Below, piece by piece: positions 1-64,000 of a stretch of DNA of 64,000 nt. Source of the DNA: Truepera sp. (GTDB lineage: Bacteria > Deinococcota > Deinococci > Deinococcales > Trueperaceae); contig JAVSMU010000001.1 in the NCBI GenBank assembly GCA_032027045.1, positions 1,573,756 to 1,637,755 on the forward strand, in the 5' to 3' direction. Every line of letters begins with the position of its first letter. Position 1 is the stretch's first letter. A model generated the notes under the pieces. That model saw only the letters and a list, made by a program, of their open reading frames with translations, was not told where the DNA came from and ran no database searches. The position numbers were made by a program, and so were the translations under genes.

Positions 1-1
1 G

Positions 2-598
2 ACTCACGCGCTATACGGCTCCCTCCCGCTCGCCCTGGCACTGGTGGCGCTCTTCACGGCAGTTCTCCTGGGCTGGGCGTTCCGCTCGCTGCTCATCCCC
101 ATCAAGGCAGTGCTGCTGAACGCGCTCACGGTGGGCGCGACGTTCGGGGTCCTCACGCTCGTCTTCCAGGACGGCGTCTTCGCCAAACTCTTCGGCGTCG
201 GCGAGGTCCTGGGGTACATAGACACGTCCGCGCCCCTCTTCATCTTCGCCATCGTCTTCGGCCTGAGCATGGACTACGAGGTCTTCATGGTGGCCCGCAT
301 CCGCGAGGCGCACGAGCGCGGGATGTCGGATCACGATGCCGTGGCCACGGCCCTCTCGACCACTGGCGGCGTCATCACGAGCGCGGCCGCCATCATGGTC
401 ACCGTGTTCGCGCTGCTACTGCCCTCGCACGTCGAGCTCATCCGCACCCTGGGCCTGGGCCTGACGGTGGCGATCGTACTCGACGCCACCCTCGTCCGGC
501 TTACCCTCGTGCCTTCCGTGATGACCCTTGCCGGACGCTGGAACTGGTGGCTGCCCGGGCCGCTGGCCCGCGTCGCCGACCGCCGCGACCGCACCTGA
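2..598 (+). CDS. MMPL/RND-family transporter, C-terminal fragment
   Basis: The gene enters the window from the left, so only about the last 198 residues are present and no start is visible. The fragment has the hydrophobic pattern of the C-terminal membrane domain of MMPL (mycobacterial membrane protein large) transporters. The family hallmark FGLSMDYEVFMVARI is followed by a charged stretch with RIREAHERG and three further hydrophobic helices. Members are inner-membrane, proton-driven exporters of lipids or drugs. The substrate cannot be inferred. The gene converges on the lipoprotein gene at 646, with about 47 bases between their stops and no clear terminator. Confidence 0.85.
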   Translation, partial: THALYGSLPLALALVALFTAVLLGWAFRSLLIPIKAVLLNALTVGATFGVLTLVFQDGVFAKLFGVGEVLGYIDTSAPLFIFAIVFGLSMDYEVFMVARIREAHERGMSDHDAVATALSTTGGVITSAAAIMVTVFALLLPSHVELIRTLGLGLTVAIVLDATLVRLTLVPSVMTLAGRWNWWLPGPLARVADRRDRT

Positions 599-645
599 GG
601 AGCCTGAGCAAGAGGGTTACAGGTTCTGCAACTGGTGCCGCGCCC

Positions 646-1581
646 TCACCTCAAGACGTCACGGAGCAGCGACGTCGGCTCCAGTGAGGTCGTCACGATC
701 CCGGGTGCCTCCAGGCGCCAACCCCCGTTCAACTGCACGCTCAACCCGCCCACGCCGGCGGACGCGGCCTGCACCTGCGCGGCGATGGCCGTTCCCAGCG
801 AGAGTGGGTCGAATCTGAAGGTGAGGGTCACGGGCGCCACTCCACCACTCGGGACGGCCACTTTCGGCAGGGAGGCCGTCGCGGCCTGCGCGCCGCCGAC
901 GCTGAGGACGAGCTCGGGCACTTGCGCCTGGTAGCCGATGAGCCCGGGGTTGGCCAGCTCGGCATTGAGTTCGATGACGACGCTGTTGACCGACTCGAAG
1001 CGCAGTTGCGAGCCGAGCAGGGTGAGCCGGGGCGCGGGTAGGCCGCCCGGTGGCGCCAGCTCGCCGCGCACGATGGTGAACGTCGGGAAGCGCTGTGGGG
1101 CCCCGAAAACGTCGATGGTGACGCCCGCATCGAAGCGGTAAGGCGTGGCGCCGCCCGCCACGAAGTTGGCGATGGTGTCGAGCAGCGCAGGGGCCGCACC
1201 GAGCGGAACCCTCACGTCGAGGATGAGTGGCGCCGACTTGTTGGCCGGCAGGTCTATACCGCCCCGGAACGACGTGGAGGCGGCCCGTGCTTCTCGCAAG
1301 AACAGGGCCCCGTCGAGCCCCGACAGCCGCACCCCGACGGGGTTCGGGTTAGTGACGGTGAGGGCCAAACGGAACAGTGCCGTGCCGTCGCCGACTCCGG
1401 GAGGGTCGATGCTCACGAACCCCGACTTGGACGCGTCGAGCGTGAAGCTGGGCGGCGACAGCACCGCCGCGCCCGGGGCGCATGCGCCCAGGAGCACGAG
1501 TAGCATGGCCGCGATCGCCGGCCGCATCCGCGACCCCCACCCCGGTGCTGCTTGTGAGCGGCGAGTTGTTTTCGAGTTCAC
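646..1581 (-). CDS. LEA14/WHy-type lipoprotein
   Basis: This 311-residue protein has a basic N-terminus, a hydrophobic stretch and a lipobox LGAC with the Cys at residue 34, so it should be lipidated and exported. The mature part contains motifs such as LTVTNPNPVGVRLSGLDG and a later INSVV/ELANPGLIGYQ segment. These suggest two water-stress/LEA14-like (WHy) beta-sandwich repeats. The start is GTG at 1581 because GGAGG lies 7 bases upstream; an ATG at 1527 is a weaker alternative. A TAGTCT -10 hexamer (1616-1621 on the minus strand) would give a leader of about 30 bases. The biochemical function is unknown. Confidence 0.7.
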   Translation of the reverse strand: MNSKTTRRSQAAPGWGSRMRPAIAAMLLVLLGACAPGAAVLSPPSFTLDASKSGFVSIDPPGVGDGTALFRLALTVTNPNPVGVRLSGLDGALFLREARAASTSFRGGIDLPANKSAPLILDVRVPLGAAPALLDTIANFVAGGATPYRFDAGVTIDVFGAPQRFPTFTIVRGELAPPGGLPAPRLTLLGSQLRFESVNSVVIELNAELANPGLIGYQAQVPELVLSVGGAQAATASLPKVAVPSGGVAPVTLTFRFDPLSLGTAIAAQVQAASAGVGGLSVQLNGGWRLEAPGIVTTSLEPTSLLRDVLR

Positions 1582-1732
1582 GGTCGCCTCCAGAGTGCCA
1601 CTTCGTGGCCGTTCCAGACTACCCGGGCGCCGCCGCGCGGCGAAGTCGCGAAGTTCGCAGGCCGGCGGGCGCGCTCTGAAGCGGTCGCGCGCGCGGACGT
1701 TCGCGCTCCTGACCCGGGGCTCCCCGTCCCCG

Positions 1733-1738
1733 TATCAT
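1733..1738 (+). promoter_or_regulatory. -10 hexamer for leaderless enoyl-CoA hydratase mRNA
   Basis: TATCAT lies 5 bases before the ATG at 1744, so transcription would begin at or next to the start codon. A TGAC-containing -35-like CTGACC sits at 1709-1714. No Shine-Dalgarno sequence is present. Confidence 0.6.
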
Positions 1739-1743
1739 GGGCC

Positions 1744-2535
1744 ATGCCCGGCTCTACCGAAGGCCCCATCACAACGAAGCGAGAAGGCAACGTTCTGGTG
1801 CTCACCCTCGCCCGCCCGGAGCAGCGCAACGCCCTCTCCAGGCCCCTTCGCGCCGAACTTGCCGCAGCGCTGGAGGACGCCAGGCATGACCCGTCGGTAC
1901 GCGCGCTGGTGATCACGGGCGCGGGCACCGCGTTCTGCGCCGGCCTGGACCTGGGCGAGTTGGAGGGCACGCTGGCGATGGACGAGGCGGCCCACCACGC
2001 CGACTCCGAAGCGCTGGCCGAGCTGTTCCTCTCGCTGTTAGCGTTCCCGAAGCCCGTCGTGGCGGCCGTGAACGGTCCCGCAGTAGCGGGCGGCGCCGGG
2101 CTCGTCTCCGCCTGCGACCTCGCCGTCATGGCGGAGAGCGCGCGCATCGGCTACACGGAGGCCAGGATCGGCTTCGTCGCCGCCCTGGTGGGCGTGCTGC
2201 TAATGCGTCAGGTGGGTGAGAAGCACGCACGCGACCTGCTGCTCAGCGCGCGTCTGGTGGACGCCTCGGAGGCCCACCGCATGGGCCTCGTGAACGAGGT
2301 GGTGGCCGACGAGCACGTGCTCAAGTCGGCCATGGCGCGGGCGGCGGCGCTGGCGCGCAACGCGCCCGGGTCGCTGGCCCTGACCAAGCGCCTCTTCCTC
2401 GAGGCGAGCGGCATGCGGTTGTCCGACGCCATGCGCCGGGCCGTGGAACTCAACGTCAAAGCCCGCGTTGGCGACGAGCTGGCCGAGGGCGTGCGCGCGT
2501 TCCTCGAGAAGCGCGAGCCGGCCTGGCGGGAGTAG
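1744..2535 (+). CDS. enoyl-CoA hydratase/isomerase family protein
   Basis: This 263-residue crotonase-fold protein is full length for the family. It shows the N-terminal beta strands VLVLTLARPEQRNALS, the first oxyanion-hole loop GAGTAFCAGLDL and the second, GPAVAGGAGLVSACDLAV. A C-terminal helical trimerisation region with a QVGEKHARDLLLSARLVDA motif follows. The usual Glu of the first hydratase site cannot be placed with certainty, so hydratase or isomerase activity is not resolved. It probably acts in fatty-acid or branched-chain acyl-CoA breakdown in the cytoplasm. The ATG follows a -10-like hexamer directly, which suggests a leaderless transcript. It stands alone rather than in a beta-oxidation operon. 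Confidence 0.88.
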   Translation: MPGSTEGPITTKREGNVLVLTLARPEQRNALSRPLRAELAAALEDARHDPSVRALVITGAGTAFCAGLDLGELEGTLAMDEAAHHADSEALAELFLSLLAFPKPVVAAVNGPAVAGGAGLVSACDLAVMAESARIGYTEARIGFVAALVGVLLMRQVGEKHARDLLLSARLVDASEAHRMGLVNEVVADEHVLKSAMARAAALARNAPGSLALTKRLFLEASGMRLSDAMRRAVELNVKARVGDELAEGVRAFLEKREPAWRE

Positions 2536-2675
2536 GTGGAACAGCTGCGGCCCTGGTGGGCGTGGCCCGAGTCCGGGGCCGGCCTGACGGGATCTGGGCG
2601 ACCGGGACGAGGTGAACCGGCTTCACCGGCCGGCCGGCTTGCACCGCGCCGGCTACGGCAGTACGCTACTCCCAA

Positions 2676-2690
2676 TGTGTAACTTACACA
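2676..2690. promoter_or_regulatory. 15-bp perfect palindrome upstream of ddl
   Basis: TGTGTAA-C-TTACACA is a perfect 7-1-7 inverted repeat lying 26 bases before the ddl start. It contains a TAACTT hexamer that could serve as the ddl -10. Its size and symmetry suggest a dimeric repressor or activator site. The regulator is unknown. Confidence 0.45.
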
Positions 2691-2715
2691 TGGAAGCTCC
2701 GTTGGTGGTGGGCGA

Positions 2716-3765
2716 GTGAAGCGGGTCCCGCGGGTCCTGCTCCTCTGCGGCGGGCGCTCCGCCGAGCACGACGTCAGTCTGGCCTCGGCGCGCGCCGTCC
2801 TTAGCGCTGCCGCCGACCTCGACGTCACCCCACTGGTGATCGGGCCTGAGGGCCTGCTCCTGAGCGCCGCCGCGTCGCGGGCGGCGCTCGCGGCGCGGCC
2901 CGGGAACGCCCCTGCCTCTCGAGCACCCGACCCGGCGGGGCCTCTGGCGCTGGAAACCGCGAGCCTCGCGTCGCTGCCGGGTGGCTTCGACGTCGTGTTT
3001 CCGCTGCTCCACGGGCCGTACGGGGAGGACGGTCGTGTGCAGGGCTTGCTCGACGTCATGGGCTTGCCCTACGTGGGCTCGGGCGTCCTCGGCAGCGCCC
3101 TCGGCATGGACAAGGTGGCTATGAAGGCGATGTTCGCCAGCCACGGGCTGCCCCAGGTGGCCTACGAGGCCGTAACGCGCCACGAGTGGCGCACCGCGCC
3201 AGGCGCAACGAGCGAGCGCCTCGCCCGCCTGGGGTACCCCCTCTTCGTGAAGCCCGCCAACCTCGGCTCGAGCATCGGCATAAACAAGGCGAGCGGGCCC
3301 GCCGAGCTCGGCGCGGCGCTGGCGGCGGCCCTGGGCCATGACCGCCGGGCGATCGTCGAGGCGGCAGCCGTGGGTGCGCGCGAGTTGGAGGTAGCCGTCC
3401 TCGGCAACGACTCGCCCGAGGCCAGCCTGGTGGGCGAGATCCGCTACGACGACGGCTTCTACGATTACGCGACGAAGTACACGGACGGCCTTGCCGAGCT
3501 CGTGATCCCGGCCGAGCTGCCACCCCCGGTCGCCGAGGCGTGCGCCAGCATGGCGCTGCGGGCTTTCCGGGCGATAGACGCCCGCGGCCTCGCGCGGGTC
3601 GACTTCTTCTACCTGCCGGAGACAGGAGAGCTACTCCTCAACGAGATCAACACCATGCCCGGGTTCACGCTCCACAGCATGTACCCGAAGCTCTGGGAGG
3701 CCGCCGGCGTCGGGTTCGGGGAGCTCGTGAGGAAGCTGGTGGACCTGGCGCTAGAGCGAGATTGA
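2716..3765 (+). CDS. ddl: D-alanine--D-alanine ligase
   Basis: Ddl joins two D-alanines in an ATP-dependent step of peptidoglycan precursor synthesis in the cytoplasm. The 349-residue protein has the family N-terminal motif CGGRSAEHDVSLASA, the ATP-grasp core with PLFVKPANLGSSIGI, and the metal-binding C-terminal motif LNEINTMPGFTLHSMYP. The length is normal. The start is GTG at 2716; no convincing Shine-Dalgarno precedes it. A perfect palindrome lies immediately upstream and may regulate it. No mur genes are adjacent. Confidence 0.95.
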   Translation: MKRVPRVLLLCGGRSAEHDVSLASARAVLSAAADLDVTPLVIGPEGLLLSAAASRAALAARPGNAPASRAPDPAGPLALETASLASLPGGFDVVFPLLHGPYGEDGRVQGLLDVMGLPYVGSGVLGSALGMDKVAMKAMFASHGLPQVAYEAVTRHEWRTAPGATSERLARLGYPLFVKPANLGSSIGINKASGPAELGAALAAALGHDRRAIVEAAAVGARELEVAVLGNDSPEASLVGEIRYDDGFYDYATKYTDGLAELVIPAELPPPVAEACASMALRAFRAIDARGLARVDFFYLPETGELLLNEINTMPGFTLHSMYPKLWEAAGVGFGELVRKLVDLALERD

Positions 3766-3811
3766 ACCGGGCCACGCCGGCGCACGGCAGCAACTTCGGC
3801 GGGCCGCCTGC

Positions 3812-3817
3812 TATACT
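3812..3817 (+). promoter_or_regulatory. -10 hexamer upstream of HNH gene
   Basis: TATACT stands between ddl and the HNH gene. A GGAGG sequence follows at 3840-3844, but no ATG, GTG or TTG in the right frame follows that Shine-Dalgarno-like site. Confidence 0.45.
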
Positions 3818-3969
3818 CCCCACCAGCGCCGAAACGACCGGAGGATAGGGCCGCCGCTTACCTCGACCCCCACACCGCCATAACGAACGACCCGGGTGCG
3901 GTCAGCACTACGCCGCCCGCTCCCGAAGACGAGTCACGCGTCGCGCTCGCCGAGCCGCAGCAGGACGCG

Positions 3970-4509
3970 GTGCGTCCGCTCGAGAACATCAACGGCGCCC
4001 GGGTTCTCATCCTCAACGCATCGTTCGAGCCGCTGCACGTGTGCTCGGTCAAGCGGGCCGTGGCCCTCCTGATGCACGAGGTGGCCGAGCGGGTAGAGGA
4101 CTCGGGCAAGGTGTTGCGCTCGCCGAACGCGCTCTTCCCCGTGCCCAGCGTCATCAAGCTGCGCCGCTTCGTGAGGGGACCGCTCCGCCAACGGGTCGCG
4201 TTCAACCGCAAGAACGTCTTCCGGCGCGACGACCACACTTGCCAGTACTGCGCCAAACACACCTTCGACCTGACCCTCGACCACGTCCTACCGCGCAGCC
4301 GCGGCGGTCCCACCTCGTGGGAGAACGTGGTGGCCTGCTGCAAGGGCTGCAACGCCAAGAAGCGCGACCGCACGCCGGAGGAGGCGCGCCTGCACCTGCT
4401 CAGGAAGCCCTACGCGCCACGCTTCATGTTCTCGAGCGCCTACGGCGTCATGCCCGACATCGACCCCATCTGGGAGCGTTACCTGCCGAACCACCGTGGC
4501 AAGCCTTGA
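3970..4509 (+). CDS. HNH endonuclease domain protein
   Basis: The protein begins with ARVLILNASFEPLHVCSV, typical of small stand-alone HNH proteins found once in many bacterial genomes. It carries the zinc-bracketed nuclease motif: CQYC, then LDHVLPRSRGG, then CKGCNAKK. The domain cleaves nucleic acid in other families; the role of this subgroup is not established. GTG at 3970 (179 residues) is the only canonical start that fits. The frame stays open upstream and the codons look coding-like back to a GGAGG at 3840, so the true N-terminus is uncertain. No restriction-modification or mobile-element genes are adjacent. Confidence 0.8.
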   Translation: MRPLENINGARVLILNASFEPLHVCSVKRAVALLMHEVAERVEDSGKVLRSPNALFPVPSVIKLRRFVRGPLRQRVAFNRKNVFRRDDHTCQYCAKHTFDLTLDHVLPRSRGGPTSWENVVACCKGCNAKKRDRTPEEARLHLLRKPYAPRFMFSSAYGVMPDIDPIWERYLPNHRGKP

Positions 4510-4542
4510 GGCCCCGCGCTTGCGGCTTTCGCCCCGTGACCC

Positions 4543-4905
4543 TTAAGGCCGCCCAACGCCTGTCCTGGGCGCGAAAACTCTCGCCAGCAACGTGTTCAGC
4601 ACGCTGAGCACCAGGGCGCCTAGGACGGCGCCACCGAAGCCGGAAAGCTCCAACGGCGTGATGGCGGCGGCTATGGCAAGCGCGAGGCCGTTGACGACCA
4701 GCAAGAACAGCCCCAACGACAAGACGGTAAGAGGCAACGTCAGCACCACCATGACGGGCCGCACCACGGCGTTGACGAGGCCGATCACCAGCGCCGTAAG
4801 TAAGAACGAGAAGAGGTCGTCGGCTGCCAGCGATACGCCTACCCCCAGGCGGACGGTGAGCCAAAGCGCGACGGTCGACAGGGCCCAGCGCAGCAGCAGG
4901 TTCAT
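4543..4905 (-). CDS. phage holin family (YvlD-like) membrane protein
   Basis: This 120-residue protein is almost entirely hydrophobic, with about four transmembrane helices and short polar turns. The motif LVNAVVRPVMVVLTLPLTVLSLG matches the family usually labelled phage holin family protein (PF04020). Despite that name, members are widespread chromosomal inner-membrane proteins of unknown function. The ATG at 4905 is preceded by TATCAT (4913-4918) with a 7-base gap and no Shine-Dalgarno, so the mRNA is probably leaderless. No lysis genes are nearby. Confidence 0.8.
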   Translation of the reverse strand: MNLLLRWALSTVALWLTVRLGVGVSLAADDLFSFLLTALVIGLVNAVVRPVMVVLTLPLTVLSLGLFLLVVNGLALAIAAAITPLELSGFGGAVLGALVLSVLNTLLARVFAPRTGVGRP

Positions 4906-4912
4906 GGGTCAG

Positions 4913-4918
4913 ATGATA
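4913..4918 (-). promoter_or_regulatory. leaderless -10 of the YvlD-like gene
   Basis: TATCAT on the minus strand is 7 bases before the ATG at 4905, with no Shine-Dalgarno. Confidence 0.55.
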
Positions 4919-4952
4919 AGGCCCGTACGCGCGCCACGAGGTCCGCCCGCTC

Positions 4953-5843
4953 TCAGGCCGGCCGCTTGATCAGCACGGGCGTCCTCTCGAGCACCTCGAA
5001 GCCAAGCGACGTCAGGATGGACACGAGTTTGGGATCGCTTGCGCCCAGTAAGGTGTTGACCGTCCCCACGGGACTGCGGCCGGAGATCTCGCGCAGCGCC
5101 GTCAGGACGAGGCGGCGCAGCATCTCGCTGTTCTCGCGGTGGCGCCTCCTTACCCCCACGGACGTCAACTCGTAGGCGCTGTCGACTTCGCGCGCCGTCG
5201 AGCCCAGGAACGCGTAGCCGACGGTCTCCTGATCGAGGCCCTCGCGCGCCGTGAACCACAGGTCGGGTTGGAACGGACCACCGCTGCGTTTCATGAACGA
5301 CCAGCGCGCATCACTCACGCTGGCGCCCTCGCAGTCATCGAACAGGTCGCGGAAGGCGCCCTCGTCGGCCGGTGCCCACGCCTCCAGCACCAGCGGCGAG
5401 CCCAACGGCGGCACGTCGGTGAGCTCGAACTTGAGCCGCGTCAGGCCGTCGCGCCGGAAGCCGAGCGGCGCCAACAGTCCTTCGAGTTCCCCAGACCGTG
5501 ACTTAGGCAAGAGGTGTAGTGGCACCGTCACTACCTCGGGCTCGACCTGGTCAAGGAGGCTCTCGACGAGCTCTAGGAGGGCGGCCGGGGCGCCGTCGTG
5601 CCAGACGCTGGCGAGGTGCGCCCCCTTCACGGCGTTGCCGCCACCCTCCGCCTGCAGGTAGACGCCGGCCGTGGGCGGCCCCGCGTCGGGGGCGTACACG
5701 AAGCAGCGCTCGGCGTCGGCGACCGCGTCCTTCAGCCGCGCGTTGAGCCGCAAGGAGAGGCCGTGCGGATCTGCGTGGCCGACGAAGGTCAGCGCCTGGC
5801 GCATGAACCATACGAGTTCGTCGGGCTCGAGGTTGCGGATCAC
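4953..5843 (-). CDS. GNAT-like acetyltransferase family protein
   Basis: This 296-residue cytoplasmic protein looks like a tandem GNAT fold. The C-terminal half contains YELTSVGVRRRHRENSEMLRRLVLTALREI, which fits the acetyl-CoA-binding strand, loop and helix of GNAT enzymes. It ends with the usual ASDPKLVSILTSLGFE pattern. The N-terminal half is a weaker, perhaps degenerate copy. The substrate is unknown. The GTG start at 5843 is preceded by a TAAGCT hexamer and no Shine-Dalgarno. It is divergent from rsmD, with the two promoters back to back in 86 bases. Confidence 0.65.
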   Translation of the reverse strand: MIRNLEPDELVWFMRQALTFVGHADPHGLSLRLNARLKDAVADAERCFVYAPDAGPPTAGVYLQAEGGGNAVKGAHLASVWHDGAPAALLELVESLLDQVEPEVVTVPLHLLPKSRSGELEGLLAPLGFRRDGLTRLKFELTDVPPLGSPLVLEAWAPADEGAFRDLFDDCEGASVSDARWSFMKRSGGPFQPDLWFTAREGLDQETVGYAFLGSTAREVDSAYELTSVGVRRRHRENSEMLRRLVLTALREISGRSPVGTVNTLLGASDPKLVSILTSLGFEVLERTPVLIKRPA

Positions 5844-5851
5844 GGGGGCTT

Positions 5852-5922
5852 AGCTTATCGCGCCCTGGGCGCGGGCGCCCGGGGGACCAGGGCCGCGCCC
5901 GCCACGGTCCCGCGGTTATGCT
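5852..5922. promoter_or_regulatory. divergent leaderless promoters (GNAT / rsmD)
   Basis: On the minus strand TAAGCT (5852-5857) lies 8 bases before the GTG at 5843. On the plus strand TATGCT (5917-5922) lies 7 bases before the ATG at 5930. Neither start has a Shine-Dalgarno sequence. Confidence 0.55.
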
Positions 5923-5929
5923 CCCGTAC

Positions 5930-6478
5930 ATGGCGAGCCCTCGCATCCTCGGCGGCAGCGCGAAGGGCCGCGCGTTGAAGGTGCCGGCCAGGGGCACTCG
6001 CCCAAGCCCCTCGCGGCTGCGCGAGGCACTCTTCGACATGCTCGCGTTCGAGCCGCGCGGCCGCTTCCTGGACCTGTTCGCGGGCACGGGCGCCATGGGC
6101 CTGGAGGCCGCCAGCCGCGGCTGGTCCGCCGTCTGCGTCGACTCGTCGCGCGCCGCTTGCGACGTCATCCGCTCGAACGCGCGGACCTTGAGGCTGGGAG
6201 TCGAGGTCGTTCGGGCCGACGCCACCGCCTACGCCAGGCTGCACCAAGCGGGGTTCGACGTGGTGGTCGCCGCCCCCCCTTATCCCGCGGACCTGACCGC
6301 GATCTTCGCCCAGGTGCTCGGCTCGGGCGCCGCGAAGCCACAGGGCCTGTACGTCCTGCAGCACCCGACCGACCTGCCCAGCCCGCCGCTCCCACCGGCG
6401 CTGGCTGAGGCGGAGGTCAGGCGCAAGCAGTACGGCACCAACACCCTCACGCTCGTCAGGGTGCCGCCGGCCGCCTAG
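5930..6478 (+). CDS. rsmD: 16S rRNA (guanine-N2)-methyltransferase RsmD-like
   Basis: RsmD methylates G966 of 16S rRNA in the 30S subunit. The 182-residue protein starts with PRILGGSAKGRALKVP and contains TRPSPSRLREALFDML and the SAM-binding motif FLDLFAGTGAMGLEAASRG, all characteristic of RsmD. The catalytic motif normally written DPPY reads APPY here (VVAAPPYPADL), which removes the acidic residue expected at that site. The ATG at 5930 is chosen over 5918 because it starts the conserved sequence and follows TATGCT by 7 bases. Family assignment is secure; activity is less so. Confidence 0.85.
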   Translation: MASPRILGGSAKGRALKVPARGTRPSPSRLREALFDMLAFEPRGRFLDLFAGTGAMGLEAASRGWSAVCVDSSRAACDVIRSNARTLRLGVEVVRADATAYARLHQAGFDVVVAAPPYPADLTAIFAQVLGSGAAKPQGLYVLQHPTDLPSPPLPPALAEAEVRRKQYGTNTLTLVRVPPAA

Positions 6479-6531
6479 CCCGGGCCGCGGCCGGCACGTC
6501 CTGTAGGCTTCCAAGGAAGCCCCGGTTCGCG

Positions 6532-6540
6532 TGCTAAACT
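6532..6540 (+). promoter_or_regulatory. extended -10 promoter of secA
   Basis: TGCTAAACT matches the extended -10 form TGnTANNNT. Initiation near 6547 would give a leader of about 124 bases before the secA ATG. Confidence 0.55.
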
Positions 6541-6574
6541 GCCACGTTGATTCCGCAGCGGACACGGGATCGTC

Positions 6575-6600
6575 GGTGGCCCCGGGCAGCGCCCGCCACC
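6575..6600 (+). other. stem-loop in the secA 5' leader
   Basis: GGTGGC-CCC-GGGC-AGC-GCCC-GCCACC can form a 10-bp stem with a three-base bulge and an AGC loop. It lies inside the predicted secA leader, about 70 bases before the start codon. A regulatory role is only an inference. Confidence 0.4.
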
Positions 6601-6670
6601 AGCCGTCAGCTGCGATAACCGGTCTAACGTGGCGCCACACCGCGCCTGCGCGGAAAGGTCCAGAAAACAG

Positions 6671-9502
<2,832 letters not shown>

Positions 9503-9522
9503 CGCCCGGCCCCACCCACGGA

Positions 9523-10431
9523 GTGGCCAAGGCGCGCACCGACACGTTCGGTGCGCGCCTCGCGTCGCGCGCCAAGGTCGCCGGGTCGGTGGTCTGCCTC
9601 GGGTTGGACCCGCGTCCGGAGGCGCACCCGCTGACCAGCGGGTTGGCTTGCGCCGGCGCCACCGCCTCCGCCATAGAGCGCTACCTGATCACCGTCCTCG
9701 ACGCCACTCACGACCTGCTGGCGTGCTGCAAGCCGCAGTCCGCGTTCTTCGAGGCCCTCGGGCTGCCCGGCCTGGAGGCGCTGGCGGGCGTGATGAACCA
9801 CGCGCGCACTCTCGGACTACCCGTCATCCTCGACGCCAAGCGGGGCGACATCGGCAGCACCGCCGCGGCGTACGCCGAGGCCTACCTGAAGGGTGGCGAC
9901 CTGGCGGCGGACGCGCTCACCGTCAACCTCTACCTGGGCCTCGACACGCTGGAGCCGTTCATCGCGGCCGCCGAGGCCAACGGGCGCGGCCTGTTCGTGC
10001 TCGTCCGCACCTCCAACCCGGGCAGCGCCGACCTTCAGGAACTCACGCTCGAGGACGGAACGCCCCTCTACTCGAAGCTGGCCGACGCGCTCACGGAGCG
10101 CGCCGCCGGCCTGCCGCGAGACCCCGACGGCTACACGTCGCTCGGCGCCGTGGCCGGCGCCACGCATCCGGCCGCTACGGCGGAGCTTCGGGCGCGCCTG
10201 CCACACAGCCTGCTGCTGGTGCCCGGCTACGGTGCACAGGGCGGCAACGCCGCCGACGCGGCAAAGGCGTTCGACGCCAACGGGTGGGGGGCGGTGGTAA
10301 ACGCGAGCCGCAGCCTCACCTACCCGCCCGCGGCCCAGGCGGCCGGCGGACTCGCGGAGGTGGCGGCGGCGGCGAGGGCGGCCACACTCGCCATGCGCGA
10401 CGACCTCAACCGGGCCCTGGGGGTCAGTTAG
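9523..10431 (+). CDS. pyrF: orotidine 5'-phosphate decarboxylase (type 2)
   Basis: PyrF converts OMP to UMP in the last step of pyrimidine synthesis. The 302-residue protein has VCLGLDPRP near the N-terminus, the catalytic DAKRGDIGSTA motif and the phosphate-binding VPGYGAQGG region, and matches the longer type 2 family. The start is GTG at 9523, 20 bases after the secA stop, which suggests cotranscription. It ends 8 bases inside the 3' end of the convergent exported-protein gene, so the two stop regions overlap. Confidence 0.93.
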   Translation: MAKARTDTFGARLASRAKVAGSVVCLGLDPRPEAHPLTSGLACAGATASAIERYLITVLDATHDLLACCKPQSAFFEALGLPGLEALAGVMNHARTLGLPVILDAKRGDIGSTAAAYAEAYLKGGDLAADALTVNLYLGLDTLEPFIAAAEANGRGLFVLVRTSNPGSADLQELTLEDGTPLYSKLADALTERAAGLPRDPDGYTSLGAVAGATHPAATAELRARLPHSLLLVPGYGAQGGNAADAAKAFDANGWGAVVNASRSLTYPPAAQAAGGLAEVAAAARAATLAMRDDLNRALGVS

Positions 10432-11365
10432 GCGTGGCCAGGTAACCCATCAGCGCCGTGGGCGCCACGTTGGTACGGACCCGCCAGAACAGGCTCAGGA
10501 GCGTGCCGAACCCGACCTCGGGACCGTCGAACACGGCGGCGTACAGGCGCACGCCACTGAGGTCGGGAAGCCCGAACGCGAACGCGTCCAGCTCCTCCCC
10601 CGCCGCCACCTCGTACGGCCAGAAGCCGTTCTTCGTCGGCTGGCTGGCAACCACGTACATCCGCGAGTCGTTATGCGTGAGGAACAGCGCCTTGGCCGTC
10701 TCCTCCGGGGCTGAGATGAAGGCGGTGATGTGCACGGCGCAGTTCGACAGCGCGGCCAGCACGTCCGCGGGCCGCGCCCCGGCCGCCTCGTCCGGACGCA
10801 CCACCAGCAGTCGCGGGTAGACGGTCCAGTTCCAGATGATGGCCCAGAAGGACGTGCGGCTCGAGTCGTGCTGGTCGGTGGCGAGGAGCGCCGCGGGCCT
10901 AATGGCGTGCGAGACCCGGCCCAACACGTCCTCCACGTCGGCCAGCATGTCGGCCACGTCGGCGGGCGCATCGACCCCCGAGGGGGGGAGCTTGTACCAC
11001 CTGAGGAAGCGGTCGAGCATGACGGCCCACGTCTCGCCGTCCAACTCGCCCGGGACCCAGGAGTCGGGCAGCAGCTTGCGTTCCACCAGGTACTTGACCG
11101 TCTGGTACTGGGGATCGTTCGCCTCGAGCGGCACGGGCTCGTCGTACTGCAGCGGTGGCAACGCCGGCTCGACGAGCTCTACGGCGCGCCGCATGACCGC
11201 GGCGGCGTCGAGGCCGGTTGCGACCCTTTCCAGTGGCCCCGCCGGCAGGGCAGCCGTGAGTTCCGCCTGGCACGTCTGCGCGAAGGCGGCGCCGGCGCCC
11301 GACACCAGCACGAGAAGGGCGAGCAAGAGTCCGCGGACCCTGCTCGCGGAAACGAGAACACGCAT
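10424..11365 (-). CDS. exported protein of unknown function
   Basis: The 313-residue product starts with a clear signal peptide: a basic N-terminus, LLLALLVLVSG and a likely cleavage after AFA-Q. The mature protein has two Cys-poor halves with aromatic-rich beta-like segments (FWAIIWNWTVYPRLLVV, NGFWPYEVAAGEELDAFAFG). I do not recognise a domain. The ATG at 11365 is chosen because TACACT lies 6 bases upstream and an in-frame start further up would extend past the promoter. The last 8 bases overlap the end of pyrF. It follows the lipoprotein gene at 11418 but appears to have its own promoter. Confidence 0.65.
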   Translation of the reverse strand: MRVLVSASRVRGLLLALLVLVSGAGAAFAQTCQAELTAALPAGPLERVATGLDAAAVMRRAVELVEPALPPLQYDEPVPLEANDPQYQTVKYLVERKLLPDSWVPGELDGETWAVMLDRFLRWYKLPPSGVDAPADVADMLADVEDVLGRVSHAIRPAALLATDQHDSSRTSFWAIIWNWTVYPRLLVVRPDEAAGARPADVLAALSNCAVHITAFISAPEETAKALFLTHNDSRMYVVASQPTKNGFWPYEVAAGEELDAFAFGLPDLSGVRLYAAVFDGPEVGFGTLLSLFWRVRTNVAPTALMGYLATPN

Positions 11366-11371
11366 GGGCCG

Positions 11372-11377
11372 AGTGTA
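11372..11377 (-). promoter_or_regulatory. leaderless -10 of the 10424-11365 gene
   Basis: On the minus strand TACACT is followed by CGGCCC and the ATG. The 17 bases GTTACACTCGGCCCATG recur exactly at the HD-domain gene near 24301. Confidence 0.55.
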
Positions 11378-11417
11378 ACGGCCCATGCGTGCGGGTGGTG
11401 AGAGTCCGGGAAGCCGG

Positions 11418-12251
11418 TTACTGGCCCAGAAGGTTGTAGTGGCTCCTCGCCGGGGCGCCGGCACGGTTGTTGTTGGAGTAGACCTTGAGTATGTCGTTGG
11501 CGAAGACGCTTATGCTCCCCGGCCCTATCGGCCCGGCGATCACCGTGCCGGCACTGTTCACGACGGCCAGGCGCAGCTCGAGGGGGTTGCCACTGGCCGG
11601 CTTGAACTCCACGGTGCCGGGCCCGGACGTCTTCCAGAAGTCCACGTCGTACAGCAACTCGATGGCGCCGTTATCGCCAGCGAGGGCCGACATGTCGAAG
11701 TAAGTGGCTTGACCCGGGGTGTCGTTCGGTTCTTCCTGGTCCTGCTGAACATCGCCGTAGAAGTACACGTTCGTGTTCACGGCGGAGCCCGAGTCGTTCG
11801 TCACCCGTGCGTAGTAGGTGTTGCCAAACTTGGCCGACATGATGATGCAGCTACCGCGACAGCGCTGTGTGGTGCCAATGGCCTGCGGCGCAAGGTCCGT
11901 GACGGAGGCCGCGAAGAGGCCGGCCGTCTTCGGCGCGAAGAAATCCGGGCCATGGCTGCTTGCCACCACGTTGAAGGTGGTTGGGTCGTTCAGTTCGAGC
12001 CTGAGGTCCTGGTCGAGTTCGAGGTAGACGACATTGCGACTTCCCGCTGCCGGGAACGATAGCTTGAAGATAAGGCTCTGTCCCCTGGCGAGCGTACCGT
12101 CCCACACGGCGTTGTAGGGGGTAGAGGGCGCCGCCACGGTCTCGTCGGGCGGCGGCGGCCCTGCCGGTGGGCCGGTGATCGTGATGTCACACGCAGATAG
12201 CGTCAGCGTTGCCGCCGCGGCGGCCGCAAGAACCAAGTTGAATCGTTTCAT
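11418..12251 (-). CDS. lipoprotein with putative PPC-like domain
   Basis: The 277-residue protein has a short signal sequence ending in a lipobox LSAC, with Cys at residue 21, followed by a Pro-rich linker (GPPAGPPPPDE). The mature part contains beta-rich segments such as DQEEPNDTPGQATYFD and VDFWKTSGPGTVEFK. The pattern of EPNDTPGQA followed by DVDFWK is typical of bacterial pre-peptidase C-terminal (PPC) domains. Function is unknown. AAGGAG lies 7 bases before the ATG, so this gene uses a normal leader, unlike its neighbour downstream. Confidence 0.65.
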   Translation of the reverse strand: MKRFNLVLAAAAAATLTLSACDITITGPPAGPPPPDETVAAPSTPYNAVWDGTLARGQSLIFKLSFPAAGSRNVVYLELDQDLRLELNDPTTFNVVASSHGPDFFAPKTAGLFAASVTDLAPQAIGTTQRCRGSCIIMSAKFGNTYYARVTNDSGSAVNTNVYFYGDVQQDQEEPNDTPGQATYFDMSALAGDNGAIELLYDVDFWKTSGPGTVEFKPASGNPLELRLAVVNSAGTVIAGPIGPGSISVFANDILKVYSNNNRAGAPARSHYNLLGQ

Positions 12252-12359
12252 GCGTGATCTCCTTCCGTTGAGTCCGCCTCGTACTCTAAGCCGCGGCGCT
12301 TCTCAGGTAGTGGGCAGTTGGCCACGGTGTCTTAATGAACCGGCCATGTTCACCGCTGC

Positions 12360-13985
12360 CTATTCGAGCACCATCAGGTAGGCGTAGAGGTCCGGAGCCC
12401 CCGGGTGCACCTCCACCTCCAGGTCCGGATAAGCCTTCACAACGCGCCCGGCGGCCGCTTGCGCCCGCTCGGGGCTTATCTCCACCGAGTGGAAGAGCGT
12501 GGCGATCTCGAACGCCTCGGCCCGGCCCTCCAGCAAGGCGAGCAGGCACGAGTCGTAGTCGCGCGCCGACACCACCAGCTTGCCGTCGGCGAGCCCGATG
12601 GCGTTACCCTCGCGCACCTTCACCCCGTCGATCTCGGCGTCGCGGCTCGCGCGGGTCACCTCCAGCGTCAGCGAGGAGTCGGCCGCGGTTTTCATCTCCG
12701 CGTACAGGGCGTCCGGGTCGCCGGCCTCTTGGAAGAGCACGGCGGCTGCCAGTCCCTGGCCCAGCGACGTGGTCGGCAACACGCGCACGTCCTTGCCGGG
12801 CACGAGCTCGGCAACGCGGTCGGCGGCCATGATGACGTTCTTGTTGTTGGGCATGATGATCACGGCCCCGGCCCCGACGCTGCGGACGGCGTCGGCGATG
12901 TCCTCGACCGAGGGGTTGTCCGTCTGGCCGCCGCCCACCACGCGGACCCCCAGGCTGCGGAAGGCCTTGGTGACCCCGTAGCCGTTGGCTACCGCCACCG
13001 CGCCACTCTTGGGCGGCTCCACGTTGGCCGCGTCGACACCGGCCAAGATCTCGGAGTGCTGCTCGCTCATGTCCTCGACCTTCGAGCGCACCATCTTGCC
13101 GTAGCGGGCCACGGTGGCGAGCAGCTTCTCGGGCTCTTCCGTGTGGATGTGGCCCTTGACGAAACCCTCGGCACCGACCACCAACAGGGAGTCACCGAAC
13201 GGCGCGACCAAGTCTCGGATCGTGCTTGCAGATTCGGTAGCGTCGGCGAGCAGGAACTCCGTGCAGAAGCCGTAGGCCTCCTCCTCGAACTGCTCCTGCG
13301 CTCGCCGTTCGATCTTGGGCGGCGGCGGCAGGTCACGCCCCTCGAAGTACGCGAGAAGCCCCTCGAGCAGGTAGACGTAGCCCAGGGCGCCGGCGTCGAC
13401 CACCCCGGCCTGCTTCAGGATGGGCAGCAACTCGGGCGTGTGCTCGAGAGACGAGCGGGCCGCGCGTATGACCTCTGCCAGGAGCAGGGCGGGCGCCACG
13501 CCGTCGCCGGACGACTCCACGGCCTCCAGCAAGAACCGCTCTCCAGCCTCGGCCGACTCGCGCACCACGGTCAGGATCGTGCCCTCGACCGGCTTCATGA
13601 CCGCCGCGTACGCCGCCTCCGAGCCCGCCAGCAGCGCCTCCGAAAGCGCGACGACGTCCAGGCGCTCACGGCCCTTGATGGCCTCGGCGAAGCCCTTGAG
13701 GACTTGCGAAAGGATCACGCCCGAGTTGCCCCGGGCGCCAAGCAGCGAGCCGTACGACATCGCGCGCGCCACCTGCTCCAGGCGTTTCGGCGCCTCGGTT
13801 ACCAACTGGCGCCTCACCGACTGCAAGGTGAGGTGCATGTTGGTGCCCGTGTCGCCGTCGGGAACCGGGTAGACGTTGAGGGCGTTCACCTCCTCGACGT
13901 GAACCCCGAGCCACTCGGTGGCGAACTCGAGCGCCTTGGCGAAGTCCTTGGCGGTCCAGGTGGCGGGCGTGGCGGCCTTAGCCAC
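12360..13985 (-). CDS. fakA: DAK2 domain fatty-acid kinase FakA-like
   Basis: The 541-residue protein has the DhaL-type nucleotide-binding motif NVYPVPDGDTGTNM and a following GARGNSGVILSQ segment. A middle domain and a C-terminal region with IIMPNNKNVIMAA complete it. This is the layout of FakA/YloV, which phosphorylates fatty acids bound to FakB and so feeds exogenous fatty acids into phospholipid synthesis. No fakB is in the window. The GTG start overlaps the end of the Asp23 gene by 8 bases, so translation is probably coupled. The asp23-fakA order is common in Gram-positive bacteria. Confidence 0.88.
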   Translation of the reverse strand: MAKAATPATWTAKDFAKALEFATEWLGVHVEEVNALNVYPVPDGDTGTNMHLTLQSVRRQLVTEAPKRLEQVARAMSYGSLLGARGNSGVILSQVLKGFAEAIKGRERLDVVALSEALLAGSEAAYAAVMKPVEGTILTVVRESAEAGERFLLEAVESSGDGVAPALLLAEVIRAARSSLEHTPELLPILKQAGVVDAGALGYVYLLEGLLAYFEGRDLPPPPKIERRAQEQFEEEAYGFCTEFLLADATESASTIRDLVAPFGDSLLVVGAEGFVKGHIHTEEPEKLLATVARYGKMVRSKVEDMSEQHSEILAGVDAANVEPPKSGAVAVANGYGVTKAFRSLGVRVVGGGQTDNPSVEDIADAVRSVGAGAVIIMPNNKNVIMAADRVAELVPGKDVRVLPTTSLGQGLAAAVLFQEAGDPDALYAEMKTAADSSLTLEVTRASRDAEIDGVKVREGNAIGLADGKLVVSARDYDSCLLALLEGRAEAFEIATLFHSVEISPERAQAAAGRVVKAYPDLEVEVHPGAPDLYAYLMVLE

Positions 13986-14499
13986 GACTTACACCCACGA
14001 CGCGCACCCGCACCTGGTCCAACTTGGTGCCGGCGTAGTGCAGCGCCGCGTAGCGCACACGCTCTCTCACGGACTCGGCCACCACGGGGATGTTCACGCC
14101 GTACGCCACCACCACGTGAAGGTCGACATCGGCCCGTCCTTCACCTTGAGGGTGCTCGATGACCACCCCTTCGTCTACCTGCCGCGCTCCCAGCAGCCGC
14201 CTTATGCCCTCGGACATGCTGGCGGGCGCCATGCCCACCACGCCCGGGACCTCGTGGGCCGAGAGCCCGATGATGCTGGCCAGCGCGTCGTCCGAGACGC
14301 GAACCTCGTCCACCTTCCGCTCGACGGGTTTAGGCTCCGGCTTCTGCTTGCCGAACGTGCTCAGCAGGCCCGCCGGGCCCTTGGAGGGCGCCTTCTTCCT
14401 ACCACCCTGCTCGCCCTGTTCTTGGGGGGTTGCCTGTGCCTCGGACTCCGCACCGGCTTCGGCGGCAGCCTCGGCGCCGCGCGTATTGTCGTCGTCCAT
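13978..14499 (-). CDS. Asp23/Gls24 family envelope stress response protein
   Basis: The 173-residue protein has an Ala/Glu/Gln-rich hydrophilic N-terminus of about 60 residues. It is followed by an Asp23 domain with VRVSDDALASIIGLSAHEVPGVVGM and a C-terminal DVDLHVVVAYGVNIP...VRERVR block. Asp23/Gls24 proteins are membrane-associated envelope-stress proteins. The ATG at 14499 is supported by AGGAGGA 7 bases upstream. The gene overlaps fakA by 8 bases. A TAGAAT hexamer at 14602-14607 (minus strand) would give a long leader containing an inverted repeat. Confidence 0.85.
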   Translation of the reverse strand: MDDDNTRGAEAAAEAGAESEAQATPQEQGEQGGRKKAPSKGPAGLLSTFGKQKPEPKPVERKVDEVRVSDDALASIIGLSAHEVPGVVGMAPASMSEGIRRLLGARQVDEGVVIEHPQGEGRADVDLHVVVAYGVNIPVVAESVRERVRYAALHYAGTKLDQVRVRVVGVSRG

Positions 14500-14536
14500 G
14501 GCTCGGTCCTCCTGATCGCCGCCGGCGTCGACCGCC

Positions 14537-14584
14537 CCGGCGAGGGTCCGCCGGCAACCGGGTCCAGACCCCACCCCTCGCCGG
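14537..14584 (-). other. inverted repeat in the asp23 leader
   Basis: CCGGCGAGGG at 14537-14546 pairs perfectly with CCCTCGCCGG at 14575-14584 across a 28-base spacer. The element lies between the probable promoter and the asp23 start and could fold in the mRNA. No known riboswitch is recognised. Confidence 0.35.
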
Positions 14585-14636
14585 CGCCGTAACGGTGGGC
14601 CATTCTACCCAACGCAGCCGGCGGTTCGGCGGAGCC

Positions 14637-14858
14637 TCACTCCATGCCGGCCAGGAAACCTATGCGCCGCAGGGCCCGGATCAGGTCCATGGCCGTGGCC
14701 TCCGTCGGGTCGTAGTCGACCGCCACGCGCGAGGCGTCGCTCGGCGCCACGTCCAGCACGCCAGGCACGGCGCGGAGAGCCTCGATGACGCGCTCGCGGG
14801 CTCCGTCCGTGTCCATGCCCCGGACGCCCATCAAGACCCTGGCGCGTTCAGCGGGCAC
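14637..14858 (-). CDS. HMA-like small protein lacking the metal-binding Cys pair
   Basis: The 73-residue protein has the beta-alpha-beta-beta-alpha-beta pattern of heavy-metal-associated domains (VLMGVRGMDTDGARERVIEALRAVPGVLDVAPSD..RVAVDYDP). The usual GMTCxxC loop reads GMDTDGA, so both metal-binding Cys are absent. It is therefore unlikely to carry copper through that loop. The GTG start lies 11 bases inside the upstream acetyltransferase gene, so the two are translationally coupled. Confidence 0.6.
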   Translation of the reverse strand: MPAERARVLMGVRGMDTDGARERVIEALRAVPGVLDVAPSDASRVAVDYDPTEATAMDLIRALRRIGFLAGME

Positions 14859-15327
14859 GCAGGCGCTCCGCCCATTCGCTCGCGCGCGAGCCCAGCACGA
14901 GCTCGAGCGTCACATGGTCGTCGGGAAGGTAGCCCTCGGCCTGCAGGGCGTCGCGGAGTGACTCGTCGGTGCCGGGGGTGCGGAAGAGCAGTTGGTAGAC
15001 GCCCGCATCGTAGGCGCTCTTGACCAGTGCCCTCACCAGCGCGACACGCGCTTCGGCGGCGGCGACATCGTCGACGGCGAGCCTCAGCGCGTGGACGGTC
15101 GGGCTGTCGCCCGTCCAGATGGCCTGCGCCAACAAGTAGCCGGTGGGCCTGGCGAGGCCGTCGTCGTCCACCCGCTCCGCCACGAACGAGTGCCCGCTGC
15201 GCTCGAAGAAGCGCAGCGTGGCCAGGCTTACGGCGGGTGGCAGGCTGTGCGCCGCCGCGTAACCAGTGTCGATAACCGCCAGAGGCTCCAGGTCCGCTTC
15301 CAGGAGCGGCCGGACACGTATGCTCAT
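14848..15327 (-). CDS. GNAT-type N-acetyltransferase
   Basis: The 159-residue protein begins SIRVRPLLEADLEPLAVID, the standard GNAT opening, and continues with ATLRFFERSGHSFVAERVDDDG, a strand containing YLLAQAIW, and ADDVAAAEARVALVRALVKSAYDAG near the CoA site. Its substrate is unknown. The ATG at 15327 is preceded by TATACT (15335-15340) and a 7-base gap. It is the first gene of a pair with the HMA-like protein. Confidence 0.72.
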   Translation of the reverse strand: MSIRVRPLLEADLEPLAVIDTGYAAAHSLPPAVSLATLRFFERSGHSFVAERVDDDGLARPTGYLLAQAIWTGDSPTVHALRLAVDDVAAAEARVALVRALVKSAYDAGVYQLLFRTPGTDESLRDALQAEGYLPDDHVTLELVLGSRASEWAERLRAR

Positions 15328-15334
15328 GCCCCCG

Positions 15335-15340
15335 AGTATA
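15335..15340 (-). promoter_or_regulatory. leaderless -10 of GNAT gene
   Basis: TATACT on the minus strand lies 7 bases before the ATG at 15327, with no Shine-Dalgarno. Confidence 0.6.
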
Positions 15341-15377
15341 CGTGGACGCCGTGAGCAGCCGCCCACGGCCGGTGTCC

Positions 15378-16208
15378 TCAAACGACCAGGTCGGAAACGG
15401 CGCGCTCGGACGCCGCGAGGTCCCATGACGAGTAGCCGGCCTCCACGAAGTAGAGGCCCTGCGGGCCGACGTTGTGCCCGGCGCGCCTGCGGTCGCGGGC
15501 CGCCAGGAGGTCAGGAACTTCGTCCGGCGAGAGCGTTCCCCGCCCCACCCATAGGAGGGTCCCGACCACGGTCCTGATCATGTTGCGCAAGAAGCCGTCG
15601 GCGGCCACGTGAAGGCGCAGCTCCCCGTGCTCCTCCCTGAGCTCGCAGAGGTGCACGGTGCGTACGGTCTTGCGCGTTTCCTGAGTGGCGAAGCTCGCGA
15701 AGTCGTGCGTGCCGAGCAGGTGACCGGCGGCGGCCTGCATGGCCGCCACGTCGGGGTGCCAATGAACCGCCAGTAACCGGTGACGGTGGATCGCCATGCC
15801 TCGAGGGTCGCCGCGCATGACGCGCATGCGGTAGAGGTAACGCCGGTAGCGGCAGTCGAACTGGGCCTCGAAATCCGCCTGCGCGTCGGCCACCGCCAGC
15901 ACCTTCAGGTCGGCCGGCAGGTGGGCGTTGAGTGCGAGGCGCAGCTTCTCCTCGGGGATCTGCGAGGTCGTGTCGACGTGCGCCACCATGGCCAGGGCGT
16001 GCACGCCCGCGTCGGTGCGGCCCGCCGCCAGGACGGCAGAGTGCCGGCCCGGAAGGGCGGCGAACGCCTCCTCCGTGGTGGCCTGGACCGTTCGTTCGCC
16101 ACCGGCCTGGCGCTGCCAGCCGGAGAAGCCGGTGCCGTCGAACTCCAGGGTCAGCCGGAGGCGCCGCGTGGGCTCCCCCGCGGCATCCCCGCGCGGCGCG
16201 CCCGGCAT
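15378..16208 (-). CDS. truA: tRNA pseudouridine(38-40) synthase TruA
   Basis: TruA isomerises uridines 38-40 in the tRNA anticodon stem-loop. The 276-residue protein has the family motifs LEFDGTGFSGWQRQ, the catalytic AAGRTDAGVHAL containing the nucleophilic Asp, RYRRYLYRM and FLRNMIRTVVG. The ATG at 16208 is 2 bases after the stop of the PAP2 gene, so they form an operon with coupled translation. Length is normal for bacterial TruA. Confidence 0.95.
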   Translation of the reverse strand: MPGAPRGDAAGEPTRRLRLTLEFDGTGFSGWQRQAGGERTVQATTEEAFAALPGRHSAVLAAGRTDAGVHALAMVAHVDTTSQIPEEKLRLALNAHLPADLKVLAVADAQADFEAQFDCRYRRYLYRMRVMRGDPRGMAIHRHRLLAVHWHPDVAAMQAAAGHLLGTHDFASFATQETRKTVRTVHLCELREEHGELRLHVAADGFLRNMIRTVVGTLLWVGRGTLSPDEVPDLLAARDRRRAGHNVGPQGLYFVEAGYSSWDLAASERAVSDLVV

Positions 16209-16210
16209 AC

Positions 16211-17092
16211 TCAGTAGCGCCGGGCGCTGCCGGCGGCGACTGCGGGGCCACCGCTGAGCCGCAGGGCGCGGCAGGCGAGCGGCGCGAGGAGCGTGCCCGT
16301 CAGGCCGATCACCAGGTAGCGCAGGTACGAGGGCAGCAGCGCCCGCTTCAGTTCCTCCGGCATGACCGCCGACGTGAGGCCCATCACGGCGCCCACCAGC
16401 ACCACGCCCAAGACCCCCATGAGGAGCCGCGTGACGACGTCGCCACTGGCGCGGTGAGTGACGATCTCGGGGCCAACGGCGAAGGCCGACAGGGCGGCCA
16501 GGTAAACGTGCGAGTTGGGTGTGTTGATGAACAGGTGAAGCGCCAGCGGCAGCGCCAGGCCCAGCACGACGATGACGGCCTTGCCCGGCTCGAACGCGAG
16601 TCGCCGCAGGAGCAGGGACGCCAGCAGCACCGCGACGCCGAGACCCAAACCGGCCAAGACGTCCGCAGGGTAATGCACACCGAGGTAGACCCGCGACACC
16701 GAAACGAGGGCTACCACCACGGCCGCGAGCACCCAGAACCACGCGCGCCTGAAGTGCACCGCCGCCAGGCCCCAGAACAGCGCCGCCTGCTGGGCATGGC
16801 CCGACGGGAACGAGCTGCCCGGCGCCGTCTCGAGAGCCGCGCTGGTGCGAGCCACCGCGGGGTTCACTTCGAACGGCCTCGGCTCCTGGACTGCGCCCTT
16901 GATCAACTCGTTGATGAACGCTCCGGCGAGGAACACGATTCCCAAGCGGCGGCCGAACGCGGCGTCCACCGCCAGGTAGGCGAAGACGAGCAAAACGGTG
17001 TAGGCCTCCTGGGAGCCGAGGTCGGTCACCAGGAGCATCACGCGGTCCAACGCGGGAGACGCGAGGCGCTGCAGCGCAAGGATGATGTCCAC
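16211..17092 (-). CDS. PAP2-superfamily membrane phosphatase
   Basis: The 293-residue integral membrane protein carries all three PAP2 signatures: KGAVQEPRP, SSFPSGHAQ and SRVYLGVHYPADV, which supply the active-site residues facing the periplasm. Such enzymes dephosphorylate lipid phosphates, often undecaprenyl pyrophosphate or phosphatidic acid. The substrate is not determined here. The C-terminal half has extra hydrophobic helices beyond the core. The GTG start at 17092 is supported by GGAGGA 5 bases upstream, and a TAGAAT hexamer at 17133-17138 gives a short leader. TruA is the next gene. Confidence 0.85.
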   Translation of the reverse strand: MDIILALQRLASPALDRVMLLVTDLGSQEAYTVLLVFAYLAVDAAFGRRLGIVFLAGAFINELIKGAVQEPRPFEVNPAVARTSAALETAPGSSFPSGHAQQAALFWGLAAVHFRRAWFWVLAAVVVALVSVSRVYLGVHYPADVLAGLGLGVAVLLASLLLRRLAFEPGKAVIVVLGLALPLALHLFINTPNSHVYLAALSAFAVGPEIVTHRASGDVVTRLLMGVLGVVLVGAVMGLTSAVMPEELKRALLPSYLRYLVIGLTGTLLAPLACRALRLSGGPAVAAGSARRY

Positions 17093-17206
17093 TTGTCCTC
17101 CGGTTGGGCGCGCCGTGGGCGCGGTGAACGCGATTCTATCAACGTCGTGGCTGGGCGGGAGCAGCCGCCCTACCCACCGAGTGCGGCCGGGGTGCGACCA
17201 TGGGGC

Positions 17207-18583
17207 GTGGCAACGCTCCCTCCTACCGACGACACCATCGTCGCCATCGCCAGCGCGCCAGGCATGGGGGCGGTCGGCGTCGTGCGGGTCTCCGGGCCCC
17301 ACGCCTACGAGGTCGCCGACGCCGTGTTCCGGCCCGCCCGGGGGCCCGCGGCCGGCCTGCGCCCAGCCGGGCGCATCGTCTACGGGCAAGTGTGGGCCGG
17401 TGGTGACCCGGTGGACGAGGCCCTGCTTCTCACCTTCCGCGCGCCGCGCTCCTACACGGGCCAGGACGTGGTCGAGCTTCAGACGCACGGGGGTCCGGCC
17501 GTGCTCCGCGCCACCCTGGACGCATGCCTGCGAGCCGGCGCCCGGCTCGCAGGCCCTGGCGAGTTCACGCTGCGCGCCTACCTCGCCGGGCGCATAGACC
17601 TGGTCCAGGCCGAAAGCGTGATGGACGTAGTCGAGGCCCAGACCGACGCATCGCGCCGCAACGCGGCGTTCGGGTTGAGCGGGGCGCTGGGCGCGCGCCT
17701 GGGCGCCGTGCAGACCGACGTGCTGCAGGCCTACGCGGCCGTCCAAGCGGCCTTCGACTACCCCGACGAGGGCGTGCCGGATCACGACCTCGTCGAGCCG
17801 TTGGCCCGCGCCGCCGCCGACCTGCGGGCGCTGCTCGCCACCGCCGAGGCGGGCCGCCTCAGCCGCCAGGGAGCGCGACTCGCGTTGCTCGGGCGGCCCA
17901 ACGTCGGCAAGTCGAGCCTGCTCAACGCGCTGCTCGGGTACGCCCGCTCCTTGGTGAGCGACGTGCCCGGAACCACCCGCGACTACTTGGAGGCACCCCT
18001 CACCCTGGGCGGCCTGCCGGTGGTGGCGATCGACACGGCAGGTATCAGGACGGCCGGCGACCACATCGAGGCGAGCGGCGTGGAACTAGCCCGCCGGATC
18101 GGCGAGCAGGCCGACCTTCGGCTGGTGCTACTCGACGGCTCCGAGCCGCTGGCTCAGGCGGACCGCGAGCTCCTGGCGGAACTGTCACCGGACCGGACGC
18201 TGATCGTCGTCACGAAGCAGGACCTGGGCGAGGCGTGGCCCCTCGAGGACCTACCCGCCAAGGCTTGGGCGGGCGGGGTGTTGCGGCTGTCGTCTCGAAC
18301 GGGCAGGGGGCTGGATGGCCTGAGGGAGGCGGTCGCCCTTAGCCTGATAGGATCTGCCGCCGGCGCCGAGGTCTGGATCGGGAACGAGCGGCACGTGGCG
18401 GCCCTCGAGGGGACCCTAGAGGCGGTCGAGCGGTCGGCACTGCGGGCGGCCGAGGGGCGCCACGACCTGGCGGCGCTCGACCTGCAGGAGGCTCTCGAGG
18501 AGTTGGGGGCGGTCACCGGCCGCCGGAGCGTGACGGACGAGACGCTGGCCAGCATCTTCGCGCGCTTCTGCGTGGGCAAGTGA
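17207..18583 (+). CDS. mnmE: tRNA modification GTPase MnmE
   Basis: MnmE (TrmE) works with MnmG to modify U34 of tRNAs ending in A or G. The 458-residue protein has the tetrahydrofolate-binding N-terminal domain (IVAIASAPGMGAVGVVRVSGP), a helical domain and an inserted GTPase domain with GRPNVGKSSLLNAL, GTTRD, DTAG and TKQD. It ends with the C-terminal CVGK signature. The GTG at 17207 (VATLPPTDD) fits family N-termini; GTG at 17192 is possible. It is divergent from the PAP2 gene. MnmG is not in the window. Confidence 0.95.
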   Translation: MATLPPTDDTIVAIASAPGMGAVGVVRVSGPHAYEVADAVFRPARGPAAGLRPAGRIVYGQVWAGGDPVDEALLLTFRAPRSYTGQDVVELQTHGGPAVLRATLDACLRAGARLAGPGEFTLRAYLAGRIDLVQAESVMDVVEAQTDASRRNAAFGLSGALGARLGAVQTDVLQAYAAVQAAFDYPDEGVPDHDLVEPLARAAADLRALLATAEAGRLSRQGARLALLGRPNVGKSSLLNALLGYARSLVSDVPGTTRDYLEAPLTLGGLPVVAIDTAGIRTAGDHIEASGVELARRIGEQADLRLVLLDGSEPLAQADRELLAELSPDRTLIVVTKQDLGEAWPLEDLPAKAWAGGVLRLSSRTGRGLDGLREAVALSLIGSAAGAEVWIGNERHVAALEGTLEAVERSALRAAEGRHDLAALDLQEALEELGAVTGRRSVTDETLASIFARFCVGK

Positions 18584-18609
18584 CGGCGGCGACGGCGGCG
18601 CCTGGAGGC

Positions 18610-18669
18610 GACGGCGCCCGGACGCGACGCCGGCGCCTGCAGGCACCGACGGCGCCCGGAGGCGACGCC
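18610..18669 (+). repeat. 22-bp direct repeat, two copies, downstream of mnmE
   Basis: The sequence beginning GACGGCGCCCGGA occurs at 18610-18631 and again at 18648-18669 with one mismatch and a 38-base period. Both copies lie in the 87-base gap between the mnmE stop and the convergent gene's stop. Confidence 0.6.
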
Positions 18670-18670
18670 C

Positions 18671-19261
18671 TCACTCGCCGGGGACGCGCGAGACCCGAGC
18701 GGCGCGGGAAGCCTCCGCGGCGGAAGCCTCCAGAGCGCGGGGGAAGCGACCAGCGACCTTGCGCAGCACCGTGGACGCGGTCAGCTCCACCATCTTCAAG
18801 AGCGCCTGAGTGCCCCACCGCTCCGCGCTGGGCGTCGCGAGGTGCAAGGTGATGTCGAAGGCGTAGTCGAGGCTGGTTCCGGGCCGAGATCCCGCTACCG
18901 TGAGCACCTTGGCCTCGCCCCTCACCTCGGCCCAGCCGTCGCCGCCCAACTCGAGTCGGCGCGGCACGAGGCGGGCGCCATACGGCGTGACCTCGACGAC
19001 GCTCTCGAACGGCAGGGTGCGGACGCCGAACGGGCCGCCGTCGACGGGCAACTCGGCGCTCACCGTAGGGACCTCCCCGCCAGTCACCCTGAGGTTGGCG
19101 AGGAAGTCCGCGTGGCGTAAGGAGAGCTCGACGTCACGCACGAAGTCGAGAGCCTGGGCGTGAGGCAGCGCGACGCCGAGGCTGAACGCGATCTCGTGGT
19201 CGAGGCGCAGCCAGCCGGCGTCGTCGTCGGCCGAGCGAGCCCCCAGCGCCCTGGTCGTCAA
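18671..19261 (-). CDS. conserved protein, probably DUF3809-like
   Basis: The 196-residue protein has no signal peptide. Alternating hydrophobic beta segments (HEIAFSLGVALPHAQALDFVRDVELSL, LRVTGGEVPTVSAELPVDGG) resemble Deinococcus-Thermus DUF3809 proteins from memory; this was not checked. The fold hints at a lipid- or ligand-binding START/SRPBCC-like shape, which is speculative. The start is TTG at 19261, overlapping the upstream stop as TTGA, with GGGGAG just before it. This coupling ties it to the 92-residue partner. Confidence 0.55.
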   Translation of the reverse strand: MTTRALGARSADDDAGWLRLDHEIAFSLGVALPHAQALDFVRDVELSLRHADFLANLRVTGGEVPTVSAELPVDGGPFGVRTLPFESVVEVTPYGARLVPRRLELGGDGWAEVRGEAKVLTVAGSRPGTSLDYAFDITLHLATPSAERWGTQALLKMVELTASTVLRKVAGRFPRALEASAAEASRAARVSRVPGE

Positions 19262-19536
19262 CGCTCCCCTTTCGGGCGGGGACCCACCCACTCCACCCTG
19301 ATGCTCCCATCGTTGACGGCGGCCTCGACCTCGGAGTCGGACGCACCGCGCAGTCGGTCCAACTGCTGGAACAGGGCGGCGCTGGAGGCCAATCCGACGC
19401 GTACCGTCACCGGGCCGTCGTCCGACAGGCGACCGATGCGCCAGAGGAGGTTCGAGGCGAGCTCTTCGAGTTTGGCCGGCTCGACGCCCAACCCTTCCAG
19501 GGTCTCCGTCAACTGTGAATGGATGGAATCGCTCAT
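19258..19536 (-). CDS. small conserved protein, probably DUF3248-like
   Basis: The 92-residue protein contains LEELASNLLWRIGRLSDDGPVTVRVGLASS and QLDRLRGASDSEVEAAVNDGSIRVEWV. This pattern resembles Deinococcus-Thermus DUF3248, again from memory. It has no membrane or signal segment. GCAGGAG precedes the ATG by 8 bases. It is the first gene of a coupled pair, and the downstream partner begins inside its stop codon. Confidence 0.55.
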   Translation of the reverse strand: MSDSIHSQLTETLEGLGVEPAKLEELASNLLWRIGRLSDDGPVTVRVGLASSAALFQQLDRLRGASDSEVEAAVNDGSIRVEWVGPRPKGER

Positions 19537-19570
19537 GCCGTGCTCCTGCCGCTCAGGCTACAGCATGACG

Positions 19571-19604
19571 GCATGGGGGCACCAAAACAGCATGGAGGCG
19601 CCAA
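19571..19604. repeat. 15-bp direct repeat in the 19.5-kb divergent promoter region
   Basis: GCATGGGGGCACCAA (19571-19585) recurs as GCATGGAGGCGCCAA (19590-19604), with two mismatches and a 19-base period. It lies between two divergent genes and could be a pair of operator sites. Confidence 0.4.
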
Positions 19605-19623
19605 TGGTCAGGCGGAGGGCCCG

Positions 19624-19632
19624 TGATAGCAT
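19624..19632 (+). promoter_or_regulatory. extended -10 of the DUF368 gene
   Basis: TGATAGCAT is a TGnTANNNT element lying 7 bases before the GTG at 19640, so the mRNA is probably leaderless. This supports GTG over the upstream in-frame ATGs at 19592 and 19604. Confidence 0.6.
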
Positions 19633-19639
19633 CCCCGGA

Positions 19640-20644
19640 GTGCGGGACCACGAGGCGGCTGCGTCGACACCCGAAAACCCGAGCGAGGCCAAGGCGGCGC
19701 AGGACCGGCCGCCGCTTGTCGCTGCCCTGAGCAACTACCTCAAAGGCGTGGCCATGGGTAGCGCCGACCTCATCCCCGGCGTTAGCGGGGGGACGGTCGC
19801 GCTGATCGTGGGGGTGTACGGCCGCCTGCTGGCGGCCCTGGCTGCACTCTCGAGCAAAGAGTTCTTGCGGCCCTTGTCTCGCGGGCGGCTCGGCGAGGCG
19901 TTCCGCGCCGCGGACGTCGGGTTCCTGTTCACCCTCGCGGCGGGTATCGCCACGGCGTTCGCCCTCCTGTCCCGAGTCGTAGGGAACCTGTTGGCCAACT
20001 ATCCCGGCTTCGTGTTGGCGTTCTTCCTCGGCCTGGTGGTCGCCTCGGCGGTCGTCGTCGGGCGCCACGTCGACCGCTGGCGCCCCGGCGCCTTCCTGGC
20101 GCTCATCCTGGGTGCCGGAACCGGACTGTTCATAGTCACGTTGGCGCCCATCGACACGCCCGGCAGCGCACCGTTCTTGTTCCTCTCCGGCTTCCTGGCG
20201 ATCTGCGCCATGGTCCTCCCTGGAGTCTCCGGCGCGTTCATCCTCGTCCTGCTCGGCAAGTACGACCTCGCCTTGCATGGGCTCTCACACCTCGACCTCG
20301 GCATCGTCGTGCCGATAGGGCTCGGGGCGATCGTCGGGCTGCTGTCGTTCGCGCGCCTGCTGGCCAACCTCCTGAAACGCCACCACGATCCGATGGTCGC
20401 GGCCCTGACCGGCTTCATCGCGGGGAGCCTCTACAAGGTCTGGCCGTTCCTCGACCCCTCCGGCGCCGCGGCCTGGCCCTGGTCCACCGGGAACTGGCAG
20501 GGCGCGCTACTCATGAGCGCCCTCGTGCTGGCGGGCGCGCTCGTCGTCTTGGGACTCGAGCGCCTCACCGCGAGCGAGCGCAGATTGTTACCTTCTTCAC
20601 GAAGCTCATTCTCATCACGGCCAGGTTTCACGCCCCGGCGCTAG
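19640..20644 (+). CDS. DUF368 polyprenyl-phosphate transporter-like protein
   Basis: The 334-residue protein has about eight transmembrane helices and the DUF368 signatures KGVAMGSADLIPGVSGGTVA and MVLPGVSGAFILVLLGKYD. DUF368 members (PopT) have recently been linked to recycling of undecaprenyl phosphate across the membrane, so a role in peptidoglycan lipid-carrier recycling is likely. The N-terminal 30 residues are hydrophilic. It is the only gene between the DUF3248 pair and htrA. Confidence 0.8.
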   Translation: MRDHEAAASTPENPSEAKAAQDRPPLVAALSNYLKGVAMGSADLIPGVSGGTVALIVGVYGRLLAALAALSSKEFLRPLSRGRLGEAFRAADVGFLFTLAAGIATAFALLSRVVGNLLANYPGFVLAFFLGLVVASAVVVGRHVDRWRPGAFLALILGAGTGLFIVTLAPIDTPGSAPFLFLSGFLAICAMVLPGVSGAFILVLLGKYDLALHGLSHLDLGIVVPIGLGAIVGLLSFARLLANLLKRHHDPMVAALTGFIAGSLYKVWPFLDPSGAAAWPWSTGNWQGALLMSALVLAGALVVLGLERLTASERRLLPSSRSSFSSRPGFTPRR

Positions 20645-20715
20645 GTTATGAGATGTGCGCGTTAACGCCCCCGGCGTTGCGCGCGGCCCCTCGGGGGCTA
20701 AGTTGGAGGAGCATC

Positions 20716-21990
20716 GTGCGAAACCGTCGTTTGATCACCATCCTAGGCATCGGGGTCCTGCTGGCCGCCGGTGCCGCACTCTGGCTGCCCGGCCGCCCGG
20801 TCGTGGCGCAGTCCACCAGCTACCAGGCCGCCTCGGCCCTGCTGCAAGACGAGCAGAACACCGTCGACATCGTCAACAAGTGGGGGCCGAGCGTGGTGGC
20901 CATCAACGTCGAGGTGCGGGGTTCCAGGGTGAGCCAGTACCAGGACATCCTCCCGTTCCTTCCCCCACAGTTCCGCGACATGTTCCCGCCTTCGGGCACG
21001 CAGGTCGAGCAGAGCAGCGGCTCCGGCTTCGTGGTGGGCACCAACGAGATCGTCACCAACTATCACGTGGTGAAGGACGCCCTCGTGCAGAACGGCGTCG
21101 AGACGGCCGACGGCGCCACCATCAAGGTCGTGTTCGCCAACGTCGACGACGAGTACGACGCCAAGGTGGTGGGCGCCGATCCCGACTACGACGTCGCGCT
21201 CCTGCAGTTGACCGACGGCAGCAAGGTGCCGAGCGACGCCCAGCCCCTCGAGCTCGCCGACAGCACCAAACTTCAGGTCGGGCAGAAGGTGATCGCGATA
21301 GGCAACCCCTTCGGCCTGCAGTCGAGCGTCTCGCAGGGCATCGTCTCGGGCATCGGCCGTGAGCTGCAGTCGATCGGCCAGATCGAGATCCCGATGGTCC
21401 AGACCGACGCCGCCATCAACCCCGGCAACTCCGGTGGCCCGTTGCTCGACTCCGCCGGCCGGCTCGTGGGCGTGAACACCATGATCGTGCCGGGCATGAC
21501 CAGCGCCGGGAGCGCCGGCAACATCGGGATCGGGTTCGCCGTTCCCAGCGAGCTCCTCTCCGAGGCGCTTCCGCTCATGCGGCAGGGCGGCCTCGTGGGC
21601 GTCTTCGCCCAGAACCTCGCCGTGGCCAACGGTCCTCGCATCGGCGTCCAGATAGTGGCGGCCAAGGACTTCCCGGCGGAAGCCCGAAAGGCCCTCAACA
21701 TGCCCGACACCGGACTGGTGATCTTCGCGGTCGAGCCGGGTAGCCCCGCGGCGGAGGCCGGCCTGCAAGGCCCGACCTTCGAGGCGAACATCGGAGGCAA
21801 GTCGTTCCCGGCAGGCGGCGACATCATCATGAAGGCCGACGGTCACGACCTCACGACCGGCGCCGACATCCAGAAGCTGCTGGTTGGCGCCAAGGCCGGT
21901 GACGTCATGACGCTCGAGGTCTGGAACAACGGCGCCACGCGGACGGTCAAGGTGACCCTGGCCGTGGTACCACCCAGCGGGTCCAACTGA
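20716..21990 (+). CDS. htrA: HtrA-type trypsin-like serine protease with PDZ domain
   Basis: The 424-residue envelope protease has an N-terminal membrane anchor (LITILGIGVLLAAGAALWL) and a trypsin-fold domain with the triad His117 in TNYHVV, Asp159 in DYDVALL and Ser239 in GNSGGPL. One C-terminal PDZ-type domain (about 300-420) follows. DegP/HtrA proteins degrade misfolded extracytoplasmic proteins. GTG at 20716 is chosen because GGAGGA lies 6 bases upstream and the anchor then starts at the N-terminus; an in-frame ATG at 20653 is less likely. A strong hairpin follows the stop. Confidence 0.92.
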   Translation: MRNRRLITILGIGVLLAAGAALWLPGRPVVAQSTSYQAASALLQDEQNTVDIVNKWGPSVVAINVEVRGSRVSQYQDILPFLPPQFRDMFPPSGTQVEQSSGSGFVVGTNEIVTNYHVVKDALVQNGVETADGATIKVVFANVDDEYDAKVVGADPDYDVALLQLTDGSKVPSDAQPLELADSTKLQVGQKVIAIGNPFGLQSSVSQGIVSGIGRELQSIGQIEIPMVQTDAAINPGNSGGPLLDSAGRLVGVNTMIVPGMTSAGSAGNIGIGFAVPSELLSEALPLMRQGGLVGVFAQNLAVANGPRIGVQIVAAKDFPAEARKALNMPDTGLVIFAVEPGSPAAEAGLQGPTFEANIGGKSFPAGGDIIMKADGHDLTTGADIQKLLVGAKAGDVMTLEVWNNGATRTVKVTLAVVPPSGSN

Positions 21991-22041
21991 GGATCGCTCG
22001 CCTCCGGGCACCGGGGTCACCCCCTGCCCTTGGCCACGTGT

Positions 22042-22072
22042 CACGCGCCGGGAGAACGCCTCCCGGCGCGTG
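22042..22072 (+). terminator. terminator-like hairpin after htrA, overlapping the patatin promoter
   Basis: CACGCGCCGGGAG and CTCCCGGCGCGTG form a perfect 13-bp stem with a 5-base loop. No U-tract follows. The right arm ends in the TG of the patatin extended -10, so the hairpin also covers that promoter's upstream part. Confidence 0.55.
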
Positions 22073-22079
22073 CTAGCAT
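22071..22079 (+). promoter_or_regulatory. extended -10 of patatin gene
   Basis: TGCTAGCAT precedes the ATG at 22086 by 6 bases, so the transcript should be leaderless. Confidence 0.65.
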
Positions 22080-22085
22080 CCGCGT

Positions 22086-23099
22086 ATGGAACGTCCAGGA
22101 CGTCATATCTCCGTTGGCCTGGTGCTCTCCGGCGGCGGCGCCCGGGGCTTCGCCCACATCGGCGTGCTGCGAGCCCTCGAACGCGCGGGCGCCAAGTTCG
22201 ACGTGGTGGCCGGCACGTCAATGGGCGCCATACTGGGGGCCATCTATGCCCGCGGCGCGAGCGCGGACGACCTCTACGAGCTGGCCAAGCACACCGCGTG
22301 GCGTGACGTCGTGGACCTTTCGCTCAAGACGGCCCTGCTGAAGGGCGACCGCCTCGGGGCCTTCCTTGCCGAGGTGCTGCCGGCCACCTTCGAGGAGCTC
22401 GAGCTCCCGCTGGCCGTGGTCGCCACCGACATAGAGTCCGGCGAGGAGGTGGTCATGAGCGATGGCGACCTGGTGAGCGCCGTGCGTGCCTCGGCCTCCT
22501 TCCCCGGCGCGTTCGAGCCGGTCCACGTCGGGGGGCGCACCCTGGCGGACGGCGGCATCGTCAACAACCTCCCGGTCAACGCCGCAGGCTGGTTGGGCGC
22601 CAACCGCGTCATCGCCTCCGACGTGACGCCGCCGCGCAAGTCCGTCTACCTGTCGCCGGACGAAGACGACAGCAGCTGGTGGGAGCGCATGGTGGCCACC
22701 GTCAAGCTGGAGCGCCGCAACCCCATGGCCCAGATGCTCTTCCGCTCCTCCGACATCCAGCAGGCGATCTTGGTCGACATAAACGCCAGCATCCACCCCG
22801 CCGACCTCCGCATCCGCATGGCCATGCCGCACTTCCGCGTCGAGTCGTTCTTGAGCTTCGAGGAGATCGTCCTCGAGGGCGAGAGGGCCGCGGAGGCGGC
22901 GTTGGAGGCGGCCGGCGGCTGGCCGGCAGTGCTGGAGGCGTACACGCGGGACAGGTCCGCTCGAGCCAGGTCGCAGGCTCAGGGTGTCGATGAGGAGTCC
23001 GGGGCGCCTGCCGACTCCAAGGCCCGCTTCGACTCGGGCGTGACGGTCATGAAGAGCACCCTGGCCCGCGTCGTCGGGCGCGGCGCCAAGAAGAGCTAG
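22086..23099 (+). CDS. patatin-like phospholipase
   Basis: The 337-residue protein contains the oxyanion-hole motif SGGGARG, the nucleophile motif GTSMG with Ser45 and the catalytic-dyad motif DGG with Asp155. These define bacterial patatin-family (RssA-like) lipid acyl hydrolases. It has no signal peptide. The C-terminal 100 residues are helical and charged. Its lipid substrate is unknown. The stop is followed one base later by the TTG of signal peptidase I, so the two are cotranscribed. Confidence 0.9.
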   Translation: MERPGRHISVGLVLSGGGARGFAHIGVLRALERAGAKFDVVAGTSMGAILGAIYARGASADDLYELAKHTAWRDVVDLSLKTALLKGDRLGAFLAEVLPATFEELELPLAVVATDIESGEEVVMSDGDLVSAVRASASFPGAFEPVHVGGRTLADGGIVNNLPVNAAGWLGANRVIASDVTPPRKSVYLSPDEDDSSWWERMVATVKLERRNPMAQMLFRSSDIQQAILVDINASIHPADLRIRMAMPHFRVESFLSFEEIVLEGERAAEAALEAAGGWPAVLEAYTRDRSARARSQAQGVDEESGAPADSKARFDSGVTVMKSTLARVVGRGAKKS

Positions 23100-23100
23100 T

Positions 23101-23706
23101 TTGACCAAACGACCGATCCTCGCCGTCCTGTTGGGCCTGGCGTTGGGCGTGCTGCTAAGCCAGTTCGCGGTGACACTGATGCGAGTCGACGGGGTGAGCA
23201 TGCAGCCGACGTTGCAAGACCGCAACGTCGTGGTCGTCCTGCGGCCACAACTCCACCGGCTCCTCGAGGCGCTGGGCGCGGCGCGGGCGGCGTCCGCGGA
23301 AGGAACCGTCCTGGTGCTGCTGGACCCGCTGACCGCGCCCCAGCGAAGCGGGACGGCGTGGCGCGATTTCCTCGAGCGCGTCCGTGAGCCCCTACTGGTG
23401 AAACGCGTCGTGGCCGGTCCTGGCGAGACGGTGGCGTACCGAGACGGTGAACGGTTCCTGGACGGCTCCCCCGCCCCCGAGCCCTGGTTGCCGCCCGACG
23501 AGCGCGGCCACTTCCGGACGGACGCCACGCGCGTGGGCGTTGGGGAGGTGTTCGTGCTTGGCGACGACCGCTTGCCGCTGGCCAGCCGCGACTCGCGTAC
23601 GTTCGGACCCGTCAGCCTGGCTTCGGTGCGCGGTCAGGTGGTCGCCCGGCTGCGGTGGCCACGTCAAGACGGCACCTGGCTTTGGCCCTTCGCGGCCGTT
23701 CGCTGA
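23101..23706 (+). CDS. lepB: signal peptidase I
   Basis: LepB removes signal peptides from exported proteins at the outer face of the inner membrane. The 201-residue protein has one N-terminal transmembrane helix, the nucleophile Ser33 in GVSMQPTL, the general base Lys101 in LLVKRVVAGPG and the family box GEVFVLGDDRLPLASRDSR, all in order. It is short but complete for the simple single-anchor form. The start is TTG at 23101, one base after the patatin stop. The variant Asp-Asp-Arg in place of the usual GDN is minor. Confidence 0.9.
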   Translation: MTKRPILAVLLGLALGVLLSQFAVTLMRVDGVSMQPTLQDRNVVVVLRPQLHRLLEALGAARAASAEGTVLVLLDPLTAPQRSGTAWRDFLERVREPLLVKRVVAGPGETVAYRDGERFLDGSPAPEPWLPPDERGHFRTDATRVGVGEVFVLGDDRLPLASRDSRTFGPVSLASVRGQVVARLRWPRQDGTWLWPFAAVR

Positions 23707-23713
23707 GGATCGC

Positions 23714-24301
23714 CTAACTCGCGAGCGAGCCGTCCAGGCCTAATTCACGTGCCCGCGCCTGCATCGCGTTCAGCACGAACTGCATGTGTTCCTCCAGGTC
23801 GACGCCCAGTTCTTCCGCGCCCTGCCGCACGTCGTCTCGGTTCACGCCGCGCGCGAAAGCCTTGTCCTTGAGCTTCTTCTTGAGGCTGGAGAGCTTGAGG
23901 CCGGCGATGTCCTTGTCGGGCCTCACGAGCACGGCGGCCGTGATCAGCCCCGTCAGCTCGTCGCAAGCGAACAGCACCTTCGCCAGCAGCGACTCACGAG
24001 CCACCCCCGTGTAATCGGCGTGGCCGAGTATGGCGTCGAGAACCGGCCCCGGATAGCCGCGTGATTCCAGTTCCCGCACGCCTACCCACGGGTGGCCCTC
24101 GCGGCCCCGGTCCGGGTTCGGGTAGCGCTCGTAGTCGAAATCGTGCAAGAGGGCGGCGACGGCCCAGGCGTTCACGTCCTCGCCGTACTTCTCCGCGTAG
24201 GCCACGACCGCTGCTTCGACCGCCAACATGTGCTTGCGCAGGCTCTGGGAGGCGGTCCACTCTTCCATGAGGCTCAGGGCATCCTCGCGCGTGTGGGTCA
24301 T
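23714..24301 (-). CDS. HD-domain protein
   Basis: The 195-residue cytoplasmic protein has an HD-type metal site: His in LRKHMLAVE, then HDFDYERYP, and a later HADYTG. It therefore belongs to the HD superfamily of metal-dependent phosphohydrolases. The substrate is unknown. It has GHADYTGVARESLLAKVLFACDELTGLI, a pattern common in uncharacterised HDIG-like proteins. The ATG at 24301 follows TACACT by 6 bases. It is divergent from pgl. Confidence 0.75.
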   Translation of the reverse strand: MTHTREDALSLMEEWTASQSLRKHMLAVEAAVVAYAEKYGEDVNAWAVAALLHDFDYERYPNPDRGREGHPWVGVRELESRGYPGPVLDAILGHADYTGVARESLLAKVLFACDELTGLITAAVLVRPDKDIAGLKLSSLKKKLKDKAFARGVNRDDVRQGAEELGVDLEEHMQFVLNAMQARARELGLDGSLAS

Positions 24302-24307
24302 GGGCCG

Positions 24308-24372
24308 AGTGTAACTAACGCCGGCTGGGCCGTGGCGTCGGCCCGTGCGCTTGGCAATGCCGCGGCTATACT
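24308..24372. promoter_or_regulatory. divergent leaderless promoters (HD / pgl)
   Basis: TACACT on the minus strand (24308-24313) is 6 bases before the ATG at 24301. TATACT on the plus strand (24367-24372) is 5 bases before the ATG at 24378. Confidence 0.6.
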
Positions 24373-24377
24373 CCGGC

Positions 24378-25115
24378 ATGGCCGAAGCGGAGATCATGCT
24401 GGTAGAAGACGTCACCGCCGCCGCTCTTCGCGAAGTGACCCACGGCGTGCTGGAGGGCGTGGCGCAGCGTGGCCGGGCCGCCATAGTGCTGTCCGGGGGC
24501 AGCACACCCCTACCGCTTTACGGGCGGCTGGCCGAAACCGAGCTGCCGTGGGAACGCGTGCACGTCTTCTGGGGTGACGAGCGCTTCGTCGAACTCAGCG
24601 ACGCCAACAGCAACGCCGGCGCGGCCATGAGGGCGCTTCTCGACCGCGTGAGCGTGCCGGAATCGCAGATCCACCCCTGGCCCATCCTGCAGACGCCGGC
24701 GGCGTCCGCGGCCGCCTACCACGGGGTGCTGGAACGAGCGCTCGGCCCCGATCCGGTCTTCGACGTGACGCTGCTGGGCCTGGGCGACGACGGTCATACG
24801 GCGAGCCTCTTCCCGGGCACCGGCGACGCCCTCCGGACGGAACCGACCTTCGCGACGACGGCCCCGGCAGGCGCCGCCGTACGCGACCGCCTGACGCTGG
24901 GAGCGAAGGCCCTTAGCAGTAGCCGCCTGGTCATCTTCCTCGTCACGGGCGCGGCCAAGGTTCCGGCGCTCCGCGCGACCTTCGGTCCGGACGCGCCCGC
25001 CTTGCCGCGTGGGGAGCCGCTACCCGCCGCCACCGCGCGCGAGCTGGACGCTCACCCGGCGCGGGCCGTGACGGCCCGGGAACGCCTGCTGCTGATCACC
25101 GACCAAGGCTTCTAG
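24378..25115 (+). CDS. pgl: 6-phosphogluconolactonase
   Basis: Pgl hydrolyses 6-phosphogluconolactone in the oxidative pentose-phosphate pathway. The 245-residue protein has the SIS-like lactonase motifs IVLSGGSTPLPLYGRL, HVFWGDERFV, SNAGAA and LLGLGDDGHTASLFPG. The ATG at 24378 is 5 bases after TATACT. The stop codon overlaps the convergent stop of glgP by the 4 bases CTAG. The other enzymes of the pathway are not in the window. Confidence 0.93.
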   Translation: MAEAEIMLVEDVTAAALREVTHGVLEGVAQRGRAAIVLSGGSTPLPLYGRLAETELPWERVHVFWGDERFVELSDANSNAGAAMRALLDRVSVPESQIHPWPILQTPAASAAAYHGVLERALGPDPVFDVTLLGLGDDGHTASLFPGTGDALRTEPTFATTAPAGAAVRDRLTLGAKALSSSRLVIFLVTGAAKVPALRATFGPDAPALPRGEPLPAATARELDAHPARAVTARERLLLITDQGF

Positions 25116-27655
25116 TCGGCCGGCTGCGCCCAGCGGATGGCGTGGGCGTCGAACGGGGACGCGAGCAGTTCGTTGCAAGCGAGGACCCTCACGCCGTAGA
25201 CGAGCCGGCCGCTCAGCTTGGGCTCGAAGCGCGCCTCGTAGCGCCCCGGGGGCTCCCCCGCCACCCGTTCCAGCCGCACGCGCTGCAAGTTCGTCTCGAG
25301 CTGGTCTTCCTCCCGGCTGTAGACGACCTCGACGATGACGTCCTTGGGCGCGACCGTCGCCAGGTCCAGCGTCGCGGTCACCGTCACCGCGTCGCCGATG
25401 CGCAAGGGCGCCTCAGCCAACGGTAGCGCCTCGAGCCTGACGAGGGGCCACGTGGCCATCAGCCCCTTGCGCCACGCCGCCAACTCCTTGGCGGGCGCGT
25501 AGTCGTCCGCGACCAGCTTGGCGCCGCGCTCGCTGGCGGGAGCGTAGTAGCGCTCGACGTACTCCCTCACCATGCGGCCCGCGTTGAACCGTGGTGTCAC
25601 GCTGGCGATGGCGTCGGCGGCGCGGCGCATCCAACCTGCGGGAACGCCGTCGGCGTCACGCTGGTAGTACAGGGGCACCACCTCGCGTTCGAGCAGGTCG
25701 TAGAGCGCGTCGGCGTCCGCCGCGTCGGCCCGGGCGTCGTCCTGGTAACTGCGGCCGGAACCGATGGCCCAACCGTTCTCGCCGTCGAAACCTTCCGGCC
25801 ACCAGCCGTCGAGGATCGAGAGGTTCAAGACGCCGTTCATGGCGGCCTTCATGCCGCTGGTGCCCGACGCTTCGAGGGGCCGACGCGGGTTGTTGAGCCA
25901 CACGTCGACGCCGCGGGTCAGGGCGCGACCGATGGCCATGTCGTAGTCCTCGACGAACAGCACGCGGCCCTGGAAGCGCGGGTCGCGCGACAGGTTGTGG
26001 ATGCGTGCGATGAGCTGCTGACCCTCCTGGTCGGCCGGGTGCGCCTTGCCGGCGAACACCAGCTGCACCGGGCGGTCAGGGTTCCCCATGATGGACGCGA
26101 GGCGGTCCATATCGAAGAAGATGAGCGTGGCGCGTTTGTAGCTGGCGAAGCGCCTCGCGAAGCCGATAGTCAACGCTTCGGGGTCGAAGATCGATTCCGA
26201 GTCGTGGAGCTGCGTGGGGCTGGCCTCGTGCCGGTCCAGCTGAGCGAGGAGCCGGCGGCGCAAGAACCTGACGCTGCGCCCCTTCAGCGACCGGCGTACC
26301 TCCCACAGGCGGCCGGCGGGAACGTCCTTCATCGGGGCCCAGGTCCGCGGATCGTCCATCTTCTCGCGCCAGTCCGGGCCTAGTGTCTCGTTTACCAGTT
26401 CGAGGGTCTCGGGCGCGGTCCAGGTGGCAACGTGCACGCCGTTCGTGACGTGGCCGATCGGCACCTCCTCCACCGGCACCTCGGGCCAGAGCCGAGCCCA
26501 GATATGGCGGCTCGTCTCGCCGTGCAGGGCGGCGACTCCGTTACGCCCGGAGGAGAAACGGATCGCGAGGGCCGGCATGCTGAACACGGGCCCCCAGCCG
26601 AGGTCGACGTTGCCCAGGGCCTGGAAGGTGTCCTGGTCGATCCCGAGCTGCTTCCAGAAGTCACCGAAGCCGTGGGCCACGAGGTCGAAGGAGAACGCAT
26701 CATTGCCGGCGGCGATGGGCGTGTGCACCGTGAAGAGCGTGTTGGCGGCCACGGCTTCCTTGGCAACGGCGAAATCGAGTCCGGCAGCCACGAGCTCGCG
26801 GCAGCGTTCGAGGACCGAGAAGGCGCTGTGGCCCTCGTTCATGTGCCAGGAGGTCGGGCTGACGCCCAGGGCACGCAACATCCGCACGCCGGCCACGCCT
26901 AGGATCATCTCCTGCGCCACGCGGGTGCGCTGGTCGCCGCCGTAGAGGCGGGCGAGGAGCTTCCTGTCTTCGGGATCGTTGCCGTCTACGTCGACGTCGA
27001 GGAGCACGACGCGGACCTTTCCGGCACGCGCCTCCCAGGCCTGCACGGCGACGTCGCGGCCGAAGACCCGCACCGTGACGGCCGCCCTCTCACCGCCCGG
27101 CGTCATGGCCGCAACGAAGGGAAGCTCCGTGGGGCTCGAGCGGACGTAGACCGCCTCCTGGCGCCCGTCGGGACCGACGCGTTGGTGGAAGTACCCTTCC
27201 GGGTAGTAAAGGCCCACGGCCACGAGGGGCACCCCGAGGTCCGAGGCGGCCTTGGTGTGATCCCCGGCGAGAACCCCGAGCCCGCCCGAGTAGAGCGCTA
27301 TCGCCTCGGTCCAGCCGTACTCGGCGCACAGGTAGGCGTAGACGTGTTGCTTGCCTATGGCGTCGTCGAACCAGGTGGCGCGGGCGAGGTAGGCATCGTA
27401 GCGACCCATCACCGCCTCGTACTCGCCCAGGAAGTCGGGGTCGCGGGCTGCGGCGTCGAGCCGCTCCTGCTTCACGTCACGCAAGATGGCGACGGGGTTG
27501 TGGCGCCGCGCTTCCCATAGGTTGCGATCTAGCTGGCGGAAGAGCCGCCTGGCGTCGGGTTGCCAGGACCAGTACAGGTCGTGGGCCAACTCGTCGAGCC
27601 GTTTCAGTGGGCCGGGTAGTTTAGGGAGAACCGTAAGTTTGCCAAGTGAGTTCAT
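25112..27655 (-). CDS. glgP: alpha-glucan (glycogen) phosphorylase
   Basis: GlgP releases glucose-1-phosphate from glycogen or maltodextrins. The 847-residue protein has the DUF3417 N-terminal domain (LDELAHDLYWSWQPDARRLFRQLD), the glycosyltransferase-35 core and the PLP-lysine motif EASGTSGMKAAMNG. This architecture matches short prokaryotic phosphorylases. The ATG at 27655 starts the conserved SLGKLTVLPKLP region; upstream in-frame starts add low-complexity sequence. It ends within 4 bases of pgl. Confidence 0.92.
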   Translation of the reverse strand: MNSLGKLTVLPKLPGPLKRLDELAHDLYWSWQPDARRLFRQLDRNLWEARRHNPVAILRDVKQERLDAAARDPDFLGEYEAVMGRYDAYLARATWFDDAIGKQHVYAYLCAEYGWTEAIALYSGGLGVLAGDHTKAASDLGVPLVAVGLYYPEGYFHQRVGPDGRQEAVYVRSSPTELPFVAAMTPGGERAAVTVRVFGRDVAVQAWEARAGKVRVVLLDVDVDGNDPEDRKLLARLYGGDQRTRVAQEMILGVAGVRMLRALGVSPTSWHMNEGHSAFSVLERCRELVAAGLDFAVAKEAVAANTLFTVHTPIAAGNDAFSFDLVAHGFGDFWKQLGIDQDTFQALGNVDLGWGPVFSMPALAIRFSSGRNGVAALHGETSRHIWARLWPEVPVEEVPIGHVTNGVHVATWTAPETLELVNETLGPDWREKMDDPRTWAPMKDVPAGRLWEVRRSLKGRSVRFLRRRLLAQLDRHEASPTQLHDSESIFDPEALTIGFARRFASYKRATLIFFDMDRLASIMGNPDRPVQLVFAGKAHPADQEGQQLIARIHNLSRDPRFQGRVLFVEDYDMAIGRALTRGVDVWLNNPRRPLEASGTSGMKAAMNGVLNLSILDGWWPEGFDGENGWAIGSGRSYQDDARADAADADALYDLLEREVVPLYYQRDADGVPAGWMRRAADAIASVTPRFNAGRMVREYVERYYAPASERGAKLVADDYAPAKELAAWRKGLMATWPLVRLEALPLAEAPLRIGDAVTVTATLDLATVAPKDVIVEVVYSREEDQLETNLQRVRLERVAGEPPGRYEARFEPKLSGRLVYGVRVLACNELLASPFDAHAIRWAQPAD

Positions 27656-27832
27656 AGGGAGTGAGTCTCGTTTCAGGGTGTAGGGCGCCGGGCGGGGCGC
27701 GGGAAGTGGCGATTCCAGACCGCCCGGAAGTGTACCACCCTGCCGTCGCGCCCCCAGCGTCCGGCCGCGGCGGGTAGCTGAGGGGGTCCCTTCCGCCTGG
27801 CAAGCACCCCGTACCCCCGGGGCCGCGCCGGG

Positions 27833-27838
27833 TAACCT
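27833..27838 (+). promoter_or_regulatory. leaderless -10 of the barrel-like protein gene
   Basis: TAACCT lies 7 bases before the ATG at 27846. A GGAGAG also falls in that gap, so this start could use either mechanism. Confidence 0.5.
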
Positions 27839-27845
27839 GGAGAGC

Positions 27846-28844
27846 ATGGCCGGATTCGACGCCAAGCGCCAAGTCGTGTTCATCCTCTGCGCCGCCTCGG
27901 CATGGTCTTTCGCATTCGCTCAGAACGTGCGCCTGGAGTTGGGCGCGTTGGCGCCCACCAGCGCCGAGGTCGTGCCCGCGTTCGGCGTGGTCTTCGAGAA
28001 GGTCAAGGTCGACGGTGGGACGCTCACGCTGGACCTGCGTTACGCCGGCGAGCCCCGCCTGGGGGTCGGGCTGAGCACCAGCCGCGCGTTCGGGCCGCTG
28101 GGCAACGTCGTGATCGACGGTTGGGGCGCACTGCGAACCGGCGGCGCCGCCGAGGGGCGCGTGGGGGCGCGTGGGGTGTTGGGCCCGGTCGCACTGCGCC
28201 TGACGCTCCTGGGGTTCACGGACGAACCGTCGGCCTTCCGGCCGGAAGCGCTGGCCTCGGCCGAACGCCCGCTACTGCGCCGCCCCGCGCTCGGGGTGCA
28301 GGCAGGCATCGTCACCCGCTTGAGCCGCAACGTGATCCTGGAGGCGGAGCCTGAGGTCTACCTGGCGGGTGGCGTGGCGTTGCGGGGCGAGGCGCGCCTG
28401 CGCCTCTTGCAGGCCCTGGGAGAGAACGAGCTGAGCGCCATGGCGTTGGTGTATTCCCCTCCCGGGCTTGGGGCGCTGGACGCCGCGCTTGGCGTTGGCC
28501 TCACGCTCCCCCGCGGGCGGGCGCCGGACTGGAGCTTCGCGGCTCTGCTGGGTGCGTCGCCGGCCGGGGTCGCGGTGGGCGCTCGCGCGTCGCTGGCCGA
28601 GGACTTCGGTAGCGTCCGGCTCGGCCTCGACGCTGCGTTCGAGCCGTACCGTCTGGACGTGGCGCCCCTGCGAGCCAGCGTAACGGCCACCGCCCCCGCC
28701 GCCGCGGCCTTGGGCGGCGGCACGTGGGAACTCAGCGCGCGACTCGCGAGCGACGTCGGGCAGAGCAGCCCGTTCCGCGCAGCGGCCCCCACGGCCTACT
28801 CGGCCGCGGTGACGCTCGTGGTGCCCTATTCTCCCGGTCGGTGA
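27846..28844 (+). CDS. exported beta-rich protein, possible outer-membrane barrel
   Basis: The 332-residue product has a signal peptide ending AFA-Q and then long runs of alternating hydrophobic and small residues with repeated Gly-rich turns, for example VALRLTLLGFTDE and VSALRLRLLQ. The pattern suggests a beta-barrel or beta-solenoid, and the C-terminus lacks a clear Phe/Trp-ended strand. No family is recognised. Its stop is 7 bases from that of the convergent PEGA gene. Confidence 0.5.
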   Translation: MAGFDAKRQVVFILCAASAWSFAFAQNVRLELGALAPTSAEVVPAFGVVFEKVKVDGGTLTLDLRYAGEPRLGVGLSTSRAFGPLGNVVIDGWGALRTGGAAEGRVGARGVLGPVALRLTLLGFTDEPSAFRPEALASAERPLLRRPALGVQAGIVTRLSRNVILEAEPEVYLAGGVALRGEARLRLLQALGENELSAMALVYSPPGLGALDAALGVGLTLPRGRAPDWSFAALLGASPAGVAVGARASLAEDFGSVRLGLDAAFEPYRLDVAPLRASVTATAPAAAALGGGTWELSARLASDVGQSSPFRAAAPTAYSAAVTLVVPYSPGR

Positions 28845-28851
28845 GGCGCTT

Positions 28852-29985
28852 CTAGCGGTCAGACGCCGGCGGCACGAGCGGCGCAAGCTCTCCCGTCTCC
28901 AGGTCCAAGCGGTATGCGCCATGCTCCGGCACCGCGCGCAAGTAGGTGCGCGAGGTGTGCGCCCCGCGGAGTTCGAAGTTGCGCAGCCCGGGCTTGATCC
29001 CTTCCGCGAACGCCCCGGGTTGCAAGACGCCATCCACGTACACGAGGACCTCGCGCCGCTCTTCCCAGAACACGAGCGGGTCGGCGGCGGGGGTCAGCTC
29101 GCGGTCCACTCGGCTCACGCGGTAGTTGCGCACGAGCACGTCGAGGACCTCGCTGTGAAAGCCCTCGCGTATTAGCGTTACGCGGTGCGTGCCGGGCAGG
29201 GCCGCGAGGGTCACTGGACTCGTGCCGCTAGCCACTCCGTCGAGCAGCACGCGCGCCCGCGGCACCACCACGACCTGGATGCTGCCGCCCGAGATGGCCG
29301 TGAGCACCACGTGCACGAAGGCGGTATCGGCCTTGCGCAGCTCCACCATGCGCACGTCGGGGAGGAAGCCCTCCTTGCGGACCTCCAGTTGGTAGCGGCC
29401 GGGCGCCACCATGGCGACGTCCAAGTGAGACGTTCGGCCGAGCGCCACCCCGTCGAGGAACACCTGGGCGTCACTCGGCTCGCTCGACACGAAAACGCCG
29501 GCGTCGCCCTTGAGCAGTTCGAGGCGAGCGCTGGTGAAGCCGGCGACGGCCGCCGCCAGCTCCTTCACCGTCGGCTGCATATCGCTCGGCTCGAGCGGCA
29601 GGCTGATGAGGTCACTGCTGCGATCGCGCTCGGCGTCCACGACGATCAGGTTGATGCCGTAGGCGTCACCGGCGCCGTAGGTGACCCTCGAGATCTCCCC
29701 GCTGACGGCGTACCGGGCCTGGTCGAGTTCGGCGATGAGGGTCGCGAACTCGGGCTCGAGGCTGCCGGCGATGCCCGGGGTGATCAGCTCGCCGCCACGC
29801 ACCTCGAGCCCCGTAGCGGTACCGACGGCCGAGCGGAAGGCCGACATGAAAGATTGCACTATCTCGTCGCTTACACCGCCGCGGGTGCCGAAGGTGGGCA
29901 CCGAAACTTGCGCCTGGGCGAGACTCACGAGCAGCAAGACGAGGCCCGCCCAGCCGAAACGGGCGCGTAGGAAGCGGTGGCGCAT
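28852..29985 (-). CDS. exported PEGA-domain protein
   Basis: The 377-residue protein has a signal sequence (LVLLLVSLAQAQ). It is followed by an N-terminal domain with an LIVVDAERD segment. Two PEGA domains then occur: one around VSSEPSDAQVFLDGVALGRTSHLDVAMVAPGRYQLEVRKEGF, and a second around VLLDGVASGTSPVTLAALPGTHRVTLIREGF. A third partial copy (VLVYVDGVLQPGAF) sits at the end. PEGA domains occur in surface-exposed bacterial proteins; function is unknown. The ATG follows TATACT by 6 bases. Confidence 0.75.
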   Translation of the reverse strand: MRHRFLRARFGWAGLVLLLVSLAQAQVSVPTFGTRGGVSDEIVQSFMSAFRSAVGTATGLEVRGGELITPGIAGSLEPEFATLIAELDQARYAVSGEISRVTYGAGDAYGINLIVVDAERDRSSDLISLPLEPSDMQPTVKELAAAVAGFTSARLELLKGDAGVFVSSEPSDAQVFLDGVALGRTSHLDVAMVAPGRYQLEVRKEGFLPDVRMVELRKADTAFVHVVLTAISGGSIQVVVVPRARVLLDGVASGTSPVTLAALPGTHRVTLIREGFHSEVLDVLVRNYRVSRVDRELTPAADPLVFWEERREVLVYVDGVLQPGAFAEGIKPGLRNFELRGAHTSRTYLRAVPEHGAYRLDLETGELAPLVPPASDR

Positions 29986-29991
29986 CGACCA

Positions 29992-30037
29992 AGTATAGCC
30001 GCTCCCACAGCCGCTCCACCTAGGGGCTTGGTATCGT
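29992..30037. promoter_or_regulatory. divergent leaderless promoters (PEGA / metallophosphoesterase)
   Basis: TATACT on the minus strand (29992-29997) lies 6 bases before the ATG at 29985. TATCGT on the plus strand (30032-30037) lies 7 bases before the ATG at 30045. Confidence 0.6.
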
Positions 30038-30044
30038 TGCCCTC

Positions 30045-30806
30045 ATGCGTTACCTGGTGCTGAGCGACGTCCACGCCAACCTCCCGGCCCTGGAGGCCGT
30101 GTTGGAGCACGCCAAGAAGCTCGGCTTCGACGCCACCATGTTCCTGGGCGACGCCGTCGGCTACTACCCGTGCGCGGAGGAGGCGGTGCAACTCATCATC
30201 GGCCTGAACCCGGTGGTCCGCATCCTTGGCAATCACGACTCCGCGCTGCTCGAACTCGCCGCGGGCGAACAGGGCGACCGTTGGGCCGCCGGTCTGGTCA
30301 TGAACGTGCTGGAGCGCCAGCTCGTCACGCTCAGCGGCGACTCCCTCCGCTTCCTCCACAGCCTCGAACCGCGCCAAGTCATCGACGGCTTCGAGGCCGC
30401 GCATGGCGCCTTGACGCACGCTTGGGACTACCTCTCCACAGTCAACAGCGCCCAGACGAACATGAGTCTCATGGCCGAGAGGGTCTTGTTCGTCGGCCAC
30501 ACGCACGTGCCGAAGGTGTTCGCGCGGGTGGCGAACGGCTCACAGGAACTCTTTCGCACCGTGTCGTTCCGGGAGCCGTCTGGCTCCACCTACCGGGTGC
30601 CGCCCCTGGCCACGGTCATCGCCAACCCGGGCGCCGTCGGGCAGCCACGCGACCAGATTCCGCTTGCGTCGTACTTCATGTACGACGCCGCCGATCACGT
30701 GATCACGCACCACCGGGTCGCGTACGACGTCAAGTCGGTGCAGGCGCAAGTGGTGGCGGCGGGGTACCCCGAGATGCTCGCCGCGCGCCTCGAAACGGGC
30801 AGGTGA
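30045..30806 (+). CDS. metallophosphoesterase family protein
   Basis: The 253-residue cytoplasmic protein has the calcineurin-like metal motifs LSDVHAN, GDAVGYYP, LGNHD and GHTHVP, so the two-metal site looks complete. Residues 60-160 and 200-250 are less conserved. It resembles phosphodiesterases of the YfcE/MPE type, and the substrate is not known. The last four bases overlap the holB start as GTGA, so translation is coupled. Confidence 0.85.
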   Translation: MRYLVLSDVHANLPALEAVLEHAKKLGFDATMFLGDAVGYYPCAEEAVQLIIGLNPVVRILGNHDSALLELAAGEQGDRWAAGLVMNVLERQLVTLSGDSLRFLHSLEPRQVIDGFEAAHGALTHAWDYLSTVNSAQTNMSLMAERVLFVGHTHVPKVFARVANGSQELFRTVSFREPSGSTYRVPPLATVIANPGAVGQPRDQIPLASYFMYDAADHVITHHRVAYDVKSVQAQVVAAGYPEMLAARLETGR

Positions 30807-31801
30807 CGGCGGCGCCCCCCGCGGCCCTCGAGGCACCGGCGGCCCTCCTGGGTCCCGTGGGTCAGGAGCCCGCCCTGGCCGAGTTGCGGCACTTGTTCAG
30901 CGCTGAGGGTGGTCCGCGAACGCTGCTCTTCGCCGGCCCGGAAGAGGTCGGCCGGCGCCTGGCCGCCCGCTGGCTCTTCGCGCTGCTCAACTGCCTCGCT
31001 CCGGGGCCCGCCGAGCGACCCTGCGGCGAGTGTGAGAGCTGCCACTTGACCCTGTTGAACGCGCACCCCGACCTCAAGGTGGTGACACCGGCACTTACCA
31101 CCGACACCGGGCGCGCGAAACGGAACCTCGAGATCCGCATAGACCAGCTGGTGGCCCGCGAACGCGGCGACCCCGAGCCCCTCGTTCCCTGGCTGAGGAC
31201 GCGGCCGCGCTACCGGGCGCGCGTCGGCGTGGTGGATCACGCCGACACCATGAACGCGCCGGCCGCGAACTCGTTCCTCAAGGCGCTCGAGGAGCCGCCC
31301 CCCTGGGCCGTGATCGTGTTGGTGGCGCCTGGGCCGGACGCGCTACTCCCGACCGTGGCCTCGCGCTGCGTGACCGTGCGCTTCGCCGCGGTGGACGTAG
31401 TCGCCTTGCAGGGGAGCGGCGGCCTGCCGGTGCTCACGCCCGAGCTGGTCGGTCACCCGGCCATCAGGCTCGGCCAACCGGGTGCGCTGGTCAAGGCCTT
31501 TGATGCCGCCGATGAGACCGCGACCGCCAAGAACGCCGCCGAGGATTTCCTGGACGCGGTGGCGGGCGATCTGCTGGAGGCTCTGCTCGGAGCCGAGGCG
31601 CTGGCAAAGGCGCTGAGCGTGACCACCGAAGCGAGCACGGGGCCACTCGGCTGGCTGCGCGAGATGCTCCGCCGGCGCGACGTCGTCCGCTACGCCGCGG
31701 CGCTGGACGCCGTCGATCGCTGCGAGCGCGCCATGGCCGCCTACTCGCAGGTGTCGTTGGCCTGCGCGGTGCTCGCCCTCGAGTTGCGCCGCATAGGTTA
31801 G
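30803..31801 (+). CDS. holB: DNA polymerase III delta-prime subunit
   Basis: The delta' subunit is part of the clamp loader. The 332-residue protein has a AAA+ core with the zinc-binding cluster CGECESCH, a degenerate P-loop FAGPEEVGRR, the KALEEPP motif and the SRC motif ASRCVTVRF. The loss of a proper Walker A is typical of delta'. The GTG start is inside the preceding stop codon (GTGA). The C-terminal collar domain is Ala-rich. Confidence 0.9.
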   Translation: MTAAPPAALEAPAALLGPVGQEPALAELRHLFSAEGGPRTLLFAGPEEVGRRLAARWLFALLNCLAPGPAERPCGECESCHLTLLNAHPDLKVVTPALTTDTGRAKRNLEIRIDQLVARERGDPEPLVPWLRTRPRYRARVGVVDHADTMNAPAANSFLKALEEPPPWAVIVLVAPGPDALLPTVASRCVTVRFAAVDVVALQGSGGLPVLTPELVGHPAIRLGQPGALVKAFDAADETATAKNAAEDFLDAVAGDLLEALLGAEALAKALSVTTEASTGPLGWLREMLRRRDVVRYAAALDAVDRCERAMAAYSQVSLACAVLALELRRIG

Positions 31802-31836
31802 GCGCGCCTGGGCCGGACCTGCTGGTTGCCCGCGGC

Positions 31837-32661
31837 CTAGTCGCTCACTTGCGACCCGTCGTCACGGCCGCCTCGCACCCGGCTCAACTCCGAGGCCGGG
31901 TACTCCGCCATGCCGCCCTCATCGGTCCGCAGTTCGACCGTGCCGCGGAGGGGGTTCACCTTGACCACGCGACCGCAGGTGCCGCTGCCGTCATGGCACG
32001 CCTTGGCGCCCTTGCGGGGCATGCCCTTGAGCAGCTCGCGGTACATCTCGTGCTCGAACTGCAAGCAGCACATCAGGCGGCCGCATGGGCCGCTGATCTT
32101 CTCGGGGTTGAGGGGCAGCTGTTGATCGCGCGCCATGCGGATGCTCACGGCGTTGAAGCTCTGCAGCCACGTGCTCGAGCACGTGCCGTCACCGCAAACG
32201 CCGAGCGCGCCCAGCATCCGCGCCTGGTCGCGCGGACCGATGTTGACGAACTCGATCCGCGCCTCGGTGTGAGCCACCAGTTCCTGCGCCAGCACGCGCA
32301 GCGGCGCCTGCTTCTCGCTCGTGTAGCTGACGACGAGCAGCGACTCGTCGATGTTGAACTCGAGCGCGACGACCTTGACGTCAGCGTCGGCCTGCCTCGC
32401 TCGAGCCTTGAGGAGCCACTTCAGTTCCTCCGCCTTGGCCCTAAGCTCACCGTAGCGCGCGACGTCGTCTTCTTGCGCGTCGCGCACGTAATGTCCGTGG
32501 GGCTTGGCCACCTCGCGCACGGGCGTGCGCACCAGGGCCATCTCGAGACCACGCCGCGTGCTGACCACGCACCGCGTGCCGAGGCCGGGGGCGGATGGGG
32601 GCGCCTCCATGTAATGAATGGTCGGGCCGTTGTCGAACTTCACACCGATGCACTCGGGCAT
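31837..32661 (-). CDS. ricT: PSP1 domain protein RicT-like
   Basis: The 274-residue protein has the PSP1 domain (RGLEMALVRTPVREVAKP...VVALEFNIDESLLVVSYTSEKQ) and the Cys-rich C-terminal region CGDGTC and GPCGRLMCCLQFE typical of RicT/YaaT. In Bacillus, RicT binds RicA and RicF around a 4Fe-4S cluster and affects RNA processing through RNase Y. Those partners are not visible here. GAAGGAG lies about 10 bases before the ATG at 32661. A TAGAAT hexamer (32748-32753, minus strand) lies upstream. Confidence 0.85.
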   Translation of the reverse strand: MPECIGVKFDNGPTIHYMEAPPSAPGLGTRCVVSTRRGLEMALVRTPVREVAKPHGHYVRDAQEDDVARYGELRAKAEELKWLLKARARQADADVKVVALEFNIDESLLVVSYTSEKQAPLRVLAQELVAHTEARIEFVNIGPRDQARMLGALGVCGDGTCSSTWLQSFNAVSIRMARDQQLPLNPEKISGPCGRLMCCLQFEHEMYRELLKGMPRKGAKACHDGSGTCGRVVKVNPLRGTVELRTDEGGMAEYPASELSRVRGGRDDGSQVSD

Positions 32662-32733
32662 GTTTCTGGACTCCTTCGGGTGGTGCTCCCGCGAAGCGGC
32701 CGGCTCGCGGTCCGGGCGGGGTCGGGCGGTCCA

Positions 32734-33399
32734 CTAAGGGTTGCAGCATTCTACGGCTCGGGCGTGGGTCGGCCGGTCGCCCTGTTGCACCGCACGGGCA
32801 ACCGGGCCGAAGCTCCTGCGGTGTTCGGGGCAGGGCCCGAGCCTGGCGAGGGCCCGCAGGTGCTCCTTCACGCCGTAGCCCTTGTGCCTTTCCAGGCCGT
32901 AACCCGGGTGGTCCACGGCCAGCCGCGCCATGTGCGCGTCACGAACCGTCTTGGCCAGCACGCTCGCCGCCGCCACCTGGAAGCTGCGCGCGTCGGCCGC
33001 AGCCACGGCAAGTTCGGGTAACTGCAGACCGAGGCGCAGGTAGTCAGTCACGAGGCCGTCGGGCCGGGGGTCGAGGGCCTCGAGGGCGCGCCGCGCCGCG
33101 AGCTTCGTGGCCACCAGGACGTTGAGCGCATCGACCTCGGCGGCGCTGGCGAAGCCGACGGCGAACGCCACCGCCTCTGCCCGCAGCCGTTCGGCGAGTT
33201 CCCGCCTACGGGGGGCTGAGAGCGTCTTGGAGTCACGGTAGGGAAGCGCCTCCCCGCCCCTGCGGAGGATGACCGCCGCGGCGACGACGGGGCCGCAGAG
33301 CGCCCCTCGGCCCGCCTCGTCCACGCCGGCCACCAGGCGAGAGCCTTGCCGCCAGAGTTCCTCCTCCAACGACCAGTCGGGGGCCTCGAGCCGGCTCAA
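32734..33399 (-). CDS. rnhB: ribonuclease HII
   Basis: RNase HII removes RNA, including single ribonucleotides, from DNA. The 221-residue protein has GVDEAGRGALCGPV, YRDSKTLS, the VATKLAARRAL region and the C-terminal GYGVKEHL block. The start is TTG at 33399, overlapping the upstream kinase stop as TTGA. Thus it is coupled to the histidine kinase gene, an unusual partner for a replication and repair enzyme. Confidence 0.92.
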   Translation of the reverse strand: MSRLEAPDWSLEEELWRQGSRLVAGVDEAGRGALCGPVVAAAVILRRGGEALPYRDSKTLSAPRRRELAERLRAEAVAFAVGFASAAEVDALNVLVATKLAARRALEALDPRPDGLVTDYLRLGLQLPELAVAAADARSFQVAAASVLAKTVRDAHMARLAVDHPGYGLERHKGYGVKEHLRALARLGPCPEHRRSFGPVARAVQQGDRPTHARAVECCNP

Positions 33400-34556
33400 G
33401 CGCCGGCTGGGATGACGTCCGCTACTTGCGCGGGCAGCGTGAAGTAGAAGGTGCTTCCGCGGCCGATCTTGGACTCCACCCAGATGCGGCCGCCATGTTT
33501 CTCGACCGCCAACTTGCAGAAGGTGAGGCCCATGCCGCTGTCGTAGCGGTCGTGGATGGTGTGTCTGGACTGCTCGAAGGCGTTGAAGATGCGCTTCTGG
33601 TCGCTTTCGGGGATGCCTTCGCCATCGTCTCTCACGCTCAAGACGGCGTTGTCGTCCTTGACCCACGCGCGGAAGTCGATGTAGCCGCCGCGCCGCGTGT
33701 GCTTGATGGCGTTTGCCATGAGGTTGGCCAATATGCGCCTGAGGAGCTTCGGGTCGCCGATCACACGCTCGGCCTCGGGCCGCACGAGGAAGCCGAAGTG
33801 TCTGTCCCGGGGGCCGCCGCTCACGTCGCCGAGCGCCGCCTTCGCCAGCTCCGTGAGGCTGGGGATGGTCTCGGGGTGATACGGCATGTGCCCCTCCTTC
33901 ATGCGCCTGACGTCGAGGATGTTGGCGGCCAGGTTGAGGAGGTGCTGCGATTCGCTTCGGGCCAGGCTCAGGAGATCCTCTACGGTGGCGTCGCCGCCCT
34001 GCCCGCTCAGCATCTCGAGGCTGTGGTCGAGCAGCCCCATGACGCTGGAGATCGGGCTCTTCAGGTCGTGCACGAGCATATGGATGAGGTCGTCCTTCAT
34101 CCTTTCGCTCTCCTTGTAAGCCTGCTCGAAGCGCCGGGCCTCCTCGAAGGCCTTGCGCATGGCGCTCTCCGCACGCCTACGTTCGAGGAGCCTGGAGAGG
34201 TGCGCCTTGACCACCGACTGGCGCGTGGGAAGCGTGATGTAGGCGTCCGCGCCAACCTCGACGACCCGCGTCTGGAGTTCGGCGTTAGGCGGACCCAGGT
34301 AGACGAACGGGATCTCCTCGAAGCCCTTGCGCCGCCTCAAGATCGTCACGAGCTCAAGGTTCGGCACCCGCTCCGTTAGTCCATGGTCGAGGATCAGGGC
34401 GCTGGGTACGTTCTCGCCGCGTGTGTCGTACAGGAGCTGTTCGACGTCGGTGTAGACGCGCCCGGCCAGGCCGACTTCCTCGACCACCGACAAGAAACCG
34501 GTGGCACGTTCCTCCGTGAGGGTGGCGATGAGCGCCCAGTTGGCGGCCTCGGACAT
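33396..34556 (-). CDS. histidine kinase with degenerate N-terminal receiver
   Basis: The 386-residue soluble protein begins with a receiver-like domain (1-125) that keeps the central Asp in SALILDHGL. The acidic pocket expected at the N-terminus is absent (IATLTEER), and the usual KP motif is LPT. A HisKA domain with H163 in VHDLKSPIS and a complete HATPase domain (NLMANAIKHT, DDGEGIPE, DSGMGLTFC) follow. No transmembrane segment exists, so it senses a cytoplasmic or protein-borne signal. The ATG follows TAAGCT by 6 bases. No response regulator gene is adjacent; rnhB is coupled downstream. Confidence 0.87.
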   Translation of the reverse strand: MSEAANWALIATLTEERATGFLSVVEEVGLAGRVYTDVEQLLYDTRGENVPSALILDHGLTERVPNLELVTILRRRKGFEEIPFVYLGPPNAELQTRVVEVGADAYITLPTRQSVVKAHLSRLLERRRAESAMRKAFEEARRFEQAYKESERMKDDLIHMLVHDLKSPISSVMGLLDHSLEMLSGQGGDATVEDLLSLARSESQHLLNLAANILDVRRMKEGHMPYHPETIPSLTELAKAALGDVSGGPRDRHFGFLVRPEAERVIGDPKLLRRILANLMANAIKHTRRGGYIDFRAWVKDDNAVLSVRDDGEGIPESDQKRIFNAFEQSRHTIHDRYDSGMGLTFCKLAVEKHGGRIWVESKIGRGSTFYFTLPAQVADVIPAGA

Positions 34557-34562
34557 CGGCTC

Positions 34563-34678
34563 AGCTTATCAGTGATACCGGTGCCACACGACGTGAATTC
34601 CATCCGACCGGCCGCTGCCCATGGCGCTTGGGCGGCCGCCTAGCCGCTACCGGGGGGCGCACCTGGCGCTGCTAGCAT
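34563..34678. promoter_or_regulatory. divergent leaderless promoters (kinase / VWA)
   Basis: On the minus strand the extended -10 TGATAAGCT includes TAAGCT at 34563-34568 and lies 6 bases before the ATG at 34556. On the plus strand TGCTAGCAT (34670-34678) lies 7 bases before the GTG at 34686. Confidence 0.65.
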
Positions 34679-34685
34679 GCGCGCA

Positions 34686-37124
34686 GTGAGCGAGCCTGCC
34701 ATGAACCTACTGGGCCTGCACCTGGGCCATCCCTGGTTGTTGCTGGCGGCCCTCCCACTGCTGGCGTTCGCGTACCTCACGCGCCGAGGCGGCTGGTGGC
34801 TTCGCGGGCTGTCGTTCGCGGCCTTGGTGGTCGCCCTGGCCCAGCCCTGGTGGGTCACGCCCGGGGGCCGGCTGGCGGTACTGGTCGACGTATCGGATTC
34901 CGTGGCCGGCAACGCCCTCGCGCAAGCGCGCCAACTGGATCTGGCCGCCCTCGGGCCCAGCGCCCAGGTAGCGTACGTCGCCACCGATACGACCTTCGTA
35001 GACGACCTTCGGGCGCGGGTGCCGCGGGGCACGGCCACCGATTCCACCGACCTCGCGCGAGCTCTGCAGGTGGCCGTGGCCAACGGCGCGTCGCGCATCC
35101 TGCTGGTGTCCGACGGCGTCACCCCCGAGGACGCTCTGCTCGCCAGCCTCCCCGCCATCCCGGTGGACGTCGTGCCCGTGCGCTCGGCGGAAGACGTCCG
35201 CGTCGTCCAGCTGCTGCTCCCCCAGCGGGCGGCGCCCGGGCAGCGCTTGCAGGGCACGGTCATCGTGCGCTCCGACAGGGCCACGCCGGCAACGCTTCGG
35301 GTGAGCGTCGGCGGCACCCTTGGCGAGGAACGTCAACTCGACCTGACGGAGGGCGAGAGCGCGGTCACCTTCGAGTTCGGCGTGCCCGGCACCAACTCGG
35401 GGGGCGCCGTCAGCGTGGGCGTCGACCTGGCGGTGCCGTTCGAGCAGCCCCGCGCGAACGATTCCGCGGACGGCCTCGTGACGGTGGAGACCAGGCCGCC
35501 GGTACTCGTCCTCGACGACCCGGCGGCGGCGCGGCTGCTGCGGCTACAGGGGTTCGACGTGGTGGAGGGCGGGCCCGACAAGCTCGCGTTCCCGCTCGCT
35601 TACAGCGCGGTGGTGCTGCGCGGCTCGTCCAGCCGGTTCACCACGACGCAGTTGGACCTCCTCGCCCGCTACGTGCGTGACGGGGGCGGGTTGCTCATGA
35701 CCGGCAGCCCCGAGTCGTTCGGTTTCGGCGGTTGGTACCGCACCGCCGTCGAGGACGTGCTCCCGGTAACCACCGACTTGCGCACGGAAGTCGCACTGCC
35801 GTTGGTTGCGATGGTGATGGTCATCGACAGGTCGCAGTCGATGGCCAGCGGGCGTCCGTCCCGGCTCGACCTCGCCAAGGAGGGCGCCGCACAGGTGGTA
35901 GACCTGGCCTACGACCAGGACCTGCTGGGCCTCATCGCGTTCAGCGACGGGCCCGGCACACGCTGGGTCTTCCAACTCAGGCCCGCCACCGAGCGCGGCA
36001 AGCGCGAGATGGCCGCCGGCATCTACGCGCTCGACACGGGCGGCGGCACCGTGCTGGAGCCCGCCTACCGCCAGGCGCTCGACGCCCTCGAGGGAGTGGA
36101 CGCCGCCGTGAAACACGTGATCATCCTCTCGGACGGTCAGCTCTACGACCAGAGTCCCTTCGGCGGCGGCGGCACCGATTTCGGGGCCATGGCCCAGGAG
36201 GGCCTCGCTGCCGGCATCACCACCTCGACCATCGCGATAGGAGAGTCCGCCGACTTCGAGCGGCTCTCGGCCATCGCAGTGGCGGGTGGCGGGCGCTACT
36301 ACGCGGCGCTCGACGCCAGCGGCCTGCCGCGCATCTTCACCAACGAGGCGCTCACGGCCACCCGCGCCCTGCTGATAGACGAGCCCACGGTGCCCAAGCC
36401 CAGACCCAACCCGCTGTACGACTTCCCGGCCGACCTGCCGCCCATCTCGGCGTACGTTGCCACGAGCCTCAAGTCGGACGCGCAGCTCCTCCTCTCGGGC
36501 GTCGACGACGAGCCCATCTTGGCTACGTATCGGTCCGGCCTCGGGCGCACCGCGGCGCTCACCACGGACCTCAACGCCTGGACCGGCGCGCTGGGCTCTT
36601 GGCCCGACCTGCCCGGCGCTTTCGGCACCATCGTCCGGTGGCTCCAGGCGCGCCCCGACGGCATGGCGGCAAGTGCCGTGCGCGACGGCAACTTCGTCAG
36701 GGTCACGCTCGACGCGGTGCGCGACGGCGAGTACCTCAACGACCTGCAGCCCACGGCCCGCTTCGGCACGAACAGCGCGTCCTTGGAGCAGGTCGCTCCC
36801 GGGCGCTACCAGGGGCTGGTGCCCTGGCGCGGGACGGCGGGCTCGGACGTGGTCGTCTCCGTCGGCAGCGAGCTAGTGTCGAGGGCGCGCGTCAGCGGGC
36901 CGGACCCCGAGTACGCCAACGTGGACGGCGCCAGACTACTCACCAGCGTGGCGGAGCGCACGGGTGGCTCCGTGGTCAATCCAGAGACCTACCAGCCGGT
37001 CCTCGGCACCGTGAGGCGAGCCGTGTGGCAGTGGCCGCTGGGGGCGGCGGTGGCGCTCTTCACGGCCGAGCTGCTACTGCGGCGTAGGCGGGTCTGGGTG
37101 GCCGGTAGAGCGCACGGCCCCTGA
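34686..37124 (+). CDS. membrane VWA protein with GATase1-like region
   Basis: The 812-residue protein has two N-terminal hydrophobic helices (LLAALPLLAFAYL, LSFAALVVALAQPWWV) and a C-terminal membrane helix before an RRRR tail. A first VWA-like domain carries DVSDS. A middle region contains LLARYVRDGGGLLMTG, typical of the GATase1-like fold. A second VWA has the full MIDAS DRSQS at about residue 380. The layout resembles bacterial membrane VWA proteins of the BatA or glutamine-amidotransferase-like group. GTG at 34686 is chosen over ATG at 34677, which overlaps the -10 hexamer. Confidence 0.8.
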   Translation: MSEPAMNLLGLHLGHPWLLLAALPLLAFAYLTRRGGWWLRGLSFAALVVALAQPWWVTPGGRLAVLVDVSDSVAGNALAQARQLDLAALGPSAQVAYVATDTTFVDDLRARVPRGTATDSTDLARALQVAVANGASRILLVSDGVTPEDALLASLPAIPVDVVPVRSAEDVRVVQLLLPQRAAPGQRLQGTVIVRSDRATPATLRVSVGGTLGEERQLDLTEGESAVTFEFGVPGTNSGGAVSVGVDLAVPFEQPRANDSADGLVTVETRPPVLVLDDPAAARLLRLQGFDVVEGGPDKLAFPLAYSAVVLRGSSSRFTTTQLDLLARYVRDGGGLLMTGSPESFGFGGWYRTAVEDVLPVTTDLRTEVALPLVAMVMVIDRSQSMASGRPSRLDLAKEGAAQVVDLAYDQDLLGLIAFSDGPGTRWVFQLRPATERGKREMAAGIYALDTGGGTVLEPAYRQALDALEGVDAAVKHVIILSDGQLYDQSPFGGGGTDFGAMAQEGLAAGITTSTIAIGESADFERLSAIAVAGGGRYYAALDASGLPRIFTNEALTATRALLIDEPTVPKPRPNPLYDFPADLPPISAYVATSLKSDAQLLLSGVDDEPILATYRSGLGRTAALTTDLNAWTGALGSWPDLPGAFGTIVRWLQARPDGMAASAVRDGNFVRVTLDAVRDGEYLNDLQPTARFGTNSASLEQVAPGRYQGLVPWRGTAGSDVVVSVGSELVSRARVSGPDPEYANVDGARLLTSVAERTGGSVVNPETYQPVLGTVRRAVWQWPLGAAVALFTAELLLRRRRVWVAGRAHGP

Positions 37125-37153
37125 TTGGCCGTAACCTCGACCGGGCGTCCTGT

Positions 37154-38302
37154 TCAACCGGCGTCGTCGTCGGCCTCGGAGCCCTGGCCGGCGGGCTCGA
37201 ACGGCGCGTCCACGTCGACCTTCATCACCTCTCGCAGCACCGCCGTAGCGTAGGCGCCCTTGGGCAGGTCGAAGCCCACCTCGAGAGCGTCACCGCGCAG
37301 GCCGACCGTTTCGTTGCCGAGCAGCACGCGCGTCGCGCGGCGGTCCCCGCGGCGAGCGCCGAACTGCGACCACCTGAGCCCGTAGCGCTCCAAGATGAGC
37401 GCCTCCACCTCGCCGGCGCGGCCCGTGCCGGGCTTCACCTTGCGGCCGTGCAGTGGCAGCGTGGCGCTGATCTCCAGTCGCTCGGCCCTGGGCGCCTCCG
37501 CCTCGGCATCGGTGACCAAGAAGGTGCCGCCCGTGTCGTGTTTTCGCGCCCAGTCCCCGTCGACGACCGTCCGGTACCAGCCGCGCTCGACCCTCTCGGC
37601 CAACACGGCGTTGAAGAGGAGCGACTGGAGCGCCGAGACGAAGAAGCGCTTCAAGTGGTGCCCGCCCGGTACGCTCTCACCAAGGACCACCTTGAGGCCG
37701 TCGTAGGCGTTGGCGCCGAAGCGTCCGAAGCGTTGCGGGCCGAACCAGTTCGGCGAGCCCCGCTCGGCCAGCGCCGCGAGGACGGCCGCTGCCCGCGTGT
37801 CCGCCCCGGGGCCGACACCCTGGATGGTTATCTCGAACCGGTTACCCTGCAGGTGCCCGATGCCCAGCTTGTTGCGGTGGTAGCTCTCCTCGAGGATGCG
37901 CACCCCCGGTAGCGCCGCCAGTTCCGCCACGGCCTCGGGGTAACGCTTCGGCAGCGACAGCCACTGCACCGTCACCGCGGCCTTGTCCTTCAACCCCGCT
38001 ACGCCGATGGCGTTCTGCTCGACCCCGCCCCGCTGGAGGGCGGAGACGAGGTCGCGGGTGGTGAGCCCCCGCTTCTCGACCAGCAGGTAGCGGTGAGAGC
38101 CGCTACCTTCGGGCAGGTAGGCCGGCAACTCGGTCACGAGGAAGTCCTCGGGCGTGGTGCGGATGACGCCGCCGCTGCCCGCAAGGTCGGCCGTCACCAG
38201 CGGCACGGAATCCCAGGTGAAGGTGAATCGTTCGCGCTTGTCGTCTACCCTGCGGTCATCCGCGCCGGCCCGCCATGCCGGCTCGCCTTGACCGTCGGTC
38301 AC
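37154..38302 (-). CDS. truD: tRNA pseudouridine(13) synthase TruD
   Basis: TruD makes pseudouridine 13 in tRNA-Glu. The 382-residue protein has the catalytic-Asp motif GVAGLKDKAAVT, the GNRFEITIQGV strand, NWFGPQRFGRFG and the TRVLLGN region. The GTG start overlaps the LON-gene stop as GTGA, so the two are translationally coupled. The C-terminus is acidic. It converges on the VWA gene with about 30 bases between stops. Confidence 0.93.
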   Translation of the reverse strand: MTDGQGEPAWRAGADDRRVDDKRERFTFTWDSVPLVTADLAGSGGVIRTTPEDFLVTELPAYLPEGSGSHRYLLVEKRGLTTRDLVSALQRGGVEQNAIGVAGLKDKAAVTVQWLSLPKRYPEAVAELAALPGVRILEESYHRNKLGIGHLQGNRFEITIQGVGPGADTRAAAVLAALAERGSPNWFGPQRFGRFGANAYDGLKVVLGESVPGGHHLKRFFVSALQSLLFNAVLAERVERGWYRTVVDGDWARKHDTGGTFLVTDAEAEAPRAERLEISATLPLHGRKVKPGTGRAGEVEALILERYGLRWSQFGARRGDRRATRVLLGNETVGLRGDALEVGFDLPKGAYATAVLREVMKVDVDAPFEPAGQGSEADDDAG

Positions 38303-38958
38303 GCCCTTCCCCGCTTGCCACGACCGCGGCGCTGCATCCGCTCGAGCATCATCCCCCTCGCCAGCTCGAACCGTTCACGCAAGGAGTCCGCCTCCAGCAG
38401 CGTCTGCTTCGCGGAGGTCGGCACCAAGATGTTGGCGCAGACGAACGATGCCTGGTAGAAGGGGTCTTCCGGGACGTGCTTGTCTATCTCCTTGCCCGCC
38501 TCGCCGCTGAAGCGGGTGCCGGCGTAGGCGCGGAAGGTATCGAGGGCGTCCCACGCCGCGATGGCCTCCTCGTTCGGGTCGCCGCGGTATAGCGGCGCGG
38601 GGCGCTCCTCGGCGTAGCTCAGGGGCCTACTGCCGCCGGTGCGTTCGTCTACCTCGACTACCGTCTCGACCTGGACGCGCGTACGCTCCTGGCCGTGAAC
38701 GAGCAGGTCGAAGGTGCCGTCGGGGTTCTCCTCAGCCGAGAGCACGTGGACGACCGTGCCGTAGCCCGCCATCCGCGGCGCCAGGTCGCTGATCGAGGGC
38801 CGCTCCTCGGCGTAGGCGATGATGAAACGCTTCGGCTCGTCCTCCTGCGCCAGCACTTCCCTGACGAGCCGCTTGTAGCGCTCCTCGTGGGCGTGCAGGG
38901 GGACGGTCATGCCTGGGAAGACGACGACGTCCAGTGGGAAGACGGGCAACGTGCTCAT
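38299..38958 (-). CDS. LON substrate-binding domain protein
   Basis: The 219-residue protein starts LPVFPLDVVVFPGMTVPLHAHEERYKRLV, the classic Lon N-terminal (PUA-like) domain, and continues with an RFIIAYAEER strand. No protease or ATPase domain follows. Such stand-alone proteins bind substrates of unknown identity. The ATG at 38958 is preceded by TACCGT (38965-38970) with a 6-base gap. truD is coupled downstream. Confidence 0.82.
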   Translation of the reverse strand: MSTLPVFPLDVVVFPGMTVPLHAHEERYKRLVREVLAQEDEPKRFIIAYAEERPSISDLAPRMAGYGTVVHVLSAEENPDGTFDLLVHGQERTRVQVETVVEVDERTGGSRPLSYAEERPAPLYRGDPNEEAIAAWDALDTFRAYAGTRFSGEAGKEIDKHVPEDPFYQASFVCANILVPTSAKQTLLEADSLRERFELARGMMLERMQRRGRGKRGRA

Positions 38959-38964
38959 GCCTGA

Positions 38965-38970
38965 ACGGTA
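38965..38970 (-). promoter_or_regulatory. leaderless -10 of the LON-domain gene
   Basis: TACCGT on the minus strand lies 6 bases before the ATG, with no Shine-Dalgarno. Confidence 0.5.
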
Positions 38971-39031
38971 CCAGTTGAGGGCGACGGTGAGTGACGCGCA
39001 AGGTGCTGGGGCGGGCCGTGGGGCAGGTGAT

Positions 39032-39063
39032 GGGGCCCGGCGCCGTCCCCGGCGCGGGGCCCC
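39032..39063 (-). terminator. terminator-like hairpin after tRNA-Asp
   Basis: GGGGCCC..GCGCC pairs with GGCGC..GGGCCCC in a 12-bp stem with one mismatch and a 6-base loop. It is the first structure downstream of the tRNA on its own strand. There is no U-tract, so efficiency is uncertain. Confidence 0.5.
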
Positions 39064-39066
39064 GGT

Positions 39067-39142
39067 TGGCGGAGCCGACGGGATTTGAACCCGCGACCTT
39101 CTGCGTGACAGGCAGATATGCTAACCGCTACACTACGGCTCC
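39067..39142 (-). tRNA. tRNA-Asp (GUC)
   Basis: The 76-base gene folds into a cloverleaf: acceptor stem GGAGCCG/CGGCTCC, anticodon stem TCTGC/GCAGA around loop CTGTCAC (anticodon GUC), and T arm GCGGG-TTCAAAT-CCCGT. Discriminator G73 fits tRNA-Asp and the 3' CCA is encoded. It is single, flanked by a membrane-protein gene and a strong promoter. Confidence 0.96.
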
Positions 39143-39152
39143 ACGCGAGGCG

Positions 39153-39181
39153 AGTGTACGTGAGGCACGAACCCGGGTCAA
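39153..39181 (-). promoter_or_regulatory. sigma70-type promoter of tRNA-Asp
   Basis: On the minus strand TTGACC (39176-39181) and TACACT (39153-39158) are separated by 17 bases, a classic arrangement. The -35 overlaps the stop codon of the upstream membrane-protein gene at 39178. Confidence 0.75.
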
Positions 39182-40200
39182 GCCGCCGCAAGCGCTCCGG
39201 GCCGCCGCCCGACACCGAAGATCGCGCCCCCGGTAACGATGAGCAACCCCGCAGCCAACCCGATCCAGGGCCACGTGGCCCGGCGGGCGATGAAGGCGAC
39301 GAGGGCGGTGAACGCCTCGGGGTTCTTCCACAACGACTTGGCTGCGAACACCAGCAGTGGCTGGCGTGCCAGCAACGCCTTACCCCCGCGGCGGGCCGCC
39401 AGCCTCAAGCCCGGCGCGCCGCGCACCAGGGCCTTGGAGTACAGCTCGGCGTCCGCCAGCCGGGTGGCCGACTTGCCGCCCCACTTGAGGCCCAGCAGGG
39501 GGCTTCGAACCTCATCCACGTAGCGCACCAGCGCGGCGAGTTCGTCCGCATCGTCGGCGTAAGCCAAGACCTTGGTGGCGCGCGCCGGTCCGACCTTGAG
39601 GCTGATGCGCCCGGCGTCCGTGAGCATGCCGCCGAGTGGCTTCCAGGCACGCTGGCGCACGAGCCTGACGACGCTCTTCGCCAGGCGCTCGCCCAGCGAC
39701 CCGACGCGCCGCGCCGCCTTGAGCAGGGCCACGCCCGCGTCGACCTGGGGCGTGAAGGTCAGTGCTATGCCGGCCGCCGATAGGGCCGCCAGCACCTCGT
39801 CGGTCTCCTCGCCGCGCAGCCACGCCACGCCTTGCCGCGTGAGGTCGCGCACGTCGCCGAAGACCACCACGTCGCTGGCGACGGCGCACGTGATGCCGTA
39901 AGCGTCGTCGCCCACGCCGGTCCAGACGCCGCTCAGGCAGCGGCCCAGCCTGGCGCCGAGGTGGTCGAAGCCTTGCCGGGCGTTCGCCAACTCGTCGACG
40001 CAGCCGCCCGCCTCGGCCAGTTCCATGGCCACCGTCAGCTCGCCCGCGCGGGTTGCGCGTTCCGCCTCGGCGCAGTAGGGGTATGGCGGCAGGGCCTCGA
40101 TGTACGGCCCTTCCAGGGCGATCCACGCCTTGGCGCCCACCAGGGCCAGGGCGATCACGATCAACGCCGATCCGATCAGGCGGCGAAAGAAGCGCCTCAT
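39178..40200 (-). CDS. membrane protein of unknown function
   Basis: The 340-residue protein has an N-terminal transmembrane helix (GSALIVIALALVGAKAWI) and a C-terminal one (WPWIGLAAGLLIVTGGAIFGV). Between them are alternating Ala-rich helices with YCAEAERATRAGELTVAMELAEAGGC and VDELAALVRYVDEVRSPLLGLKWGGKSAT. I do not recognise a family. It follows the UbiA gene by 32 bases, so it is probably in the DUF512-UbiA transcript. The tRNA-Asp promoter starts at its stop. Confidence 0.55.
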   Translation of the reverse strand: MRRFFRRLIGSALIVIALALVGAKAWIALEGPYIEALPPYPYCAEAERATRAGELTVAMELAEAGGCVDELANARQGFDHLGARLGRCLSGVWTGVGDDAYGITCAVASDVVVFGDVRDLTRQGVAWLRGEETDEVLAALSAAGIALTFTPQVDAGVALLKAARRVGSLGERLAKSVVRLVRQRAWKPLGGMLTDAGRISLKVGPARATKVLAYADDADELAALVRYVDEVRSPLLGLKWGGKSATRLADAELYSKALVRGAPGLRLAARRGGKALLARQPLLVFAAKSLWKNPEAFTALVAFIARRATWPWIGLAAGLLIVTGGAIFGVGRRPGALAAA

Positions 40201-40232
40201 GCCTTAGCTCGAAGGGCCGCCATCGACCACCG

Positions 40233-41105
40233 TCACCAGGCCAGCCCAAGGACGATCCCCAGCAACATGACGGGGCCCACCACCATGTTCACGTTGAACG
40301 CCGCCAGCACGGCCCCGACGTCATGGCGCGCGAGCGCTACGTGCTCGCCGAGGAGCACGCAGGCGGTAAGCCCGAGCGCCGCCCAGTACCCGGCGCCAAG
40401 CGGCGCGAAGAGAGGCACCGCCGCCAACGCGAGCACCGTGACGACGTGGGCGCCGGCCGCGGCGCGCAGCGCTGCCGGGACCCCGAAGCGCGCGGGGACG
40501 CTATGCACGCCGTTGCGCAGATCGAATTCGAGGTCGAGGACGCCGTAGACCACGTCGAAACCGCCGATCCAAGCAGCAACGCCGAGCCACAGCAGCCAGG
40601 CCACGGCCGTGAACTGGCCGCTCACGGCTATGTACCCGCCCGCGGCGGCCGCGCCGATGGTGACGCCGAGCCAGAGGTGGCAGGCCCACGTGAAGCGCTT
40701 GGTGTACGGGTAGGCGATCAAGAAGGCCACGGCCACGGGAAGCAGAACCAAGGTCAGCCGGTTGAGGAGGGCAGCGGCCACCGCCAACAGGGCGAGGCTC
40801 ACGAGCGTTACGACCCAGGCGTCGCGTTCGGTCAGTTTCCCCGTTGGGATCTCACGGCCAGCCGTTCGTGGGTTCAGCGCGTCGAGCCGGGCGTCGATGC
40901 CGCGGTTGGCGGCCATGGCCGCGGTGCGTGCGCCGATCATGGCGAGGGTGACCAGGCCGAACGCTCTCCAGCCCGGCCAGCCACCGGCGGCCAGGAGCAT
41001 GCCCCCGTACGCGAACGGCAGCGCGAAGAGCGTGTGTTCGAACTTGACGAACGACAGTAGCGTCGCCAGCGCCGAGCGCGACTTCGTGGCGAGAGGCGCG
41101 GTCAA
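40233..41105 (-). CDS. UbiA-family prenyltransferase, possibly MqnP
   Basis: The 290-residue protein has eight to nine hydrophobic helices and both Asp-rich UbiA motifs: NRGIDARLDALNPRTAGREIPTG and DVVYGVLDLEFDLRNGVHSVPARFG. It joins a prenyl chain to an aromatic ring. As Deinococcota generally make menaquinone by the futalosine route, MqnP is a reasonable guess; no mqn genes are in the window to confirm it. The TTG start overlaps the DUF512 stop as TTGA. Confidence 0.85.
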   Translation of the reverse strand: MTAPLATKSRSALATLLSFVKFEHTLFALPFAYGGMLLAAGGWPGWRAFGLVTLAMIGARTAAMAANRGIDARLDALNPRTAGREIPTGKLTERDAWVVTLVSLALLAVAAALLNRLTLVLLPVAVAFLIAYPYTKRFTWACHLWLGVTIGAAAAGGYIAVSGQFTAVAWLLWLGVAAWIGGFDVVYGVLDLEFDLRNGVHSVPARFGVPAALRAAAGAHVVTVLALAAVPLFAPLGAGYWAALGLTACVLLGEHVALARHDVGAVLAAFNVNMVVGPVMLLGIVLGLAW

Positions 41106-42520
41106 TGCTGTTTGGCGGCTTCCTTGATGGCGTGAGTGGAGAAGCCGATGCTCGGCAGGTGATCATGGACCTCGCCCGTGAGGATGGTCTCCACGAGCTC
41201 GGCGAGGTTCGTGCCGCCGATGGCCACGCGCATGCCCAACTCGTCTTGCACCTCGCTTCGGGTGCGGTCGTCGAGCATGGTCTCGGTGCCGTACTTGAAC
41301 ATGTTCGGTGACAAGAGAAGCAGGTCGGCCTCCCCCTTCTGCACTCCTGCGATGATGTCGCGGCCGGCCAGGAGCCCCGCCACCGTGGTGACCTCGCCGA
41401 AGGTGCGGTTGGTGATGGCCCGCACCTCGAGCTCCAGACCCTCCACGCTCGCAAGGGGCGCCAGCGCCTCGCTAAGCACCGGCGCGAACAGGCGCCCGGT
41501 GGCCAGGAGCACGCGGCGCGGTCGTTCCAACCGTTCGGGCGGTTCTACGGCCATGCCCCGCGCCAGGAAATCACGGACCATCCCAACGCCGTTCTCGAGC
41601 ATCGCGTAGCCCTCGTAGGCCTCGTCCTCGGGCAGTGGCAGGCCGGCGCGGATGTAGAACTCGTCGGAGGCGAACACGAAGCGGGTGCCGCGCTCCGCCA
41701 GCATGCGCTCCTGAAAGCGCTGGACGCGCTCGATCACGTCGGCGGCCTGCTCCGGCGTGTACGGCGCCAGGTCGGTGAGATGGCCGCGGTGGCCGGTGAG
41801 GCCGACGGGCACGGTGGCCGCCGCGAGGACGTTGGGCCGCGAGGCGAGGTACGACAGCGTCTCGTCCAGGTCGTCGCCGTCGTTGCGGCCCGGCAACAGC
41901 ACCATCTGGGTGTACAGCTCGATGCTCTCCAGTCGTTCGATCATGCCGCGGACGCTGACGGCCTCCTCGAGCGGCACCTTGTTGGGCCACCAGTTCATCA
42001 GCTCGGCCCGCTTCTGCTCGTTGGCGGTGTGCACGCTGACGTAGAGCGGGCTCAGGTTCTCGTCCAAGATGCGCCTCACGTCCTCCTCGCGGAGGTTGGT
42101 GAGGGTCACGAAGGAGCCGTAGAGGAACGAGGTGCGAAAGTCGTCGTCCATGATGTAGAGGCTCTTGCGCATCCCCTTGGGCATCTGGTGGATGTAGCAG
42201 AAGTCGCAGTGGTTGGCGCACAGCCTGATGCCGTCGAAGATGACGTCGTCGAACTCGAGCCCCGGCTCCTCCCAACCGACCCTGAAGACGGCTTCCTTGC
42301 CGCTGGTCGGCTCCCGAAGTTCGAGGGCGGCGTCGCCGCCTTCCAGTTCACGCCGGTACGCGAGGATGTCGGGGATCGGCTTGCCGTTCACCTTGTGAAG
42401 CTCCCAGCCCTCGCGTACTCCGGCCACAGCGGCCGGCGAACCGGCCGCCACGCCCCGCACGCGAGCGGGGGTGATCTCGACGGGCCGGGGATCTTTGCGG
42501 CTAAGGATGACTCGGGGCAT
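41102..42520 (-). CDS. DUF512 radical-SAM protein with N-terminal PDZ
   Basis: The 472-residue protein has an N-terminal PDZ-like domain (GVAAGSPAAVAGVREGWELHKVNGKP). The radical-SAM Cys motif (CANHCDFC, followed by the family-specific YIHQMPKGMRKSLYIMDDD) comes next, and a C-terminal DUF512 domain ends it. The biochemical role of this family is unknown. The ATG at 42520 follows TAAAGT by 8 bases in an extended -10. The gene starts a probable DUF512-ubiA-membrane protein transcript. Confidence 0.88.
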   Translation of the reverse strand: MPRVILSRKDPRPVEITPARVRGVAAGSPAAVAGVREGWELHKVNGKPIPDILAYRRELEGGDAALELREPTSGKEAVFRVGWEEPGLEFDDVIFDGIRLCANHCDFCYIHQMPKGMRKSLYIMDDDFRTSFLYGSFVTLTNLREEDVRRILDENLSPLYVSVHTANEQKRAELMNWWPNKVPLEEAVSVRGMIERLESIELYTQMVLLPGRNDGDDLDETLSYLASRPNVLAAATVPVGLTGHRGHLTDLAPYTPEQAADVIERVQRFQERMLAERGTRFVFASDEFYIRAGLPLPEDEAYEGYAMLENGVGMVRDFLARGMAVEPPERLERPRRVLLATGRLFAPVLSEALAPLASVEGLELEVRAITNRTFGEVTTVAGLLAGRDIIAGVQKGEADLLLLSPNMFKYGTETMLDDRTRSEVQDELGMRVAIGGTNLAELVETILTGEVHDHLPSIGFSTHAIKEAAKQH

Positions 42521-42528
42521 GACGGAGC

Positions 42529-42537
42529 ACTTTAGCA
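42529..42537 (-). promoter_or_regulatory. extended -10 of the DUF512 gene
   Basis: TGCTAAAGT on the minus strand precedes the ATG by 8 bases with no Shine-Dalgarno. Confidence 0.6.
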
Positions 42538-42600
42538 GACGGAGCGGGCGTCAGCCGTGGCCGGCCCGACCGACCCCCGTGAGCGGCGTGACTACCGGGT

Positions 42601-43083
42601 TCAGATGTGATCGTCGTGGCGCTCACGCCTGGGGTGCGCAGAGTAGGGCGAGTGGCTATCCACCACGAAGCCGTGAACCGGCGAGGTGCTCTCGAGTCGA
42701 ACGAAGTCCCCGACCGCCAGCCCTTGGGGGCGCTCGCCGAGGACGCCGACCACGAGGGGCGCGCCGGCATCGACCACGACGATCTTGTCCTCGATCGCGA
42801 TCACGGTGCCCCGCGCCTCCAAGCGGCTGATGCCTGCGGCGGCCAGTTCGGGCGGGCCGCCGCCGGGTTCCAGCTTCTCGAGGTCGTCGGTGATCGGGTG
42901 GATGATGGCCAGCTGCCGCCCAGGACGCGAGATGTAAGGCCCGGTGCGTTCGAAGAGTTGCAGGAGCGCGTTACCCACTCGGCACTCTAGTAGCGGGCTG
43001 CCCTCGATGCGTGGGAACACCTCGACCTCGGCGGCGTGCCGTTGCCAGCGCGATATGAACGCTTCGGGCGAGTCTTCGAACAT
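42601..43083 (-). CDS. small protein of unknown function
   Basis: The 160-residue cytoplasmic protein contains FISRWQRHAAEVEVFPRIEGS, VGNALLQLFERTGPYISRPGRQLAIIHPI, a VIAIEDKIVVVDAG core and a His-rich C-terminus. The later VVVDAGAPLVVGVLGERPQGLAVGDFV segment suggests a small beta-barrel, perhaps OB-like. I do not recognise a family. The ATG at 43083 follows TAGACT by 8 bases. It is divergent from the leader ORF and zinc-ribbon gene and could share their control. Confidence 0.6.
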   Translation of the reverse strand: MFEDSPEAFISRWQRHAAEVEVFPRIEGSPLLECRVGNALLQLFERTGPYISRPGRQLAIIHPITDDLEKLEPGGGPPELAAAGISRLEARGTVIAIEDKIVVVDAGAPLVVGVLGERPQGLAVGDFVRLESTSPVHGFVVDSHSPYSAHPRRERHDDHI

Positions 43084-43091
43084 GCTGGTTG

Positions 43092-43121
43092 AGTCTAACT
43101 CGCCGGGGCGCGTGCTAAACT
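43092..43121. promoter_or_regulatory. divergent leaderless promoters (unknown gene / leader ORF)
   Basis: TAGACT on the minus strand (43092-43097) lies 8 bases before the ATG at 43083. The extended element TGCTAAACT on the plus strand (43113-43121) lies 7 bases before a GTG at 43129. Confidence 0.65.
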
Positions 43122-43128
43122 CGGGGCC

Positions 43129-43200
43129 GTGATTCGAACTTCTTCCCTTATGCACAGCGAACCCTCGCCCATCAACTACCGGGCGGGGGTTCTTCGTTAG
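43129..43200 (+). CDS. 23-residue leader peptide, possible attenuator
   Basis: GTG at 43129 opens a 23-codon frame ending TAG at 43200. The peptide is VIRTSSLMHSEPSPINYRAGVLR. GTG follows an extended -10 by 7 bases, so initiation would be leaderless. Codons 1-10 are unusually A/T-ending for this genome (ATT, CGA, ACT, TCT, CTT). The second half lies in a hairpin. The stop is just before the zinc-ribbon gene's Shine-Dalgarno. The product itself may have no function; translation could set the RNA structure. Confidence 0.45.
   Translation: MIRTSSLMHSEPSPINYRAGVLR
43159..43192 (+). terminator. terminator/attenuator-like hairpin before the zinc-ribbon gene
   Basis: GAACCCTCGCCC pairs with GGGCGGGGGTTC in a 12-bp stem (one G-U) around the loop ATCAACTACC, followed by a T-rich TTCGTT. 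It lies inside the leader ORF and ends before the downstream Shine-Dalgarno. A ribosome reading the leader would melt it. Confidence 0.6.
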
Positions 43201-43210
43201 TGGAGGCGTG

Positions 43211-43915
43211 ATGCTGAACCGATTGGCCGAAGTGCAAACGTTCGATCTCAAGCTGGACGCCTTACGTGAGGACCGCGGCCAGGTCCCACATGAACTGGTC
43301 GCTACCGACGCGAAGAAGCGCCGGCTCGAGCAGCTCATGGCGCTCAAGGAGCAGGACCGCGACGTGCTACGCAAACGAGTGAACTCCAACGAGCTGGAGC
43401 TCAAGACGCTTCAGGAGCGCCGCCGAGCGGCCGCCGATTCCGCCGTTCGCGCCTCGACGTCGAAGGAGGCGTCGCAGTTCCAGAACCAGGAGCTGCAGTT
43501 CGCTACCCGGATCTCCGAGTTGGAGGAAGACACCATGCCGCTCCTGGAGAGCCAGGAGGCCCTGGAGCAGGAGCTGGCCGCTCTGCGCGACGAGTTGGAT
43601 GCGCTCGTGCCCGAACTCGAGGCGCTGCGCAAGGCCGAGGACGACCGCGTGGCTGCGGTCGACGCGCAGAGCGCAAGCGTGAAGGCCGAGCGCGAGGCGT
43701 TGGCGAGGGAGATCACGCCTTCGCTCCTGAAGCAGTACGAGCAGGTACGCAAAGCGCGGCGCGGCGTCGGTTTGGCCGAGGTCATCGGCAACAGCACCTG
43801 CAGCGGCTGCAACGTGCGCCTCCCCATCTTCGTGGTGCAACAGGTGCGCCGGGGCGAGGGCGTGACACGCTGCCCGAGTTGCGGCCGCATCCTCTATCAC
43901 AAGCAGGAGGACTGA
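43211..43915 (+). CDS. C4-type zinc ribbon coiled-coil protein (CdsZ-like)
   Basis: The 234-residue protein is a long coiled coil of Glu/Arg/Leu heptads (about 1-175), followed by CSGCNVRLPIFVVQQVRRGEGVTRCPSCGRILYH, which gives four zinc-binding Cys as two CxxC pairs. This is the DUF164/CdsZ family, whose members occur in many bacteria without a firm role. ATG at 43211 is preferred over GTG at 43208 because GGAGG (43202-43206) ends 4 bases before it. Expression may depend on the upstream leader. Confidence 0.85.
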   Translation: MLNRLAEVQTFDLKLDALREDRGQVPHELVATDAKKRRLEQLMALKEQDRDVLRKRVNSNELELKTLQERRRAAADSAVRASTSKEASQFQNQELQFATRISELEEDTMPLLESQEALEQELAALRDELDALVPELEALRKAEDDRVAAVDAQSASVKAEREALAREITPSLLKQYEQVRKARRGVGLAEVIGNSTCSGCNVRLPIFVVQQVRRGEGVTRCPSCGRILYHKQED

Positions 43916-43935
43916 ACCCGTTACAGAACAGTGAA

Positions 43936-43967
43936 GCGGGCCCGTGGCCTTCGGGTCACGGGCCCGC
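43936..43967. terminator. bidirectional terminator hairpin with UUCG loop
   Basis: GCGGGCCCGTGGCC pairs with GGTCACGGGCCCGC in a 14-bp stem with a TTCG tetraloop. It sits between two convergent genes. On the minus strand TTCACTGTTCTGT follows, giving a better U-rich tail for the LysM gene. Confidence 0.75.
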
Positions 43968-43988
43968 ACGCTTCCAAGGGGTGAAGGA

Positions 43989-45008
43989 CTAGGGCAGGAC
44001 GCCCAGCGGGTCCCTGGCGGCGCCGGAGCGCTCGTGCACCTCGAAGTGAAGGTGAGGGCCGGTCGAGAGTCCGGTGGAGCCGACTCGGCCGATACGCTCC
44101 GACTGGTTGACGTACTGGCCCACGGAAACACTGATGGAGCTCAGGTGGCCGTACCAGCCCTCACTGCCGTCGGCGTGCCGTATGCGGATCAGGTTGCCGT
44201 AACCTCGCGAAGACCAGCCTGCGTACGTGACGGTGCCGGCGCGGGCGGCGCCCACGGGCGTACCGCTAGGCGCGGCGATGTCGATGCCGCGATGGAAGCT
44301 GGACGTTCCCATGCCGAGGTTCCTCGGGCCGAAGTACGAGGTCAGTCGACCGTGAACCGGCCACAAGTAGCGGTTCTCCGCCTCCCGGACCTTCTGGAGC
44401 CGCGCCAGGGCCTCGGTGGGCGCCACGTTCGGCAGGAAGAGGAACATGCCCGGGGCGACGTCGAAGGGGGAGCGCAGGCCGTTGGCCCTCGCGAAGGTGG
44501 CGGGGTCCAGGTCGTAGCGCGCGATGAGGTCGAGCACGCTCTCGCCTTCCCCAAGGCGGACGACGAGGCCGGCGCTCGGTGGGATCAGCAGTTCGAAGCC
44601 GCTGGGCAGCCGGTCCAGTGAAGATATGTCGGGGTTGGCCCCGACCAGCGCGCCTATCGACAGGCCGAAGCGGCCCGCGACGGCGCTGAGGGTCTCCCCT
44701 TCACCGAGCTGGTACCAGGTGAATCCGGGTGGCGTCTGCAGGCTGTCGCTGGCGGGACCACCGACCGCGGCGACGTACGGCACGCGCAGCACGTCGCCCG
44801 GCCTGATGATCGTACCGTTCAGGTCGTTCGCGGCCAGGAGGGCGTCTACCGAGATGCCGTAGCGCTCGGCGATCAGACCGACGGAATCGCCGGGGCGAAC
44901 CGTCTTGAGCGCGTATGCCTCGGCTCCAGCGAAGTTGAAGGCGGCGATAGCCAGCAGTATGGCGGAAGCTGACAACGTAATACGGGCGGCGGCTGCTGAT
45001 TTTCGCAA
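43989..45008 (-). CDS. LysM-M23 peptidoglycan endopeptidase
   Basis: The 339-residue secreted protein has a signal sequence (LSASAILLAIAAFNFAGAEA), then three LysM repeats (about 35-80, 97-145 and 150-195) that bind glycan, and a C-terminal M23 domain with the zinc motifs SFHRGID and HLHFEV. It probably cuts peptidoglycan cross-links during growth or division. The start is TTG at 45008, with a weak GAGGGG upstream. It is not in an operon with its right neighbour. Confidence 0.9.
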   Translation of the reverse strand: MRKSAAAARITLSASAILLAIAAFNFAGAEAYALKTVRPGDSVGLIAERYGISVDALLAANDLNGTIIRPGDVLRVPYVAAVGGPASDSLQTPPGFTWYQLGEGETLSAVAGRFGLSIGALVGANPDISSLDRLPSGFELLIPPSAGLVVRLGEGESVLDLIARYDLDPATFARANGLRSPFDVAPGMFLFLPNVAPTEALARLQKVREAENRYLWPVHGRLTSYFGPRNLGMGTSSFHRGIDIAAPSGTPVGAARAGTVTYAGWSSRGYGNLIRIRHADGSEGWYGHLSSISVSVGQYVNQSERIGRVGSTGLSTGPHLHFEVHERSGAARDPLGVLP

Positions 45009-45076
45009 GACTTCGGGTCCCCTCGCAGGAAGATGGCGAGGCTACGGTACCAAGTCAATCTTGAGAAAGTCATGAG

Positions 45077-45496
45077 TCAGGGGGAGGCTGCGGCGCCCCG
45101 ACGCCGCCCGACCTCGGCACGAACGTAGTCCACCACGTCATTCGTGCTGGCGCCCGGTGTGAAGATGCGGCCGACGCCGAGTTCGGCTAGGGCCGGCAAG
45201 TCCTGATCAGGAACGATGCCGCCGCCGAAGAGGAGCACGTCGGAGGCGTCCTTTGCCTCGAGCGCCGCCGCCACCTCGCGGAAGTAATGCATGTGGGCGC
45301 CCGAGAGCACCGAGAGGCCGACGGCATCGACGTCTTCTTGGATAGCGGCGTTGACGATCATCTCCGACGTCTGCCTGAGCCCCGTGTAGATGACCTCCAT
45401 GCCACCGTCCCGGAGGGCGCGCGCGATGACCTTCGCGCCGCGGTCGTGGCCGTCCAGGCCGGGCTTGGCTATGAGGACGCGGATGGGCCTGTCCAT
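45077..45496 (-). CDS. cobalamin-binding subunit of B12-dependent acyl-CoA mutase
   Basis: The 139-residue protein is a B12-binding domain: [11 protein letters not shown] gives the DxHxxG cobalt-ligand motif, [11 protein letters not shown] and GGGIVPDQD form the rest of the Rossmann-like fold. The start is ATG at 45496, preceded by GGAGGAG 5 bases upstream; the ATG at 45520 overlaps the mutase stop. It is the small subunit that pairs with the mutase catalytic subunit next to it. The size matches the small subunit (IcmB) of isobutyryl-CoA mutase. Confidence 0.9.
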
Positions 45497-45519
45497 TCGA
45501 TCTCCTCCGGCGGCGCTCA

Positions 45520-47166
45520 TCAGATGAGCACCGGCTCTTCGTAGACGCCGTAGACGGCGCGCAGCACGTCCATCTGTTCGCCGAGCGTGCAGTACGCGCG
45601 CGCGGCGCTCATGAAGGCCGGCATGGTGTTGCTGCCCGTCCTCGCGCGCTCCTCGAGGTCGGCGAGCGCCGACTCGACGGCCGCGACGTCGCGTTCGCGG
45701 CGCACCTTGGCGAGGCGCTCGGTCTGAACGCGAGCGACGGCCGGGTCGACGAGCTGGATGGGGACCTCGGGAACGTCCTGCTCGAAGGCGTTCACGCCGA
45801 CGACGAGACGCTTGTGATCGTCGATCTCACGTTGCTGGCGCCAGCTCGCGTCGCCGATCTCGCGGGCGAAGTAGCCGGCCTCGATCGCCTTCTCCACCCC
45901 GCCGAGCGCGTCGATGTTCTCGAAGTACTCGAGCGTGAGCCGCTCCATCTCGTCGGTCAGGCTCTCCAGGTAGTAAGAGCCCGCCAACGGGTCGATCGTG
46001 TTGGTTACGCCGCTCTCGTAGGCCACGACCTGTTGCGTGCGCAGGGCCAGGGTGGCGGCTTCCTCCGTAGGCAGGGCGAGCGCCTCGTCGAAGGAATCGG
46101 TGTGCAGCGAGTTGGTGCCGCCGAGCACGCCGGCCAGCGCCTGGATGGCGACGCGCGCCACGTTGACCAGCGGCTGGCGCGCGGTGAGGGACACGCCGGC
46201 GGTCTGGGCGTGGGTCCGCAGCATCCACGACCTCGGGTCCTTGGCGCCGAACACGTCGCGCATCTGCCGAGCCCAGATGCGCCGTGCGGCCCTGAACTTG
46301 GCGATCTCCTCGAAGAAGTCGTTGTGGACGTTGAAGAAGAACGAGATGCGTGGCGCGAACTCGTCGATGTCGAGCCCGCGCTCGAGCGCCTTGCGCACGT
46401 AATGGATGCCGTCCGCGAGCGTGAACGCCAGCTCCTGCACGCTGGTGGAGCCCGCCTCGCGGATGTGATAGCCGGACACCGAGATGAAATTGAAGCGCGG
46501 CGCTACTTGCGGCCCCCACTCGAACGTGTCGATGACGAGCTTGACGCTGGGCGCCGGCGGGAAGATGTACTCCTTCTGGGCGATGAACTCCTTGAGGATG
46601 TCGTTCTGGAGCGTGCCACCGACTTCGGTGAGGTCGGCGCCCTTGCGCTCCGCCATCGCCAGGTACATGGCCCAGATGGCGTTCGCCGGACTGTTGATGG
46701 TCATCGAGGTGGTGATCTTCTCGGGGTCTATGCCCTCGAAAAGGATCTCCATGTCGGCGAGGCTGGAGACGGCGACGCCGCACTTGCCGACCTCGCCCAG
46801 GGCCATGGGGTGGTCGGAGTCGTAGCCCATCAGGGTCGGCAGGTCGAAGGCCGTAGACAGACCGGTCTGCCCAGCCTCTAGAAGCTTGTGGAACCGCTCG
46901 TTCGTCTGTTCGGCCGTGCCGAAACCGGCGAACATCCGCATGGTCCAGAGCTTGCTGCGGTACATGCTCGCCTGCACGCCGCGGGTGAACGGGAAACTGC
47001 CGGGGTAACCGAGCTGCTCGGCCGCATCGAAGCCGGCGAGGTCCTCCTCGGTGTAAAGGGGCGCCACCGGGATACCCGACAGGGTCTCGAAGAGCGCGTC
47101 GCGTTCCGGCACCCTCTCGGTAGCGGCTGCGTACTCTTCGGCCAGCCACGCATCTCTAGGCTTCAT
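45520..47166 (-). CDS. B12-dependent acyl-CoA mutase large subunit, isobutyryl-type residues
   Basis: The 548-residue protein is the TIM-barrel catalytic part of a methylmalonyl/isobutyryl-CoA mutase: [40 protein letters not shown] and [15 protein letters not shown]. It has no B12 domain; the adjacent 139-residue gene supplies that. At the carboxylate-discriminating sites it has Phe79 and Gln197 where methylmalonyl-CoA mutase has Tyr89 and Arg207, and isobutyryl-CoA mutase has Phe80 and Gln198. A 1,2-shift of isobutyryl-CoA and n-butyryl-CoA is therefore more likely. The ATG follows a consensus TATAAT by 6 bases. Confidence 0.85.
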
Positions 47167-47172
47167 AAGGGC

Positions 47173-47178
47173 ATTATA
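47173..47178 (-). promoter_or_regulatory. consensus -10 of the mutase gene, leaderless
   Basis: TATAAT on the minus strand lies 6 bases before the ATG at 47166. No Shine-Dalgarno and no room for a cobalamin riboswitch exist between them. Confidence 0.7.
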
Positions 47179-47261
47179 GGCGCCGCGCGCGGCCTCGTCC
47201 GCAGCCGAGCACGCGCTCGGGGTCGAAACCGAAGCGCGACCGCTCGGCCAGAGCCCGCCTA

Positions 47262-47302
47262 ACGGGCGGCGAGGACCCGCCATACGGGCGGCGAGGACCC
47301 GC
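47262..47302 (-). repeat. 19-bp tandem duplication after ygfZ
   Basis: ACGGGCGGCGAGGACCCGC occurs at 47262-47280 and 47284-47302 exactly, with a 22-base period. It ends 1 base from the ygfZ stop codon. Confidence 0.7.
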
Positions 47303-47303
47303 G

Positions 47304-48368
47304 TTACGCGCTGCTCGCGCCCACCACCACGGCGTCGACGTCTCCCGGGGCCACCACACGGGCGTCGCCCGGGAGGTCTCGCCTCAGAACCGCCAGGGCC
47401 TCGAAACCGTCACCCGAATCGGCCACCGTTCCGAGCAGACCGACGACGCGGCCGTCGAAGCGAAGCTCTCGCGAGCCTGCGCTCGTCGCGCCCGCTGCCC
47501 CCCTTGCGCCCGCAGCCCCCGTCGCGCCCGCAGCCCCGGTCGCGCCCGCGGCTCCCGCCTCGCCTGCCGCACCCGTCACGCTCGCAAGGCGGGGGTCCGA
47601 GCCCAGACGCAGGCGCACCAGGCCCCGACGGAGCTTGCCGCGCGCCTCGATGCGCGCCATGATCTCCTGGCCCAAGTAGCAGCCCTTGCGGTACGACAGC
47701 GCGGCCTCGAGTCCGGCCTCCTGGGGCAGCACGCCCTCGCCCGCGTCTTGTGGCGCCAGGGCCAGCAACGCCCTCACCCGCAGCAGGTCGAGACCGGCGG
47801 CGCCGACGTCTCGTGCGCCGCCCGCCTCGAGTGCCTCCAAGAGCACCGCAGCCGAGTCGGGCGACCCCTCGACGAGCAGGTCGTAGCCACCGGACTCCGA
47901 GCGCCGGCGGGCCCAAACGGTCAGCTGCTCGCCCGTCGGCGCGGTGCCGACCGCCACGGCGCCGGGTGCGGGGGCTGCGAGGCCGAATGCGGCTTCGAGC
48001 ACCGCGCCGGCCCCCTCACCCTGGACGCTCACCAGGGCGGCAGGCCTGGGGGAGCCCACCTGGACCTCGTCGAAGATGACGTGACGCACGAGCTCGGCCT
48101 CCACCCAGGCGGCCGCGCCACCCTCCTCCAGCAGGGCGAACTCTTGGCGGCCCCGGCGCAACACCAGGACCTCGGCGATGGCGTGGCCCTTGTGGTTCAA
48201 GTAGAGCGACCTGCGAGCGGCGGGGTTCTCCATGCCGGCCACGTCGTTGGCGAGTTGGCCCTGCAAGAAGGCGGCCGCGTCCGGCCCGGCGACGGTGATG
48301 ACGCTGGCGCCACCCAAGGCGGCGGCGACGACCTCAGTGGCATGGTGAGCGGGTTCTCGTTGCTGCAT
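47304..48368 (-). CDS. ygfZ: tRNA-modifying/folate-binding protein YgfZ-like
   Basis: The 354-residue protein has the GcvT-like fold of YgfZ, which supports folate-dependent Fe-S cluster repair. The family signature KGCYLGQE is present as [16 protein letters not shown]. Within the C-terminal part is a collagen-like insertion of five hexapeptides based on GAAGAT, encoded by an 18-bp minisatellite. The ATG at 48368 follows GATAAT by 6 bases, so initiation is probably leaderless. The stop is followed by a tandem duplication. Confidence 0.85.
47485..47574 (-). repeat. 18-bp coding minisatellite in ygfZ
   Basis: Five units of 18 bases based on GTCGCGCCCGCAGCCCCC (plus strand) encode the hexapeptide repeat GAAGAT and variants. 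Copies differ by a few substitutions, mostly synonymous or Ala/Thr changes. Confidence 0.8.
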
Positions 48369-48374
48369 GAGTCC

Positions 48375-48380
48375 ATTATC
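48375..48380 (-). promoter_or_regulatory. leaderless -10 of ygfZ
   Basis: GATAAT on the minus strand lies 6 bases before the ATG at 48368. The first base departs from TANNNT. Confidence 0.4.
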
Positions 48381-48400
48381 GTCGGCGGCGCCGGTCCGGC

Positions 48401-48443
48401 CTTGTAGCGCGGCGCCACTCCACCTTGTAACGCGGCGCGACTA
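48401..48443 (-). repeat. 20-bp imperfect tandem duplication at the end of the metallophosphoesterase gene
   Basis: CCTTGTAGCGCGGCGCCACT (48401-48420) recurs as CCTTGTAACGCGGCGCGACT (48424-48443), with two mismatches and a 23-base period. The second copy includes the gene's stop codon at 48441. Confidence 0.65.
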
Positions 48444-49070
48444 CAGGTCGATCAGCGTGAACTCGTAGGCGTTGACCACGCGAACGCCCTCGGCGGACAC
48501 GTAGCTCCGCGGGGCGTTGGCGCCGACCAAGTGGACGTGCCCGTGAACGTGCAGCCTGGGCTTGAACAGCCGGTGGAAGTGGTTGAAGGCCGCCACCCCC
48601 GCGTGAACCGGGTCGTCGCCCTCGTTGGGGCCCCGCGGCGCGGCGTGGGTGAGGAGCACGTCTACCGCGCGGCCGTGACGCCGCTTGTTCCACCACAGCC
48701 GCGGCGCCAAGCGCATGACCATCTGGCGGAAGGCGGCCTGAGTGTACTGGTGGGGGCCCGGACGGTAGCGCAGGCTGCCCTCGATGCCCACGACTATCAG
48801 GCCGGCCACCGTCACGACCCGCATGTGCATGTCTATGCACCCGCCAGGGGGGCGCAGCTCGTCGGTGTGCGGGTCGCGCAGGTAGCCGGACGCGTGGTTA
48901 CCGAACACGAACAGCGGCGAGACGCGGGTCTTCGTGGCCACGAACTCGAGCACCTCGCCCGGCATGTCGCCGGCGCTGAGCACGACGTCGAACGGCGCCA
49001 GGTTGCCGGGAAAGTTGCTTGAATAGACGACGGGCGAGACGGCATCGGCGATTGCGAGAATGCGCGCCAC
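48441..49070 (-). CDS. metallophosphoesterase-like protein with altered first motif
   Basis: The 209-residue protein has the later calcineurin-like motifs SAGDMPGE, FGNHASG, LLTHAAP and HVHGHVH. The first motif, usually DxH, reads DAV in ILAIADAVSPVV, so one metal-binding His is missing. It may still bind one metal or have a changed activity. GTG at 49070 begins 6 bases after the prfB stop, so it follows prfB in an operon. The substrate is unknown. Confidence 0.72.
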   Translation of the reverse strand: MARILAIADAVSPVVYSSNFPGNLAPFDVVLSAGDMPGEVLEFVATKTRVSPLFVFGNHASGYLRDPHTDELRPPGGCIDMHMRVVTVAGLIVVGIEGSLRYRPGPHQYTQAAFRQMVMRLAPRLWWNKRRHGRAVDVLLTHAAPRGPNEGDDPVHAGVAAFNHFHRLFKPRLHVHGHVHLVGANAPRSYVSAEGVRVVNAYEFTLIDL

Positions 49071-49076
49071 CCGGGT

Positions 49077-50181
<1,105 letters not shown>

Positions 50182-50197
50182 GGTGCCCTCCGGAATC

Positions 50198-50206
50198 ACT
50201 CTAGCA
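50198..50206 (-). promoter_or_regulatory. extended -10 of prfB
   Basis: TGCTAGAGT on the minus strand lies 16 bases before the ATG at 50181, leaving room for the GGAGGG Shine-Dalgarno. Confidence 0.5.
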
Positions 50207-50251
50207 GGCGCCGCGGGTCTTGGGTCGAGCCAGGGAGACCGCGCCGGGACG

Positions 50252-50260
50252 TGATATCCT
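50252..50260 (+). promoter_or_regulatory. extended -10 of cdaA
   Basis: TGATATCCT lies about 25 bases before the TTG start. GGAGGAG is in the short leader. Confidence 0.5.
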
Positions 50261-50284
50261 CGCCTTCTCTGCGGAGGAGTACGC

Positions 50285-51025
50285 TTGTCGATCTTCGAAG
50301 GCTTCGGTATCCAGGACGTCCTAGACATCCTGATAATCGCCGTGCTGCTATACCAAAGCTACGCCCTCCTCAGGGGCACGCGGGCATGGAACGTGCTCCG
50401 TGGCCTGCTGGCCGTCGCGGGGCTATGGTTCCTCGCCGGCCAGTTCGGCCTGCAGGCAACCAAGTGGCTGTTCGACGCCATCGCGCCCGCCGGCTTCGTG
50501 GCCGTGGTGGTCGTCTTCCAACCCGAGCTCAGGGCGGTCCTCGAACGAGTCGGCCGCGGCCGCATGCAACGCGCCATCAGCGCCGACCCGGTCACCGAGA
50601 TCATGGCCGCCGTCCGCGAGCTGGCGAGCCAACGCAAGGGCGCACTGGTGGCGATCGAGAGGCGCACTCCCCTGAAGGAGTACGCCGACCGCGGAGTGAT
50701 CATCGGGGCGCCGGTGAGCGCCGCACTACTGCAGACGATCTTCGCGTCCACAGGACCCCTCCACGACGGCGCCGTCGTCGTCAAGGAGGACCTGGTGACG
50801 CACGCCGGCGTGGTGCTGCCACTATCCGACAAGCACGAGGGCTGGTCCGTCAAGCACGGGACCAGGCACCGCGCCGCCCTGGGCCTCTCCGAACTCTCCG
50901 ATGCCCTGGTGGTCGTGGTCAGCGAGGAACGCGGCACCGTCAGCATCGCGCAAGACGGTGTGCTGACCACCGACATCGCGCCCGCCGAAGTGCTCAAGGC
51001 CCTTAGGGAGGCCTACTCCTCATGA
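50285..51025 (+). CDS. cdaA: diadenylate cyclase CdaA
   Basis: CdaA condenses two ATP into c-di-AMP at the inner membrane. The 246-residue protein has three N-terminal hydrophobic helices (about 10-75) and the DAC domain with DGA at 161-163 and GTRHR at 192-196. The TTG start at 50285 has GGAGGAG upstream. It is followed by the CdaR-like gene, with the ATG of the latter inside the cdaA stop codon (ATGA). c-di-AMP usually controls potassium and osmotic balance. Confidence 0.95.
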   Translation: MSIFEGFGIQDVLDILIIAVLLYQSYALLRGTRAWNVLRGLLAVAGLWFLAGQFGLQATKWLFDAIAPAGFVAVVVVFQPELRAVLERVGRGRMQRAISADPVTEIMAAVRELASQRKGALVAIERRTPLKEYADRGVIIGAPVSAALLQTIFASTGPLHDGAVVVKEDLVTHAGVVLPLSDKHEGWSVKHGTRHRAALGLSELSDALVVVVSEERGTVSIAQDGVLTTDIAPAEVLKALREAYSS

Positions 51026-51948
51026 TCGGCGTCTGGGGCCTGATCGTCGAACTGCTCAGGCGGCTGCTGCGCAACTGGCCGAGCAAGCTCCTGTCAGTGC
51101 TCGCCGCCCTGATCGTCTGGGCCCTGGTGACCTCCACCAGCACGAGCACCACGCAGCGTTCGTTCCTGCTGCCGCTCGAAGTCGACGGCGTGCCCACCGG
51201 CGCCAGCGCGGTAGGCGTGCCCGAGGTGGTCGAGGTGAGCGTCGCGGGCCCCAGCGCGCGGGTCGACCGCCTCAAGGCCGACCAGCTGCGAGCGTCGCTC
51301 GACCTCGGTGACGCCACTACGGATTTCGAGCGCAAGATCTTGGTCCAGACCCCATCCGACATCCGCTTGCTCAGCGTGAACCCCTCCGACGTCATCGGCT
51401 ACCTCGAGCAAGTCACCAGCCGGACGATAGCGGTCGAGGTGGCCCTCCTGGGCCCGGCGCCGGCCGGAACCGAGCTCGCGGCGAGCGCCCAGCCAGCTCG
51501 CGTAACGATGACGGGTCTCGCCCAGGTCCTAGGCCAAGTGACGCGCGCCGTGGCTCTCGCCCCCGCGAGCGGCGGCACCGTTCCGCTCCTCGCACTCGAC
51601 GGCCGGGGGCTGCCTGTGGCCAACGTGACCTTCGAACCCGGCAGCGTGGCCGTCACATTCGTGGCCAGCGAGGTGTTGCGCGTCAAGGACGTGCCGCTCG
51701 AATTCACCGCGCCCAGCGCTCCGGACCTCACGGGCACCACCCTCAGCTCGGAATCGGTCAAGGTCGCGGGCAGCCCCACGGCCCTCGCCGGCGTGACGAG
51801 CGCCCCAGCGACGGTAGAACCGCCTACGGACCCGGCTGCCGGGGGCCGGTATACTCTTCCCGTTCGCCTCACCCTGCCCAGCGGGGTGGTGGCGCTCAGC
51901 ACGCCAACCGTCACGCTGCAGTACGGCCCCGGTCGACTGCCGCGCTGA
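51022..51948 (+). CDS. YbbR domain protein (CdaR-like)
   Basis: The 308-residue protein has one N-terminal transmembrane segment (LLSVLAALIVWALVTS) and several YbbR-type beta domains in the remainder, for example VEVSVAGPSARVDRLKADQLRASLDL and a repeat with LEFTAPSAP. CdaR is the extracytoplasmic regulator of CdaA, and the two genes overlap by 4 bases here. Peptide deformylase follows 16 bases later. Confidence 0.85.
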   Translation: MIGVWGLIVELLRRLLRNWPSKLLSVLAALIVWALVTSTSTSTTQRSFLLPLEVDGVPTGASAVGVPEVVEVSVAGPSARVDRLKADQLRASLDLGDATTDFERKILVQTPSDIRLLSVNPSDVIGYLEQVTSRTIAVEVALLGPAPAGTELAASAQPARVTMTGLAQVLGQVTRAVALAPASGGTVPLLALDGRGLPVANVTFEPGSVAVTFVASEVLRVKDVPLEFTAPSAPDLTGTTLSSESVKVAGSPTALAGVTSAPATVEPPTDPAAGGRYTLPVRLTLPSGVVALSTPTVTLQYGPGRLPR

Positions 51949-51964
51949 CCCTGCCGGAGGCACC

Positions 51965-52576
51965 TTGATCCACCCCATCCGCCTGTTCGGCGATCCCGTC
52001 CTGCGCAGGCGCGCGTCACCAGTCACCAGCTTCGACGATGAGCTGGCCACCCTCGCCGCCGACATGCTCGAGACCATGTACGCGGCGGAGGGGATCGGCC
52101 TTGCCGCGCCCCAGATCGGCGTCCCACTGCGCGTGTTCGTCGCGCTGGAACTACCCGAGCCCGACCCGGACGCAGATGCCGTCCGTGGGCGGCGGGGAAC
52201 GGAGCATGTGCTGGTGAACCCCGTCATCACGCGGCGGGCGGGCCAACAGCTCGCTCGTGACGGCTGCTTGTCGATCCCCGGCCTGAGCGCCGAGGACGTG
52301 CCCCGCGACCTGGTGACCGAGGTCAGCTACCAAGACCTGCGGGGCGTCCAGCACTCGCTCGCCGCCGAAGGCTACTTCGCGCACGTCCTGCAGCACGAGC
52401 ACGATCACCTCGAGGGCGTCTTCTACTTCGATCACCTGCCTGAACCGCGGCGCCGCGCTTTCCTCGAGGAGAACCGCCGCGAACTCGCCGAGATGCAACG
52501 GAACGCCAAAGCGTTCCTGCGTGGCGAGAAGGGTGGGCGTGAGAGGCAAGCCGGCCGCGCCACAGTGAGGCCTTGA
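51965..52576 (+). CDS. def: peptide deformylase
   Basis: Def removes the N-formyl group from new proteins. The 203-residue protein has GIGLAAPQIG, the Cys101 motif (usually EGCLS) as DGCLSIPG, and HEHDH at 144-148. The Glu-to-Asp change in the second motif is conservative. The C-terminus has a basic tail of about 30 residues. TTG at 51965 is supported by GGAGG 4 bases upstream. The last bases overlap the fmt start as TTGA. Confidence 0.93.
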   Translation: MIHPIRLFGDPVLRRRASPVTSFDDELATLAADMLETMYAAEGIGLAAPQIGVPLRVFVALELPEPDPDADAVRGRRGTEHVLVNPVITRRAGQQLARDGCLSIPGLSAEDVPRDLVTEVSYQDLRGVQHSLAAEGYFAHVLQHEHDHLEGVFYFDHLPEPRRRAFLEENRRELAEMQRNAKAFLRGEKGGRERQAGRATVRP

Positions 52577-53517
52577 AGCCCCTGCGGGTCGTCTTCTTCG
52601 GTAGCCCGGAGTTCGCCGTACCAGTGCTCGAAGCGTTGGCGCGCCAGCACCACGTGGTCCTCGTCGTGACCCAACCGGCCAAACCGGCGGGCAGGGGCAT
52701 GACCCTCAAGCAGCCGGCAGCGGCCAAGCTGGCCGAGAGCGCCGGGATCGCGCTGGCCCAGCCACGCCGGCTCAGGAAGAACCCGGAGTTCATCGAGGAG
52801 TTGCGGTCCCTCGCACCCGATCTGGGCGTCACGGCCGCATACGGCAAGATCCTCCCGCCCGAACTCCTGGAGGTGCCTCGTTACGGCGTGTTGAACGTCC
52901 ACGCCAGCCTGCTGCCCAGATGGCGTGGCGCCGCGCCGATCCAGCGCTCGCTCATGGCGGGCGACGAGGTGTCCGGCATAACCATCATGCAGACCGAAGA
53001 GGGGCTCGACACCGGTCCCATCCGCCTCCAACGGCGGGTGGCCGTGAGACCCCAGGACGACGCGGTGTCTTTGGCCAGGACGCTCTCCGACCTGGGAGCC
53101 GAGGTTCTCATGGAGGCGCTTACCCTCCTGGCGGCGGACTCTTTGCCGCTCACCCCGCAGGACGACTCCGCGGCCACCCTGGCGCCGCCCTTGACCCCCG
53201 AGGACGGGCACCTCAGGTGGCAGGACTCGGCCGAGCAGGTCTTCAACCGCCACCGCGGCGTCGCCGCGTGGCCCGGGACCTCCTTCGAGTTCTCCGGGCA
53301 GCGCGTCAAGGTCCTCGAACTCGCGCCGTGGCCGGAGCCCACGCCGCCAGAGGCGGTTCCCGCGCAAGTCCTGGGCGTCGCCGAGGAATCGCTACTGGTA
53401 GCGACGGGCGGCGGCGCGTTGGAGCTCGCGATCTTGAAGCCCGCCGGCAAGGGGGCGATGAGCGCTCGGGCGTGGGCCAACGGGCGCGGTGTGAAAGCGG
53501 GTGTGCTCCTTGTATAG
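52573..53517 (+). CDS. fmt: methionyl-tRNA formyltransferase
   Basis: Fmt adds formyl to initiator Met-tRNA. The 314-residue protein has RVVFFGSPEFAVPVLE, the catalytic Asn-His-Asp pattern NVHASLLPRWRGAAPIQ, a later LDTGP segment and a C-terminal OB-like domain. The TTG start overlaps the def stop as TTGA, so the def-fmt pair is translated together. Confidence 0.95.
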   Translation: MKPLRVVFFGSPEFAVPVLEALARQHHVVLVVTQPAKPAGRGMTLKQPAAAKLAESAGIALAQPRRLRKNPEFIEELRSLAPDLGVTAAYGKILPPELLEVPRYGVLNVHASLLPRWRGAAPIQRSLMAGDEVSGITIMQTEEGLDTGPIRLQRRVAVRPQDDAVSLARTLSDLGAEVLMEALTLLAADSLPLTPQDDSAATLAPPLTPEDGHLRWQDSAEQVFNRHRGVAAWPGTSFEFSGQRVKVLELAPWPEPTPPEAVPAQVLGVAEESLLVATGGGALELAILKPAGKGAMSARAWANGRGVKAGVLLV

Positions 53518-54826
53518 CGTCGCCATCGTGGGCCGGCCGAACGTCGGCAAGTCGAGCCTGTTCAACCGCCTCGTGGGCCGCCGCGACGCCATCGTGGCTG
53601 ACGTCCCGGGGGTGACGCGCGACGTCAAGCAGGGCGAGGTCACCACCGACGACGGCCGCACGTTCCGGCTCCTGGACACGGGTGGGCTGTGGTCCGGCGA
53701 CCGGTGGGAGGTGCCGATCAGGACCCGGGTCGAGGCCGCCCTGGTGGGCGTCGACCTGGTGCTGCTGTGCGTCGACGGTCGCGCCGGCGTGGCCACCGCC
53801 GACCACGAGGTGGCCGACTGGCTGAGGTCGATGAACAAGCCGGTGCTGTTGGTGGCCACGAAAGTAGACGACCCGCGCCACGCGGAGACGGGTGAGTTCT
53901 TCGACCTCTACTCGCTGGGCTTCGGAGACCCGTTCGTTACGGCCGCCGAGCACGCCATCGGGACGCACGAGCTGATCGCGCACGTGGCCGAGCTGATGGG
54001 TGATCAGGAGGCCGAGGTCGAGGAGGACACGGTACGAGTCGCCATCATCGGACGCCCGAACGTGGGCAAGTCGAGCCTCGTGAACGCGCTGGTCGGCGAT
54101 GAGCGCGTGATAGTCGCAGAGGTGCCGGGCACCACGCGCGATCCCGTCGACGTCCATTTCGAGTTCGGCGGCCGCCCGTTCACCCTCATCGACACGGCCG
54201 GGATGGCGCGCAAGGACGTCGGCGACCTGGAGTACTACGCGCGGCTGCGTTCGGAGATGGCGTTGAGGCGCGCCGACGTGGCCATCTTGGTCATCGACCC
54301 GTTCGAACTCGGCGATCACGAGTTGCACCTGGCGAACCTGTCGCTCGAGTGGGGCAAGCCCGTCGTGACGGCCATCAACAAGTGGGACCTCGTCACCGAC
54401 GAGCAGTTGGAGCCGTTCCGGCAGCGCCTCGACCAGCAGCTCGTTCACCTTCAATCCGCGCCACGGGTGTACACGAGCGCCCTCACCGACTTCGGGCTGC
54501 ACGAGCTACTGGCCACGGCCGTGCGCCTTTACGACACTTCGCACAAGCGCGTGAGCACGTCGGAACTCAACGGCTGGCTGGAGGTATGGACCGCCAGGCA
54601 GTCGCCGCCGAACTTCTCCGGGCGCCCTCTCAAGCTCCTTTACGTGAGCCAGGTGGACGTGGCGCCGCCGACGTTCGTCTTCTCGATCAACAGTGAGGCG
54701 CTGCTGACAAGGCCTTACGAGCACTACTTGCGAAACCGCATCAAAGAGGACGTGTCGTTCTCGGAAGTGCCCATCAGGATGGTGTTCAAGGAGCGTGGTG
54801 GGGGTAAGAAGAAGGTGCGGGTCTGA
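53510..54826 (+). CDS. der: ribosome biogenesis GTPase Der
   Basis: Der (EngA) helps assemble the 50S subunit. The 438-residue protein has two complete GTPase domains, each with GRPNVGKSS, and motifs PGVTRD and DTGG in the first and PGTTRD, DTAG and NKWD in the second, plus a C-terminal KH-like domain. TTG at 53510 gives the family-like YSVAIVGRPN; GTG at 53501 is an alternative. It overlaps the end of fmt by 8 bases. Confidence 0.94.
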   Translation: MYSVAIVGRPNVGKSSLFNRLVGRRDAIVADVPGVTRDVKQGEVTTDDGRTFRLLDTGGLWSGDRWEVPIRTRVEAALVGVDLVLLCVDGRAGVATADHEVADWLRSMNKPVLLVATKVDDPRHAETGEFFDLYSLGFGDPFVTAAEHAIGTHELIAHVAELMGDQEAEVEEDTVRVAIIGRPNVGKSSLVNALVGDERVIVAEVPGTTRDPVDVHFEFGGRPFTLIDTAGMARKDVGDLEYYARLRSEMALRRADVAILVIDPFELGDHELHLANLSLEWGKPVVTAINKWDLVTDEQLEPFRQRLDQQLVHLQSAPRVYTSALTDFGLHELLATAVRLYDTSHKRVSTSELNGWLEVWTARQSPPNFSGRPLKLLYVSQVDVAPPTFVFSINSEALLTRPYEHYLRNRIKEDVSFSEVPIRMVFKERGGGKKKVRV

Positions 54827-54828
54827 GG

Positions 54829-54850
54829 CCGGCTCCAAAGGAGCAGCCGG
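54829..54850 (+). terminator. possible hairpin after der
   Basis: CCGGCT pairs with AGCCGG around CCAAAGG with a small internal bulge, directly after the der stop. No U-tract follows. Confidence 0.35.
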
Positions 54851-54851
54851 G

Positions 54852-54882
54852 GACTTGGCATGAACCAGCGACTTGGCATGAA
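54852..54882. repeat. 13-bp direct repeat between der and ylmH
   Basis: GACTTGGCATGAA occurs at 54852-54864 and again at 54870-54882, with a period of 18 bases. It lies in the gap between the der stop and the convergent ylmH stop. Confidence 0.55.
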
Positions 54883-54904
54883 GACGCCCGGCGGCCCATC
54901 GGGC

Positions 54905-55615
54905 CTACCCGCGTTCGACGGCCAGGGTCACCTTCAGGTTGCCCCGCCGCGTCTCACCTTCCACCCTGTCGATCTTGAAGCGGCCCAGGCCGGCGGCGTA
55001 GACCTCGTCGCCCTGCTCGGCGCTCGTCGCCTTGCCGGCGACCTTGCCGTTGACCGTAACCCGCCCTGCCGCGACGCCCTTGGAGAAGTACGAGCGCGAG
55101 ACCCCGAAGGCGCGTGCGCCCAGCACATCTACTCGCAAAGACGGCACGACGGTCGAGAGCGACTTGACGTTGCCGCCGAAGGCAAGCTCGGGTCTGACCT
55201 CCTCCGGTTCGACCGGCGCCCCCGCCACTCGCCGCAACGAGGCCAGCTCCTGCGGCATGGGAGCCAGCACGATCAGGCTGGCACCGTCTTGGTGACGGGC
55301 GGCGTCGCCGAGGCGCCCTTGCCCTACGGTGGCCTGCGCGGCGGCCCGCAACGAGTCGGGGTCGACGTCGCCGGCGACGTACAGGGCAGTGAGCTGCGGC
55401 GTGGCCTCGGGGACGGCGTCGGGAAGCGCGCACACGACGCGGCGCCTGGCGCCCGGGTAACCGCCCCAGGCGCTCGCCCTGACGCCCTGCGCCCGCAGCT
55501 CGGCCATGAGGGCATCCGCTTCATCGGGCTCCAGGAACTCGCTGAACGCCACGCGCCCACCTTGCGCCCTGCTGCTCAAGTCGGCGGCGAGCGCCCTTGC
55601 CTCCCGCTCGTTCAT
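54905..55615 (-). CDS. YlmH-like S4-domain RNA-binding protein
   Basis: The 236-residue protein has an N-terminal domain with FLEPDEADALMAELRAQG and ASAWGGYPGARRR, then a C-terminal S4 domain around LGARAFGVSRSYFSKGVAAGRVTVNGKVAGKATSAEQGD. This is YlmH, reported to help rescue stalled translation. The ATG at 55615 lies 10 bases after the CBS gene stop, so they form an operon. Confidence 0.85.
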   Translation of the reverse strand: MNEREARALAADLSSRAQGGRVAFSEFLEPDEADALMAELRAQGVRASAWGGYPGARRRVVCALPDAVPEATPQLTALYVAGDVDPDSLRAAAQATVGQGRLGDAARHQDGASLIVLAPMPQELASLRRVAGAPVEPEEVRPELAFGGNVKSLSTVVPSLRVDVLGARAFGVSRSYFSKGVAAGRVTVNGKVAGKATSAEQGDEVYAAGLGRFKIDRVEGETRRGNLKVTLAVERG

Positions 55616-55625
55616 CGGTGTTCGC

Positions 55626-56255
55626 TCAGCGGACGTCCACGACCTCGATGCCGGCCTTCTTCAGCCGGTCCGCGAAGCCCTTGGCGTCTTCACCGGCGAC
55701 CCTCAGGACGAGGCGGCGCTTGTGGCCCGGCTGGATGCCGGTCGTCACGGCCGCCACGATGTTCGAGGGTGCGCCTTGCGCGGCCACGCGGGCCAATACG
55801 CCGGGTTCGTCGGGCAGATCCACCGTGACGCGCATACCGCCTTCCCTGAGCGCCAGGAACGACACGAGTGCACGCATCAGGTCGGTGATGGTCAGGATAC
55901 CCACCAGGGCGTTGCCGTCCAGGACGGGCAGGCCGGAGACGCGGTGTTCCTCCATGAGCAGTGCGGCCTGCTCTATCGGGTCCTCGGCCCTGACCGTGAT
56001 GACGGGCGACTTCATGACGTCCTTGACCCTCAGCTTGCTGAGTAGGTAGTTGAGTTCATAGATCGACAACGTGGTCGCCTTGGAGGGGGTTGCCTCCTTG
56101 AGGTCGCGATCCGTGACGATGCCGATCAACTTGCCGTCACGCGTGACGGGAAGCCGGCGATAACCGCCCTCGCGCAGGCGCTGCATGGCTTCCATCACCG
56201 GCGTATCGGCGCTCACCGTCTGCGGGTCGGGTGTCATCCACTCGCTAACAAGCAT
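55626..56255 (-). CDS. two-CBS, C-terminal ACT domain protein (AcuB-like)
   Basis: The 209-residue cytoplasmic protein has two CBS domains (about 1-60 with [32 protein letters not shown] and 75-130 with [15 protein letters not shown]) and an ACT-like C-terminus with [20 protein letters not shown]. This is the AcuB arrangement, which senses adenylate or amino-acid ligands. AAGGAGG precedes the ATG at 56255. The YlmH gene follows. Confidence 0.85.
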
Positions 56256-56343
56256 CCTCTTCCTCCTTGACTTTGGCCGATGGTACCACCGCCCATGCAC
56301 CCTGCACGCGGTGCCGGCGGGTGCTGCATGGCATGATGCCAGG

Positions 56344-57477
56344 ATGATGCGGCTGGCGATCCTCGGGTCCACGGGTTCGATAGGCACCCAAACCCTCGAG
56401 GTGGCGCGCTGGCATGGCCACCGGGTCGTGGCCCTGGCCGCGGGCCGGAACTCCGAGTCGATCTTGCGTCAGGCCCACGAGTTCCGCCCCGAGCTCGTGG
56501 CCGTTGACGAGGCCGTCGCCGACGAGGTGCGTGAGCGACTGCCCGGCGGCACCCGTATCGTCTTCGGCGCTGAGGGGCTGGAGGCCGTGGCGACCGCACA
56601 GGCCGACGTCGTAGTGGCCGCCATCCCCGGCATCGCCGGCCTGGCGCCCACGGCTGCAGCGCTGCGCGCGGGTAGGCACGTGGCGCTCGCCAACAAGGAA
56701 GCCATGGTCGTGGCCGGACCGCTCATGTGGGAGCTGGCGCGAGAGCACGGCGGGCGGATCACGCCGGTCGACTCGGAGCACTCGGCCCTGCAGCAGTGCC
56801 TGGTGGGCGAGGACCGGTCGACGGTGGCGGCGCTGGTGCTTACGGCCTCGGGCGGCCCCTTCCGCGAGGGACCCAAGGACCTCTCCCGCGTAACCCCGGC
56901 GCAGGCCCTCGACCACCCCACCTGGAGCATGGGACCCAAGGTCACGATCGACTCGGCCACCCTCTTCAACAAGGGCCTCGAGGTGTTGGAGGCGCACTTC
57001 CTCTTCGAGATGCCGCTCGAGCAGATCGAGGTGGTGGTGCATCCACAGTCGATCGTTCACGGCCTCGTGCGCTTCAAGGACGGCACGCTCAAGGCGGTCG
57101 TAGGACCCCACGACATGCGCCTACCCATCCAGTACGCGTTGGTCGGCCCCGAACGGCCTCACACACCGCTGGCGGCCCTTCCACTCAGGGGCAGTTGGAC
57201 GTTCGAGGAACCAGACCACCAGCGCTTCCCCAGCCTGAACCTCGCCTACCGCGCGGGCCGAGCGGGCGGCCTGGCGCCCACCTTCCTGAACGCGGCGGAC
57301 GAGGTGGCCGTGGAGGCGTTCTTGAACGGCCGGTTGAGCTTCGACGCCATCCCCCTTGTGCTCGAGCAAGTCTTGGACGAGGCGCCGGCGGCCGCCCTTA
57401 CCTGGGACGCCATCGCGGCGGCCGACGCGGAGGCGCGGCACGTAGCGCAGCACCACGCGCGGTTGGTGGCGAGCTAG
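56344..57477 (+). CDS. dxr: 1-deoxy-D-xylulose-5-phosphate reductoisomerase
   Basis: Dxr makes MEP in the isoprenoid pathway. The 377-residue protein has the NADPH-binding [21 protein letters not shown], the metal-binding [12 protein letters not shown], the TASGGPFR loop and [21 protein letters not shown]. Two adjacent ATGs (56344 and 56347) are possible starts; the first is used here. It leads a series with two M50 proteases, as dxr-rseP clusters do in other bacteria. Confidence 0.95.
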
Positions 57478-57479
57478 GC

Positions 57480-58715
57480 GTGGGCGGCACCGGCGGGTTG
57501 AAACTGCCTTTCAAGCTGCTCGGCATACCCGTGCGCCTCGACTACAGCTTCCTCCTCATCCTTCCCTTGTTCGCCTACATCATCGGCAGCCAACTGCCCG
57601 CTTACGCCGAGCTGTTCAGGACCGCTCTGGGGATCAGCGTGGACGTCAGCGGCATCACGCAAGGCGTCACCCCCTGGGTCCTCGGGCTGGCCGGCGCCCT
57701 CGGGCTCTTCGCCAGCGTTATCGTCCACGAGTTGGGTCATGCCGTGGTGGCGCGCCTGTATGGGGTAGAGGTGCGTGAGATCCGCCTCTGGTTCTTGGGC
57801 GGCGTCGCCCAGTTCGACCAGATGCCCAAGCAGCGCGGCGCCGAGGCGGTCGTGGCCATCGTGGGGCCCATCGTGAGCTTCGCCATCGGCTTCGGCCTGC
57901 TGCGCCTGGCCCCCTCCCTGACGGGGTCGAGCGCGTTGGTCATGCTGGTCGGCTACGTCGGCATCACGAACGTGGCGCTCGCCCTCTTCAACCTCATCCC
58001 GGCCATCCCCATGGACGGCGGGCGCGTGCTGCGCAGCCTGCTAGCACTGGTTCTCCCCCAGGAGCGGGCCACCCTCGTGTCGACCACGGTCAGCGGCATC
58101 ATGGCCATCGCTCTCGGCCTCTACGGCTTCTTCAGCTTGCAACTCTGGCTGGTCGTCATGGCGTTCTTCATCTACAACGCAGGTCGCATGGAGGCTCAAG
58201 CATCCCTGCTGGCGCAAGCGTTCGAGGGTAAGACGGTCGCCGACCTCATGACGCCGAACCCGGTCACCGTCACGCCCGACATGCGCCTCGCCCACTTCTT
58301 GCAGCTCATCCACTTCCGGCCGCATACGGGCTATCCGGTGGTCGACGCTGCGGGCGAGCTGCTGGGCTTCGCTCGCATGGCGGCTGCCAAACACAAACCG
58401 TCACAAAGTGGAGCCGACGACCGTGGGCCTATCGGCGATCCCTTCGGGCGGCAGTCGGGCGGGTCGGAGGCAGTGCAGGAGCAGCAGCTCGCCGAGGTCG
58501 ATCCCGACGCCACCGTCGCCGACATCCTCGAGCCGGCCGAGACCATCGACCAGGGGGCGAGCGCCATGGACGCCCTGAAGCGCATAGGCGAGGGACGCCT
58601 CGGTCGCCTCGTGGTCACCGACGCCGCCGGCAAGGTGGTGGGCCTGCTGAGCAAGACCGACCTCGTGCGCGAGCTTTCGAAGGGCCAGGATGCGGGCCCG
58701 AAGCGTCCCGTCTGA
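57480..58715 (+). CDS. site-2 protease family metalloprotease with CBS domains
   Basis: The 411-residue membrane protein has the zinc motif HELGH at 83-87 and a second motif NLIPAIPMDGGR at about 176, both in hydrophobic segments, as in S2P/M50 enzymes of the SpoIVFB group. A C-terminal CBS pair (about 250-400) is split by a hydrophilic stretch of about 35 residues. It has no PDZ domain. GTG at 57480 is 2 bases after the dxr stop. Its substrate is unknown; CBS domains suggest nucleotide control. Confidence 0.88.
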   Translation: MGGTGGLKLPFKLLGIPVRLDYSFLLILPLFAYIIGSQLPAYAELFRTALGISVDVSGITQGVTPWVLGLAGALGLFASVIVHELGHAVVARLYGVEVREIRLWFLGGVAQFDQMPKQRGAEAVVAIVGPIVSFAIGFGLLRLAPSLTGSSALVMLVGYVGITNVALALFNLIPAIPMDGGRVLRSLLALVLPQERATLVSTTVSGIMAIALGLYGFFSLQLWLVVMAFFIYNAGRMEAQASLLAQAFEGKTVADLMTPNPVTVTPDMRLAHFLQLIHFRPHTGYPVVDAAGELLGFARMAAAKHKPSQSGADDRGPIGDPFGRQSGGSEAVQEQQLAEVDPDATVADILEPAETIDQGASAMDALKRIGEGRLGRLVVTDAAGKVVGLLSKTDLVRELSKGQDAGPKRPV

Positions 58716-58748
58716 CATACTTGGCGGGGTAGGAGCCCTGGATAGAGA

Positions 58749-59819
58749 ATGCTCACAGCAATTACCTTCGCACTGATACTCACTAGCGCCGTGGTCGTGC
58801 ACGAGCTGGCGCACTACGTGAACGCCCGCAGCGTCGGGGTCGCCGTGCGCGCCTTCAGCGTCGGCATCGGCCCGGTACTCGCCCGCGTCAAGTGGCGGGG
58901 TACGGAGTGGCGGCTCAGCCTTTTGCCGCTGGGCGGTTACGTCGACCTGCCGGGCATGGGGCCGAAGGTCGACGAGGACGGCACCCTTCACCATCCCGAC
59001 GAGGGCGTGGCGAAACTGCCGATCATGGCGAAACTCTGGGTTTTCGTCGGCGGCGTCATCGCCAACTACGTGCTCGGCACGCTGCTGCTGGCTGCGGCCA
59101 TCACCTTGCAGCCGGCGTTCCGCGAGATAACCGGCGCTACCGTGGTGGCGCAAGGGTCCGTCATCTCGCGAGTCATGCCCGACTCGCACGCGGCGCAACT
59201 CGGCTTCCACGACGGCGACCGCGTGCTCTTCCTGAACGGCGTCGCCGACCCTATTCCTGACGTACTCGTGCAGCAGGTCCAGCAGGCGGACCACCTCGAC
59301 TTCGTGCTCCAACGCGGCGGCGCCGAGGTGAACATCTCGACCCCGTGGCCCCTCGACGTGGCCGGCGAGACGCCTCGGCTTGGCGTCGAGATCGGCGCCA
59401 TCTTGCCGCCGGTGAGCTACCTCGACGCGCTGGGCGAGAGTGCCGCCTTCGGCATCCGGGTCGTGCCCGAGATCGCCAAGGGCTTCGTGGCCGGCTTCGG
59501 GGCCGCCATCACCGGCGCCCCCAACCCCGAGGTGGCGGGTCCTGTCGGCATGGTCTCGCTCGTGTCGCAGGCCACGCGGGTGGGCCTGGCCAGCGTGCTC
59601 CTGCTGGCCGCGGTCATCAACTTCTCGCTGGGCGTGTTCAACCTGCTCCCGATCCCGGGGCTCGACGGCGGTCGCATGTTCCTGGCCGTCATCGTGGCGC
59701 TGCGGGGCAAACCGTTCCAGCCGGGCCAGGAGGAGAAGTTCCACTTCGCCGGGATCATGCTGGTGATGGCGCTCATCGTGCTGATAACGTTCCGTGAACT
59801 GAGCGCGCTGTTCACCTGA
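58749..59819 (+). CDS. rseP: RIP metalloprotease RseP-like
   Basis: The 356-residue membrane protein has HELAH at 18-22, a single PDZ domain in the middle (VISRVMPDSHAAQLGFHDGDRVLFLNG) and a second zinc motif LLPIPGLDGGRM. This is the RseP/YaeL family, which cuts membrane-embedded regulators or signal peptide remnants. The next gene's ATG overlaps its stop (TGATG). Together with the CBS-type protease, two M50 enzymes follow dxr. Confidence 0.92.
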   Translation: MLTAITFALILTSAVVVHELAHYVNARSVGVAVRAFSVGIGPVLARVKWRGTEWRLSLLPLGGYVDLPGMGPKVDEDGTLHHPDEGVAKLPIMAKLWVFVGGVIANYVLGTLLLAAAITLQPAFREITGATVVAQGSVISRVMPDSHAAQLGFHDGDRVLFLNGVADPIPDVLVQQVQQADHLDFVLQRGGAEVNISTPWPLDVAGETPRLGVEIGAILPPVSYLDALGESAAFGIRVVPEIAKGFVAGFGAAITGAPNPEVAGPVGMVSLVSQATRVGLASVLLLAAVINFSLGVFNLLPIPGLDGGRMFLAVIVALRGKPFQPGQEEKFHFAGIMLVMALIVLITFRELSALFT

Positions 59820-60523
59820 TGAGCCGCTCGGCGGAGCAGGAGGGCGCCGGCCAAACACCGAGGGTGGACGTGCTCATCCCCGCCTTCGACGAGGCGCCGT
59901 ACGTCGGCACCGTAGTTCGGGCGGCGTTAGCCGCCGGCACCGGTCGCGTGCTCGTCGTGGACGACGGGTCCACCGATGGCACGAGCCAGACGGCCACCGC
60001 GGCCGGCGCGGAGGTCCTCACCCTTCCGGAGAACCGGGGCAAGGGTGGGGCGCTTCACGCCGGCGCCGCGGCTCTGACCAGCGAGGTCATAGTCATGCTC
60101 GATGCCGATCTCGTCGGGCTAGAGCCGGAGCACGTCATGGCGCTGGCGGCGCCCGTGTTGGAGGGCCGCGCCGAGATGACCCGCGGCGCGTTCGAGGGCG
60201 GCCGCTGGACGACCACCACCGCGCAGCACGTGGCGCCACAACTGAGCGGTCAGAGGGCCGTGAAGCGCTCCCTCCTGTTGGGAGTACCGGGGCTCGCGGA
60301 GAGCCGCTACGGCGTCGAGGTCGCCATCACGTTCCACGCGGCGGACGCCGGTTGGCGCTGCCTCAACGTGCCGTTGCCGGGCGTCTCGCAGATCATGAAG
60401 GAAGAGAAGCGCGGCTTCTGGCGCGGGGCGCGGGTCCGCGTCCGCATGTACCTCGACATCCTTCGCGCCATGACGCACAGGCGCAGAGCGCCGCGGCACA
60501 GAGGAGAACGAAATTGGAGATAG
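59819..60523 (+). CDS. family 2 glycosyltransferase
   Basis: The 234-residue protein has VDVLIPAFDEAPYVGTVVRAALA, VLVVDDGSTDGTSQTA, ENRGKGGALHAG and the metal-binding DxD as LDADLVG. It is a cytoplasmic GT-A glycosyltransferase of the GT2 group. The sugar and acceptor are unknown. The ATG overlaps the RseP stop (TGATG), and the hydrolase start at 60514 overlaps its last 10 bases. Confidence 0.88.
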   Translation: MSRSAEQEGAGQTPRVDVLIPAFDEAPYVGTVVRAALAAGTGRVLVVDDGSTDGTSQTATAAGAEVLTLPENRGKGGALHAGAAALTSEVIVMLDADLVGLEPEHVMALAAPVLEGRAEMTRGAFEGGRWTTTTAQHVAPQLSGQRAVKRSLLLGVPGLAESRYGVEVAITFHAADAGWRCLNVPLPGVSQIMKEEKRGFWRGARVRVRMYLDILRAMTHRRRAPRHRGERNWR

Positions 60524-61134
60524 TGACCGTCCCGCTCGGGCCCCTGAAGGCCAACGGCTACCTGCTCATCGAGGGGGGCGACGTCGTGGTCGTGGACCCT
60601 GGTGGCGAGGGTGAGGACCTGGCCGCGGCCCTCAAGGAACGCGGGTGGACCCTGAAGGCCGTCTGGCTCACCCACGCGCACTTCGACCACGTGGGCGGCG
60701 TCGCGGGACTGTTGCGCGCCGCGGGGAGCGTGCCCGTCCACATGCATCCGGCCGACGAGCAGCTCCTGCGGCACGCCGCCCAGTCGGCGGCCCGGTGGAA
60801 CATAGAGATCGAGGCGCCCCCCACCGACTTCGTGGCCCTCGGCCACGGTGAGACGCTGGTGTCGGGAGCCGTAAGCGCCCGCGTGCTGCACACCCCGGGG
60901 CACGCCCCCGGACACGTCGCCTTCTACTTGGAGGACGCCGCCACGGTCCTCTCCGGAGACGCCCTGTTCAAGGGCTCCATAGGCCGCACCGACCTTCCTT
61001 ACGGTGATCACGAGCAGTTGCTCGAGAGCATCCGCCGCGAGCTACTCTCGCTGCCCGCAGAGACCAGGGTGCTGCCCGGGCACGGCGAGCCGACCACGGT
61101 CGCAGCGGAGTCAGCGAGCAACCCCTTCCTCTGA
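60514..61134 (+). CDS. MBL-fold metallo-hydrolase, glyoxalase II-like
   Basis: The 206-residue cytoplasmic protein has the metal motif HAHFDHVGG, a TPGHAPGH segment and SGDALFKGSIGRTDLP, typical of stand-alone glyoxalase II-like hydrolases. GAGGAG precedes the TTG at 60514 by 7 bases. It is the last gene in the tight run before a terminator. The true substrate is not determined. Confidence 0.88.
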   Translation: MEIVTVPLGPLKANGYLLIEGGDVVVVDPGGEGEDLAAALKERGWTLKAVWLTHAHFDHVGGVAGLLRAAGSVPVHMHPADEQLLRHAAQSAARWNIEIEAPPTDFVALGHGETLVSGAVSARVLHTPGHAPGHVAFYLEDAATVLSGDALFKGSIGRTDLPYGDHEQLLESIRRELLSLPAETRVLPGHGEPTTVAAESASNPFL

Positions 61135-61189
61135 GGCTCGTACTGGTGCCGAGCGGCCCGCCGGCCCTGGCACTGCGTTCCGGCTCGCC

Positions 61190-61218
61190 GGATGTCGGGC
61201 AGGTGCCCGCGGGCATCC
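61190..61218 (+). terminator. terminator-like hairpin after MBL gene
   Basis: CGGGCA pairs with TGCCCG around GG, within outer GGATG/CATCC pairing. AATTTG follows, giving a short U-rich end. Confidence 0.5.
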
Positions 61219-61369
61219 AATTTGCTCCGACAGCGGCTAAGATGAGAGAAAGGCCCTCTCCGCACGTGGCGCCGCCAGCGGTGTCGAGATCGACAGTGCG
61301 CGCGGGAACCACTGACGCGCGAGCGTGATGCTAGCAGCGCGTGGGGTCGGGTAAGGACGGGAGGCGTCC

Positions 61370-61954
61370 ATGTTCAGGCTATTCACGACCAACTGGTGGG
61401 CCATCGTGTTGCGGGGTGTCGTCGGCTTGCTGTTCGGCGTCGCTGCGCTCGTCTGGCCGGCGCTCACGCTCACCGTCCTGCTCGCCTTGTTCGCAGCGTT
61501 CGCGCTGGTGGACGGCGCCTTCGCCCTGGTCGCCGTGCTCTTCGGCAGGGCCGAGGGGAGGTGGTGGGTCCAGCTCGTCGAGGGACTGATAAGCATCGCC
61601 GCCGGCCTCGTCACCCTGGCGGTGCCGGGCCTTACCGCAGTCGCCTTCGTGCTCGTCGTCGCCGCGTGGGCGGTCCTCTCGGGCATCTTCCGGATCGTGA
61701 TGGCGATCCGGCTCCGCAAGGAGATCGACAACGAGTGGCTGCTCGCCCTCGGCGGCGTGTTGTCGCTGGTCCTCGGCATCGTCTTCTTCGCCCGTCCCGG
61801 GGTCGGCATCCTCTCGATGGTCTGGGTCCTGGGCCTGTATGCGCTCCTGTTCGGATTGACGCTCATCGTCCTCGGCTTCAGGCTCCGTGGGCTAAAGGGG
61901 CGCATCGAGCGCGGCGTCGAGGCCTTGGGCGGCGGGGCCGACCGCGGGGCGTGA
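61370..61954 (+). CDS. HdeD/DUF308 family membrane protein
   Basis: The 194-residue protein has six hydrophobic helices in three similar pairs ([53 protein letters not shown]). This three-repeat layout is the HdeD acid-resistance family, whose function is poorly known. GGGAGG lies 6 bases before the ATG at 61370. The GTG of ftsH starts 5 bases after its stop. Confidence 0.85.
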
Positions 61955-61958
61955 GGCG

Positions 61959-64000
61959 GTGAGCAGCAGGCCACCCGGACCACCCTCGCGAACGCCGAGG
62001 GGCGACGGCGGCGCGCCGAAGCGCGAGGGCCGCGGGCCAACGGGTGAGGGCGGCGCGCCGCCGGAAGGAAGCCCCAAGCGCAGGCTCCCCATCTGGCTCA
62101 TCTTCGTCGGCATATTCATAGTCAACTACGTCCTCGTGACCTTCGTGTTCCCGGGCCCGGGAAAACCCGTCGAGATCCCCTACACGCTCTTCACGGAGCA
62201 GGTCACGGCCGGGAACGTCGTCACGGTCGCCAGCCGTGGCGACACGCTGCAGGGCCTGCTGGCGAAGCCGATCACGTATCCGCCGCCGACCGCCACGCCC
62301 GAGGAGGGCAGCGGCAGCGAGGGCAACGCTTCTGAGCCGGTCGAGGTGACGAAGTTCACCACCACCGTTCCCACCTTCGTCGGCACCGATCTCGAGAAAC
62401 TCCTGGTCGACCACGGCGTCGAGATCAGCGCGACCTCGATGGACACCCCCCGTAACCCGCTGCTCACCCTGCTGCTCGCGTTCGGTCCGACGCTCGCGCT
62501 GGTCGCCCTGATCGTGTGGATGGGCCGCCGGCTCAGGAGCGGCGCAGGCGCAGGCGGCCTGGGAGGCGCCTTCGGCCTCGGGAAGAGCGCAGTCAAACGC
62601 TACGACGAGGCCTCTGACGCCGAACGCGTCACCTTCGACGACGTGGCCGGCATCGACGAGGCGCGAAACGAGCTTGTCGAGATCGTCGACTTCCTCCAGA
62701 ACCCCGACAGGTACACGCGTCTCGGCGGCACCGCGCCCAAGGGCGTGCTCCTGGTCGGAGCGCCGGGCACGGGCAAGACGTTGCTGGCGCGAGCGGTGGC
62801 CGGGGAGGCCGGCGTCCCGTTCTTCAGCATGAACGCCTCCGAGTTCGTCGAGATGATAGTCGGCGTGGGCGCCAGCCGCGTGCGCGACCTGTTCAAGCAG
62901 GCGCGCGAGGCCGCCCCTTCCATCATCTTCATCGACGAGCTGGACGCCATCGGCCGGGCCAGGGGGCGCAGCAGTTTCGGCGGCACCGGCGAGCAGGAGC
63001 AGGCACTCAACCAGATCCTGACGGAGATGGACGGCTTCAGCACGCGCGAGGGCGTGATCGTGCTGTCGGCCACCAACCGTCCCGACGTGCTCGACCCGGC
63101 GCTGCTGCGCGCCGGTCGCTTCGACAGGCGCGTCACGGTTCAGCCGCCCGACAAGGTCGGGCGGGCGAAGATCCTCGAGGTTCACACCCGCAACGTGCCG
63201 CTGGCGCCCGACGTGGACCTCGCGGTCATCGCCTCCATCACGCCGGGCCTGGTCGGCGCCGACCTGCGCAACCTCGTCAACGAGGCCGCCCTGCTGGCCG
63301 CACGGCGCAGGCAGGACAGCGTAACGCAACGCGACTTCGAGGACGCCCTCGAGAAGCTGGTGCTCGGGCCCGTCAGGAGCGTGGTGTTGAGCCTCGCCGA
63401 CCGCACCCGCACCGCCTACCACGAGAGTGGTCACGCGATCCTCGGGCTCGTCGTGCCTGGGGCCGATCCCGTCACGCGCGTCACCATCACGCCGCGCGGG
63501 CAGTCGCTGGGCGTCACGTACCAGCGTCCCGTGGACGACCGCTACAACTACTCGGACACCCACCTCAGGGCGCGCATCGTCGGCGCCATGGGCGGCCGCG
63601 CGGCCGAGGAGATCGTCTACGGTGACCGCACCACGGGCGCCCAGAACGACCTCGAACAGGCCAGCGCGGTGGCGGTCCAGATGGTGACCCGCTGGGGCAT
63701 GAGCGACCGGGTCGGCCCGCTCGCCCTGGCGCCCAAGGGGAACACCTACCTGGGAGGCGCCGAGAGCTTCGGCCTGGAGGGCAAGCCGTACAGCGAGGCC
63801 ACCGCGCGCTTGATCGACGACGAGGTGCGCCGGATCATCGAAGAGAGCTACGCCCAGGCGGTCGAGCTCCTGAAGGAGCACAGAGCCCAGCTCGACGACT
63901 TGGCGAAGGCGCTGCTGGAGCACGAGACCCTGGACGAGGCCGCGGTGCTGGCGGCAACGGGCCTCGGGCCGGCGCCCAAGCAAGCCGCCGCCAACGCGCC
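61959..64000 (+). CDS. ftsH: ATP-dependent zinc metalloprotease FtsH, 3'-truncated
   Basis: FtsH degrades membrane and cytoplasmic proteins in an ATP-dependent way. About 680 residues are present and the gene runs off the window end. A hydrophilic Pro/Gly/Arg-rich N-terminus of about 44 residues precedes the first transmembrane helix ([16 protein letters not shown]). A periplasmic loop with an acidic [13 protein letters not shown] insertion and the second helix follow. Next come the AAA module with Walker A GAPGTGKT at 267-274, SRH, and the zinc motif HESGH at 488-492. GTG at 61959 is the only start that fits the frame. The HdeD gene precedes it. Confidence 0.93.

Follow-up and report, generated by a model that had tools for sequence, protein, structure and literature searches.

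In the pyrBI leader of Escherichia coli, the leader frame pyrL runs across an intrinsic terminator, at which a coupled ribosome prevents termination (PMC5021804, PMC4824070); this system relies on pausing of RNA polymerase. The attenuator transcript of Sinorhizobium meliloti trpL begins with the ATG of the leader ORF, which encodes the 14-residue leader peptide of the tryptophan attenuator, and ends in a terminator; it may be a leaderless mRNA (PMC7298713). Mycobacteria possess short leaderless ORFs, relying on cysteine codons, upstream of a gene led by a Shine–Dalgarno (SD) sequence (PMC4633059). Canestrari et al. (2020), as cited in PMC13236596, described mycobacterial leaderless upstream ORFs (uORFs) as translation attenuation. 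For E. coli 5'-uAUG mRNAs, in which an SD-led mRNA has a further start codon at its 5' end, the available portion of PMC4965119 mentions no conserved intrinsic terminator lying between the 5' start and the SD-led start.

Here we analyzed the leader of a CdsZ-family gene (cdsZ) in a 64,000-nucleotide stretch of the Truepera sp. genome (the window) and in its relatives. As in pyrBI, a uORF spans the hairpin, which is the case in 33 of 37 loci of the Trueperaceae, although frame 2 is about equally open. In contrast to pyrBI, the predicted start codon lies at the 5' end of the RNA and the hairpin about 32 nt further on. The putative 5'-terminal start codon and the terminator resemble trpL, but neither a conserved codon nor a conserved alternative structure was seen in the cdsZ leader. 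With the mycobacterial uORFs it shares the leaderless ORF ahead of an SD-led gene, but no conserved codon; the cysS leaders of the Trueperaceae (see below) match these more closely. With the E. coli 5'-uAUG mRNAs it shares the 5'-terminal start codon, but it has a conserved terminator-like element between the two starts. Rfam 15 covariance models gave no match to the leader at E-values up to 5, and no paper on CdsZ together with the zinc ribbon was found. Thus, we agree with the earlier note on this DNA, which knew of no described attenuator for the CdsZ family. All elements that the note had described in front of the zinc-ribbon gene were present where it had placed them:

43113–43121, forward strand: extended −10 promoter element TGCTAAACT (TGnTAnnnT in 37 of 38 Trueperaceae loci), followed by a 7-nt spacer up to the GTG at 43129
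43129–43131, forward strand: GTG, putative 5'-terminal (leaderless) start codon at the predicted transcription start, from column conservation
43129–43200, forward strand: uORF of 23 codons, peptide not conserved, TAG stop at 43198–43200
43159–43170, forward strand: 5' arm of the putative terminator hairpin, from folding and covariation
43171–43180, forward strand: hairpin loop of 10 nt, variable, from alignment and folding
43181–43192, forward strand: 3' arm of the hairpin, from folding and covariation
43193–43200, forward strand: T-rich tail TTCGTTAG, 61% T across the family Trueperaceae
43201: single T between the uORF stop TAG and GGAGG
43202–43206, forward strand: SD sequence GGAGG of cdsZ, invariant in alignments A2 and A3
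43211–43915, forward strand: CdsZ-family gene of 234 codons for amino acids, with a CT398-like coiled coil and a C4 zinc ribbon, from Pfam

The start of cdsZ was set at the ATG 43211 rather than the alternative GTG 43208 by comparison, as relatives read ATG-CTN. Its product scored above the Pfam cut-offs for PF24481 (51.3 bits) and PF02591 (42.4 bits). The NCBIfam equivalog model for CdsZ, NF047363, matched with 2e-18, yet far under its cut-off. The label "CdsZ-family" is therefore safe, whereas "CdsZ equivalog" is not. The divergent neighbor, with its ATG at 43083 on the reverse strand, has the arrangement TAGACT-N8-ATG (43083–43097) and looks leaderless too, so that two leaderless-type promoters stand back to back; its protein had no match in Pfam. 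Downstream, a strong GC hairpin without a T-run occupies 43926–43964, in the gap that separates cdsZ from the convergent M23 peptidase gene. Ordinary 3' terminators here may be without T-runs.

The leader hairpin in the window consists of a 12-bp stem with one G-U pair and a 10-nt loop (−23.1 kcal/mol), and of 200 dinucleotide shuffles, 199 folded less well than the 72-nt leader (z −3.2). A simple terminator scan did not pick it up because the loop limit of the scan is 8 nt. A covariance model of the leader had a single significant match in the window genome, the cdsZ leader itself (next E-value, 0.19), which speaks against a multi-copy element in this genome.

To follow the layout across relatives, we compared the upstream regions of cdsZ orthologues from 38 loci of the Trueperaceae, within which the window genome is placed by its relatives, and from 22 loci outside this family but within its order. 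The succession of extended −10 element (TGnTAnnnT), start codon, hairpin, SD sequence, and cdsZ ATG is shared by 37 of the 38 Trueperaceae loci. A spacer of 6–8 nt, usually 7, separates the −10 element from the start codon, which is GTG in 35 and ATG in two of these 37. The locus search demanded a start codon at this spacing, with a purine-T-G expected by chance at one of the three spacings in less than 10% of cases; the −10 element itself is conserved nonetheless. Positions +1, +2, and +3 are conserved to 95%, 100%, and 100%, compared with about 30–57% for most neighboring columns, and +1 varies to A alone (ATG for GTG in two genomes). Judged by the alignment, an invariant T and G at +2 and +3 together with a change to A at +1 is the pattern of a start codon. 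The remaining locus, from Truepera sp. CROMO_A_191 (L018, identical to L089), has kept the −10 element but shows neither a start codon at the spacing nor a terminator. As the only Trueperaceae locus found to lack both, it represents a natural knock-out.

The spacing between −10 element and start codon in the cdsZ leader matches that of true leaderless genes in the same genome (6–8 nt, mostly 7). In the window genome, 20 sites fit TGnTAnACT-N6-8-RTG, compared with 4 for a reversed control pattern, and most of the 20 lie at the start of long genes, among them asnS, gatB, and asd as identified by N-terminus. Of the further family matches to the leader model that were inspected, most were ordinary leaderless genes that share the promoter-GTG signature. 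Besides these, there were two unclear cases (L189, L191) and a uORF-like start (L185; G023:C3:20879-20952, reverse strand), a 5'-terminal GTG with the leaderless promoter signature shortly upstream of a gene that is SecA-like by its N-terminus. In the window genome, a leaderless 10-codon frame (L071; G000:C1:1923697-1923714, forward strand) precedes a copper-chaperone-like gene (MNKLIIEGMTCAHC) and overlaps a palindrome, CCACCCCCCCTGGGGTGGGG, that is similar to a CsoR-type operator.

Leaderless uORFs were also found upstream of cysS, in 13 of 20 Trueperaceae loci examined. That of the window genome lies at G000:C1:1278733-1278751 on the reverse strand (L066/L192); the others are L193–L195, L201–L208, and L210. 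They comprise 10–38 codons, 84–255 nt ahead of cysS, and in all 13 the pair CGA-TGT (Arg-Cys) is in frame with the 5'-terminal start, with no stop between. The conserved codon pair suggests that they are likely cysteine-responsive leaders, likely convergent with the mycobacterial leaderless cysteine uORFs. The 13 in-frame pairs are good evidence that leaderless uORFs in the Trueperaceae evidently serve as translated regulators. Set against these, the cdsZ uORF is no codon-sensing leader.

Returning to cdsZ, we scored a leader as carrying a terminator if its hairpin reached −15 kcal/mol or lower and the 8 bases after it included 4 T or more. This applied to 34 of the 37 Trueperaceae leaders, compared with 9% of shuffles and one of the 22 sister-family loci. 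L025 and L030 fell short in T, and the tails are weak in the most GC-rich genomes, while AT-richer species have strong terminator tails. In 36 aligned Trueperaceae leaders, 12 of 14 base pairs were altered on both sides. There were 95 double-change cells, compared with 35 in shuffled and at most 28 in slid controls, and the covariation score was 0.51 compared with 0.23; a subset of 14 sequences agreed with this. The fraction of T in the 8 nt after the hairpin is 0.61, whereas A is not enriched before it (0.19). Enrichment on the 3' side only makes the element directional, as expected for an intrinsic terminator acting on the cdsZ strand. The terminator-like hairpin of the earlier note is thus borne out by score, covariation, and one-sided tail. 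A DNA operator is disfavored by the same one-sidedness and by the arm sequences, which turn over while pairing is kept: between genera, arms and loop are fully replaced and pairing alone is retained. The hairpin keeps a nearly constant distance from the start codon (31.9 ± 3.4 nt), whereas its distance to cdsZ varies (27 ± 17 nt), which marks the part from promoter to terminator as the constrained unit. No alternative antiterminator pairing was seen in minimum-energy folds or alignments. We are highly confident that the Trueperaceae do have a conserved terminator leader in which a leaderless start codon has been retained.

The uORF itself is a different matter. While the start codon and the hairpin with its compensatory changes recur across 15 genera, the fixed 23-codon length, the stop position, and the 1-base spacing between stop and GGAGG, all of which had been proposed for the window, are not conserved. 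The stop falls between −66 and +17 nt relative to the cdsZ ATG, which excludes a conserved stop or a translational-coupling distance as a general rule. In 32 of the 37 loci it lies within −24 to +17 nt, in five loci 52–66 nt upstream, and in most relatives the frame enters the cdsZ region, with the stop at −13 to +17 nt. The four uORFs that do not span the whole hairpin end 0–9 nt ahead of it. In 32 of 37 loci the stop lies past the T-tail; a terminated transcript, were it translated, would there be a non-stop mRNA. Among close relatives, substitutions are spread evenly over the codon positions (28/26/28), and the GC content is flat (0.52/0.56/0.59) compared with cdsZ (0.77/0.41/0.80), which excludes a function at the peptide level. 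Openness hardly differs between frames 0 and 2, with a slight edge for frame 0, so that the open frame is no proof of translation. The A/T-ending codons remarked upon earlier are indeed there, with a GC3 of 0.44 in codons 2–10 compared with 0.86 in cdsZ; this points to sequence that is not under coding selection. No conserved regulatory codon, as would be expected for an amino acid leader-peptide attenuator of the trp, his, or cys type, was found in the cdsZ uORF across the Trueperaceae loci. Comparison of the loci shows a conserved start codon in the uORF but no conserved message.

The sister families (Thermus, Meiothermus, and others) indicate where this start codon came from. In all 22 of their loci cdsZ itself is leaderless, with the same promoter type 5–8 nt (mostly 6–7) before a start codon that is in frame with the protein. 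The 5'-terminal GTG of the Trueperaceae is the positional equivalent of this codon. The leaderless frames of L047 and L051 contain ...ATG-CTT-GA, so that the SD-led start of the Trueperaceae cdsZ corresponds to an internal methionine. Most simply, the uORF start would be the ancestral start codon of cdsZ, kept in the Trueperaceae after a hairpin and an SD site had been inserted behind it; this origin is drawn from a comparison of loci, not from a reconstructed tree. Relatives with the gene but without ORF and hairpin had been named beforehand as an observation that would speak against the leader. They do occur, in all sister families and in L018, and show the origin of the element rather than disproving it. 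Promoter, start codon, hairpin, covariation, and origin can all be read from the aligned DNA.

The general structure of an intrinsic-terminator attenuator, a sense-strand hairpin with a U-tract between promoter and gene, is present, and the function of the cdsZ leader is likely transcription attenuation. For its operation, we infer where transcription starts, that it does terminate, that the GTG is translated, and that translation is linked to readthrough. RNA polymerase would initiate at the GTG or within one base of it, transcribe about 60 nt, and then encounter the intrinsic terminator. As no promoter is evident between hairpin and cdsZ, the gene would be expressed by readthrough only, and if the hairpin terminates, the element is an attenuator. 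The ancestral leaderless GTG would have been retained as a site at which ribosomes enter the RNA at its 5' end. A 70S ribosome entering there during a pause of RNA polymerase in the leader would hinder folding of the hairpin and so raise readthrough, a pyrBI-like logic with leaderless initiation. Given pyrBI (PMC5021804, PMC4824070) and S. meliloti trpL (PMC7298713) as analogues, ribosome entry at the GTG is a plausible best candidate for the control. The attenuator reading is supported by the layout in 37 of 38 loci, the invariant start columns, the steady distance from start to hairpin, the covariation, the terminator score, the T-tail, and the uORFs running through the hairpin, as well as by the leaderless genes of the sister families, by the evidently translated cysS uORFs, and by L018, which lacks the start codon along with the hairpin. 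The translation step is weakened by the missing coding signature of the uORF and by the nearly equally open frame 2, and the weak tails of the most GC-rich genomes also count against the reading. Taken together, a family-specific transcription attenuator whose readthrough is raised by 70S entry at the 5'-terminal GTG is a tentative proposal, to which we give not quite an even chance.

In E. coli, translation cost a terminator 30 bp past a start codon only ~10% of its efficiency (PMC4824070). As the hairpin here follows its start codon by ~32 nt, the polymerase would have to pause or leaderless loading would have to be unusually fast, and the E. coli data speak against the simplest form of translation-relieved attenuation. 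This near insensitivity of early terminators, together with the unconstrained sequence and frame of the uORF, is what one would expect if the terminator fixed a low level of cdsZ transcription or answered to the state of polymerase or Nus factors; the GTG could then be retained for promoter reasons, unused by ribosomes. We regard this explanation as unlikely but worth serious consideration, since the invariant T and G and the change at +1 to A only follow a start-codon pattern, and since most of the other Trueperaceae matches of the leader model are true leaderless genes that share this promoter-GTG signature.

A 70S ribosome loaded at the GTG might instead travel on to the SD-led start of cdsZ or re-initiate there, with the hairpin serving mainly as an RNA spacer or stability element. 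The 5'-terminal AUG of E. coli SD-led mRNAs can indeed bind 70S ribosomes and affect downstream expression (PMC4965119), and the uORF stop is close to the cdsZ ATG in 32 of 37 loci. Such recruitment, however, leaves the one-sided T-tail and the strong tails of AT-richer species unexplained and does not suit the five loci with a distant upstream stop; we consider it quite improbable. Feedback, with CdsZ or another protein binding the leader hairpin and setting termination, is suggested by the CdsZ-family relative HP0958, which binds flaA mRNA through its zinc ribbon (PMC5947703), but a hairpin whose arm and loop sequences turn over completely between genera is ill-suited to a sequence-specific site, which makes this very unlikely. 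The constant geometry from promoter to terminator would also yield an RNA of about 65–70 nt, but a separate small transcript (an sRNA or tiny leaderless mRNA) acting in trans is the least probable reading of all, as conservation is confined to promoter, start codon, and pairing, leaving no conserved target region or peptide.

In the preferred reading, the attenuator has ribosome entry as its control. More narrowly, 70S loading at the extreme 5' start codon may be its sole cue, making it a sensor of leaderless initiation (ribosome availability) that would have arisen when a terminator separated a gene from its own leaderless start codon; this joint claim we hold to be rather doubtful.

Among bacteria, the Deinococcota belong to those with the most leaderless mRNAs, a class whose regulation is, to our knowledge, poorly known. 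The cdsZ locus offers a traceable change, in which a gene that is leaderless in all sister families gained a terminator and an SD site in the Trueperaceae while the old start codon was kept. If ribosome entry governs termination, the element would sense leaderless initiation in a minimal form and would offer a way into the poorly understood CdsZ family. Together with the Arg-Cys leaders of cysS, this points to leaderless uORFs as a more general theme of regulation in the Trueperaceae.
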